Below are positions 1 to 40,000 of a DNA stretch of 40,000 nucleotides, piece by piece. The stretch is from an uncultured SAR116 cluster alpha proteobacterium. Lineage in GTDB: Bacteria; Pseudomonadota; Alphaproteobacteria; Puniceispirillales; Marisalimonadaceae. The notes under the pieces are model-generated. The model was not told the origin of the DNA, did no database searches, and saw only the letters and a list, made by a program, of their open reading frames with translations. Location of the stretch: contig CACNWE010000006.1 in NCBI GenBank assembly GCA_902623995.1, positions 1 to 40,000 on the forward strand, in the 5' to 3' direction. Position 1 is the first letter of the stretch. Each line of letters starts with the position of its first letter. The position numbers and the translations under genes were made by a program.

Positions 1-206
1 ATCATAGTGATAAATATTTATTCATGATTACTAAATACGGTATTGAGGATATTATAGGTCAAAAATATACTAACAATATGCCCGCTTATAAAGATATCCT
101 CTCAGATAAAGAAATTATTTCAGTATTATCTTACATAAAAAGTACTTGGCCTAACAAAGTTAAAAAAATTCACGACCAAATCAATAATCGTGAGAAATCA
201 AAGTAA
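1..206 (+). CDS. c-type cytochrome, C-terminal fragment
   Basis: The reading frame is open from base 3 through the stop at 204-206, so the gene starts outside the window; the ATG at 24 is internal. The visible tail reads KYLFMITKYG, then MPAYKDILSD, then VLSYIKSTWP. This is the usual end of a class I cytochrome c: the MPAY methionine is the likely distal haem ligand, and the final helix contains the conserved Y-I-K-S-T-W-P. The CXXCH haem site would lie upstream and cannot be seen. The next gene, 30 nt downstream, is a periplasmic multicopper oxidase on the same strand, so this cytochrome is probably an electron-transfer partner in a copper-handling operon. The family call rests on about 67 residues. 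Confidence 0.72.
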   Translation, partial: HSDKYLFMITKYGIEDIIGQKYTNNMPAYKDILSDKEIISVLSYIKSTWPNKVKKIHDQINNREKSK

Positions 207-236
207 CATTTAATTAAAATATTAATGGAAATAAAT

Positions 237-1622
237 ATGCTATCTCGACGTGAATTTATAAATTTTTCAGCAGCAACAATTGCTTTAACATCCTTACCTA
301 ATCAAATTCAATCTAATCAATTGATCCGTAATTATAAGCTAACAGCCGAAATTACCCCACATTCATTCGATAAGAAAGGTGTCTTAGATAGTTTATGGTT
401 GTATAACAAACAAACACCTGGGCCAATCATTGAGGCAGAAGAAAATGATATCATTAGAATTGAGTTTGTTAACAATTTAGACGAAGCCAGTACGATCCAC
501 TGGCATGGTATAAAAAATATTAATAAGATGGATGGTGTTCCATATTTAACTCAGGACCCAGTTCAGCCTGGAGAAACTTATATATATGAATTTCCAGTTA
601 ATAATGCAGGAACATTTTGGTACCATGCACATTTTGAAACTTGGAAACAAATTTCAAAAGGTTTATATGGACCTCTGATAGTCAAAAATCATTTAGATAA
701 ACAATTTGATAATGATATCATTATATTAGCTGATGATTGGAGACTGAATAAAAATTATCAATTAGATAAAAAATCATTAGGCTCACTTCATGATTGGTCA
801 CATGCAGGAAGAATTGGAAATTGGCTTACTATTAATGGAAAAAAATTTCCTGAATACTCTGTAAATAAAAATGGCTATGCAAGATTAAGATTTATTAACG
901 CCTCTAATGCAAGGATACTTTCATTTGGCTCTAGTTTAAATGAGATGAAGATCATCTCAATAGATGGAATGTCGGTTGAACCATTCATTCAAGATAAATT
1001 TAATTTGGGGCCAGGACAAAGGGTCGATTTGTTAATAAAAACTGCTGACATATCAACAATTGATTTCTTTGAAGTCAGTGGTAAAAAACCGTTAAGTGCT
1101 TTCAAGCTAAATGTTAATCAAAGTAGTAAAAAAAATACTTTAAAGAAAGACATAAAACTACAACCATTTAAAAAAACACCACCGTATAAAAACCCCAAAA
1201 TATTAAATATTCATATGCAAGGGGGTGCAATGGGAAATCTTGCTAAAGCCTATTTTGAGGGTGTAGAAAAAAATTTTCGTTCATTAGCAATGGAAGATAA
1301 AAAATTCTGGGCATTTAATAAAGAGGTAGGTAAATATGAACATTCACTCGCAAGTGTAAAAAAAGGCGAGATAATAATTTTAGATGTTTGGAATGACTCA
1401 AGATGGCCACATAGCATGCATCTGCATGGTAATCATTTCTATGTCGAATCAAAAGAATTTTCTGGCGATGATAAACTAATCCTCAGAGATACTTATCTAA
1501 TGCAACCAGGTGAAAAATCAAAATTTATATATTTAGCAGACAATCCTGGTAAATGGCTTTTTCATTGTCATATGTTGGAACACGCAGCTTCTGGTATGAT
1601 AGGTTACATTGAAGTGGTTTAA
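237..1622 (+). CDS. Multicopper oxidase, three-domain, Tat-exported
   Basis: This is a periplasmic copper oxidase of the CueO/CopA type, which oxidises Cu(I) or phenolic substrates with O2. The N-terminus MLSRREFINFSA carries a twin-arginine motif. All four copper-binding segments are present: HWHG (residues 88-91), WYHAH (128-132), WPHSMHLHG (390-398) and HCH-x3-H-x4-M (443-454), with Met454 as the probable axial type 1 ligand. About 258 residues separate the second and third motifs, which leaves room for a middle cupredoxin domain, so this is a three-domain enzyme. An ATG at 225 is in frame, but GGAA at 227-230 is well spaced for the ATG at 237, which also puts the RR motif next to the start. 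It follows the cytochrome fragment in the same direction. Confidence 0.9.
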   Translation: MLSRREFINFSAATIALTSLPNQIQSNQLIRNYKLTAEITPHSFDKKGVLDSLWLYNKQTPGPIIEAEENDIIRIEFVNNLDEASTIHWHGIKNINKMDGVPYLTQDPVQPGETYIYEFPVNNAGTFWYHAHFETWKQISKGLYGPLIVKNHLDKQFDNDIIILADDWRLNKNYQLDKKSLGSLHDWSHAGRIGNWLTINGKKFPEYSVNKNGYARLRFINASNARILSFGSSLNEMKIISIDGMSVEPFIQDKFNLGPGQRVDLLIKTADISTIDFFEVSGKKPLSAFKLNVNQSSKKNTLKKDIKLQPFKKTPPYKNPKILNIHMQGGAMGNLAKAYFEGVEKNFRSLAMEDKKFWAFNKEVGKYEHSLASVKKGEIIILDVWNDSRWPHSMHLHGNHFYVESKEFSGDDKLILRDTYLMQPGEKSKFIYLADNPGKWLFHCHMLEHAASGMIGYIEVV

Positions 1623-1630
1623 TTTTAATA

Positions 1631-2818
1631 TTAAATATGAACTAAAACTGTGTCCATTAAGCCTTTTCCTCTGATCTGAATAGTTTTTCTCTCTAGATTA
1701 CTATCTTTATAGTTTACTAAATCGAAAGTGTTTTTAGACATATGAATGCAGTCAGGTGTTCCATAACTCTCTAATCTTGCCGCAGTATTAATAGTATCAC
1801 CCCATACATCAAAAGCAAATTTTGACTTTCCAATAACTCCAGATATAGCTGGACCTGAATTTATTCCTATTCTAAGTTTTATGGGATTTCCATTATGATC
1901 TTTGAATTGAGCAGATTTTTTTATCATTTCCTTAGCAAGATTAAATAAAGTTAGAGCATGATCTTCTCTTTGGACTGGCATGCCTGAAACAACCATATAT
2001 GAGTCACCAATTGTTTTTATTTTTTCTACACCATATTTCTCAGTTAAGTCATCAAACTGAGAAAACATGTCATTTAAAAAACCAACAATTTTCTCTGATG
2101 AAATTTTTTCAGACATTTCGGTAAAACTGACTATGTCTGCAAATAAAACAGATATTTCAGGATTATCCATAGATATGGTTTTGATATTATTTTTTAGCTT
2201 TTCTGCAATTGATTTAGGCATAATATTGTGAAGAAGTTTTTCAGATTTGTTACGCTCTTGTTCTAGAAAGATAGAATACATCCCCATAGGTAATCCTAAG
2301 ACAAGTAAACTGCCAACTATATTGCTGACACCAATTACAGACTCTGTTAAATCATTGATCTTATAAAGAGGTTCCATTTCAGAAAAAGAAATAAACATAT
2401 ATGAATAGATTGAAATAAAGACCAAAGCTAAAAAGGATTTAAGTCTAATATCTAAAGGGACAGCTATGATTAATATTGCTAAGTTAATGTACCAAAGGTG
2501 AAAAAATGAATTCCATCCAATCAAAAAAATAAATGCTGTAGCTGAACCTACGCCAGCAATGCAAGATAATATAACTCCAAATTTTGCAAAACCTAAAGTA
2601 TGTAGAATAAATCCAAACGTTATAAATGAAGCAAAAAACAATTCAGAAAGAACTAAAGGTTCCCAATTTTGAATGGTCAAATAAAATAGAAAATCCCTTC
2701 CAATAAGCCCTACTCCACCAGCTATAAAACCTAACTGCATTGCTAGAAAAGCAGGTTTCCATTTTTCTGGATATCTTAAAGGGGGAACGCTTAATATATT
2801 AACAATAAAATTAATCAT
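1631..2818 (-). CDS. Membrane-anchored class III adenylyl cyclase
   Basis: The first 185 residues form about six hydrophobic segments. A short linker then leads to a class III cyclase catalytic domain (about 218-380). Metal-binding aspartates are Asp228 (in FADIVSFTEM) and Asp272 (in KTIGDSYMV). The purine-specifying positions are Lys268 and Asp337 (FDVWGDTINTAAR), the combination expected for ATP, with Asn344 and Arg348 as transition-state residues. All catalytic positions are intact, so cAMP production is likely. The membrane part is not a HAMP or CHASE domain that I recognise. It converges on the multicopper oxidase with only 8 nt between stop codons. It is one of three architecturally different cyclases in the window. 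Confidence 0.9.
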   Translation of the reverse strand: MINFIVNILSVPPLRYPEKWKPAFLAMQLGFIAGGVGLIGRDFLFYLTIQNWEPLVLSELFFASFITFGFILHTLGFAKFGVILSCIAGVGSATAFIFLIGWNSFFHLWYINLAILIIAVPLDIRLKSFLALVFISIYSYMFISFSEMEPLYKINDLTESVIGVSNIVGSLLVLGLPMGMYSIFLEQERNKSEKLLHNIMPKSIAEKLKNNIKTISMDNPEISVLFADIVSFTEMSEKISSEKIVGFLNDMFSQFDDLTEKYGVEKIKTIGDSYMVVSGMPVQREDHALTLFNLAKEMIKKSAQFKDHNGNPIKLRIGINSGPAISGVIGKSKFAFDVWGDTINTAARLESYGTPDCIHMSKNTFDLVNYKDSNLERKTIQIRGKGLMDTVLVHI

Positions 2819-2980
2819 GTATTAAAGACCATTTATAATTATAAAGACTAAACCTTTCTGTTGGGGTAAGGCAAAGAAAAAAATTAAAATAATTAAAGTA
2901 ATATTTTATAAGTAACTGTATTTTTAAAAAAACCAGAAAAATATGGTAAATTTAAATTGGTAATTATTGAATTATAATAG

Positions 2981-3202
2981 ATGAGCGAGTTTGTTTTAGT
3001 CATTTTAGTAACGATGGGTCTAAGTAAGGTTCCCTCTACCTATGAAATAAGGGTTCCAAAAAAAACCTACAAACAATGTATAGAAGATTCTAAAACTTAT
3101 AAATTTCCATTTGAAGAGCTGCATAAAGTTATATCTGTAAAAACTAGATGTGAAAAAGTGATTGGAAAACAAAGACAATTGGAAAATGACAAATCTATTT
3201 AA
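2981..3202 (+). CDS. Small putative secreted protein, unknown
   Basis: A 73-residue ORF with a hydrophobic N-terminus (FVLVILVTMG) followed by a polar body with two cysteines (Cys33 and Cys57, in YKQCIEDSK and KTRCEK). This would fit a short exported protein with one disulfide. There is no clear ribosome binding site before the ATG, and an antisense ORF overlaps it. I prefer this strand because of the signal-like start and lysine/glutamate-rich tail. Family not recognised. It lies between the cyclase and the copper operon, upstream of the CueR-type promoter, and probably does not belong to either. Confidence 0.45.
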   Translation: MSEFVLVILVTMGLSKVPSTYEIRVPKKTYKQCIEDSKTYKFPFEELHKVISVKTRCEKVIGKQRQLENDKSI

Positions 3203-3308
3203 AATTATTTTCAAATTATAAAAATAAATAGGTTTCATTTTATTTATTTTATTAAATTTTTGCTACGAAGAATAATATTTTAAAAATTATTTAAAAAAAT
3301 AAAATAGC

Positions 3309-3347
3309 ATTGACCTTCCCCTAAGGGTAAAGCTTATATGTTATAAT
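3309..3347 (+). promoter_or_regulatory. CueR/MerR-type copper-responsive promoter
   Basis: A -35 box TTGACC (3310-3315) runs into the interrupted dyad ACCTTCCCCTAAGGGTAAAG (3313-3332). A -10-like TATATG lies at 3335-3340, giving the over-long 19-bp spacer typical of promoters activated by MerR-family regulators. The CTTCCCC...GGG..AAG arms match the known CueR operator style. It lies about 75 nt upstream of the CopC-CusF gene and would control the whole copper operon. A regulator gene is not present in the window. A second TATAAT lies at 3342-3347. Confidence 0.72.
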
Positions 3348-3414
3348 AAATCAAGTTATTATTAATAAATTATCTTGATTTCCATATGTTTTTTTAAAAA
3401 ATCGGAGTAAATAT

Positions 3415-4047
3415 ATGATGAAGACACTCGTGATCTGTGTATTAAGTTTATTTTTAAATTTCTCAACTGCTACAGCTCACTCGCCAGTAGGATTTGTGGT
3501 TCCAAAAGATGGGTCTGTAATCAAAAAGGCTCCAGAAAAAATGGAAATCGTTTTTACTGCACCGGCAAAACTGATTAAGGTTGAGTTTTCAAAAGTTACA
3601 TCAAACCAAAAAAAGTCATTAATTAGTGGCCTGCTTGGAAACGAAACGTTAACTCCAATAAAATTAAATAAAGATCATCTTATGAATGAATCAAGACGAC
3701 ATATTATCAGTCTACCTAAATTAGACGATGGTATATATAAAACAGCATGGCGCGCACTTAGTGAAGATGGTCACGCTATCAAGGGTGAGTTTATATTTGA
3801 GGTGTCACCCGAAGGTACAGATGTATCAGGCACTGATGTGAAATTGTTAATTGGTGAAGGTCAAGTTAAACGTGTAAGAGGGACAAAAATAACAATAAAA
3901 CATGGACCATTAGGAGAGTTAATGCCAGCGATGACAATGGAATTTAGTGTCTCAGACAAAAAAGTAATCTCAAACTTTAAAAGGGGAGACAAAGTTAGGT
4001 TTCAAGTTAATAAAGAGTTAGAACTTATTAAAATTGAGTTAAATTAG
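3415..4047 (+). CDS. CopC-CusF fusion, periplasmic copper chaperone
   Basis: A signal peptide (about 1-21, ending ATA) precedes a mature N-terminus starting at His22, as in CopC, where the N-terminal histidine binds Cu(II). The CopC domain (22-132) retains the partner motif EDGHAIKGEF with Asp118 and His120. A second domain (about 145-207) has the CusF pattern: ITIKHGP (His163) then LMPAMTMEF with Met173 and Met175. The tryptophan that caps Cu(I) in CusF is replaced by Met170. The protein would therefore carry both a Cu(II) and a Cu(I) site. GGAG at 3404-3407 supports the start at 3415; a second ATG follows directly. First gene of the copper operon, behind the CueR-type promoter. Confidence 0.87.
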   Translation: MMKTLVICVLSLFLNFSTATAHSPVGFVVPKDGSVIKKAPEKMEIVFTAPAKLIKVEFSKVTSNQKKSLISGLLGNETLTPIKLNKDHLMNESRRHIISLPKLDDGIYKTAWRALSEDGHAIKGEFIFEVSPEGTDVSGTDVKLLIGEGQVKRVRGTKITIKHGPLGELMPAMTMEFSVSDKKVISNFKRGDKVRFQVNKELELIKIELN

Positions 4048-4061
4048 AAGACTAAAAAAAT

Positions 4062-4382
4062 ATGTATATAAAAAAAGAAATAACTACAAAAACCAATTCT
4101 AAAAAGGCTATTTTTACCTTTGCTAACTATTTTAATTTTCAAAATTTTTTATTCACTTTTAAAGCTCTTGTTTTCTTAATGATTGTTGGAACCATTTCGT
4201 TTTCAGTTATTGCCAAAAGTGAGGAGAATTCAACAAATAAAAATATATATAAATCAATTTTTGACTCTTATGAAAAATGGGAATGGGAGGACACATCAGA
4301 CTGGATTATTTCAAATAAAACAGTCGATGAGATTGGAGGGTGGCAATATTACTCTCGTGAAAAAAGCAAGGAAAAAAAATAG
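4062..4382 (+). CDS. Small Trp-rich membrane-anchored protein of copper operon
   Basis: 106 residues: a basic N-terminus, one hydrophobic segment (about 31-51), then a short outward-facing tail with a distinctive aromatic stretch (YEKWEWEDTSDWIISN, then EIGGWQYYSREKS). Five tryptophan or tyrosine-rich turns in about 40 residues suggest a binding surface. It lies 14 nt after the copC-cusF gene and ends 7 nt before the TolC-like gene, so it is surely co-transcribed. An internal ATG at 4179 would give a cleaner signal peptide, but neither start has a strong ribosome binding site. Family not recognised; a small accessory part of the efflux or oxidase machinery is possible. Confidence 0.68.
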   Translation: MYIKKEITTKTNSKKAIFTFANYFNFQNFLFTFKALVFLMIVGTISFSVIAKSEENSTNKNIYKSIFDSYEKWEWEDTSDWIISNKTVDEIGGWQYYSREKSKEKK

Positions 4383-4389
4383 GTTAGCG

Positions 4390-5790
4390 ATGAAATTGAG
4401 AATTTTTTATTTTGGCTTAATATTTTTAATATCTGGTTGTACGTCTTATAAATTTGATCAAAGTTTAAATAATATTAACAGCAACAAAGATATTGTTATT
4501 GCTGGTAAAATAACCGCAGCTATTAACCTGGAACAACAAAATGAATTATTTAATAATTCAAAAGCGCTTCTAAATTCAGAAGTTGGTGAAAAGGAAGCTG
4601 TAGAATTAATGCTTTCCAAAAGTCCTAGTTTTCAATCCCTTTTATTTAAATATCGCGGAAGTGGGTCTGCTGCTGCTCAAAAGGGAAGGATTTCTAATCC
4701 AGTGTTTTCGTTTGAACGAATGGTGAAGGGTTCTGAAATAGAATATGGGAGGTTTCTGAGTTTTGGACTCCTTGATTTGCTTTCACTTCCAACTAAACAA
4801 AAATCCTCAAAACTTGCTGTTGATTTGAATGATATAAATTTTGCTTCTGAAATTTATGGGGCAATTAGTGATGTAAGAATGTCTTGGTTTGAAGCAGTTG
4901 CTTCAGAACAACAACTAACTCTTTATGATAATGCCTTTGTTGCTCTTTCTGCGAATGCTGAACTTGCTAAACGAATGAAAAAAACTGGCAATATGACAAC
5001 TAGTGATAGAGTTCGTCAACAATTAATCTATTCGGAATCCACTGTAGCACTTGCTAAAGCAAAAATGAGAAAAATATCTAGTAGGGAAAACTTAATACGT
5101 AAAATAGGTCTAACCGAGAGTGAAGCTAATAATTTAACCATACCTAAAAAATTACCAGAATTACCAAAAACACCAATATCAATAGAGAAAATTGCTGATA
5201 AAATTAGTAACAGATTTGACGTAAAAACTGCTCGTATTGAATATGAATTGCTGTTGGAACAGTTAGGAGTTGAAAAAATCAACTCTTACACAGATATCGA
5301 ATTTGGATATAGAAATGATAGAATAAAAGATGATGGAGTTATCTCAAACAAAAAAGGCTATGAACTTGAAATTAAAATCCCAATCTTCGATTGGGGTAAT
5401 CTTCAAAGAGATACAATTCAAGCAGATCTAATTGCTAAGCAAAAAATTTATGAGAATATCGTATTAGCTGCAGCGTCTGAACTTCGTGAGGCTTATCAAA
5501 ACTATAGGACAGCCTTTGATATCGCAAAACATTATTATGATCAAATTATTCCAATGCATGAAATACTCTTAGAAGAAGCAACTTATAATTATAATGGAAT
5601 GATAATTGGAATATTTGAGTTGATGCAAAGTGGGCTTGAGAAATCAACAGCTGAGATAAAAGCTACAGACGCATTACAAAACTTATTTACTGCAGAACTA
5701 AACTTAAATAGTGTTGTTCTAGGTAGAAAACTAGGGGCAAAATCAAGAACCACAGAAATTGCCTCTAATAAAGCTAAAAAAGGGCATTAG
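4390..5790 (+). CDS. TolC-family outer membrane efflux lipoprotein
   Basis: An outer-membrane channel protein of the TolC/OMF family. The start at 4390 (MKLRIFYFGLIFLISGC) gives a lipoprotein signal with the lipobox ISGC, cleaved before Cys17. The same frame is open further upstream to 4183, but that part overlaps the preceding gene and lacks a signal sequence. The 466-residue length and two similar halves rich in long amphipathic helices (about 100-270 and 300-450) fit OMF proteins; the pattern LEIKIPIFDWG in the second half is characteristic. No RND pump or membrane-fusion gene is in the window. It sits between the Trp-rich protein and a multicopper oxidase, so copper export or delivery is inferred from context. 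Confidence 0.86.
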   Translation: MKLRIFYFGLIFLISGCTSYKFDQSLNNINSNKDIVIAGKITAAINLEQQNELFNNSKALLNSEVGEKEAVELMLSKSPSFQSLLFKYRGSGSAAAQKGRISNPVFSFERMVKGSEIEYGRFLSFGLLDLLSLPTKQKSSKLAVDLNDINFASEIYGAISDVRMSWFEAVASEQQLTLYDNAFVALSANAELAKRMKKTGNMTTSDRVRQQLIYSESTVALAKAKMRKISSRENLIRKIGLTESEANNLTIPKKLPELPKTPISIEKIADKISNRFDVKTARIEYELLLEQLGVEKINSYTDIEFGYRNDRIKDDGVISNKKGYELEIKIPIFDWGNLQRDTIQADLIAKQKIYENIVLAAASELREAYQNYRTAFDIAKHYYDQIIPMHEILLEEATYNYNGMIIGIFELMQSGLEKSTAEIKATDALQNLFTAELNLNSVVLGRKLGAKSRTTEIASNKAKKGH

Positions 5791-5821
5791 TGAAAGATAA
5801 TAGCAAAAAATGGAGACTTAA

Positions 5822-7228
5822 GTGAAAACAAGACGCGAATTTATAAAGATGTCTGCATTAGCAGGCACAGCAATAGCAGGTGCATCCGTTGCTACCTCGT
5901 CACTCGCGGGGTTACCCGAGCCGGTGATACAAACATCTGCAGACACAATCAGTCCAAATAAGTCGAAAGAAACATCCGAGTATAATCCCGTTGTTACACT
6001 TAATGGATGGACATTGCCTTACAGAATGAACGGTAACTTTAAAGAGTTTCATTTAGTTGCTGAACCTGTTGTTCGTGAACTAGCACCTGGAATGAATGCT
6101 AATCTTTGGGGATATAATGGTCAAAGTCCTGGCCCTACAATTGAAGTTGTTGAGGGTGATAAAGTTAGAATTTTCCTTACAAATAAATTACCAGAACATA
6201 CAAGTATTCATTGGCACGGCCAAAGACTACCTAATGGAATGGATGGAGTAGCAGGGCTAAACCAGTTAGCTGTAAGTCCTGGTAAAACCTTCGTATATGA
6301 ATTTGAAGCAAAACGACCAGGAACCTTTATGTACCATCCTCATGCTGACGAAATGACTCAAATGGCAATGGGTATGATGGGATTTTGGGTTACTCATCCA
6401 AAAAAAGAACATCCATGGATTAACAAAGTAGATAGAGACTATTGTATTTTACTAAATGCGTTTGATATTGTCCCAGGCTCAGAGACACCAAAAATAATGA
6501 CCATGCTTGATTTCAATTTATGGGCTTGGAACAGCAGAATTTTTCCTGGAATTTCACCCCTTATAGCAAGAAAAAATGACCGTGTTAGAGTAAGAATTGG
6601 AAACTTAACAATGACAAACCATCCTATACATGTCCATGGAATAGAGTTTGAGGTAACAGGTACAGATGGTGGACCAACTCGACCAGAGAGTCGATGGAAA
6701 GAAGTAACTAGTGATATAGCAGTTGGCCAAATGAGGCAAATAGAGTTTATTGCTGATGAAGAAGGAGACTGGGCAATGCACTGTCACAAAAGCCATCATT
6801 CAATGAATGCTATGGGTCATAATGTACCTACAATGATTGGTGTTGACCATAGAGGAGTATCAGAAAAGATTAAGAAGTTAGTTCCAGATTATATGGTTAT
6901 GGGTGAACGAGGAATGGCTGATATGACTGAAATGACTATGCCATTACCAGATAATACTATCCCAATGATGACAGGAGATGGTCCTTATGGCTCTGTTGAA
7001 ATGGGAGGTATGTTTAGTATACTTAAGGTTAGAGCTGATCAAGCCCCAGGTGATTACACTGATCCCGGCTGGTTTAAAAACCCTGTAGGTAAACAGGCGT
7101 ACGAGTATAAAGGAGAATTGCCAAAAATGTCAAAAATAAATGGAACAGGCAATCCACTTATGTCTTCAAAATCTAAAATAAAAACAACTCAATTTACAGC
7201 TGTAAAACCAAATTATAGGAAAAGTTAA
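5822..7228 (+). CDS. Two-domain multicopper oxidase, Tat-exported, Met-rich
   Basis: Starts with GTG at 5822, preceded by GGAG (5812-5815). The N-terminus TRREFIKMSALAG is a clear Tat signal. Copper ligands: HWHG (130-133), YHPH (171-174), HPIHVHG (267-273) and HCH-x3-H-x4-M (320-331). Only 93 residues separate the second and third motifs, against about 258 in the upstream oxidase, so the middle cupredoxin domain is missing. With the type 1 site only in the second domain, this looks like a two-domain (SLAC-like) enzyme, a class known as trimers. A methionine-rich stretch follows (358-397) and may recruit Cu(I). The Lys-rich tail to 468 is unassigned. Fourth gene of the copper operon. Confidence 0.9.
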   Translation: MKTRREFIKMSALAGTAIAGASVATSSLAGLPEPVIQTSADTISPNKSKETSEYNPVVTLNGWTLPYRMNGNFKEFHLVAEPVVRELAPGMNANLWGYNGQSPGPTIEVVEGDKVRIFLTNKLPEHTSIHWHGQRLPNGMDGVAGLNQLAVSPGKTFVYEFEAKRPGTFMYHPHADEMTQMAMGMMGFWVTHPKKEHPWINKVDRDYCILLNAFDIVPGSETPKIMTMLDFNLWAWNSRIFPGISPLIARKNDRVRVRIGNLTMTNHPIHVHGIEFEVTGTDGGPTRPESRWKEVTSDIAVGQMRQIEFIADEEGDWAMHCHKSHHSMNAMGHNVPTMIGVDHRGVSEKIKKLVPDYMVMGERGMADMTEMTMPLPDNTIPMMTGDGPYGSVEMGGMFSILKVRADQAPGDYTDPGWFKNPVGKQAYEYKGELPKMSKINGTGNPLMSSKSKIKTTQFTAVKPNYRKS

Positions 7229-7262
7229 TAAATACATCTAAAGATGTTAAAGGATATAGTTG

Positions 7263-8132
7263 ATGGATGTATGGATCGTTTTCACTCCTATTCTGAAAAT
7301 TCTACTTTATTTGGCTGGATTAGCAGTAGTTGGAACAAAATTATTTGATCTTCATTTTAGTAAGTTTCAAACTATAGACAACATGGAATATTGTAACTTT
7401 TTATCTAAAAAAAGTTGTTTGTATGGCCTTATAATATCAGTTGGGATGATATTTTCCATAGCAGGTAATTTAGGTGGAGAATTATTGAGTATTTTAGACC
7501 CAATTATTTTAGAGCTTGCTTTAACATCAAAGGCAGGATATGCAGCAATTTTTGCATTAATTGGTTTTATACTAATTGGAATTAGCACAAGACATGAAAT
7601 AGTCTCTATTAAGTTCCTTGGGTGGCTAGGTATTGGTTTTGTTCTTTTATCATTTATTTACACAGGTCATTCCCAAAAATCTGGTATCTTGGCACAGATT
7701 TTACTTTTATTTCATCTCATTTGTGTGGCGTTTTGGATTGGATCTTTTATACCATTATACAATATGTGCTCATCTGCTAAAACAAGTAATCTTCATATAA
7801 TAGCCCACAGATTTGGTATTTTAGCTGTTTTTTATTTGGCTGTTTTAATAATATCTGGAGGTTCATTTGCATATATTTTGATGAATGACATTGGTTTATT
7901 ATTCAGCACTTCTTATGGTAACGCATTTTTAATTAAAATGTCTTTAGTTTCTTTATTACTTTTATTTGGAGCTCTAAATAAATTTAAAAATGTTCCATTA
8001 ATAAAAAACGAGCCTACAGTTGGCTCGTTTCAACTAAAAAAATCTATTCGCATTGAAATGTTCATTGCATTACTCATTTTATCCTTAACTAGTATTCTTA
8101 CAACTTCGATGACATTACCTATGGGTGGTTAA
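7263..8132 (+). CDS. CopD-like inner-membrane copper protein
   Basis: An integral membrane protein of 289 residues with about eight hydrophobic segments. The second half shows the CopD-family pattern: a histidine-bearing helix (LLLFHLICVAFWIGSFIPLY), then HRFGILAVFYL, then a GNAFLIKMSL and LLLFGALNK region. CopD partners CopC in moving copper across the inner membrane. Start choice: ATG 7263 is 8 nt from AAGGA (7250-7254); TTG at 7260 is also possible. Last gene of the copper operon, 34 nt after the oxidase. Its 3' part contains a hairpin that acts as a terminator only on the opposite strand (see 8003-8030). Confidence 0.82.
   Translation: MDVWIVFTPILKILLYLAGLAVVGTKLFDLHFSKFQTIDNMEYCNFLSKKSCLYGLIISVGMIFSIAGNLGGELLSILDPIILELALTSKAGYAAIFALIGFILIGISTRHEIVSIKFLGWLGIGFVLLSFIYTGHSQKSGILAQILLLFHLICVAFWIGSFIPLYNMCSSAKTSNLHIIAHRFGILAVFYLAVLIISGGSFAYILMNDIGLLFSTSYGNAFLIKMSLVSLLLLFGALNKFKNVPLIKNEPTVGSFQLKKSIRIEMFIALLILSLTSILTTSMTLPMGG
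8003..8030 (-). terminator. Intrinsic terminator for the amidase transcript, inside copD
   Basis: Read on the minus strand, a perfect 9-bp stem AAACGAGCC / GGCTCGTTT (8022-8030 with 8006-8014) with a 7-nt loop runs directly into TTTATT. This is a textbook Rho-independent terminator for leftward transcription from the amidase gene that ends at 8192. On the plus strand the hairpin is followed by CAACTAAA and would not terminate. The convergent transcripts would therefore overlap by about 130-160 nt. Confidence 0.75.
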
Positions 8133-8191
8133 AATCATTAATTAAGATCAGAGCTTGCTTATAGATGAAATTTTGAATTTTATACTTTAAT

Positions 8192-9559
8192 CTATATAAA
8201 ATCCGCTCTAATAATTTCTTTTTTTCTAATATTTTCCCAGTCAGTTTTTATGAGAAAATCATGGGCAATATCAGAGATGAACTGATCTGCGTTGTAACGT
8301 CCAACTATTTGGAAACCAATTGGAAGGTTTGTTTTTGACAAACCACATGGAACTGATATTGCTGGATTGCCTGAAACGTTAAATGGTGATCGAGCGTGTC
8401 TCATATAGTATTTATTAATTTGTGAGATATCACCAACATTGAAAGGAAGATCAAAATTTGTAGGTGTGATTAAAATATCAAAATTTTCCAACACTTCATG
8501 GATGTTTTGAGTTAGTTCTTTTTTTTTATTTTTAGCATTTTTATAACTTTCATCTAAGATATGTTTACCTCTATATAATCTTTCAAATGTTAATTTATCT
8601 ATTAGATCTTTCCTTAGTTCTAATTCTTTATTAAACTGTCTATAACCTTCTTTAGCCATTATTGTACCATTTACTTCGTGGTAAGTTTTAAGATTATCAA
8701 GATTTACTTTTGAAACTACCGATCCATTTTGTTCAAATACTTTGATAGTTTTTTCAAACGATACAACTACTTCTTCATTAGCTATAAAATCCTTATTATA
8801 AAAATGTTCAATAACACCTATCTTAAGATTTTTTAAATGGTGATTTACTGTATTTAGAGTTTTTTTTAGTACCGAAAAAATAAGTGATATGTCTTTCCCG
8901 GTTCTTGCCATTGGGCCAACTGTATCGATAGTCTTAGCTAACGGTTGTACACCTCTCATTTCTATAGAATTATAGGTTGGTTTGAGACCTACTATTCCAC
9001 ACATTGAGGAAGGATTTCTTATTGAACCACCTGAATCAGTTCCCAACGCAAATGGTACAAGATATCCTCCAACTGCAGACCCAGATCCACTTGAAGATCC
9101 ACCAGCTGTTTTATTAAAATCCCAGGGATTACTTGCTGGTTTATCAACACCTGAGAATGTTGGGGCACCTATTGCTAATTCATGTGTATGTAATTTCCCA
9201 ATATAAATTGCACCTTCATCTATTAATTTATTTACGACAGTTGAGTTATTTTTTTTTACTTCAGATATCTCAAAAAGCTTGGATCCATTCATGGTTTTTT
9301 CTTGCTGAACGTCTATAACATCTTTTACTCCAAAAGGGATTCCTTCAAGTTTTCTCTCGATATTATTTAGGTAATTTAGCTCTGAGAATTTGGCCTGTTT
9401 CATAGCCCTTTTCTCAGCTATCGAGATAAATGCATTAAGCTTTGGATTAAGCTTTTTAATTACATCAAACGTGTTTTTTAAATTTTCTACTGGTGATAAC
9501 TTTTTAGACTTATATAGATTTATCAAATCGCAGGCTGAGAAAAAAATTGTATCATGCAT
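8192..9559 (-). CDS. Amidase-signature family hydrolase
   Basis: A 455-residue amidase-signature enzyme with a complete Ser-cisSer-Lys triad: Lys79 in GIPFGVKDV, Ser155 in TAGGSSSGSG and nucleophile Ser179 in GTDSGGSIRNP. These enzymes hydrolyse amides such as indoleacetamide, carbamoyl or allophanate compounds. The sequence is GatA-like, but no gatB or gatC is nearby, so a catabolic amidase is more likely than tRNA amidotransferase. The start MHDTIFFSACDL is typical of the family. It lies 79 nt downstream of the SDR gene on the same strand, and the two could share a transcript. Substrate cannot be read from the sequence. Confidence 0.88.
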   Translation of the reverse strand: MHDTIFFSACDLINLYKSKKLSPVENLKNTFDVIKKLNPKLNAFISIAEKRAMKQAKFSELNYLNNIERKLEGIPFGVKDVIDVQQEKTMNGSKLFEISEVKKNNSTVVNKLIDEGAIYIGKLHTHELAIGAPTFSGVDKPASNPWDFNKTAGGSSSGSGSAVGGYLVPFALGTDSGGSIRNPSSMCGIVGLKPTYNSIEMRGVQPLAKTIDTVGPMARTGKDISLIFSVLKKTLNTVNHHLKNLKIGVIEHFYNKDFIANEEVVVSFEKTIKVFEQNGSVVSKVNLDNLKTYHEVNGTIMAKEGYRQFNKELELRKDLIDKLTFERLYRGKHILDESYKNAKNKKKELTQNIHEVLENFDILITPTNFDLPFNVGDISQINKYYMRHARSPFNVSGNPAISVPCGLSKTNLPIGFQIVGRYNADQFISDIAHDFLIKTDWENIRKKEIIRADFI

Positions 9560-9638
9560 TTTCTTAAAATTCTTTTCCTTTAATCAAATTAATTCTTTTG
9601 ATAATGAGCAGTCATTAATTCAAATAATTATTTTTTAA

Positions 9639-10436
9639 CTAACCCCGTGGTCTTGACGATAATGAGCATCCACCGTCAACTACCATTAAATGGCCTGTAA
9701 CATATCTTGCCCAACTTGAAGATAAATACACAACAGCTTTTCCAATATCCCAACCATCTCCCTCCATCTTTATCAGAGAAGCGTTTTGCCTTTGAGAACG
9801 ATGTTGCTTGGTCATCCCACTTGAGTAAACCATAGGTGTATAAACTGGACCAGGAAGAATACAATTTACTCTTATTCCATCTGCTCCATGATCCACTGCC
9901 ATAGCTTGACTAAGTGATAAAACAGCCCCCTTAGAGGCAGAGTATGTAGTGAAGCCTCTTGGTCTAGTAGCAGAAATAGAAGATATATTTACAATTGATC
10001 CCCCATTTCCTGACTTTATCATTTCCGGAATAGCAAATTTTGACATCAGAAACATTGGTTTAAGATTAATATCCATAACATGATCCCAATTTTCTTCTGG
10101 TTCATCAACTACAGATAGCTTGCTAGCAATACCTATATTGTTATCCAATATATCTAATCTTCCCCACTTACTTATAGCAAAATCTACAACTTTTTTGCAT
10201 TGTTCAGATTTTGTTAAATCTGCACTAATACTTGTTGCTTCTCCGCCTCTGTCTTTAATCATTTGAACAGTGTTTTTTGCTAATGCGTCATCCTTATCAG
10301 CAACAAGTACTTTTGCACCTGCCTCGGCTAATAATATAGAGGCTGCTCTCCCATTTCCTATGTCTTTTCCAACTGCTCCGCCTCCAGCAACAATGGCGAC
10401 CTTATCTTTAAGACCAAAATCGAGGGTTTCAATCAT
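9639..10436 (-). CDS. Short-chain dehydrogenase/reductase
   Basis: A classical SDR with an NAD(P)-binding Rossmann fold. The glycine motif is the extended form AGGGAVGKDIGNGRA. DNNIG replaces the usual NNAG, and the catalytic set is Ser153 (NISSIS), Tyr165 and Lys169 (YSASK). The acidic turn VADKDD after the second strand favours NAD(H). The start is placed at 10436 (MIETLDFG), because GGAG sits 8 nt upstream on the minus strand; the longer version from 10463 has no such signal. It reads towards the amidase gene. The substrate is unknown; an alcohol or hydroxy-acid is likely. Confidence 0.88.
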   Translation of the reverse strand: MIETLDFGLKDKVAIVAGGGAVGKDIGNGRAASILLAEAGAKVLVADKDDALAKNTVQMIKDRGGEATSISADLTKSEQCKKVVDFAISKWGRLDILDNNIGIASKLSVVDEPEENWDHVMDINLKPMFLMSKFAIPEMIKSGNGGSIVNISSISATRPRGFTTYSASKGAVLSLSQAMAVDHGADGIRVNCILPGPVYTPMVYSSGMTKQHRSQRQNASLIKMEGDGWDIGKAVVYLSSSWARYVTGHLMVVDGGCSLSSRPRG

Positions 10437-10543
10437 TATTCTTACTCCAAAAATAACTGTCAATTTTATATAAATTTACACAATAATAGTATGAAAATAA
10501 AAAAATTATTTAATTAAATTTAATTTAAACTTAATGTTAATTT

Positions 10544-11560
10544 ATGATGAAAAAAAATAAAAAGATTTGCGTAGTAGGCGCAAGTGGCTTAGTCGGATCT
10601 AGTATCGTCAGATATGCTCTTGAAAGAGGCTATTTTGTAAATGGAACTCTTACAGATAAGTCAGATACAAGTAAGGTCAAGTATTTAAAAAAACTCAAAA
10701 ATTCTAGTAACTTAGAATTGTTTAGCGCCAAAATGGAAAACGAAAAAGATTTTGTCAATCCGATGGAAAACGTAGATGCTGTTTTTATAGCATGTCTAAT
10801 TCCCACATATAAGGGTAAAGACGGTACACCAGCCAAAGAAATGGATGATAAAAGAGGCTATGAAGAAATAATTAATCCTACCGTTAATGGATGTTTAAAT
10901 ATAATAAAATCAGCTAAAAATAAAGGTATAAAAAATATTATCATATGTTCTTCTACATCTAGTACAAACCCTATACCACCTGTAAAATTTAAAAATGAAA
11001 TAGAACATTGGTCCGATGAAAAAGAACAATGTAGAGCAAAAAAATATACATCTGCCACGAAAACAGTCATGGAGAAAATGGCTATTAAATATTGTAAGGA
11101 AAATAATATTAGACTTTCAATAATTTTACCTACAGGATTATATGGTGATCCCGTTTTACCTATGCATCTAAACCATAACCCCTTTATTTGGCTAAAAAGA
11201 GTAATTGAAGGTGGCAGTCCTAGACATGAGAAAATACCTAATGATTCTGCTTCAATGATACATTTAAGGGATCTTGCAAAAATATTTTTAGCAGTATACG
11301 AGAACCCTAGTGCTTCTGGTAGATATTTTGGAGTATATAAAAGTCTTCATTGGGAAGATATTTATAATGAATGTAAAAAATTAATACCAAACATGAAAAT
11401 GCCCCAAGGTTTTTCTGAAACACCTGTAAAACCAACAACGTTTGATTTTACAAGAAGAGATACACTTAACGTAAAAATAAGAGATTTTTCTACAACTTTA
11501 AAAGAAACGATTGATTGGCTAAAAACAAATTCTTTTTCAGAAGAAATAGGTAATGAATAG
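10544..11560 (+). CDS. Extended SDR, dihydroflavonol/cinnamoyl-CoA reductase-like
   Basis: An NAD(P)-dependent reductase of the extended SDR class. The N-terminal Rossmann motif is VVGASGLVGSSIV (10-22) and the substrate-side motif is ILPTGLYGDP (about 197-206), like the DFR and cinnamoyl-CoA reductase group. The serine of the catalytic set is probably in CSSTSS (about 131-136). The expected YxxxK is not found: the candidate reads YTSATK, which places Lys five positions after Tyr rather than four (codons at 11046-11063). The enzyme may therefore be altered or use another tyrosine. Divergent from the SDR gene with an 80-107 nt shared upstream region. Length of 338 is normal. Confidence 0.8.
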   Translation: MMKKNKKICVVGASGLVGSSIVRYALERGYFVNGTLTDKSDTSKVKYLKKLKNSSNLELFSAKMENEKDFVNPMENVDAVFIACLIPTYKGKDGTPAKEMDDKRGYEEIINPTVNGCLNIIKSAKNKGIKNIIICSSTSSTNPIPPVKFKNEIEHWSDEKEQCRAKKYTSATKTVMEKMAIKYCKENNIRLSIILPTGLYGDPVLPMHLNHNPFIWLKRVIEGGSPRHEKIPNDSASMIHLRDLAKIFLAVYENPSASGRYFGVYKSLHWEDIYNECKKLIPNMKMPQGFSETPVKPTTFDFTRRDTLNVKIRDFSTTLKETIDWLKTNSFSEEIGNE

Positions 11561-11630
11561 ATTAGAACTTGTTTTATTTTCATTATTCATACTCTTTTTA
11601 CCAACGATATTGTATTGGGTTGATATTTAA
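11553..11630 (+). CDS. Tiny hydrophobic ORF, putative 25-residue membrane protein
   Basis: ATG at 11553 overlaps the last 8 nt of the reductase gene and would be translationally coupled to it. The product, beginning MNRLELVLFS and ending TILYWVDI, is one hydrophobic helix of about 18 residues with an acidic residue near each end, like known one-helix membrane micropeptides. There is no independent ribosome binding site. Real status is uncertain; the amphipathic layout and coupling are the only support. Confidence 0.33.
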   Translation: MNRLELVLFSLFILFLPTILYWVDI

Positions 11631-11670
11631 TTCTTTTATTTTTTTCCAATAACATAAATAGGATCTTATT

Positions 11671-12285
11671 ATGAACAATTTCAAAGAAAGAGATTTTTTC
11701 CATGAAGGTATGAGAGAATTCCAAGATCTTTTTGATGGCCGAAGAACAGCTGAAGCTATAGAAAGAAATAGAAAACATTATGAATTTTGGGATGATGAAA
11801 AAGAATTAATAAAAAATTCTAAGTTTTTCTTCATTGCTAGTTCATGGAATGGATATATTGATTGTAATATAAAATCAGGAGACCCAGGTTTTGTAAAAAT
11901 AGTTGAAAAAGGAATTATTGAGTATCCTGAATATGACGGAAATTCAATGTATCGTACTGCTGGCAACATTTCTAAAAATCCAAATGTAGCTTTACTTTTT
12001 CTGAACTTTGACGGGAAAAGCCGAAGAATTAGGATTAATGGTAAGGCAACTATCCATCATGACAAAAAATCTATAGAAGATCATTTTGGTGCAAAGTTTG
12101 TTGTGAGAATTAATTGCGAAATATATCCAAACTGTCCAAGGTATATTCCGAATCTAGAAAAAGATGAATCGTCAGCTTATGTGCCAAGAAAAGGTAAAGG
12201 AATTCCACCTGCGCCTGAATGGAAAGAAAGAGATTACATAAAAAATATTTTACCAAAGGATGACCCTCACAAAAATCGAAATTAA
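11671..12285 (+). CDS. FMN-binding split-barrel protein (PNPOx-like)
   Basis: A 204-residue member of the pyridoxamine-5'-phosphate-oxidase-like fold. Typical segments are FFFIASSWNGYIDCNIKSGD (51-70), the GFVKIVEKG strand, TAGNISKNPNVALLFLNF (97-114) and the IRINGKATI strand. These proteins bind FMN or F420 and act as oxidoreductases or haem/flavin carriers, so the fold is firm but the reaction is not. An N-terminal helical extension of about 45 residues precedes the barrel. It follows the reductase gene by 110 nt. It is one of four split-barrel proteins in the window. Confidence 0.82.
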   Translation: MNNFKERDFFHEGMREFQDLFDGRRTAEAIERNRKHYEFWDDEKELIKNSKFFFIASSWNGYIDCNIKSGDPGFVKIVEKGIIEYPEYDGNSMYRTAGNISKNPNVALLFLNFDGKSRRIRINGKATIHHDKKSIEDHFGAKFVVRINCEIYPNCPRYIPNLEKDESSAYVPRKGKGIPPAPEWKERDYIKNILPKDDPHKNRN

Positions 12286-12595
12286 TTGTAGTTTCAGAGT
12301 GCCTAAGATTGATTCGTGTAGAATTTAAATTTTTGTAATAATTTTAATAAATCGATAAAAATATATGCAAAACTTTTAATCAATAATAATTTTTAAATAG
12401 AGTTTTCTTTTGTAATGCAAACAAAAGTGTGTCTTGGCTAAAAAGTTAACAAATATATGATTGCCTATTTATTGAGCAAAAATTTTTCTTGCTAACTTTT
12501 AATTGACTCATGATTTTATTTTATCGATCCTAGGATACTTTTGAAAGTTATTGGGGAATAACATTCTAAAGATAAAATAAATTGGAGGAGAAATA
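12286..12595 (+). other. Intergenic region upstream of ABC operon
   Basis: 310 nt of AT-rich DNA without a coding signal. It must hold the promoter of the sugar ABC operon. I see a possible -35 TTGACT at 12503-12508 without a convincing -10, a 10-bp palindrome ATCCTAGGAT (12527-12536), and a wide inverted pair AAAAGTTA / TAACTTTT (12441-12448, 12493-12500). None is clear enough to name an operator. The strong ribosome binding site GGAGGAG (12584-12590) belongs to the next gene. Confidence 0.5.
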
Positions 12596-13939
12596 ATGAA
12601 TAAGTTTATTAATTATATTTTTTATAGTCTATTTTTTTTATTATTTTCAAACTTAGCTAGCGCTGACACAATAAAATTTTGGACTACAGAAGAGCAACCT
12701 GCGCGTCTTGCAAAACAAAATGCAATGGCTGCAGATTTTTGGCAAAAGACTGGTCATGAAGTAGAGGTTATACCTGTATCGGAAAAAGATCTAGGTAAAA
12801 GAGCAACAGCTGCATTTGCTGCAGGCGATTTACCTGATGTTATTTATCATACATTACAGTATGTTCTCCCATGGTCAGAAGCTGGTATTTTAGATGTAGA
12901 AACTAATGATGACATAGTTAATTCTTTAATGAAAAGAACCTTTGCACCAGGCGCTATTAAAATGGCGCAATTTGACGGAAAAACTGCTGCTGTACCAGTT
13001 GACGGTTGGACACAAATGGTAGTTTATCGTAAGGATATTTTTGATGCAGCTGGATTAGCTCCACCAAATAGCTATGCAAACATTGAAAAAGCAATTGATA
13101 AATTACATAACCCACCAAACATGTATGGTTTTGTTGCAGCAACTAAGGTTGATGAAAATTTTATGAGTCAAGTTTTAGAACATGTTTTTCTAGCTAATGG
13201 GGTATCGCCTGTTAATAAAAATGGTTTCAGCCCACTAGACGAAAAAGCAACATCTGAAGTTTTAAATTTTTATAAAAAGATAGCAAAAGCTTCTCCAGCT
13301 GGCGAATTATACTGGAAACAATCTCGAGCAATATATTTTGCTGGTAAAGCTGCTATGATTATATGGTCACCTTTTATTTTAGATGAGTTAGCTGGTTTAA
13401 GAAACTCAGCACCACCAACAATTAATGATGACCCAACTTCAAAGGCTTTAGCACAAAAGACTGGAATTGTAACAACGTTTGGAGGTCCATCTAATCCTGC
13501 AGGCGCTGCTTGGGCAGATATACGTTATTTCGGAGTAACATCAGACGCAAATACAGACGTTGCTGCGGAGTTTGTTAAATATTCAATGAAAGATGGATAT
13601 ACTGCTACACTTTCAATTGCACCAGAGGGCAAATTCCCAGTTCGTAGGGGTGAGCCTTTTGATACAGCAAAATATGTAAATGCATGGTCGAAGTTACCAG
13701 TTGGAGTTGATAGAAAGGCTCCTTTATCAGAATTATATTCAGATCTTACAATTAATAAAATTGTTTCTGGACTTCAAACTGCTGATAGATGGGGTGTAAA
13801 AGAAGGTCAACTATCTTTAGCATCAAAAATTATAAATTCACAAATTATTAATCGAGTAGTTCGTGAATTCATTGATGATCAAATTGATGTTAAGACTGCT
13901 GTAAGTAAGTTAAATAAAGAACTTTCAAAAATAAATTAA
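12596..13939 (+). CDS. Carbohydrate ABC transporter substrate-binding protein
   Basis: An extracellular family 1 (CUT1, MalE/UgpB-like) solute-binding protein of 447 residues. A signal peptide (1-23, ending LASA) is followed by DTIKFWTTEE, the usual first strand. Sugar-binding family landmarks include AFAAGDLPDVIYH (80-92), the VPVDGWTQMVVYRKDIFDAAG segment (about 133-153) and a GKAAMIIWSPFIL strand. It lies first in the operon, with the best ribosome binding site of the region, and is followed by an intercistronic hairpin, an arrangement that usually gives excess binding protein. The associated hydrolase suggests a glycosylated small solute such as glucosylglycerate as ligand (inference). 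Confidence 0.9.
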   Translation: MNKFINYIFYSLFFLLFSNLASADTIKFWTTEEQPARLAKQNAMAADFWQKTGHEVEVIPVSEKDLGKRATAAFAAGDLPDVIYHTLQYVLPWSEAGILDVETNDDIVNSLMKRTFAPGAIKMAQFDGKTAAVPVDGWTQMVVYRKDIFDAAGLAPPNSYANIEKAIDKLHNPPNMYGFVAATKVDENFMSQVLEHVFLANGVSPVNKNGFSPLDEKATSEVLNFYKKIAKASPAGELYWKQSRAIYFAGKAAMIIWSPFILDELAGLRNSAPPTINDDPTSKALAQKTGIVTTFGGPSNPAGAAWADIRYFGVTSDANTDVAAEFVKYSMKDGYTATLSIAPEGKFPVRRGEPFDTAKYVNAWSKLPVGVDRKAPLSELYSDLTINKIVSGLQTADRWGVKEGQLSLASKIINSQIINRVVREFIDDQIDVKTAVSKLNKELSKIN

Positions 13940-13946
13940 ATTATTC

Positions 13947-13983
13947 GTTAGACGATCTTTACAAGGTCGTCTAACTTTTTATT
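13947..13983 (+). terminator. Intercistronic terminator/attenuator after binding-protein gene
   Basis: A stem of 9 perfect pairs GTTAGACGA / TCGTCTAAC (13947-13955 with 13967-13975), extendable by a U-G and a C-G pair, with a 7-nt loop, runs straight into TTTTTATTA. It lies 8 nt after the binding-protein stop codon and before the permease genes. It probably terminates most transcripts and leaves fewer for the membrane genes, or protects the upstream message from 3' decay. Confidence 0.78.
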
Positions 13984-14003
13984 ATAATTTAAAGTATTTT
14001 TGA

Positions 14004-15287
14004 ATGACAAATATCAAAAAAAAAAATAAGAACACTTTATTAGAAAAAGAAAAAAAACTTGGACTAATTCTCCTACTACCGACTATTTTAATAGTATTCT
14101 CTGTAGTTATATTTCCACTCTTAGCTAATTTTTGGATTTCCTTTAAACCAGTATCCTTGGGAGATCTGCGTCCACCAAAACTTATAGTAAAAGAACGCAT
14201 TAAAGGAAAATTATCTAATAAAAATCAACTTGCAGAAATTCAATATAGTTATAGAAATTCATCGATTAAATATGATCTTGAAAATGTAATAATTAAAGAC
14301 ACAATACCGAATGGTTTCACAGTTAAAGATTTGCACCCAGCCCAATTTTGTAAGATAAAATTAAAAGAGTTGACATGTAATTTAAATAATGTTTCGTCAA
14401 GATCCTCTGGAAAGATAATTATTAAAATTCATAAGAATGATCAATGGCAAAAAGAATTAGATAACCCCAAAAAAACAAAACCGTTAGTAACTTTTTCAAG
14501 CAAAAATGTACTAACTTCTTTTGAATTTAACACTGAAAATTTTAAAAAAGTTTTTTCTGCTTCCGAATTTTTTGAAGTATTAAAAGTTTCTTTTTACTAC
14601 ACTATATTTGGTACCGCTGGAGCATTGTTGGTTGGACTTTTAGCAGCACAAATTTTACAAAAATCGTTTAGGGGGAGGTCTATTGTTCGTGGTTTACTTC
14701 TTTTCCCTTATGTCTCACCAGTAATAGCAGTAGCTTTTGCGTGGGTAATATTATTTGATCCTTTTTCAGGTATTGTAAATTCAATGTTAGTTCAAATGAA
14801 TGTAATTGATAAACCAATTAATTTTTTTGGACAAAAATATACTGACATAATCATTTTTGGTTATGTCTTTAAATTTCCTTTAGCTTTATCAATGGTTATA
14901 GCTTTTGAAATTTGGAGATATTTTCCTCTTTCTTTTTTATTTATTCTTGCACGTATGCAGTCATTTCCTGAGGAAGTATATGACGCAGCCAAAATAGATG
15001 GGGCGTCACCATTACAACAATTCTATTATATTTCACTTCCATTTTTGATTGGTATTATGTCTATTTTATTCTTACTAAGATTCATATGGACCTTTAATAA
15101 ATTTGATGACATTTTCTTACTCACTGGCGGTAATGCAGGGACAAGAACCTTTACTGTAAATGTTTATGAACAAGCATTTGCAATTTCAAATCTTGGAGCA
15201 GGAGCAGCTGTGGCAGTAGTGATTTTTATATTTCTACTTACATTCTCTTTATTTTTTATGAGATATTCAAAAAAGGAAACATTTTAA
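14004..15287 (+). CDS. ABC sugar permease (MalF-like) with inserted DUF11-like domain
   Basis: An inner-membrane permease of 427 residues, about 130 longer than a minimal CUT1 permease. TM1 (about 19-47) is followed by an exported insertion (about 58-150), then five further TM segments from about 195. The EAA loop that docks the ATPase is EEVYDAAKIDGASPLQQF (323-340). The insertion matches the DUF11 beta-sandwich repeat of cell-surface proteins: YSYRNSS, then VIIKDTIPNGF (95-105), Cys116, LTCNL with Cys125, and GKIIIKI (136-142). The two cysteines could form a disulfide. MalF of E. coli also carries an extracytoplasmic beta-domain that touches the binding protein, but at another loop, so a similar role is plausible. 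Confidence 0.9.
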   Translation: MTNIKKKNKNTLLEKEKKLGLILLLPTILIVFSVVIFPLLANFWISFKPVSLGDLRPPKLIVKERIKGKLSNKNQLAEIQYSYRNSSIKYDLENVIIKDTIPNGFTVKDLHPAQFCKIKLKELTCNLNNVSSRSSGKIIIKIHKNDQWQKELDNPKKTKPLVTFSSKNVLTSFEFNTENFKKVFSASEFFEVLKVSFYYTIFGTAGALLVGLLAAQILQKSFRGRSIVRGLLLFPYVSPVIAVAFAWVILFDPFSGIVNSMLVQMNVIDKPINFFGQKYTDIIIFGYVFKFPLALSMVIAFEIWRYFPLSFLFILARMQSFPEEVYDAAKIDGASPLQQFYYISLPFLIGIMSILFLLRFIWTFNKFDDIFLLTGGNAGTRTFTVNVYEQAFAISNLGAGAAVAVVIFIFLLTFSLFFMRYSKKETF

Positions 15288-15288
15288 A

Positions 15289-16512
15289 ATGTTTTGGAAA
15301 TATGGCTTATTTTTTTCGATTTTGTCTGGAGGTATATGGGGTATTTTTTGGCAAATCTTTTTTACCGTAGTTGGCATTTTAACCCTTGGAACTCCATTGA
15401 GTTTAGAATTAAGTCAAATTATGATTATTGGACCATTAGCAGGAATTTTGTACATTAAAAGTCAAAAATTTTTATCCATAAAATTCCATCTTACTGCAAT
15501 AATTGTAATTACTTTTCTAATTTTTGTTTCTCACTTAGGAAACCCATATCAAGCAGAAGATGAGAATCGACTAATAATATTTATGTTAACTTTATTAACT
15601 TCATTTTTTATATGGGTAAGTTTGAACCATTCTTTATATAATTTAAGTCCTGGGAAATTGTCAAAACATGATATTGAAAGTTTTTTCATAAAATTTATGT
15701 GGGGAATAGGTTTAATTATATTAATTTTGATTACCTTAATTCCATTTTATATAATGATTATGACGAGTTTAAAAAATCAACAGAGTTTGATTTTAAACCC
15801 TCTAGATTTATCTGTTAATTTAAATACCGATTTTAAAACTCTTTTTAATTCTTACATCGAATTGTTTACTAATTTCAATTTTCATTTGTTTTTAATTAAT
15901 TCTTTCATTGTATCCTGCACAACAGTTATTATAACTCTATTTTTCTCAATTCCTGGAGCTTATGCACTCGCTAGATTAAGGATACCTAACAAAAAAATTT
16001 TTTCCGGTACTGTAATTTTAATTTATTTAATTCCGTCTATAGTATTAATTATTCCACTCTATGCAGTATTTTCTTATATAGGCTTAAGAAATTCTTTATT
16101 TGGTCTTATACTTGTTTACCCTGCAACTACAATTCCAGTTGCGCTTTATATGCTAAGAGGTTACTTCAGCGCATTATCAAGCGAAATTGATGATGCAGCG
16201 TTAATGGATGGTCTTTCTCGTATTCAGATAATTTTAAAAATAGCTATACCTTTATCTAAACCAGCTATTGTTAGTGTTGGGTTATATGTTTTCATGATTG
16301 CTTGGAATGAATTCTTAATTGCATTCATGTTTTTGGATGATCCCAGTATATTTACATTGTCTAGAGGTATCATGTCTTTAAACTCTTCAGAAATTCCGCA
16401 ACAGCACCTAATGGCAGGTGCAGTAATAGCAACAATTCCTGTTATGATAATTTTTCTTTATTTAGAAAAATTTTTGATATCTGGTCTTTCAGCAGGTGGA
16501 GTTAAAGGATAA
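15289..16512 (+). CDS. ABC sugar permease (MalG-like) with extra N-terminal helices
   Basis: The second permease of the importer. The C-terminal core (about 135-407) is a normal six-helix MalG-like unit with EAA loop SEIDDAALMDGLSRIQIILK (298-317). In front of it is a hydrophobic extension of about 130 residues with roughly four TM segments (5-30, 41-56, 66-82, 93-113), which ordinary MalG proteins lack. The extension is genuinely in frame and the start at 15289 lies 1 nt after the MalF-like stop. The next gene overlaps its stop by one base (TAATG). The extension's role is unknown. Confidence 0.9.
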   Translation: MFWKYGLFFSILSGGIWGIFWQIFFTVVGILTLGTPLSLELSQIMIIGPLAGILYIKSQKFLSIKFHLTAIIVITFLIFVSHLGNPYQAEDENRLIIFMLTLLTSFFIWVSLNHSLYNLSPGKLSKHDIESFFIKFMWGIGLIILILITLIPFYIMIMTSLKNQQSLILNPLDLSVNLNTDFKTLFNSYIELFTNFNFHLFLINSFIVSCTTVIITLFFSIPGAYALARLRIPNKKIFSGTVILIYLIPSIVLIIPLYAVFSYIGLRNSLFGLILVYPATTIPVALYMLRGYFSALSSEIDDAALMDGLSRIQIILKIAIPLSKPAIVSVGLYVFMIAWNEFLIAFMFLDDPSIFTLSRGIMSLNSSEIPQQHLMAGAVIATIPVMIIFLYLEKFLISGLSAGGVKG

Positions 16513-17801
16513 TGATTGAAGAAAGATTTCAAAATGCAGTTGAAATAATAACCAAAAATGACCGTGGTGGATATACTGTCCCAACTTCTAAACTTTATCC
16601 ACACCAATGGAATTGGGACTCTGCTTTTACAGCTTTAGGTATTTCTACTTATAACAAAACTAGAGCATGGCAAGAAATAATTTTGTTGATTAAAGCACAA
16701 TGGAAAAATGGAATGATACCTCATATAATTTTTCATAAAAATGATCCAAATTATTTTCCTGGTCCAAATCATTGGCAAATCAAATCAAATGCTAATACTA
16801 GTTGTCACTCTCAACCACCAGTGTTGGCAAGCATAATTTTGGATATGGTAAAAAATGGAAATAATTATGATTTAAAGAAAGGTCAAAGTCTTTTTAACTC
16901 TTTAATGGCTTATCACGAATGGTTTTTTTCAGCAAGAGATCCAAATAATGAAGGTTTTATCAGCATAATTCACCCTTGGGAGTCTGGAAGGGATAATTGT
17001 CCTGATTGGGACTTAGGTTTACATAATGTCAATGTTCCTGATAATTTTGAAGATTATGTTAGATGCGATACGTCACATGTAGAAATATCTCAGAGACCTA
17101 CAAATAAAGATTATGATAAATTTATGTCCATAGTCGAATATGGAAGAAACTGTAATTGGGACCCAAAAAAAATGTATGATGAGGGTCCTTTCTTGGCAAT
17201 TGATCCAGGAATAAATTTTATTTTTTTAAAGGCAAATAAAGATCTTTTATCATTAGCAAAATTATTTAATTATAAAAACAGAGTAAATAAAATTCAGAGT
17301 TGGATAAATAAACTTGAGGAAGGTTGCCAAAATTTTTGGAATGATAAAGTAAAAGCATTCACTGCATTTGACATGAGAAGCAATCAATTCTGCGATGCTA
17401 TAACTAACGCATCAATGCTTTGCTTATATGCTGGCACAGGTTCAGATAAACAAAAAAATTATACAATTAAGCATTGTGAGCGAATTTTAAATAGTTGTGT
17501 TTATGGAATGCCAAGCGTCGATCCAAAACATAAAAAATTTGAAAGTGAAAGATATTGGAGAGGTCCTGTTTGGTCAATCATGAATTATATGATCTCACAT
17601 GGTTTAGAGCATGAAGGTGAATACTCACTAGCCAAAAGAATTAAGGATGATACTATTAAACTTATAGAGGTTGGTGGTATGTATGAATATTTTAACCCAC
17701 ATACAGGAAAAGGCCTTGGTGGACACGATTTCTCATGGACTGCTGCAATTTTATTAGCACTTGGAAGAGATAGTTCTAATTTAAAGTTTACAAACAATTA
17801 G
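16512..17801 (+). CDS. GH63-like glycosidase (glucosyl-/mannosylglycerate hydrolase type)
   Basis: A cytoplasmic alpha/alpha-barrel glycosidase of 429 residues with no signal peptide. Family landmarks: YPHQWNWDSAF (29-39), HPWESGRDNCPDWD (154-167), RYWRGPVWSIMNYMI (347-361) and YEYFNPHTGKGLGGHDFSWT (391-410). By comparison with glucosylglycerate hydrolases, Asp161 should be the general acid and Glu392 the general base. Those enzymes split compatible solutes into a hexose and glycerate. Its position inside the importer operon, between the permease and ATPase genes, implies that it acts on the imported substrate. A trehalase-like or other GH63 specificity cannot be excluded. Confidence 0.82.
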   Translation: MIEERFQNAVEIITKNDRGGYTVPTSKLYPHQWNWDSAFTALGISTYNKTRAWQEIILLIKAQWKNGMIPHIIFHKNDPNYFPGPNHWQIKSNANTSCHSQPPVLASIILDMVKNGNNYDLKKGQSLFNSLMAYHEWFFSARDPNNEGFISIIHPWESGRDNCPDWDLGLHNVNVPDNFEDYVRCDTSHVEISQRPTNKDYDKFMSIVEYGRNCNWDPKKMYDEGPFLAIDPGINFIFLKANKDLLSLAKLFNYKNRVNKIQSWINKLEEGCQNFWNDKVKAFTAFDMRSNQFCDAITNASMLCLYAGTGSDKQKNYTIKHCERILNSCVYGMPSVDPKHKKFESERYWRGPVWSIMNYMISHGLEHEGEYSLAKRIKDDTIKLIEVGGMYEYFNPHTGKGLGGHDFSWTAAILLALGRDSSNLKFTNN

Positions 17802-17811
17802 TGAGCACAGA

Positions 17812-18867
17812 ATGGCTTCTATTATTTTACAAAATATCTCAAAATGGTTTTCCAGTAATCAAGTAATTAAAAATGTTGACCTAAACATTAAAGATGGAGA
17901 ATTCATTGTTTTTGTAGGTCCCTCAGGATGTGGAAAATCGACACTTTTAAGAATCATCTCTGGTCTTGAAGATTTAAATGATGGAACTGTTTTAATTGAC
18001 GATTTGGATGTGACAGACAAAATTCCATATGATCGTGGACTATCAATGGTTTTTCAATCTTATGCACTATATCCCCATATGAATGTTTTTGATAACATAG
18101 GTTTTTCTTTAAAAACCTCGGGAGTAAAGAGTGATATTTTAAAAACAAAAGTTGGAGAAGTTGCAAAAATTCTTCAATTAGAAGATCTGTTACACAGACT
18201 TCCTAAACAACTATCTGGAGGACAAAAACAAAGAGTTGCAATTGGAAGAGCAATTATTAGGAAACCCAAAGCATTCTTGTTTGACGAACCACTATCTAAT
18301 CTAGATGCAGCACTGAGAGTTGAAATGCGTTTGGAAATCTCAAAATTGCATAAAGAACTTGGAGTTACCACAATTTATGTTACTCATGACCAGGTTGAAG
18401 CAATGACACTAGCAGATAAGATAGTTGTTCTTAACGAAGGAAAAATTATTCAAATTGGTTCTCCACACAAACTTTACAACTATCCAAAAAATTTATTTGT
18501 TGCAGAATTTATTGGTACACCAAAGATGAATATTTTAAACTGCATTAAAAAAGAAGGACATATTTATTTAGATAAAAATAAAAAAACTAATATTAAAACA
18601 AAAAAAGAAAGTATATTCACACTGGGAATAAGACCGGATAATATAGAAATATGCAAATCTGAAAAAAATATATTGAGTGGGCATATAAAATTTTGTGAAT
18701 ACTTAGGTTCTGAACAGTACGTTTATGTTGATTGTGGAATTAAAGATAAACTAATTATAGTAAAAATAGACCCAAATTTTAAAGTTATGCTCAATGAGAA
18801 GATAGGCTTAAAGTTTATTTCTAAATATGTGCATTTCTTTTCTAAGGATGGTTTAAGATTAGTTTAA
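17812..18867 (+). CDS. ABC transporter ATPase, MalK/UgpC type
   Basis: The ATPase of the sugar importer, 351 residues. Walker A is GPSGCGKST (36-44), Q-loop FQSYALYPHMNV (Gln82), signature LSGGQKQRVA (134-143), Walker B AFLFDEPLSN (Glu159) and switch His192 in VTHDQVEAMT. The C-terminal part (about 240-351) is the TOBE-like regulatory domain of CUT1 ATPases, but lysine- and isoleucine-rich. Last gene of the operon; its start lies 8 nt after the hydrolase stop. Confidence 0.93.
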   Translation: MASIILQNISKWFSSNQVIKNVDLNIKDGEFIVFVGPSGCGKSTLLRIISGLEDLNDGTVLIDDLDVTDKIPYDRGLSMVFQSYALYPHMNVFDNIGFSLKTSGVKSDILKTKVGEVAKILQLEDLLHRLPKQLSGGQKQRVAIGRAIIRKPKAFLFDEPLSNLDAALRVEMRLEISKLHKELGVTTIYVTHDQVEAMTLADKIVVLNEGKIIQIGSPHKLYNYPKNLFVAEFIGTPKMNILNCIKKEGHIYLDKNKKTNIKTKKESIFTLGIRPDNIEICKSEKNILSGHIKFCEYLGSEQYVYVDCGIKDKLIIVKIDPNFKVMLNEKIGLKFISKYVHFFSKDGLRLV

Positions 18868-18930
18868 AATATTTATTCTTAAATTGCGGTTCTTCAACTT
18901 GTATTGTTTTATAAAGTTAGAAGTAAGCTA

Positions 18931-19053
18931 GTGGTCAAAAGTAATAAATTATCATCCAGGTTCAAACAAGTATTTTTTAATACTGGAGTTGGTATGATAA
19001 TAGTAGATAAAAATCGTACATTATTTGAAGTAAACCCTAGTGTACTGAATTAA
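18931..19053 (+). pseudogene. PAS-domain protein relic
   Basis: An open frame of 40 residues starting at GTG 18931, without a good ribosome binding site. It reads FKQVFFNTGVGMIIVDKNRT then LFEVNPSVLN before the TAA at 19051. This is the beginning of a PAS sensory domain, whose usual start is 'F..a..Gi.ivD..g.i..vNpa'. The stop cuts it after the second strand and no later part of a PAS domain follows. The frame continues upstream as hydrophobic codons to 18883. It is probably the leftover of a sensor kinase or cyclase gene that was deleted between the ABC operon and the PanB-like gene. Confidence 0.5.
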
Positions 19054-19082
19054 ATTTTAATTTTTGTAGTGTAAAAGAAAAA

Positions 19083-19934
19083 ATGAAAACAAAAAATACT
19101 AAGAAAATAATGACAGTTTCTGGAGAATATAGTGAAAGAAATTTTACTGTTGCAGACCTTCAGTCATTCAAAGGTAAACGTCAACTTACAAAAACTATCC
19201 CTTTTTCAGAAGAAGAAGCTGAAGCTGCTGAAACTGCAGGCATTGAAACACTTAATATAAGGCATAATCCTAAAAGACCCGAGATTTCAAAAGCTCTTAG
19301 AGCTGCTGCTCCAAATACATTTATGAGTTTTGCACTTCCAATGCAGTCTGCTAAATCTGAATATGATGCTTTAAGATTAGCTTTTGATGCGATGGAACTT
19401 GGAGCCGATTCTGTAATATGCGGAACATGGAGTATAAAATTCATTGAAGCTGTCGCTCATGCAGGCATACCAACTGAAGGTCATATAGGACTAGTGCCTA
19501 GGAGAAGCACTTGGACAGGGGGATTTAAGGCGGTAGGAAAAACTGTAGAACAAGCTAAAAAACTCTATGATGATATTAAAATTCTTGAAAATATAGGTGC
19601 ATGGGCTGTTGAAGTCGAAGTTATACCAGAAAATATCATGGCCATTCTATCTCCACAAACTTCATTAATTACATCATCTCTAGGAAGTGGTGTTGGAGAT
19701 ATACAATTTTTATTTGCAGAAGATATATTAGGTAACACTAAAGGACCATATCCACGTCATTCAAAGCAGTATGCTGATCTTTATGAGTTAAAACAAAAGT
19801 TACAACAAACCAGAATAAATGCTTTCAAAAATTATATTAAAGATGTAAAGGATAATAAATTTCCATATAAGGACGTTACTGTAAGCGCTAATGATGACGT
19901 TGTAAATGCACTTGAAAAATATATAAAAAAATAA
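19083..19934 (+). CDS. PanB-like (ketopantoate hydroxymethyltransferase family) protein
   Basis: A 283-residue (beta/alpha)8 protein related to PanB. The second half aligns well: GIPTEGHIGLVPRRS (128-142), the GGFKAVGKT loop (146-154), GAWAVEVEVIPENI with Glu179 at the catalytic glutamate position, and a LITSSLGSGVGDIQFLFAED segment. The first half is divergent: the metal-binding VGDSLGM motif of PanB is absent (the region reads GIETLNIRHNPKR), so the Mg-binding Asp is missing. It may perform a related aldol reaction on another keto acid rather than pantothenate synthesis. No panC or panE lies nearby. It precedes a cupin gene on the same strand by 124 nt. Confidence 0.72.
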   Translation: MKTKNTKKIMTVSGEYSERNFTVADLQSFKGKRQLTKTIPFSEEEAEAAETAGIETLNIRHNPKRPEISKALRAAAPNTFMSFALPMQSAKSEYDALRLAFDAMELGADSVICGTWSIKFIEAVAHAGIPTEGHIGLVPRRSTWTGGFKAVGKTVEQAKKLYDDIKILENIGAWAVEVEVIPENIMAILSPQTSLITSSLGSGVGDIQFLFAEDILGNTKGPYPRHSKQYADLYELKQKLQQTRINAFKNYIKDVKDNKFPYKDVTVSANDDVVNALEKYIKK

Positions 19935-20058
19935 AAAATCGTATTTGAATTATTTAAAATAATGCACCAAAATAAGTGTCATTATTGGATAGTCACATAA
20001 ACTTTAATACTATTATCTAATAAAAATTAATTTTGTAATTATAAAAGGAAGAGTACTT

Positions 20059-20541
20059 ATGAATATGATATCTAAGAGTTTTGATCCGAAACTAGTAGAA
20101 TGGCGAAATGTTAAAGATCCAGAAAATAAGAAGTTTAAAGTTGACTTTGATTATAGTCTTTTAGGATATGATATTAAATCAGGGCGTCTTGATATGCTAT
20201 TAAGGTATGCTAATTTAAGTCACTGTAGACGACATAGACATGTAGCTTCAACATTAACGATGGTTTTAGAAGGTGAACAACACTTAACTGAATGGCAATC
20301 AGACGGATCCAAAAAATCTATCGTAAGAAGAAAAGGAGATTATGCTATAGCAGGTGCTGATGCGCTTCCACATGATGAGCGTGGAGGCGAACATGGGGGA
20401 ACAGTCCTATTGTCAATGAATGCGCCTGATGGAATATTATTTGAATATTTTGATGAAAATATGGAAAACGGATGGACATTATCGATAGAAGAATATGTAG
20501 ACAATTGGAAAAAAGGAGTAATATACGGGCAGAGAAAATAA
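20059..20541 (+). CDS. Cupin-domain protein
   Basis: A single-domain cupin of 160 residues. Motif 1 is CRRHRHVASTLTMVLEGEQHL (about 56-76), with candidate metal ligands His59, His61 and His76; motif 2 is around DALPHDERGG with His99. It resembles dihydroxyacetophenone-dioxygenase-like or cytoplasmic sugar-binding cupins. A purine-rich AAAGGAAGAG sits before the ATG at 20059. It may work with the PanB-like enzyme upstream, but only proximity supports this. Confidence 0.75.
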   Translation: MNMISKSFDPKLVEWRNVKDPENKKFKVDFDYSLLGYDIKSGRLDMLLRYANLSHCRRHRHVASTLTMVLEGEQHLTEWQSDGSKKSIVRRKGDYAIAGADALPHDERGGEHGGTVLLSMNAPDGILFEYFDENMENGWTLSIEEYVDNWKKGVIYGQRK

Positions 20542-20554
20542 GAAGAATTTTTTA

Positions 20555-21124
20555 ATGATAAAAATCTTATTATTAATAACAATTTTTGTAATTTCTAATA
20601 ATTCTTTTGCTCAAAATAATACTGTTGATATTGACAGACTTTGTTCAGATAAGACTTGTACTAAGCCAATAAAAGAATTTCAAATTTCCAATTTTTTTTT
20701 TAAAACAAGAAACTGTGAAACCAAAGACTATAGAAAATGTCTGCTATGGTTTGGAAATAAGGGAAACAAAGTTAAAATTAGTTGGGTCAAATATTACAGA
20801 ATAATTAATGGCCCAATTCCAACCAAGTCAACTTGTATAAAAGGAAAACCAGTTTGGTTTCAAGATATACCTTTTCCGAATAATAAAGATCTAAATATCA
20901 ATATTTTAAAATTTTTTCAAAAATTTAATTATCAAAACAAAGAAAAAATGTACTTTAATGAACCAATCATTAAAACATTTAACTATTTTTCTCAATCCGA
21001 CAAATCCTTGGGAGTTTTAGTTCAAAGTAAGAACTTTAAAGGTATTAGAAAAAAACAAATCTATGTATTTGACACCGAAGGGGATAATTTTGAAGTTGTT
21101 AAACCACTTTGTAAAAATGATTAA
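20555..21124 (+). CDS. Secreted protein of unknown function, Cys-containing
   Basis: 189 residues with a clean signal peptide (MIKILLLITIFVISNNSFA, cleaved near residue 19). The mature part is rich in lysine, asparagine and phenylalanine and has about seven cysteines (CSDKTCTK, NCETKDYRKC, STCIKG, PLCKND), so disulfides are likely. I recognise no family. It follows the cupin by 13 nt and may share its transcript. It converges on the GAF-cyclase gene; the 124-nt gap contains a short palindrome TTTGTAATTTACAAA (21154-21168) with no U-tract. Confidence 0.62.
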   Translation: MIKILLLITIFVISNNSFAQNNTVDIDRLCSDKTCTKPIKEFQISNFFFKTRNCETKDYRKCLLWFGNKGNKVKISWVKYYRIINGPIPTKSTCIKGKPVWFQDIPFPNNKDLNINILKFFQKFNYQNKEKMYFNEPIIKTFNYFSQSDKSLGVLVQSKNFKGIRKKQIYVFDTEGDNFEVVKPLCKND

Positions 21125-21248
21125 AATGACAATTTTAACGAGCGTAATTTAAATTTGTAATTTACAAACGCTATCTATGAAAATTATGCAATCAAATTAC
21201 AAATATACTTTTGAATTAGCAGTGTAATCAATTTATAGCTTCTTGAGG

Positions 21249-22754
21249 TTAAGACTTTGATTTTAAATCCTTCAAAACTTCAGAAACGACCTTAATTGCA
21301 ATTTTATTATCTTCAATCTCTGACTTATCGATAGATAAAGACAAACCCGGAATATTTCTTTCAATCAAATTATCATTTTCCTGCGAAAATTTTACAACTT
21401 CATATGTTTGAACCGGATAAGAAATACCCTTCACATTAATAGCCTCTTTTTTTTCACAGATAATTTTATTTCGAATTAATAAATATGTGTCTTCTGATAA
21501 TAAAATTTTGTTAATATCAGCTCTTGCCTCAAGCCTAGATGCTAGGTTCACACCGTTGCCAATAATCGTGTAGTCTAATCTATCTTCAGAACCAAAATTA
21601 CCAACTGTGCACACTCCAGTATGGATTCCCATTCGCGCATTTAAAGGTTTCGCTAATCCTTTTTTTCTCCACGAAATTCTAAGCTTGTTGAGTTCTTCTA
21701 ACATGTCCAATGCCATCGAAACACACGCTATTGCATCTTCTTCGTCTCCCCTTGAATTAGGGTCTCCAAAAAAAACTAAAATCGCATCACCAATAAATTT
21801 GTCTATTGTCCCACCCCATTTAATAGCAACATTAGACATTTTTGTTAGATATTGGGTTAGAAGCTCTGTTAAAACCTCAGGTTCTAATCTTTCAGTTAAT
21901 TCTGTAAAACCTTGCAAATCTGAGAAAAAGACTGTCAAAGGCTTTCGCTTTGTTTGGACCTTTACGTCTAGTTTGCCTGAAAATATTGACTCATAAACTT
22001 GAGGTGAAAAGTATTTTGACAACTTTTCTGAAAGTGTTTTCAATTCAGAAGTTCTTTCCTCAACCTTTTTTTCGAGATTTATGTTTAAACTCTCTAGTTC
22101 TTGATGAGCTTTATTTAATTCTTTTAATCTTTTTTGCTCAAGTTGATATAGCCTTGCATTTTCTAAAGCACTAGCAGTTTGATTTGCTAATATTCCAATC
22201 AATATTTCATCAGATTTATCGAAAATGTTCATTTTTTCACTTTCAACAGAAAATACACCAACGAGCTCATTATCTATAAGCATTGGTATTGCGACCTGAC
22301 TTTCCGCGTTTTTGAGACCTGGCAATTCAACTTTGTCCTGTAATTTATTTTTATTAGTAATTTGAACTTGTTCACGAATTGCTTGCATGTAACTTCTCTG
22401 CATTCCTAAATTTGCCATTCTCATGAGTTTTTTCTTTTCAGCAACTATCCCAATTACTCCAACACCAAACTCAACTTTTGCACCAATCCCTCTTTTTTCA
22501 TATCCATAAGTTTCTAAAACGTTGAGATATTTTTTATTTTCAGAAACTAGTAAAATCATAGAATGTTTAAATCCAAAAAATTCATTCATTAATGATAGCA
22601 TTGAAGAAGCAATTAAGTTTAAATCTAGAGATTTATTTATTTGATTAGAAATTTGTTTGATTATTTCGATTTCTTTTGATTTTCTATCAAGAAGAATTTT
22701 AACATTTTCTAATTCATTTTTAGATTGTGAAATTTTATCCATGCAAACTGACAT
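21249..22754 (-). CDS. GAF-domain class III adenylyl cyclase
   Basis: A soluble sensor cyclase of 501 residues. A short coiled coil (5-40) is followed by a GAF domain (about 40-200, ending ILANQTASALENARLYQLE), a second coiled coil (203-248) and the catalytic domain (about 270-460). Metal aspartates are Asp279 (VFFSDLQGFT) and Asp323 (DKFIGDAILVFFGDP). Purine-specifying residues are Lys319 and Thr396 (DYTIIGNGVNLASRLE), the bacterial ATP-type pair. Asn403 and Arg407 are intact. The GAF domain would sense a small molecule or redox cue. It is the third gene after two FMN-barrel genes on the same strand, 30 nt downstream of the nearer one. Confidence 0.9.
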   Translation of the reverse strand: MSVCMDKISQSKNELENVKILLDRKSKEIEIIKQISNQINKSLDLNLIASSMLSLMNEFFGFKHSMILLVSENKKYLNVLETYGYEKRGIGAKVEFGVGVIGIVAEKKKLMRMANLGMQRSYMQAIREQVQITNKNKLQDKVELPGLKNAESQVAIPMLIDNELVGVFSVESEKMNIFDKSDEILIGILANQTASALENARLYQLEQKRLKELNKAHQELESLNINLEKKVEERTSELKTLSEKLSKYFSPQVYESIFSGKLDVKVQTKRKPLTVFFSDLQGFTELTERLEPEVLTELLTQYLTKMSNVAIKWGGTIDKFIGDAILVFFGDPNSRGDEEDAIACVSMALDMLEELNKLRISWRKKGLAKPLNARMGIHTGVCTVGNFGSEDRLDYTIIGNGVNLASRLEARADINKILLSEDTYLLIRNKIICEKKEAINVKGISYPVQTYEVVKFSQENDNLIERNIPGLSLSIDKSEIEDNKIAIKVVSEVLKDLKSKS

Positions 22755-22784
22755 ACTTCATAATTTAAAAAAATTTAATTAAAA

Positions 22785-23168
22785 CTACTCACTTATGGAT
22801 ATAACTTTATACACATCAGCTGCTCGTAATTTAAAGATACCTGTCATACCCGTCATAGACGCTATAGCTTGTAATTTCATATCCATTTCATCAAATAATT
22901 CACCTTCGGTCTCTTCATGATCAAATTTCAATTCTAAGTTGTATTGTTTTAATGTGCTAGGATCTGAAATTGTTGCATAGGCATATGGATTTTCAGAAAT
23001 ATTTTTCTTTGTCTTATTAAAAAACTGAAATGAGAGAGCTACATGGTTTTCATCTACATACCATATCTGGGATATCACAGTGGTATTAGGCTCACCATCA
23101 GATGAACAACTTGTAATCCAACTTGGAAACATTCCTTGTAATGCTGGCATGTGCTTATCTTTAATCAT
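22785..23168 (-). CDS. FMN-binding split-barrel protein (PNPOx-like), short
   Basis: 127 residues: a minimal split barrel with AL-x-GMFPSWITSCSSDGEPN (about 9-28), VALSFQFFNKTKKNISENPY (43-62) and YATISDP, the usual core of general-stress-type flavin-binding proteins. Its start ATG overlaps the stop codon of the preceding split-barrel gene by 4 nt (ATGA), so the two are translationally coupled. A Met-rich loop (MDMKLQAIASMTGMTG) near the C-terminus is unusual. Together with its partner and the GAF cyclase it forms a three-gene unit. Confidence 0.8.
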   Translation of the reverse strand: MIKDKHMPALQGMFPSWITSCSSDGEPNTTVISQIWYVDENHVALSFQFFNKTKKNISENPYAYATISDPSTLKQYNLELKFDHEETEGELFDEMDMKLQAIASMTGMTGIFKLRAADVYKVISISE

Positions 23169-23635
23169 TTGGTTTCACTATTAGTTATTTCTTTACCAGC
23201 ATCTGGGCCTGGTGTTTGAATATAGACTTTGTCAACTCTAAAAGTTATGCCAAGGTCTGGCACTTTCCCAAATTTATCAAAAGCAGAATCTTTTGACAAA
23301 CCCACACTAGTGATAACATTAATAACATTATTTCTATAATTTTCTGATATTTTAAGATCTTCATTATTTAATTTTTCTGAGGATACAAATTGACCTTTAA
23401 AATTATAAGCTTCATGACTTATCATACCAACAAAAAAGCTAACCCTTCCAGACTCACTTAAATATTGTAAAACTTTATTACATTCATCATTTATTACAAA
23501 ACATGTTAGTGTGGATTTTGTGTTACTAATCTTTACACCTAAAGTGTCTACATGCACTGTTTTATTGTTTTTGGATGAAACTCCAAAATGACCCAATCCC
23601 TCTTGTAATGCATTTATTGTTAAATCAGGTATCAA
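23165..23635 (-). CDS. FMN-binding split-barrel protein (PNPOx-like)
   Basis: 156 residues. The conserved family features are strands VHVDTLGVKIS and TCFVINDECNKVLQYLSESG (44-63), VSFFVGMISHEAYNFKGQF (66-84), and the C-terminal VDKVYIQTPGPDAGKEI (132-148). His74 in SHEAYNFKG lies where related proteins have a cofactor-facing histidine. First gene of the unit with the second barrel protein and the GAF cyclase; divergent from the HCCA-isomerase-like gene across a 143-nt promoter region. The cofactor (FMN, haem or F420) cannot be decided from sequence. Confidence 0.78.
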   Translation of the reverse strand: MIPDLTINALQEGLGHFGVSSKNNKTVHVDTLGVKISNTKSTLTCFVINDECNKVLQYLSESGRVSFFVGMISHEAYNFKGQFVSSEKLNNEDLKISENYRNNVINVITSVGLSKDSAFDKFGKVPDLGITFRVDKVYIQTPGPDAGKEITNSETK

Positions 23636-23778
23636 AATTTTTCCAAGCTTTAGATTATTAAATATGCTTTTGTAAATTTAATTTAAAAAATTTAAAAAGT
23701 AAATTAATTGGGCATATATCTTGTTAAAAAAAATGAAACTTTACACAAGCATAACTTAATAGTTAAATTATTACTGTT

Positions 23779-24405
23779 ATGAAAAATAAAATTGAATATT
23801 TTTTTGACTGTAGTAGTCCTTGGACCTATCTGGCTTTTAAAGGAATAACAGATTTATTAAAAAAAAAGGATTTTGAACTTATTTGGAAGCCTATTTTAGT
23901 TGGTGGTATTTTTAATACAACTAACCCAAGTGTCTACGAGGCAAGAAATAACCCAAACCCAGTTAAAGAAAAAATAAATTACTATTTTGAAGATTTAAAA
24001 GACTGGTCTAATTTTAGAAATATTATAATCAACCATGATGGTTTCGGAGAGGGGTTTTCCCCAGAAGTTTTTCCAGTAAACAGTGTTAAAGCAATGAGAG
24101 GTGCATTTATGTTTTTAGATCAGGGGAATATTAAAAATTACGTTAATTCAATTTTCTATGCTTATTGGACTGATGGCTTAGATATATCCTTAGAAGAAAA
24201 TCTTATAAAGATTGTTGAAAATTTAGATGTAAATCCCATCAAGTTTTTAAATTTTATTCAGCAGCAAGACACTAAATATAGACTAAAAAACAATACTCAA
24301 GAACTCATAGATCGTGGAGGTTTTGGGTCACCAACTTTCTTTTTAAATGAGAATAAAATGTATTTTGGTCAGGACAGAATTACTTTAATTGAAAGACAAC
24401 TTTAA
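23779..24405 (+). CDS. 2-hydroxychromene-2-carboxylate isomerase-like, DsbA/GST-kappa fold
   Basis: 208 residues with the HCCA-isomerase pattern: N-terminal YFFDCSSPWTYLAF (7-20), with Ser12 or Ser13 in the glutathione-contacting position, EVFPVNSVKAMRGAF (95-109), YAYWTDGLDIS and the cis-proline segment GGFGSPTFFLN followed by MYFGQDR. These glutathione-dependent proteins take part in aromatic degradation or detoxification. The start at 23779 has no strong ribosome binding site. Neighbouring genes do not form an aromatic pathway, so a general glutathione-dependent isomerase is the safest call. Confidence 0.85.
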   Translation: MKNKIEYFFDCSSPWTYLAFKGITDLLKKKDFELIWKPILVGGIFNTTNPSVYEARNNPNPVKEKINYYFEDLKDWSNFRNIIINHDGFGEGFSPEVFPVNSVKAMRGAFMFLDQGNIKNYVNSIFYAYWTDGLDISLEENLIKIVENLDVNPIKFLNFIQQQDTKYRLKNNTQELIDRGGFGSPTFFLNENKMYFGQDRITLIERQL

Positions 24406-24502
24406 AGCCTTTAAATATTATGAAGTAATAATTAAGACAAAAAATATAAGAACAGATATTACATAAATAAAAAATTTAATAATCTTTATGGAGAATTAAT
24501 TT

Positions 24503-24793
24503 ATGACCAAAGGTTCAATAATCAGATTTAAACCAAAGCCTGAGTGTTTTGAAGAATTTTTGAATAATATCAAAGAGCGTAACAGAGATAGAGCGCTTGC
24601 CAAACCACCAACTCATTATTTATTGACCACTCCTGATGAAGTAATTGCAATAATTTTTCGACAAGAACGTGAGTTCTCAGAGAGCTCGGCTAAAGGTGTC
24701 AATTGGTTGGATACACAAAGACATTTATTAATTGAATATAGCAAGCAAGACGGACACACCATTCCCCTAACTGGAACTTTGATTGAATATTAA
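24503..24793 (+). CDS. Small protein, possibly dimeric alpha/beta-barrel type
   Basis: 96 residues, preceded by GGAG (24490-24493). The pattern of a first strand (GSIIRFKPKP), a helix (ECFEEFLNNIKERN), a hairpin (HYLLTTPDEVIAIIFR) and a second helix suggests a ferredoxin-like, ABM-type dimeric alpha/beta barrel. The match is structural impression only. No cofactor residues are obvious. Same strand as the HCCA-isomerase-like gene, 97 nt downstream. Confidence 0.6.
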   Translation: MTKGSIIRFKPKPECFEEFLNNIKERNRDRALAKPPTHYLLTTPDEVIAIIFRQEREFSESSAKGVNWLDTQRHLLIEYSKQDGHTIPLTGTLIEY

Positions 24794-24812
24794 TCATGCA
24801 ATAATTATTAGT

Positions 24813-24840
24813 AATCTAATATAATTGGATTAATTTTATT
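24813..24840 (+). terminator. Possible AT-rich terminator
   Basis: An 8-bp stem AATCTAAT / ATTGGATT (24813-24820 with 24824-24831, one G-U pair) with a 3-nt loop is followed by AATTTTATT. It lies 20 nt after the small ABM-like gene, between two convergent genes. The stem is weak, so the call is tentative. Confidence 0.35.
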
Positions 24841-24859
24841 GGTAAAACTCTCTAAGTAC

Positions 24860-25564
24860 TCATCTTGCTAACTTTATAAAAATATCACCCATACCAGACC
24901 TCAATTCATTAATCGGTGTTCTATTTCTAATTGGGCAAAATCTACCTGTTATCTTATTTGCAGATATTTTCCTTAAATCTGATGGTTCGCAAAACTTAGC
25001 TTCGTGTAATATTCCAATTATTAATTTACTATCTTGTGTTTCAACTTGTTCGTAGTCTAATTCATTTCCTTTACAAAAATAATTCTTGTTAACTTTTTTA
25101 GGAAAATCTTCTTTTGTACAGGGGTTGTCTATAATTAGTGCATATACATCCTTGAAACCTTCTTGAAATTCTTTAGTGATCTTTTTAACCCGAGCATATT
25201 TCATTAGGTCGCAAACACAAGGCCAACAACATTTATAGTAGTAACCACAAATTTGTTTTTCAGTTTTATCCTCTTTTACATTTACAAATTGTGGGATTGA
25301 ACCTAATCCAATTAGTGACCCTGAAACAGCACAGTAATGTTTATTATACTCTTGAAACTCTTCAAAACTTTTATAATTATCAGAAATATGCTTGTAAAAT
25401 TTAGGTCCAGCTGCATTTCTATTTCCATCCGGAAATATTGATCGCCAGTCTTTGGATAAACTTTGGTAATATTTACCTTTGTCATCACTTGCGTAAGAAA
25501 TTACAATGTTCGTCAAAAAAAATACTAACAATAAACTAAGAAAATATTTTAACTTTAACATCAA
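24860..25564 (-). CDS. Secreted cysteine-rich protein with CCxxCxC cluster
   Basis: 234 residues with a signal peptide (about 1-26). It has ten cysteines: Cys78 (HYCAVSGS), Cys106, a tight cluster YYYKCCWPCVCDLMKY with Cys112, 113, 116 and 118, then Cys149, 164, 192 and 210. The cluster looks like a metal or redox site. His76 directly precedes Cys78, and His-x-Cys could contribute. I recognise no named family. It starts 1 nt after the stop of the FG-GAP/ASPIC gene, so the two are co-translated and probably act together in the periplasm or outside the cell. Confidence 0.72.
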   Translation of the reverse strand: MMLKLKYFLSLLLVFFLTNIVISYASDDKGKYYQSLSKDWRSIFPDGNRNAAGPKFYKHISDNYKSFEEFQEYNKHYCAVSGSLIGLGSIPQFVNVKEDKTEKQICGYYYKCCWPCVCDLMKYARVKKITKEFQEGFKDVYALIIDNPCTKEDFPKKVNKNYFCKGNELDYEQVETQDSKLIIGILHEAKFCEPSDLRKISANKITGRFCPIRNRTPINELRSGMGDIFIKLAR

Positions 25565-25565
25565 A

Positions 25566-26993
25566 TTAAATGCCCTTACTAAAAACGTAAGTTTTGTTTA
25601 ATTGACTAATTTTAAAATTATCAGATGATCCATCAGTCCATTTAATTGTAACACTTTTAACTTTTTCATCTTTTCTAAGCCCATAATGAGCAACGGGCTC
25701 CATTTGACATAAATAACCAGAACCAGCGTCAATGGTTTTTGCATGATTTCTCATATTTGTATTTAATATTACTGTAACCCCTCTTGCTGGTGCATTAAAA
25801 GCTGTTTTTGGTAAAATTCTTACGAACCTAAAAGAACTATCAATATTTGCCTTATATAATGAAAGTGGTTGTTGACCAGATTCACCGTGTGAAACTAGCA
25901 ATTCAAGGATACCATCATTATCTATGTCTGCTACAGCTGCGCCTGTACCTAATCCAAAAGGTTCTAATCCGTTGTTTAATTGAATTTGTTTTAATTTTCC
26001 ATCACTCAGAATTTTAAAAAGTTTATTAGGTTCGCCAATATTATTTACAAAAATTTCATCAAATCCATCATTATCAAAATCAGCTGCGATCACAGTTCTT
26101 ACTCTGGTCGGCTTTTTAAATGCAGCAGTTGCAACATCATTAAATTTATTTTTCTCATTAAGAAAGATCCTGTGTTCACCATTCCAATTACCACTAACAA
26201 TGTCTAATTTACCTCTATATAAAAAATCAGTTAGTGTCGTCCCTCGACCATTTTCAAATGTATCTTCAACACCTAGGTTTTCTGCAACTTCTTTAAATGT
26301 GCCATTTTCATTTATATAAAGAAAGTTTGGACCTCTTTCATTGGCAGCGAATATATCCATTTGATTACTTAAGATGTGGCCAGAAACAACTGCTCTTCCA
26401 CCGGTAATTCTGTTTATATTTAATAATGGTGCTTGATCTACTATATTTCCGTTTGTTAATTCATAAAAACGAGTTGGACCTCCATAATTTGCAACATAAA
26501 TTCCATACTTACCCTCACCATTTCTGTCAACACACACAACTGATCTTCCTGCTGTTAGATTTAAAGATTTTAAATTTTTATCAAGTTGAAATAAATCAGT
26601 TATATTTGTCTCGTTATCAAGTAATCTGTCAGAAAATTGTTTTTGACCACTATATGTGTCTGTATTGAGAAAATATAATTCTTCAAAACCATCATTATCA
26701 ATATCGCATGCGGCAACTCCAATAGTAGCTCTTTGATCATCAGCGAATAATTTATCACTATTTATATTTTCTAGTTTACCATTTTTATAAGATAAGATTA
26801 AATTAGGAAATCTAAACCCAGTTACAACAAACTCAAATCTTCCATCTTTATTAAAATCTGTTACTGAAATACCATAACTCAATCTTTTTGAGTTATTTTT
26901 GATTGAACTAGATATATCTTTGAAAAACTCAGCAAAAGCAGATTTGGACATTAGTATTATGATTACAATAATTATTGATTTCATGATTTTCAT
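25566..26993 (-). CDS. CRTAC1-like FG-GAP/VCBS repeat protein with ASPIC/UnbV domain
   Basis: A secreted protein of 475 residues with a signal peptide (about 1-21). It has at least four FG-GAP-type calcium-loop repeats: DFNKDGRFEF (46-55), DIDNDGFEEL (97-106), DFDNDGFDEI and DIDNDGILEL, spread through the first 370 residues in a beta-propeller arrangement. The C-terminal ASPIC/UnbV domain is seen as ARGVTVILNT, GSGYLCQMEPVAHYGL and VTIKWTDGSSDNF. Such proteins resemble vertebrate CRTAC1 and have surface or adhesive roles that remain undefined. A second in-frame ATG lies three codons on. The Cys-rich gene follows directly. Confidence 0.87.
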   Translation of the reverse strand: MKIMKSIIIVIIILMSKSAFAEFFKDISSSIKNNSKRLSYGISVTDFNKDGRFEFVVTGFRFPNLILSYKNGKLENINSDKLFADDQRATIGVAACDIDNDGFEELYFLNTDTYSGQKQFSDRLLDNETNITDLFQLDKNLKSLNLTAGRSVVCVDRNGEGKYGIYVANYGGPTRFYELTNGNIVDQAPLLNINRITGGRAVVSGHILSNQMDIFAANERGPNFLYINENGTFKEVAENLGVEDTFENGRGTTLTDFLYRGKLDIVSGNWNGEHRIFLNEKNKFNDVATAAFKKPTRVRTVIAADFDNDGFDEIFVNNIGEPNKLFKILSDGKLKQIQLNNGLEPFGLGTGAAVADIDNDGILELLVSHGESGQQPLSLYKANIDSSFRFVRILPKTAFNAPARGVTVILNTNMRNHAKTIDAGSGYLCQMEPVAHYGLRKDEKVKSVTIKWTDGSSDNFKISQLNKTYVFSKGI

Positions 26994-27143
26994 ATATTGT
27001 TTTAATAATAATTTTCAATAGATATAATTTATGAATGTAGATTTTGAGTATAAAGAATTGTAATTAGTTAAATAAAGATTATATGATTTTATAATTTAAT
27101 ATGTCTCCAATTACATTTAATTCTTATCTCGATCAACTGATTA

Positions 27144-27881
27144 ATGAATAGCTTTCAAAATAAAATCCCTCCTTTTTTTGTTCACTTGTTTACAGGTTCT
27201 GGGATAATTTTTAGTTTCTTGGCATTAGTGAATGTTATTGAAGGTAACAAGTTACAAACTTTCATGTTTTTGGGAATCGCATTAGTAATTGACATCGTTG
27301 ATGGAACTTTGGCCAGAAAGTACAAAACCGAAATTTTTTTTCCAAATATAGATGGTAAAACTTTGGATACGATAATTGATTATATTAATTACATTTTTAT
27401 ACCTTGTATAATGCTATACAAATTTAATTATTTGCCTCAAAATTTTACAATAATCTTTCCGATCATCATCATATGTGTTTCACTATATTCATACACTAAT
27501 ACCAAGTTGATAGATACGTCATTTTCTTATGTAGGGTTTCCTTCAATATGGAATATTGTTATTTTATATTTAGAAATTTTGAGTTTTGATCAATTTATTA
27601 ATTTATTAATAATCTCATTTTTTATTTTTCTTAAGTTTATTCCCTTCAAAGTTTTTCACCCGATGCGTTACAAAAAATTAAAAAAAATAAACATTTTAGT
27701 ATTATTTGGAACACTTCTTATGAGTTCTATTTTACTGGTAGATAATTCAAAGCTGAAATTTTTAATTGATTGGTATTTTTATTTTTTTATTTTGTGGATA
27801 ATTTTTAATAGTTATTTCGTTCTATTCGTGATCTTTTCTAACTTATTTTCATATAATGATAATCGGAAATTAAAAAAGTAA
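27144..27881 (+). CDS. pcs: Phosphatidylcholine synthase
   Basis: Condenses CDP-diacylglycerol with choline to give phosphatidylcholine in the inner membrane. The CDP-alcohol phosphotransferase motif is complete, with the long spacer typical of Pcs: Asp50, Asp53-Gly54, Ala57-Arg58, Gly71, Asp75 and Asp79 in DIVDGTLAR and DGKTLDTIIDYINYIF. The N-terminus PPFFVHLFTGSGIIFSFLAL also matches Pcs. About eight hydrophobic segments, 245 residues. It supports an alphaproteobacterial origin, since Pcs is common there. It needs external choline, and no choline importer is in the window. A 16-codon ORF (27101-27151) overlaps the start but is probably chance. Confidence 0.9.
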   Translation: MNSFQNKIPPFFVHLFTGSGIIFSFLALVNVIEGNKLQTFMFLGIALVIDIVDGTLARKYKTEIFFPNIDGKTLDTIIDYINYIFIPCIMLYKFNYLPQNFTIIFPIIIICVSLYSYTNTKLIDTSFSYVGFPSIWNIVILYLEILSFDQFINLLIISFFIFLKFIPFKVFHPMRYKKLKKINILVLFGTLLMSSILLVDNSKLKFLIDWYFYFFILWIIFNSYFVLFVIFSNLFSYNDNRKLKK

Positions 27882-27990
27882 ATTGGGCTATTTTTTAACA
27901 TTAATAAGATAACCTAAGTTGTTGTTGTTTTAAAAATAAATATTAAGAATATCATTTATAATTTTATATCGATTTATTTGGCTTAGGTAA

Positions 27991-29958
27991 TTACTTGTGC
28001 CAACCTAAATTGTCCATAACTTTAATAATTTTATTAAATTGTTTAGACCAAATAAAATTAGCTGGATTTGCCCTGCTGGTAAACATGGCTTTAGTATATT
28101 TATTTTCTAATTGATTGTATTCTAGAAAATATTTTTTCTGATTATCAAAATCTTTTTCTTGTTCAAAAACATACAAAAGAAATATGTGTGCATATCCTGA
28201 GTTTCCACAAAAAGGACTTTTGCAATTATCAATTTCATCAGAAGTTTTTCTGTTTAAAATAATTTTTTTAGCCAATTGCTTAACTGCTTCTAGATCATCA
28301 TTTAAAAAACTTGCTTGCATATAAAAAGACGTAAATGTATCAGTGGGATTATTATCTAGTTCAAATAATTTTTTAAAAGAAGCCGTTGCTTGCTTAAACT
28401 TGTTACAAAGGGTAAAAACTTCTCCTGCTAATCCATATTGATAAGAATTGTTATTTATCAGGCTATAACCTTTTTCTGCAAATTCTCCAGCTTTTTTGAG
28501 GCCACCCCATTCATTGGCTCTATCTCCGTCACGATTTAAGATATGTACCGAAGCTAAAAAATAACCTTGCGCTAAATATGCATCAGCCTTGTCGGGATTT
28601 ATTTCAATTGCTTTAGTTGCAAACTCCATTGCTTTTGCAAAACATGCAGTTGACGCTGCTCTTCGTTCTTTTTTTGATGCTTTATTACTTTTTGGTTTAC
28701 AAAACCCAAGTCTAAATTTGTAATGATGTTTCCATGCTTGACTTAAATTATGCGCATATCCATTTGGATTAATTTTATATAGCTTGTCTAAGGCTTTTTC
28801 ATAATCAGAATAACCTTCTCTAGACCACTTTTCCCTTTCTTTTGCAGCAAATTGCAGAAGTCTTAATTCTTCTATTGTTTCAATATCGTCATTTGACACA
28901 CGAATTTTATCCTCTTCAAGATTGAATTTAGAAAGAACTGAGAGCACCAATTCATCTTGAACTTTAAATAAGTCATCAGTTTTAGAATTTTTTAATTGTG
29001 AAAGAAGTATTTGATTATTTTTTATATCACGAATTTCAATATTCGTTCTCATATTTTTTCCAAAAACCGTTACAGAACCACTCAGTAGGTATCTTACGTT
29101 ATAACTATTAATTAATTCTTTTTTTTGCAGATTTTTTTTTGCTGCTAACAGACTGGTATTCTTAGAAAGTACTTTTAAATTTTCATAACCTGACAAACCA
29201 CCTACAAATAGATCAAGCATACTCTCTGATATAAAATTATGTTCAGATGAATTTGCTAAATTTTGAAATGGAAGAACAAGAACGACTTGTTTGTCTTCTA
29301 AGCTAGGATCTTTCAAGTGTTCATTTTTTTTGTAGAATTGAAATGAGAAAAACCCTAAAAGCAACACTGCTAATAACCCAATAGAACTTAAAGCGACAAC
29401 GTTTATCTTTGCTCTTGTAATGCTAGATCTTCTTTGCGAAGGATCTAAGAGTACATCAAATGCATGAAATTCATTTTGTTTTACTTTTTGAACGCCAAGA
29501 TCATTAAATGTGATTTTTGTTTTAGGAACCACAAAATCATATACACTCTTGGATATAGTTATTCCGTTTGGTTGTGCAAGAGCCTCCAAACGTGCTGCAA
29601 TATTAACTCCATCTCCAATAAGATTACCATCTTTATTAACTACATCTCCCATATTTATACCAATGCGAAACTCTAAATTCATTTCAGTTTTATTAGACAG
29701 ATTTCTTTTATTTATTTCATTCTGGAATTCTACACCACATTCAACTGCATTTACCGCACTTTGAAATTCTGCTAGCACTGAGTCTCCAGCTGTATTAAAT
29801 ATTGATCCATTATATTTTTTTAAAAGTTTATTAAGTATTATTTCGCATGCATTATAGCTTTGTAGAGTTCCATTTTCATCTACTTCCATGTGTTTGGAGT
29901 AGCCCACAACATCAACTACAAATATAACAGCTATTTTACGATTTATCTCAGGCGACAT
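27991..29958 (-). CDS. Class III cyclase-like protein with TolB-like and TPR regions
   Basis: 655 residues: cyclase domain (about 6-170), one transmembrane helix (187-208), a TolB-N-like domain (about 225-335, LVLPFQNLANSSEHNF and YLLSGSVTVFG) and a C-terminal TPR-type region (about 380-640, for example ATKAIEINPDKADAYLAQGY). Metal aspartates Asp16 (FVVDVVGYSKHM) and Asp59 (NTAGDSVLAEF) are present, as are Asn119 and Arg123. The purine-specifying positions are unusual: Asn55 where Lys is expected and Asn112 where Asp or Thr is expected. Activity or nucleotide preference may therefore differ. This architecture is common in Rhizobiales-type alphaproteobacteria. Standalone gene. Confidence 0.87.
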   Translation of the reverse strand: MSPEINRKIAVIFVVDVVGYSKHMEVDENGTLQSYNACEIILNKLLKKYNGSIFNTAGDSVLAEFQSAVNAVECGVEFQNEINKRNLSNKTEMNLEFRIGINMGDVVNKDGNLIGDGVNIAARLEALAQPNGITISKSVYDFVVPKTKITFNDLGVQKVKQNEFHAFDVLLDPSQRRSSITRAKINVVALSSIGLLAVLLLGFFSFQFYKKNEHLKDPSLEDKQVVLVLPFQNLANSSEHNFISESMLDLFVGGLSGYENLKVLSKNTSLLAAKKNLQKKELINSYNVRYLLSGSVTVFGKNMRTNIEIRDIKNNQILLSQLKNSKTDDLFKVQDELVLSVLSKFNLEEDKIRVSNDDIETIEELRLLQFAAKEREKWSREGYSDYEKALDKLYKINPNGYAHNLSQAWKHHYKFRLGFCKPKSNKASKKERRAASTACFAKAMEFATKAIEINPDKADAYLAQGYFLASVHILNRDGDRANEWGGLKKAGEFAEKGYSLINNNSYQYGLAGEVFTLCNKFKQATASFKKLFELDNNPTDTFTSFYMQASFLNDDLEAVKQLAKKIILNRKTSDEIDNCKSPFCGNSGYAHIFLLYVFEQEKDFDNQKKYFLEYNQLENKYTKAMFTSRANPANFIWSKQFNKIIKVMDNLGWHK

Positions 29959-30058
29959 AATTTAAGATTAATGAGATTAAAATTTTTTACAAGATTGAAT
30001 TAATTTAAGAAGTAAGATGCTTGGCACGTATCCGTGTTTACTATTAAGGCGTTGCAAA

Positions 30059-30619
30059 TTAAGGAGAGAGCCATTCCCCTTCCCAATTGGTTGACTTTTT
30101 GTAATGAGCACGAATATGTTTTACCCCTAGAAGAAGTAGTTGCATTGATTGTATATCACACACTAATACAGCAAAACGTCTCTGATCTGGATTATAATTA
30201 TAGGCAAGTGAGCTTTCAATAACGGTGCCAGGACTAGGAATAGTTCCATAAGCTACCCTAGAGTTAGTAGGAATGTCTCTCCAGTATGGAATAGTAATGT
30301 CTCCAACCTTCACTTCAACAATAACGTCCATCTGAATTTGTAATTGTACTTTTGGCAACCAAATGTGAATTCCAGCACGAGGGTTCTCCTTGAGAGCAAA
30401 CATTTTTGAAGAAGTGGTATCAGTGTGGAACTCTATCTGGTTATCTTTCTGATTACACCGTCTCATTACTAAAGTGCGGGCATTGGGAAAACCATCTGCA
30501 CCTAATGTTACAAAGGTAGGGTGTCTTGCCGGCGATTTTTTATCAGCCTTTCCGCGATAAATTTGTGCCCAGCCAAACTCCAAAAAATCATCTAATTTTT
30601 GAAAATCTTTCATTTGCAT
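30059..30619 (-). CDS. Pyridoxamine-phosphate-oxidase-related FMN-binding protein
   Basis: 186 residues with the PNPOx arrangement: FGWAQIYRGKADKKSPARHP (15-34), FVTLGADGFPNARTLVMRRC (36-55), FHTDTTSSKMFALKENPRAG and IHIWLPK, then a C-terminal region with YGTIPSPGT. It belongs to the FMN-binding 'Pyridox_ox_2'-like group rather than canonical PdxH, because the RxxxPLR substrate tail is missing. Codon use is visibly less AT-biased than in neighbouring genes. It lies just left of the first attachment-site repeat. Confidence 0.82.
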   Translation of the reverse strand: MQMKDFQKLDDFLEFGWAQIYRGKADKKSPARHPTFVTLGADGFPNARTLVMRRCNQKDNQIEFHTDTTSSKMFALKENPRAGIHIWLPKVQLQIQMDVIVEVKVGDITIPYWRDIPTNSRVAYGTIPSPGTVIESSLAYNYNPDQRRFAVLVCDIQSMQLLLLGVKHIRAHYKKSTNWEGEWLSP

Positions 30620-30760
30620 AATACTTAAAATTGAATGGTTGGATTGTAAACTAGAATAATGTACAAGATACTTATTAAAAATTTCATGCTTACACCTTTA
30701 TAGATTTACTAAGAAAAGCATTATATACCTATAAGTCAAGAATATATGCAAAAAAAGGAA

Positions 30761-30934
30761 TAACCTGACGACTGATAAATATGATGGTTGGTATAACTAA
30801 ACTCCTATTAGGCTTAAAACACAAAAAACCCAAAAACCAAAGTTTTTGAGGGTGATCTAAGTCATTGATTTTATTAATATAGTTGGTTGCAGGGGTAGGA
30901 TTTGAACCTACGACCTTCAGGTTATGAGCCTGAC
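30761..30934. repeat. Direct repeat copy 1 (attachment-site remnant)
   Basis: An imperfect direct repeat of the block at 39490-39642. Shared elements in order: AACCTGAC(G/A)AC, GGTTGG(T/C)ATAA, a terminator hairpin, TGATCTAA(G/A)TCATTGATTT, ATATAGTTGGTTGC, and the 3' half of an initiator tRNA ending at the anticodon stem (GAGCCTGAC on the plus strand). Identity stops sharply at 30934, where the sequences differ (GTTTTTT against TCTTTTCC). This is the pattern left by tyrosine-recombinase integration at a tRNA 3' end with crossover at the anticodon region. Confidence 0.82.
30822..30853 (-). terminator. tRNA-associated terminator, copy 1
   Basis: On the minus strand a 9-bp stem (CTCAAAAAC / GTTTTTGGG with one U-G pair) and loop TTTG is followed by TTTTTTG. 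It lies about 30 nt beyond the CCA end of the tRNA fragment, as the native terminator of the tRNA gene would. The second copy keeps the hairpin with different loop and stem bases. Confidence 0.65.
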
Positions 30935-30935
30935 G
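30884..30935 (-). tRNA. Initiator tRNA-Met (CAU), 3' half only
   Basis: The minus strand reads CGTCAGGCTCATAACCTGAA, then GGTCGTAGGTTCAAATCC, then TACCCCTGCAACCA. This matches the 3' half of an initiator tRNA: anticodon arm TCAGG-CTCATAA-CCTGA, variable loop, T arm GTAGG-TTCAAAT-CCTAC, acceptor strand and encoded CCA. The sequence 5' of CGTCAGG is unrelated, so there is no D arm or 5' acceptor strand. It is a remnant, not a functional gene. The 3GC block of the initiator stem reads AGG/CCT instead of GGG/CCC. Confidence 0.8.
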
Positions 30936-30963
30936 TTTTTTAGGGATTTTAAGGGTTTTTTGT

Positions 30964-31024
30964 AATGTTTAGCTATAAGTTTAGCTATGAAATCTACTTC
31001 GCTTAAAATTTATAGCTAAACATT
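30964..31024. repeat. 15-bp inverted repeat with TAGCTAAAC units
   Basis: AATGTTTAGCTATAA (30964-30978) is repeated exactly in inverse orientation as TTATAGCTAAACATT (31010-31024), with 31 nt between. A third unit, TTTAGCTAT (30980-30988), sits in direct orientation to the left arm. It starts 30 nt right of the attachment remnant. Such spaced repeats beside an att core are typical of integrase arm-binding or excisionase sites, but a transcription-factor operator is also possible. Confidence 0.6.
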
Positions 31025-31104
31025 TTTAACCTGACGAACTTTAGTAAGGTTTATGTTGCCTGACGACCTCACTAATATTTAAATTAATATTATAAGGTGA
31101 ATTT

Positions 31105-31186
31105 AATATTATTAGTTAAAAGGAAATTAATTTGAAGAATTGATTTTAATAAAGAGACTATTAAAAAATATGAGTATAAATATTAA
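31105..31186 (+). pseudogene. Deleted copy of the mandelate-racemase-family gene (scar)
   Basis: The segment repeats both ends of the gene at 36931-38025. Left part: TTTAATATTATTAG, AAAAGGAAATTAATTTGAAG, matching the upstream region, ribosome binding site, TTG start and second codon of that gene. Right part (31139-31186): 16 codons giving IDFNKETIKKYEYKY and stop, identical in protein to its last 15 residues, with two silent changes. The junction is out of frame by one base and about 1,040 bp are missing. It shows that a second copy of this gene once existed at the left end of the island. Confidence 0.85.
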
Positions 31187-31432
31187 AATTATTTAAACTC
31201 AAAATTTTAACTAATCTTAACAAATTTTTTTGCTAAAAAAAAATGAAGTACCAAACTAGGGGGGAATGATACTTCACTGAATAGGAGGAATATATATTGA
31301 CTGTATTGTTTTTTTTCTGTTAAGCTAGGTATCAAAGTGATATCGAATAAAAAAACTAAATATTATTAAAATATCGACAATTATATAAGAATTTTATTAT
31401 TTTTTTATAAAGAGTTAATAATAATTCATATT

Positions 31433-32983
31433 TTAATTATTTTTTTGCATCTCGTTAATTATATTTGTAACACCTATACCAACGGCTTCGTAGGCATCAT
31501 ATATTTCATCTGCTCCTGAATTTTCTAATATTTTTGTATTTTCATTTGATCTTGTTGGGACTATGATTTTTCCTATAAAGCCGTATCTTCTAGCTTGTAA
31601 AGTAGACCAATTTTGTGCATGAAATTCTGGTAATGCGAGTACAATAACTTTTAATTTTCCAAATCTTAATTTAGACCAAAATCCTGGATCTTCAGCATCA
31701 GCGAATGCCACCCTGTTTCCTTCTGATAATTTATTTAAAGCTATTTCTGTATCAGCGTCAACGCCTACAACTTTTATACCTTTCTCAGTTAATTTATTAA
31801 AAATTGAACTCCCAATTCTACCCATACCGACAATCATGATCTCAGCTTCTCCAAAAGTATGTGGTTGCTCATCAGGATGATGTTTTTCTCTTTCAAATTT
31901 TATTAAAAAATTTTCAAGATATACAAAAATTTCATGAACATATTTATTCAACACGGAACCAATAATAAAGCTAATACATACTGACAATACTAGAATAGCT
32001 AAAATCTTTTGGTCTATTATATTTAAATCATACCAATATGTAGCAACTATGAGACTAAATTCTGAATAAGTTATTAATGAGATTGAAATTAAGAACGAAG
32101 AATATGCTCTCAAATTAAAGAAGATTAGTAGAAAAAATAAAGATAAAAACTTAACTACTAGCAATAAAATTAAGAAGAATGAATTTAAAATAATTTCCTG
32201 ATTAAGATTTAATTTCATTCCAAGAGATACAAAAAATGCTACTAGTAAAATCTCTCTTAAACTCCATATCTTTTCACCTAATCTATCAGCAAATTTAATG
32301 TTTGATAACATCATTCCCATTATTAGGGCACCTAATTCTCCCGACAAACCAAGTTTTTCAAACAAATATCCTCCTAAAAAGAGACCAATTATTACAGAAG
32401 TAAGCAGTTGTAATTCTTCATTTGATTGTAATTTTTCTAAAACGATTTTTACTATTGGAATGCATAAAGGAGTAAATAAAAGAAGAAGTGTATAAAATGA
32501 TAAATTAGTTTCATTTGTATAAAGTAATAAAAAAAGAGCTAAAATATCTTGAAAAATTAAAATTAAGATTGAGTTTCTCCCATGAAAAGAATTAATTTCT
32601 TTTCGATCCTCGAGAGATTTTGAGGCTATTACTGTGCTTGAAAAAGTTAAAATAATACAAAGCAAAATTTTTGCTTCGAAATCTATGTTTAAATTTAATA
32701 AAATAAAATAAATTAGTGTTATTAATAAAGAATGGAGAAAAAAAACATTTAAAAAGCTTAAACTTAGAAATGAAGAAGGTTTTACCTTTAAGCCTATAGA
32801 AAAAAGTAATAATTCAACACCAATTTTTGAGGGTATTGACAAAATTTCATCATTATCTGAAAAACTTATGTATGAGAAGAAATATCCAGAGGTTATAAAA
32901 CCAATTAAAATTGGTAATGATAAAACCTTGAAAATAAAACCAAAAAATAAAGCTCCACTCAACCAAATTAAGATCAAATCCAT
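31433..32983 (-). CDS. Kef-type cation:proton antiporter with RCK-N domain
   Basis: 516 residues: an N-terminal CPA2 antiporter domain with about 12 TM segments (1-345), including the FQDILAL segment (144-150) with the conserved Asp146, then a linker with HHPDEQPH and a C-terminal RCK/TrkA-N domain (371-516) with the nucleotide motif VGMGRIGSS (375-383) and acidic VDAD at the strand end. It exports K+ or exchanges cations for protons, gated by NAD(H) or a related ligand. First intact gene inside the island; transcribed towards the attachment remnant. Confidence 0.9.
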   Translation of the reverse strand: MDLILIWLSGALFFGFIFKVLSLPILIGFITSGYFFSYISFSDNDEILSIPSKIGVELLLFSIGLKVKPSSFLSLSFLNVFFLHSLLITLIYFILLNLNIDFEAKILLCIILTFSSTVIASKSLEDRKEINSFHGRNSILILIFQDILALFLLLYTNETNLSFYTLLLLFTPLCIPIVKIVLEKLQSNEELQLLTSVIIGLFLGGYLFEKLGLSGELGALIMGMMLSNIKFADRLGEKIWSLREILLVAFFVSLGMKLNLNQEIILNSFFLILLLVVKFLSLFFLLIFFNLRAYSSFLISISLITYSEFSLIVATYWYDLNIIDQKILAILVLSVCISFIIGSVLNKYVHEIFVYLENFLIKFEREKHHPDEQPHTFGEAEIMIVGMGRIGSSIFNKLTEKGIKVVGVDADTEIALNKLSEGNRVAFADAEDPGFWSKLRFGKLKVIVLALPEFHAQNWSTLQARRYGFIGKIIVPTRSNENTKILENSGADEIYDAYEAVGIGVTNIINEMQKNN

Positions 32984-33229
32984 ACAGTAATATAGAATTA
33001 AATGATAAAAAAGTGTAAAAATAATAACTCGCGTGACCTTTTTTTATATTTTGATGTTTTGTTTGATGAAAACTTCATCAATTCACAATGAAATTTATGA
33101 TATATTTATTTCTAAATTAGATTTCATTAAACTAATTAATTGCAAGGACAGAATTAACTTAAAGCTTTATGATTGATATCTAGACCTTATTTAGTTGCCC
33201 GATAAATTATTCATTTTTTTAAGATAAGA

Positions 33230-35134
33230 CTAGCTTTTAACTTCGAGAATTTTAATCATAAAATCATATAAACCAGGACCCTTTTTATCCACAGCATCCC
33301 TAATCGTGAGATGGATGTTATTTGGATTGTTTCCATCCAACATTATCATTTTCTGTCCATCTGTAAAATTAGCTTTAGACAGTTTTAAAGGGATATTTTG
33401 AATAATTAACCTCAAGCGCTCGATATTGGCTTTTAGCCATTTCTTTTCAAGATCTTCTTCCCCTGCTGGGAATATATATCGTCGGTCAACCAATTGTTTT
33501 ATGTGAAGAACACGCTCAGCAATTTCTTGAAGTTTTGAGTAGCCCCCAATTGCACTAACTGCGTCTCTAATGTCACGATTAAATCCACTGCCGTCAGCAC
33601 GTATCTTTGGGTTTGGGGGCATCGCATAAAATGGTAGTTGAGGGGGGGTGTCTGGCGAGTTACACTCATTAGCGACGCTAAGTATATGCTCAATTGCCTT
33701 AAATGATCCTGAATCCTTAAGCAGTGAGGCAGAAATATTCTGGCGTAACGTAGGCTTTAACAAACCAACTTCAACTAATTTTTCTTCAGCATTTGGGATG
33801 CCATTAGGGCGATCGACCGCCTTCGTATACTTTTCTGAAGTCTTCAGATTAAGTTGCTTTAAAGCCTTTTTTATTAGCTTTTTGCTAGTGCTAGATGGAA
33901 CTTTTCCGTGACGTCCCACAAGATAATCAGCAATGCCAGGATAAAGAGAATGGTATTTGTCACGGCCTTCTAACTGATTCCAGAGTGATAGTGCAGCTTG
34001 ACCAGTAGTATTTGCTGCATAAGGGGTAACTTGGGTTGGTTGACCAAGATCTTCTAAAATTTCTGCTTGCATTTTATATATTGCAATCTGGATTTGGTCC
34101 CAATCAGCATGATTACCATTCACTCCTAAAAGGCGTCCAAGATTCTCAACCAGTCCAGGTATTGATTTAAGTGTTGCAGACGCTCCACCGGGTGTACGTG
34201 CGTCATACATTGCTTCTACAAGTTCAGAATTATAACGTGACTCTAAATCACGATATTGAAAACGCAACCTATAAAGGGAAGACATACTAGCCTTTATAGC
34301 ATCGTTATTTAATTGTGGGGATTTTTTTGCAACTCTCTCATCAGGATAATTCCTTATAAGGTTTAACATCTTGTTCATGCTTGGTTGCGCTGTTGACCCT
34401 GAAAGAGCTGGATGTTGTACATCCATTGTTATGTCCTTATTTAACTCCACAGCTGCCAAAACCGCAGCCATGTAACAGACAGGGGCCTCACCATAAGTGG
34501 AGTGCGCATGAATGTTTACTTCATGGTCAGGAAAACGCTTATATAATGCTGATACAAGTTCATATACGAAATAGGCGCTTAATCTACCACTGGCAGATTT
34601 CAAATAAAATCCTTTATGTCCAAGTTCTACAAGTTCATCAGCAAAAGCAATACATCTGGCAACAGTTATGTTTGGATTATCTTCAATACAAATTGTTCCC
34701 TGTGCTATAATATCATAACCTGCACCTTGGGCTTCTGCGACTGCTTGAGCAACACCGGAAAGACATGCTGCATCATTAAGGCCGTGAAAATTCTGCAGGA
34801 TATTCATTCCCATACTAGCATACTCAAAAACTACCGCTCTTATTACATCATATGGTTGAGGCTCATAACCAAGTAGAAAATCTCCACGTATAAGGGCAGA
34901 TTGCCTCACCCCAAGGCTTTTAAAATGAAAAAGCAATTTTTCAACTTCTGCCCATTCATTTCGGCCTTTCTTGGCAAAAATATCAAAAAATGTACCCCCA
35001 CCTGTTTGTATCGCGTCAGTACCAATCAGATGTGCGGTTGGATAAGAATCTATGATTTCCTGTGCAGACGGGTTAGTTCCAAATAAAGACTGAATAGAAT
35101 CGCGTAAAACGTCTTGGAATTTTATTTTTGACAT
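33230..35134 (-). CDS. Orphan carboxyltransferase-domain protein (pyruvate carboxylase B-like)
   Basis: 634 residues, related to the carboxyltransferase part of pyruvate carboxylase and oxaloacetate decarboxylase alpha. Visible landmarks: FQDVLRDSIQSLFGT (6-20) with metal ligand Asp12 and Gln15, KSASG with Lys179 (the lysine that is carbamylated in the family), NIHAHST with His209 and His211, and SGSTAQPSM with Thr248. All catalytic positions are kept, but KDMAG has become KSASG. A PYC/OadA conserved region follows (about 300-440). The C-terminus lacks the biotinyl MKM motif and no biotin carboxylase gene is nearby, so a carrier must come from elsewhere. The last 190 residues are unassigned. 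Base composition is clearly less AT-rich than that of its neighbours. Confidence 0.8.
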   Translation of the reverse strand: MSKIKFQDVLRDSIQSLFGTNPSAQEIIDSYPTAHLIGTDAIQTGGGTFFDIFAKKGRNEWAEVEKLLFHFKSLGVRQSALIRGDFLLGYEPQPYDVIRAVVFEYASMGMNILQNFHGLNDAACLSGVAQAVAEAQGAGYDIIAQGTICIEDNPNITVARCIAFADELVELGHKGFYLKSASGRLSAYFVYELVSALYKRFPDHEVNIHAHSTYGEAPVCYMAAVLAAVELNKDITMDVQHPALSGSTAQPSMNKMLNLIRNYPDERVAKKSPQLNNDAIKASMSSLYRLRFQYRDLESRYNSELVEAMYDARTPGGASATLKSIPGLVENLGRLLGVNGNHADWDQIQIAIYKMQAEILEDLGQPTQVTPYAANTTGQAALSLWNQLEGRDKYHSLYPGIADYLVGRHGKVPSSTSKKLIKKALKQLNLKTSEKYTKAVDRPNGIPNAEEKLVEVGLLKPTLRQNISASLLKDSGSFKAIEHILSVANECNSPDTPPQLPFYAMPPNPKIRADGSGFNRDIRDAVSAIGGYSKLQEIAERVLHIKQLVDRRYIFPAGEEDLEKKWLKANIERLRLIIQNIPLKLSKANFTDGQKMIMLDGNNPNNIHLTIRDAVDKKGPGLYDFMIKILEVKS

Positions 35135-35459
35135 AGCAAATTTCTCAATATCAGTAGCAGTGTCAGTTTACTAAAGTACAAAATAGAAGTATGAATACGA
35201 CCATTTTTAAGTTCTGTTTTTAACTTTTGAAAATTGAAACTTTAAACTAAAGTCTAGTCTTCATAAATATTATAGTTAGGTAAAGGTGTACTTAAAACAA
35301 CAACAAGCCTAATTATCTGACAAATTCATAAATCTGTTAATAAAGTGAGCAATATTTTAGTAAATTGTCTAAAATCAGCGATTAAATCTAGAAAGCTTTT
35401 CCAGGTTTATTTTATGATGATTTGAAGGAGTTGGTTTTTATATAAATTTAATTTTAATA
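35135..35459. other. Intergenic region without visible gene
   Basis: 325 nt of divergent intergenic DNA between the carboxyltransferase and NTF2-like genes. It should contain both promoters. I see no hairpin with a U-tract, no repeat and no ORF of note. Confidence 0.5.
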
Positions 35460-35471
35460 ATGGAGCCCAAT

Positions 35472-35909
35472 ATGAATAAAAAAAATGATGATGATAAGTT
35501 AGCTGTTCAAAGTTTATACAATTATGTAACTTTATTTAATGAAAAAAATAAGGATAAAATTTTAGACTGTCTTCATTTTCCACATATGGCTCAATCTGAA
35601 AATAACGACCCTGTAATTTATAATAATAAAGAAGAAATATGGAGTTATCTAAGTTTTCTCTATAAGAAATTAGAGACCGAGGAAAATTGGGATCATTCAA
35701 CATTAGACAAAGCTGAAATCATTCATAGTTCTAAAAATGCTGTTCAATGCAGTGTTGAGTTTAATAGAAGAGATAAGAATAAGAAAAGTTATGCAAAAGC
35801 AGTAGGTATATTTACTTCAACAAAAAAAAATGGAAAGTGGGGATTACAGTTAAGAATAATGATACCAGCTTCAGGCAATGTAACTTTGGCTGGAGCAAAC
35901 ATTAAATAA
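35472..35909 (+). CDS. NTF2-like small protein
   Basis: 145 residues. A helix pair with YNYVTLFNEKNKDKILDCLH (about 13-32), the short HFPHMAQSEN strand, a YNNKEEIWSYLSFLY helix and three long strands (AEIIHSSKNAVQCSVEFNRR, KSYAKAVGIFTSTK, KWGLQLRIMIPA) give the cone-like NTF2/SnoaL/DUF4440 pattern. The start at 35472 has GGAG at 35462-35465; the ATG at 35460 lies in front of that site. The reaction, if any, is unknown. It lies upstream of the aldolase gene by 200 nt. Confidence 0.65.
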   Translation: MNKKNDDDKLAVQSLYNYVTLFNEKNKDKILDCLHFPHMAQSENNDPVIYNNKEEIWSYLSFLYKKLETEENWDHSTLDKAEIIHSSKNAVQCSVEFNRRDKNKKSYAKAVGIFTSTKKNGKWGLQLRIMIPASGNVTLAGANIK

Positions 35910-36111
35910 GTCAGCTATTGATTATTTTTGTTCACTGTCGTCAACCACGTGCATTAGAAGCATGGAAAGGATTCGTAATGGGGCTAATTTACTTGACTGC
36001 ACGTTCTGGGGTATAAGGCATAAAGCAATATCAATATTGGATTTATTTATATATTTTAGTACCATAAGATAATTATCAAAAAATTAATAAATAAATTAAA
36101 CTATAATTCCA

Positions 36112-36888
36112 ATGAAGTTAGAAAATAAATTAAAAGAGAAACTATTAAATAAAAAAAAGGTTCTCGGTTGCTGGACAAGCCTAGATAATGAGATAACTTC
36201 AGAGTTACTTGCTCTAGTTGGATTTGATTTTTTGTTGATTGATCATGAACATGGTTATGGTGATGTAAAAGGCATAACTAGACAAATACAATCGCTCAAA
36301 GAAACTGAATGTTCCCCTTTGGTAAGAATGCCAAAAAGTGACGAGGTGTATGTAAAGAAAACTTTAGATACTGGGGTAAATAGTCTGATGTTTCCATTAG
36401 TAAATAATAAAAAAGAGGCTGAAAATATTGTAGAAATGTGTAGATATGCACCTAAAGGTTATAGAGGAATGTATATCAGCAGAGCTTCAAATTATGGGAT
36501 GAACATAAAGAAATATTATGAAACTATTGAAAAAAATTTGCTGATAGTTTGTCAAATTGAAACTTCTGAAGGTGTTTCTAATATTGAAGAAATATCAGAA
36601 GTTGATGGTATTGATATGTTGTTTATTGGTCCGATGGATCTCTCTACTAGTATTGGTAAGTTTGGACAATTTAGCGATCCAGTATTTATAGAAACAGTTA
36701 ATTTAGCAAAAGAAAAAATAATGAATTCTAAAAAGTTTTCTGGAATGATGCCCTATGGAAATTATGATTGGAAAGATGTGTTTTCACAAGGTTTTGATTT
36801 AACTACAGCAGGTACAGAACTTTCAATATTAAGAGATTCAGCAATTTCAATCTTAAAGGAGTTTAATAATTTAAGGATAAACAAATGA
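36112..36888 (+). CDS. HpcH/HpaI family aldolase
   Basis: A class II pyruvate aldolase of 258 residues. It splits 2-keto-3-deoxy acids into pyruvate and an aldehyde. The key residues are present: His47 in IDHEHGYG, Arg72 in VRMP, metal ligands Glu150 (QIETSEG) and Asp176 (GPMDLS), and the YAPKGYRGM loop (112-120). It lies 42 nt upstream of an enolase-superfamily gene on the same strand. Acid-sugar dehydratase plus this aldolase is a known pair for aldonate breakdown (for example rhamnonate), so a joint pathway is likely. The exact acid is unknown. Confidence 0.9.
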   Translation: MKLENKLKEKLLNKKKVLGCWTSLDNEITSELLALVGFDFLLIDHEHGYGDVKGITRQIQSLKETECSPLVRMPKSDEVYVKKTLDTGVNSLMFPLVNNKKEAENIVEMCRYAPKGYRGMYISRASNYGMNIKKYYETIEKNLLIVCQIETSEGVSNIEEISEVDGIDMLFIGPMDLSTSIGKFGQFSDPVFIETVNLAKEKIMNSKKFSGMMPYGNYDWKDVFSQGFDLTTAGTELSILRDSAISILKEFNNLRINK

Positions 36889-36930
36889 ATAAAACTAAAT
36901 TTAATATTAATTATTAAAAGGGAGATTAAT

Positions 36931-38025
36931 TTGAAAAAACCTTTAGTTAAGAGTTTGTCTGTTATTACTGTAAATGTACCTTTAAAAAGACCTATAGTTG
37001 CCTCATTAGGAACATTTGAATATTGGCCGTATATGCTAATTGAAATATCTTTAAGCGATGGAACAATTGGTAAAGGTTATATTGGTCCGTACTTAGTAGA
37101 TTATACTCAAACTATTACGTTAGCAATGAAAGAGCTTTTTAAAAATTTTCAAAATAGAGAAATTGCTCCTTATCAGTTTTATAATGAGGGTATGAATCAT
37201 TTAAGTTTATTAGGAAGATCAGGAATTGCACTTTATGCTTTAGCCGGACTAGACATTGCATTCTGGGATGCCTGTTCTAAAATATGTAATGAGCCATTAT
37301 GTGTTCACTTAGGTGGATCAGTAGATAAGGTTAAGGCATATAACTCCAGTGGATTATGGCTAGATGATCCCCAAACATTATATGATGAAGCATTGACTCT
37401 AATATCAGAAGGAAATTTTGATGCTGTAAAGGTTAGATTAGGTAGAAAAAAATTAGATGAAGACCTCAAAGCAATTGAAAATGTTAAAAAAGGTATTGGG
37501 GTTAATTCAGAACTTCTTTGTGATTTTAATCAATGCTTATCACTACCACAAGCAATACATAGGTTAAATGATTTGGATGATCAGGGATTATATTGGTTTG
37601 AGGAACCAATAAAATATTATGAGTTTGAAGGTTACAAAGAATTAAGAAAAAGAATGAAAACACCAATTATTTTAGGAGAAAACTTTCATGGTTATGATGA
37701 TGCTTTTACTGCTTTAAAAAATCAAATTGCAGATTTTATAATGCCAGATTTATTAAGAATTGGTGGTGTAAGTGCTTGGCTCAAAACTGCATCTATTGCT
37801 GAAGCATTTCAAATATCTGTTTCTTCTCATTTGTATCACGAAGTCTCATCTCATCTAATGCGCGTAACACCAACAGCAGGTTATTTAGAGTGGACTAGAT
37901 GGTCCGACATTATTTTAGAAGAGCCATATGAATTAAGTGATGGACATGTAGTAATACCTAATAAAATAGGGACTGGCATTGATTTTAATAAAGAGACTAT
38001 AAAAAAATATGAATATAAATATTAA
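36931..38025 (+). CDS. Mandelate-racemase-family enzyme, probable acid-sugar dehydratase
   Basis: An enolase-superfamily enzyme of 364 residues. It starts with TTG at 36931, supported by GGGAG at 36920-36924. Every active-site position of mandelate racemase is found at an offset of +3: Lys167, Arg169, Asp198, Glu224, Glu250, Asp273, His300 and Glu320. The only change is Lys166 to Arg, giving KVR instead of KxK. The three metal ligands (Asp198, Glu224, Glu250) and the His300-Asp273 dyad are intact, so Mg-dependent proton abstraction should work, most likely in a dehydration. A deleted copy of this gene lies at 31105-31186. Follows the aldolase gene directly. Confidence 0.88.
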   Translation: MKKPLVKSLSVITVNVPLKRPIVASLGTFEYWPYMLIEISLSDGTIGKGYIGPYLVDYTQTITLAMKELFKNFQNREIAPYQFYNEGMNHLSLLGRSGIALYALAGLDIAFWDACSKICNEPLCVHLGGSVDKVKAYNSSGLWLDDPQTLYDEALTLISEGNFDAVKVRLGRKKLDEDLKAIENVKKGIGVNSELLCDFNQCLSLPQAIHRLNDLDDQGLYWFEEPIKYYEFEGYKELRKRMKTPIILGENFHGYDDAFTALKNQIADFIMPDLLRIGGVSAWLKTASIAEAFQISVSSHLYHEVSSHLMRVTPTAGYLEWTRWSDIILEEPYELSDGHVVIPNKIGTGIDFNKETIKKYEYKY

Positions 38026-38084
38026 AATTATTTTATATGTAAATTAAAGAATTAAATAAATTAAAATAAATAGCGGAAGCAATA

Positions 38085-39446
38085 ATGTTAAAAAAACATC
38101 AAATAAGTGGTCTGATGGATCATCTCAAAATAAATAAAGCATTTATTGCTAGTCAATGTTCAAATGACATTGAAGATTTTTGTTCAGAATATCATAATAA
38201 GATCCTTGGTTTAAGCTTGGTGGTCCCAATTACTATTAACTCAAAAAAGTTTTCAGAGCTTGACCAAAAAATCATGGTCTTAAAGAGTGAGTTTGGCGTT
38301 ACAGCTAACTCAGTTAACACATTAAAGAATGAAATAAGTAATTTAGAAATTATTCAATTGAATAATTACGAAGCCCTTGCTTGGTCTGATATTTGTGAAG
38401 ATAAATCAAGTGAAACATGTGAAGCATTAATCTCATTTTTTAAGGGCTTAAATATAGAAAACTACTCTGTAAAAATAAATAATCAAAAAGGACAATTTGA
38501 AAATATTTCTTATAAAGTGATTGGTGAAGGCCCCCCACTTTTACTATTTCCATTTTTTTTATCTGCTAAACAATGGAACCCTATAATTCAAAAATTATCT
38601 GATTTTTTCACGCTAGTTATAATTGGTGGAAAAGATTTTGGAGCAATTCCTTCATTAGAAGATAGAGCAGAGTTACCTACTTATAAAGCAATGCTAGAAA
38701 CATTAGTATCGAATATGAATATCTCCAAAAACGGTAAAGTTTTAGAATTAGGTTGTGGCCCTGCTTCATTATGTAGACAAGTATTAAAACTTAGAAAAGA
38801 TCTGTCGCTGGTTGGTGTTGATATAAATGAATATTTGTTAACAGAGGGTAGTAAAATTGCTCAAGATCAAAATTTCAAAGTTAATCCTTTTTTTAAGAAT
38901 AATTCTCAACCTTCAAGATCAAATTTAAAACCTAATGAACTTAATTTGTCTTATAGTGATGCTACTGACATTTCATTTCCAGATAATTTTTTTGACGCAG
39001 TTTACTCAGTTACCGTACTTGAGGAATGTGATGCACAGAAATCAATTGCAGAAATCAAAAGAGTTCTTAAACCTGGTGGTGTTGCTGGAATTGTGGTTAG
39101 AGCACTAGATGCACCTCAATGGTGGAATATAAAAGTTTCAGATTCAGTTAACAAAATTATCAGTGTACCACCTCAAATGGTATCACCAAAAGGTGTTGCT
39201 GATATGTCTTTATATGAAAAAATAAAATTGGCAAATTTTAAAAATATTCTTTCATATCCCTTTTGGTTTACAGCTTCTTCAGGTAATAACAGTTATATAT
39301 ATGACATGTATTACGGGAGAGCACGACAACTCTTAAATAACAGGCAACAAGAAGAATTCGACAAAGAAATAAAAAATGTAAATGAAAAAAGTCAATCTAT
39401 TTTATCAGTGCCACTTCATTGTTGCATCGGATATAAGAAGAAATAA
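38085..39446 (+). CDS. Methyltransferase fused to two half alpha/beta-hydrolase segments
   Basis: 453 residues in three parts. Residues 1-130 look like the second part of an alpha/beta hydrolase, starting at the helix before the nucleophile elbow: LMDHLKINKAFIASQCSNDI, where an elbow G-x-S-x-G would be expected but reads ASQCSND, then LGLSLVVP. Residues 138-200 look like the beginning of another hydrolase: ISYKVIGEGPPLLLFPFFLS and AKQWNPIIQKL, ending before its elbow. Residues 200-453 are a class I SAM methyltransferase with VLELGCGPAS (219-228), Asp246 and LKPGGVAGI (328-336). The start at 38085 follows CGGAAG and nothing coding precedes it. Substrate unknown; the hydrolase parts look non-catalytic. 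Confidence 0.8.
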   Translation: MLKKHQISGLMDHLKINKAFIASQCSNDIEDFCSEYHNKILGLSLVVPITINSKKFSELDQKIMVLKSEFGVTANSVNTLKNEISNLEIIQLNNYEALAWSDICEDKSSETCEALISFFKGLNIENYSVKINNQKGQFENISYKVIGEGPPLLLFPFFLSAKQWNPIIQKLSDFFTLVIIGGKDFGAIPSLEDRAELPTYKAMLETLVSNMNISKNGKVLELGCGPASLCRQVLKLRKDLSLVGVDINEYLLTEGSKIAQDQNFKVNPFFKNNSQPSRSNLKPNELNLSYSDATDISFPDNFFDAVYSVTVLEECDAQKSIAEIKRVLKPGGVAGIVVRALDAPQWWNIKVSDSVNKIISVPPQMVSPKGVADMSLYEKIKLANFKNILSYPFWFTASSGNNSYIYDMYYGRARQLLNNRQQEEFDKEIKNVNEKSQSILSVPLHCCIGYKKK

Positions 39447-39531
39447 TAAATATTTAAAAAATAAATTTAAACTCTATTGATAAACAGAAAACCTGACAAC
39501 CGGTTGGCATAAATAATGAAAATTACAACAA

Positions 39532-39560
39532 GAAACCCCAAAACTCGAAGTTTTGAGGGT
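39532..39560 (-). terminator. tRNA-associated terminator, copy 2
   Basis: On the minus strand a stem CCTCAAAACT / AGTTTTGGGG (10 pairs, one U-G) closes a TCG loop and is followed by TTTCTTG. It corresponds to the terminator at 30822-30853, but the stem has changed in a pairing-preserving way (AAAAAC/GTTTTT against AAAACT/AGTTTT). Confidence 0.55.
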
Positions 39561-39590
39561 GATCTAAATCATTGATTTTATTGATATAGT

Positions 39591-39642
39591 TGGTTGCGGG
39601 GGGTAGGATTTGAACCTACAACCTTCAGGTTATGAGCCTGAC
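39591..39642 (-). tRNA. Initiator tRNA-Met (CAU), 3' half only, second copy
   Basis: The minus strand reads GTCAGGCTCATAACCTGAAG, GTTGTAGGTTCAAATCC, TACCCCCCGCAACCA. The anticodon arm and T arm match copy 1, but there is one extra C between the T stem and CCA, and no 5' half follows (the flank reads GCGGAAAAGA). A second degenerate att remnant, not a working tRNA. Confidence 0.78.
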
Positions 39643-39747
39643 TCTTTTCCGCAGAGTTAGGCCAATTATTAATCGTGGTTGATATAGTGGTTGGCATGAT
39701 TTGATGTTTGCTAATGAAATAGTTAATAATAAACTCTGTAAATTATT

Positions 39748-40000
39748 CTAATTAAGTGATGTGCATTTGTATTTAAAATCTTCTAATTTAAGATCTTTAC
39801 AGCTATCACCAACTCTTATTTCATCAAATAAAACAACAATATTACCTAAATCTTTACCATTCATATTTCTATCACCATACCTTGACCCTGTATTATATAT
39901 ACCCAAATCAATTGGGTCTCTTACAGCTGTGCTTTGTCTAGAAATACCCTTATAATCAAATTGTTTTTTACCATTAACCCATATCTTAAAAGAGCCTTTG
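39748..40000 (-). CDS. Polysaccharide-lyase-like protein, C-terminal fragment
   Basis: An open minus-strand frame runs from the window edge to a TAG at 39748-39750, giving 83 residues with no start inside the window. It reads KGSFKIWVNGKKQFDYKG, then DPIDLGIYNTGSRYGDRN, then NIVVLFDEIRVGDSCKDL, ending KYKCTSLN. The W-V-N-G-K...F-D-Y-K-G and F-D-E-I-R-V-G elements are those of jelly-roll polysaccharide lyases (heparin-lyase-like group) and related concanavalin-like sugar-binding domains. The plus-strand ORF at 39761-39955 is its shadow. It lies right of att copy 2, so it belongs to the next island segment. Confidence 0.68.
   Translation of the reverse strand, partial: KGSFKIWVNGKKQFDYKGISRQSTAVRDPIDLGIYNTGSRYGDRNMNGKDLGNIVVLFDEIRVGDSCKDLKLEDFKYKCTSLN

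Follow-up and report, generated by a model that had tools for sequence, protein, structure and literature searches.

The segment at positions 30919-39642 of the window, the 40,000-nucleotide stretch of DNA analysed here, is a discrete mobile cassette, one of a family inserted at halves of the initiator tRNA gene. It is very probably a non-autonomous, tRNA-anchored gene cassette, exchanged at an anticodon-loop core by a tyrosine recombinase that is supplied in trans. The preliminary description had reported direct repeats of 150-170 bp at its ends; these are present, at 30821-30940 and 39528-39648 and spaced 8,707-8,708 bp, but the length was a little generous, with 87-94% identity in blocks and 90% across a well-aligned part of about 121 bp. 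Both repeats contain, as it had also claimed, a leftward tRNA-fMet 3' half with a CAACCA end and then a terminator-like hairpin, and the sharp loss of identity that it placed at the anticodon stem is seen there, at the core TCAGGCTCATAACCTGA (30917-30933 and 39625-39641). The halves are identified as initiator tRNA because the intact tRNA-fMet genes of relatives sit right behind 5S rRNA. The features are listed below; the genes from 31433 to 39446 are the cargo of the cassette.

24860-26993, minus strand: conserved distal flank genes (f5, f4), found directly after the intact tRNA-fMet in G024
30764-30794, minus strand: right arm behind copy A, ATACCAACCATCATA with an outer TCGTCAGG (repeat motifs)
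30829-30850, minus strand: terminator-like hairpin behind copy A (hairpin search; z -0.9)
About 30884-30934, minus strand: tRNA-fMet 3' half, copy A, belonging to the DNA left of the cassette (repeat comparison)
30917-30933, minus strand: core A, anticodon stem-loop TCAGG-CTCATAA-CCTGA, the left-end crossover site (sequence junctions)
30919-39642, no strand: mobile cassette from core to core
30934-31066, minus strand: left arm of the cassette, type X, with TAGCTAAAC repeats and TCGTCAGG at 31030-31037 and 31059-31066; the same arm adjoins an integrase in G063
31111-31206, no strand: remnant of a second MR_MLE gene copy, 5' leader and 3' end with the middle gone (repeats D2, 90%, and D11, 83%, with 37978-38045 and 36910-36938)
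31433-32983, minus strand: CPA2/Kef-type cation antiporter with TrkA-N (above Pfam cut-offs, below NCBIfam cut-offs)
33230-35134, minus strand: OadA/pyruvate-carboxylase-subunit-B-like protein (matches below curated cut-offs)
35460-35909, plus strand: 149-aa protein with no Pfam family (Pfam search)
36112-36888, plus strand: HpcH/HpaI aldolase (Pfam, NCBIfam)
36931-38025, plus strand: mandelate racemase/muconate lactonizing (sugar-acid dehydratase-like) enzyme (Pfam, NCBIfam)
38085-39446, plus strand: SAM-dependent methyltransferase (Pfam, NCBIfam)
39492-39509, minus strand: right arm of the cassette, TGCCAACCGGTTGTCAGG (repeat motifs)
39536-39558, minus strand: terminator-like hairpin carried by the cassette (hairpin search; z = -2.1)
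About 39591-39642, minus strand: tRNA-fMet 3' half, copy B, the cassette's own half (repeat comparison)
39625-39641, minus strand: core B, the right-end crossover site, where identity to G063 ends
39643-39700, minus strand: left arm of the next cassette, type Z, with CCAACCA repeats; the same arm type adjoins an integrase in G003 and G014
39748-40000, minus strand: polysaccharide-lyase-like gene of the next cassette, cut by the window edge (cluster f7; f numbers, f1-f222, are clusters assigned in this analysis)

At least two elements had been proposed to stand in tandem, and this holds for the window cassette and the one with the polysaccharide-lyase-like gene starting at 39748; an f7 member in G001 matches PF14099, and Pfam gave no hit to the piece within the window. 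The segment had also been said to lack an integrase, and none was found among its genes in the ORF list or by Pfam and NCBIfam; the best candidate is found in other genomes, at a different tRNA. Defence cargo was considered and is not believed, as the matches to mad2 (the methyltransferase part) and to Pycsar-cyclase models were only remote. ARAGORN called no tRNA gene in the window, and Rfam scored copy B as a truncated tRNA. The source assembly (G000) has a third copy of the repeat at C4:102277-102411. The folding energy of the terminators is not decisive: many shuffles fold as well as the copy A hairpin, and that of the C4 copy has no advantage over shuffles at all (z 0.3).

Same-genus relatives, named SAR116 contigs among them, place these halves in a wider arrangement, in which the rRNA operon is closed by an intact tRNA-fMet and followed by arrays of cassettes. 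The gene order in G012 and G022 is a ClpB-like Clp ATPase gene, rRNA genes, intact tRNA-fMet, and cassettes. Across 36 regions from 27 genomes, 15 intact tRNAs and 74 halves were counted (with G035, the fetched regions hold 16 intact tRNA-fMet genes), and the 53 segments between sites have a median length of 2.5 kb. Each array cassette has a tRNA 3' half, often with a terminator and arm repeats. Terminators were found at 40 of the 89 sites, the rule giving none at the other 49, compared with 16 of 1,780 random stretches; TCGTCAGG lies downstream at 38 of 89 sites and in 32 of 1,780 random stretches. Sorted by eye, the arms make up four or more sequence types, a sign that more than one recombinase may be involved. 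The same cassettes recur in differing orders and at differing loci. For example, a CopC-CopD cassette of 1,388-1,411 bp, 87-93% identical between copies, is found in five contexts, including the first position after an intact tRNA, and the ppk (polyphosphate kinase) locus.

A split tRNA, in which these would be functional 3' tRNA-half genes and the spacing of genes between them incidental, is scarcely credible. The halves do show good sequence conservation and mostly keep the CCA end (67 of the 89 sites aligned, which were picked by their loop), but relatives own an intact tRNA-fMet, several halves are degenerate, and cassettes move between halves. Split-tRNA and tRNA-intron readings of the window were likewise rejected, with no complete tRNA at its halves and intact genes in relatives. 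The core chromosome had been expected to lie left of 30.8 kb, and a conserved flank does exist there (about 24860-26993), but the genes at 27-30.8 kb are variable in relatives. A search of the G000 assembly apart from C6 40001 to about 47512 turned up no intact initiator tRNA; from three position estimates we infer that it should lie right of 40 kb, with its core at about 40.88-40.92 kb.

Movement of the segment as a unit is best seen in G063, where the whole cassette (C6:5903-14637) is 98.97% identical over 8,737 aligned bases and ends at both cores. The locus there is the elongator tRNA-Met, tRNA-Met(e), unlike that in the window, and housekeeping genes of the two genomes (3.4 kb) are about 82% identical, with 84.6% for the flank at the tRNA-Met(e) locus. 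A further copy in G014 (C38) has 98.8% identity across 6,941 bp, or 80% of the segment; unbroken, the segment is whole only in G063 and present to 80% in G014. About 85% of it is found in G004 at 92-95% identity, split over three contigs, and its right 4 kb (95%) is joined directly to intact tRNA-fMet and 5S; the left end there is a contig end, so that synteny is readable on the right side alone. No relative was seen to combine an intact tRNA, all segment genes, and conserved synteny on the two sides, the pattern that would have argued against an insertion. The earlier proposal of site-specific, tandem, tRNA-targeted insertion is thus supported, and sharpened by the finding that the DNA between cores moves as a unit.

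Islands that target tRNAs are expected to have a fixed crossover place, which here is the anticodon loop, and an intact tRNA at one end with displaced 3' fragments as direct repeats, which is the case in relatives, the window having halves only. They are also expected to contain an integrase, and neither the window cassette nor any of the 53 segments does (BLAST of the segments, with 26 integrases from the genus as queries). Classical genomic islands or ICEs that brought their own integrase to tRNA-fMet and survive as tandem remnants after its loss are therefore improbable as an explanation: 48 of the 53 segments hold just 1-6 genes, and an integrase-free cassette recurs whole elsewhere at 99% identity. 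In favour of this rival, 27 of the 37 integrase regions that were examined also contain an intact tRNA (Arg, Val, Pro, Ser, Gly, or Leu), and a clear far 3' half of it is seen in three of the 37.

An orphan half at the ppk locus, far from any tRNA, has gained 10 kb by crossover within the anticodon loop; the right copy there in G009 has the loop CTAATAA instead of CTCATAA. Identity to G000 at this locus is 99.6% in G012 and 93-98% in G009, far above that of housekeeping DNA (84% and 83%), which indicates that homologous recombination also acts there. Such recombination between the 120-bp repeats, with no site-specific recombinase, could in principle shuffle the segments, as the repeats are long enough and flanks at ppk have been exchanged between species. 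As a general account it is nevertheless very improbable. The junctions in G009, G013, and G063 fall at the left repeat edge, in or beside the 7-bp loop, and those at an integrase end share about 16 bp of core or less with the tRNA-half site, presumably too short for homologous recombination. The G013 and G063 junctions speak against it, and it may still delete or invert cassettes at a later stage.

Exchange by a trans-acting recombinase has a candidate enzyme in f93, a tyrosine integrase whose gene lies at tRNA-Met(e) in 7 of 40 genomes of the genus, two copies being broken. It matches PF00589 and the phrog_1 integrase, and has what we take to be the catalytic R, HxxR, H, and Y of tyrosine integrases. 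In six of the seven copies its stop codon falls inside the core, and differing cassettes abut this end at the core, the window's own among them. Core A adjoins a tRNA half in the window and the integrase 3' end in G063; the copy A flank of the window and a 5.7-kb f19-f87 cassette each abut a tRNA half in one genome and the f93 end in a second one, and the change of partner falls at the core. The f93 integrase is likely to be the enzyme that moves the cassettes, judging from these junctions; the G000 assembly itself yielded no copy of it.

In the mechanism that we propose, a cassette as a circle would have one attachment module, comprising left arm repeats, the TCAGG-CTCATAA-CCTGA core, the tRNA-fMet 3' half, in many cases a terminator of rRNA-operon type, and right arm repeats. 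The recombinase would exchange this circle with another core at the 7-bp anticodon-loop overlap. Acceptors could be an intact tRNA-fMet, whose 3' half would be replaced by the cassette's own, a half already within an array, the orphan half at ppk, or the core that the 3' end of the integrase gene makes at tRNA-Met(e). Successive insertions would produce the order intact tRNA, cassette, half, cassette, half. In the assembled genomes, the cassette stands complete at two loci that have no relation to each other, each end at a core; a filled site can be set against an emptier one, with crossover in the anticodon loop; and cassette ends abut either tRNA halves or the end of the integrase gene. A circular intermediate and a route between cells are presumed, and the terminator would shield cargo from rRNA-operon read-through. 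A wider reading, a little short of probable, is that SAR116 has an integron-like form of gene capture assembled from tRNA parts. A single trans-acting integrase would offer its stop codon as the primary docking site, initiator and elongator tRNA-Met loci would share the TCATAA loop, orphan halves would be extra docking sites, and cassettes, often bearing a terminator, would stack harmlessly behind the rRNA operon, forming a genus-wide pool passed between species.

The finding of this package, 99% identical, elsewhere on the chromosome of a second species suggests that ocean bacteria trade small gene sets through tRNA-half sites. This offers streamlined ocean bacteria a concrete, testable route for exchanging packages of mostly one to six genes, with cargo for copper handling, transport, and sugar-acid catabolism. 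Since different cassettes dock at one integrase gene end, a candidate enzyme and its sites can be named, and the movement of tRNA islands that have no integrase becomes testable. Tolerance of so risky a site may be explained by its position after the rRNA operon and by the terminator that often travels with a cassette.

Tycheposons have a deep-branching tyrosine recombinase and hallmark genes. They were reportedly described in Prochlorococcus by Hackl et al. in 2023, with similar elements in co-occurring microbes. As described in the available text of PMC10872708, they resemble the present system in their marine oligotrophic hosts, tRNA targets (tRNA-Met included), tyrosine recombinase, nutrient-type cargo, and remodelling of genomic islands; integration at a set of tRNAs with adaptive cargo is found here too. 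The SAR116 cassettes differ in being short, tandem, often terminator-ended, and able to dock at an integrase gene 3' end. Additive flexible genomic islands are known from Ca. Actinomarinales (PMC7771536) and Alteromonas (fGI1, PMC4119200), and the last 20 bp of tRNA-Lys are repeated in Methylophilaceae fGI-2 (PMC10872708); the accessible parts of these articles describe no integrase junction, no orphan-half acceptor, no sharing of two tRNA-Met loci, and no cassette that lies complete at two places. Islander-type islands share the 3' tDNA fragment and, in the text available, an anticodon-centred crossover class of 2083 islands (PMC4383910). That resource accepts tandems only if every member has an integrase, and its table of 3919 islands has 125 tandems of two or more and four of three or more (PMC4383910, available sections), whereas the longest SAR116 arrays reach six sites in a row (G022, G034) with no integrase. 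Integrons are alike by analogy, with an array of exchangeable cassettes at repeated sites, an integrase acting in trans, and a site beside the integrase gene. The SAR116 sites are tRNA halves rather than attC, the integron site that recombines as a folded single strand, and f93 matches phage-type integrase families instead of the IntI type expected of an integron, scoring 48 bits against a cut-off of 220 with the NCBIfam archaeal-Xer/integron-integrase model. By title and abstract, in a search mostly short of the subscription literature, no paper was found that reports such a system in SAR116, and the main text of a SAR116 phylogenomics study (PMC8547437), as far as available, does not use the terms genomic island, flexible, or integrase. 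Related islands are already known, and the integron-like arrangement here appears to be a new variant.

The 8.7 kb had no match in phage and plasmid records searched in 'near' mode, and no relatives of f93 in viral contigs were confirmed. We make no claim of phage origin, host contamination being as likely an explanation of the IMG/VR matches. The pattern of the tRNA half was found in at least 120 IMG/VR stretches; among the 80 of these that were compared, 30 matches extend past the half, and 24 of the 30 cover most of the terminator. Short ORFs over the half aside, the only protein matches among these 80 are to f67 (96%, L261) and a 36% relative of f93 (L235).

The starts of two direct repeats, 30821-30940 and 39528-39648, are separated by 8,707-8,708 bp; block by block the repeats share 87-94% identity (90% across ~121 bp). 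On the minus strand each contains the core TCAGGCTCATAACCTGA, the remaining tRNA-fMet 3' half to CCA, and a terminator-like hairpin followed by T-rich sequence, bearing out the paired repeats of the preliminary description. A third copy lies at C4:102277-102411 of the same genome (G000, a 2.08-Mb draft that is 89% complete, in which the window is C6:1-40000). The exact 72-base pattern of half and terminator occurs in six stretches from named genomes, five from the SAR116 cluster and one from alpha proteobacterium SCGC AAA015-N04, and G000 probably belongs to SAR116 too. Searches of the G000 assembly outside C6:40001-~47512 turned up no intact initiator tRNA; at loci from tRNA searches of this genome, ARAGORN identified 28 different complete tRNAs, and the two with a CAT anticodon are both unlike the fMet of relatives. 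GC content is 30.8%, comparable to the value of about 30.5% for the low-GC SAR116 subclade (PMC8547437).

The cassette between the two cores (30919-39642; core A, 30917-30933; core B, 39625-39641) moves whole. It is 98.97% identical to G063:C6:5903-14637, over 8,737 aligned bases with 75 mismatches and four gap openings. Identity ends at core A, where G063 runs into the 3' end of an integrase gene, and at core B, where G063 has a different arm sequence (the repeats flanking the core). The G063 copy sits at the elongator tRNA-Met locus, flanked by the genes found downstream of intact tRNA-Met(e) in G000:C25 (84.6% identical). Between the same two genomes, 3.4 kb of the prmC-prfA-hisS-ispG stretch (names confirmed) is 82% identical and another 0.55 kb is 78% identical. 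Contig G014:C38 (6,941 bp) matches 30981-37920 at 98.8% along its entire length, and some match to the cassette is present in 32 of 40 genomes, often as sub-blocks or the half alone. In G003, a 4.26-kb part with Kef and OadA-like genes recurs at 97.2% identity, at the locus bearing the tyrosine integrase f93. In G004, ~85% of the cassette is present in pieces across three contigs (92-95% identity); its right end, core B, adjoins an intact tRNA-fMet and then 5S, and the cassette is therefore first in the array there. Block edges recur near 35441, 35968, 36896, 38032, and 38072, and 31111-31206 retains just the 5' leader and 3' end of a second MR_MLE gene, which points to an internal deletion; together these suggest that the cassette was itself assembled by fusion.

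A 106-bp query was run against 61 genomes and matches were counted by hand at E <= 1e-10. At least one match was present in 32 of 37 same-genus genomes (G000 included) and at least two in 27, with two matches in one of 24 genomes outside the genus (G038). Picked for having matches, 36 same-genus regions from 27 genomes contained 15 intact tRNA-fMet copies and 74 halves, with minority-strand sites (one of them an intact G035 copy) and a single elongator-type half excluded beforehand; G038 was also fetched and left out of these counts. A 5S motif lies upstream of all 15 intact copies, Rfam places 23S, 5S, and tRNA consecutively in G012, and the gene order in G012 and G022 is Clp ATPase gene, rRNA genes, intact fMet, and array. 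The G000 contig has this Clp gene too (ClpB-like, with its best model scoring under the cut-off), to the right of ~47512. The size of C6:40001-~47512 matches a cassette end, an intact tRNA-fMet, and an rRNA operon. The intact core would be at 40,922 by the lyase-cassette distance of G012, and at 40,905 (G012) or 40,879 (G022) by distance from the Clp gene, so that relatives predict it from both sides at ~40.88-40.92 kb. The comparison with relatives proposed earlier did yield an empty site: in G024, flank genes f4-f5 (24860-26993 in the window) directly follow the intact tRNA, with no half within the 9.3 kb fetched downstream.

Between successive sites (intact tRNA-fMet or half) lie 53 segments of 0.8-17.5 kb, with a median of 2.5 kb. 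They hold one to six genes in 48 cases, seven in two, 16 in one, 17 in one, and none in one, the last by the rule applied in this analysis. A BLAST search using 26 integrases from the genus found an integrase-like gene in 0 of 53, in line with the earlier observation that the window segment has none. Cassette contents recur and their neighbours differ.

Recurrent cassettes between tRNA-fMet sites.
CopC-CopD cassette, 1,388-1,411 bp: five segments, in G016, G013, G034, G001, and G031.
ATP-grasp / alpha-E / transglutaminase / proteasome-like cassette, four genes: alone between sites in G012, G020, and G009 (ppk locus).

Of the CopC-CopD cassettes (87-93% pairwise identity), that of G016 directly follows the intact tRNA, that of G013 occupies the ppk locus, and the other three (G034, G001, and G031) lie within arrays; the four-gene cassette is fused to other genes in G003 and G032. 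Further cargo includes multicopper oxidase with DUF4396, adenylate cyclase, ABC transporter, polysaccharide lyase, alpha/beta hydrolase, DUF1501 with DUF1800, and MMPL genes. A contig filed as viral (L261, IMGVR_UViG_3300040960_003247) carries a SAR116 cassette gene (f67, 96%) beside an fMet half, and may be packaged DNA or host contamination.

The ppk locus, with a confirmed polyphosphate kinase and an exopolyphosphatase-like neighbour below cut-off, has one orphan half in G000, G017, and G012, and three in G009, with 10.1 kb extra. The orphan half (G000:C4:102277-102411; L007:10277-10411) is found in several species (G000, G017, G012, G014, and G009). When G009 is aligned with a one-half site, the left flank is unaltered through GTCAGGCTCATAAC, and from AATAACCTGAAGG onward the sequence is again that of the original half, recognizable by its marker bases (AAAGTCAATG and the adjoining flank). 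The crossover lies within or next to the anticodon loop. In the three genomes compared, flank identity to G000 is 93-99.8%. Because identity at the locus (99.6% in G012, 93-98% in G009) exceeds that of housekeeping DNA (84% and 83%), it is also exchanged homologously, and is a hot spot of such exchange too.

The f93 integrase (329 aa), the one family tied to this system, is present in 7 of 40 genomes at >=81% identity, G000 not among them, and is broken in G019 and G063. In six of the seven copies the stop codon lies within the core (TTATGAGCCTGAC or close variants) and a 57-bp 3' part of tRNA-Met(e) lies upstream; the seventh (G032), on a contig beginning ~40 bp ahead of the gene, has no core after the stop. 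The elongator and initiator loops (ATCATAA vs CTCATAA) have six of seven bases in common. By eye, the cassette ends abutting the f93 core are of arm type Z in G003 and G014, diverged Z-like in G019, type X in G063, and of further types in G013 and G062. The copy A flank is nearly identical in the window and G063 up to the core, beyond which the two are unrelated, with the half in the window and the integrase in G063. Similarly, a 5.73-kb f19-f87 cassette shared by G009 and G013 (99.2% identity) terminates at a half in the former and at f93 in the latter. These two junction pairs are decisive for the joining of cassettes to f93.

The arm repeats flanking the core are of at least four types by eye. 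CCAACC occurs downstream of 32 of 89 sites (57 of 1,780 random stretches), TCGTCAGG at 38 of 89 (32 of 1,780), and terminators by a fixed rule at 40 of 89 (16 of 1,780); single terminator folds are weak in two of the three G000 copies. Since the arm repeats are both varied and enriched, several recombinases may share one core. At the level of sequence comparison, the results demonstrate that the units are bounded by cores, cross over in the loop, move between loci and species, and join f93. The enzyme would be f93, acting in trans, and the cassette would pass through a circular intermediate.

Tycheposons provide one system for comparison. Cassettes anchored at tRNA genes and bearing tRNA repeats are already described in Ca. 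Actinomarinales (PMC7771536), Methylophilaceae (PMC10872708), and Alteromonas (PMC4119200). Islander accepts tandems only if every member has an integrase (PMC4383910). The combination of an initiator tRNA behind the rRNA operon, orphan-half acceptors, two tRNA-Met loci sharing cassettes, and integrase-stop-codon docking was not found described in the literature listings searched.

Among the matches listed, PF00589 is present in 40 of 40 genomes. An intact tRNA of another kind is present in 27 of the 37 integrase regions examined. Integrases of 319-334 aa, 35-42% identical to f93 (L151, L154-L158, L162, L164, and others), start directly behind intact tRNA-Arg, -Val, or -Pro, apparently with one subfamily per tRNA. 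A degenerate fMet half marks the end of a tRNA-Gly-type integrase gene at G026:C36:4316-4889 (L132/L184), which makes this, after f93, another instance in which the 3' end of an integrase gene meets such a site. G000 itself has integrases beside tRNA-Gly, tRNA-Arg, and tRNA-Ser (C2:90411, C5:130489, and C9:67719; L172-L174), and other tRNA sites may therefore be occupied too.
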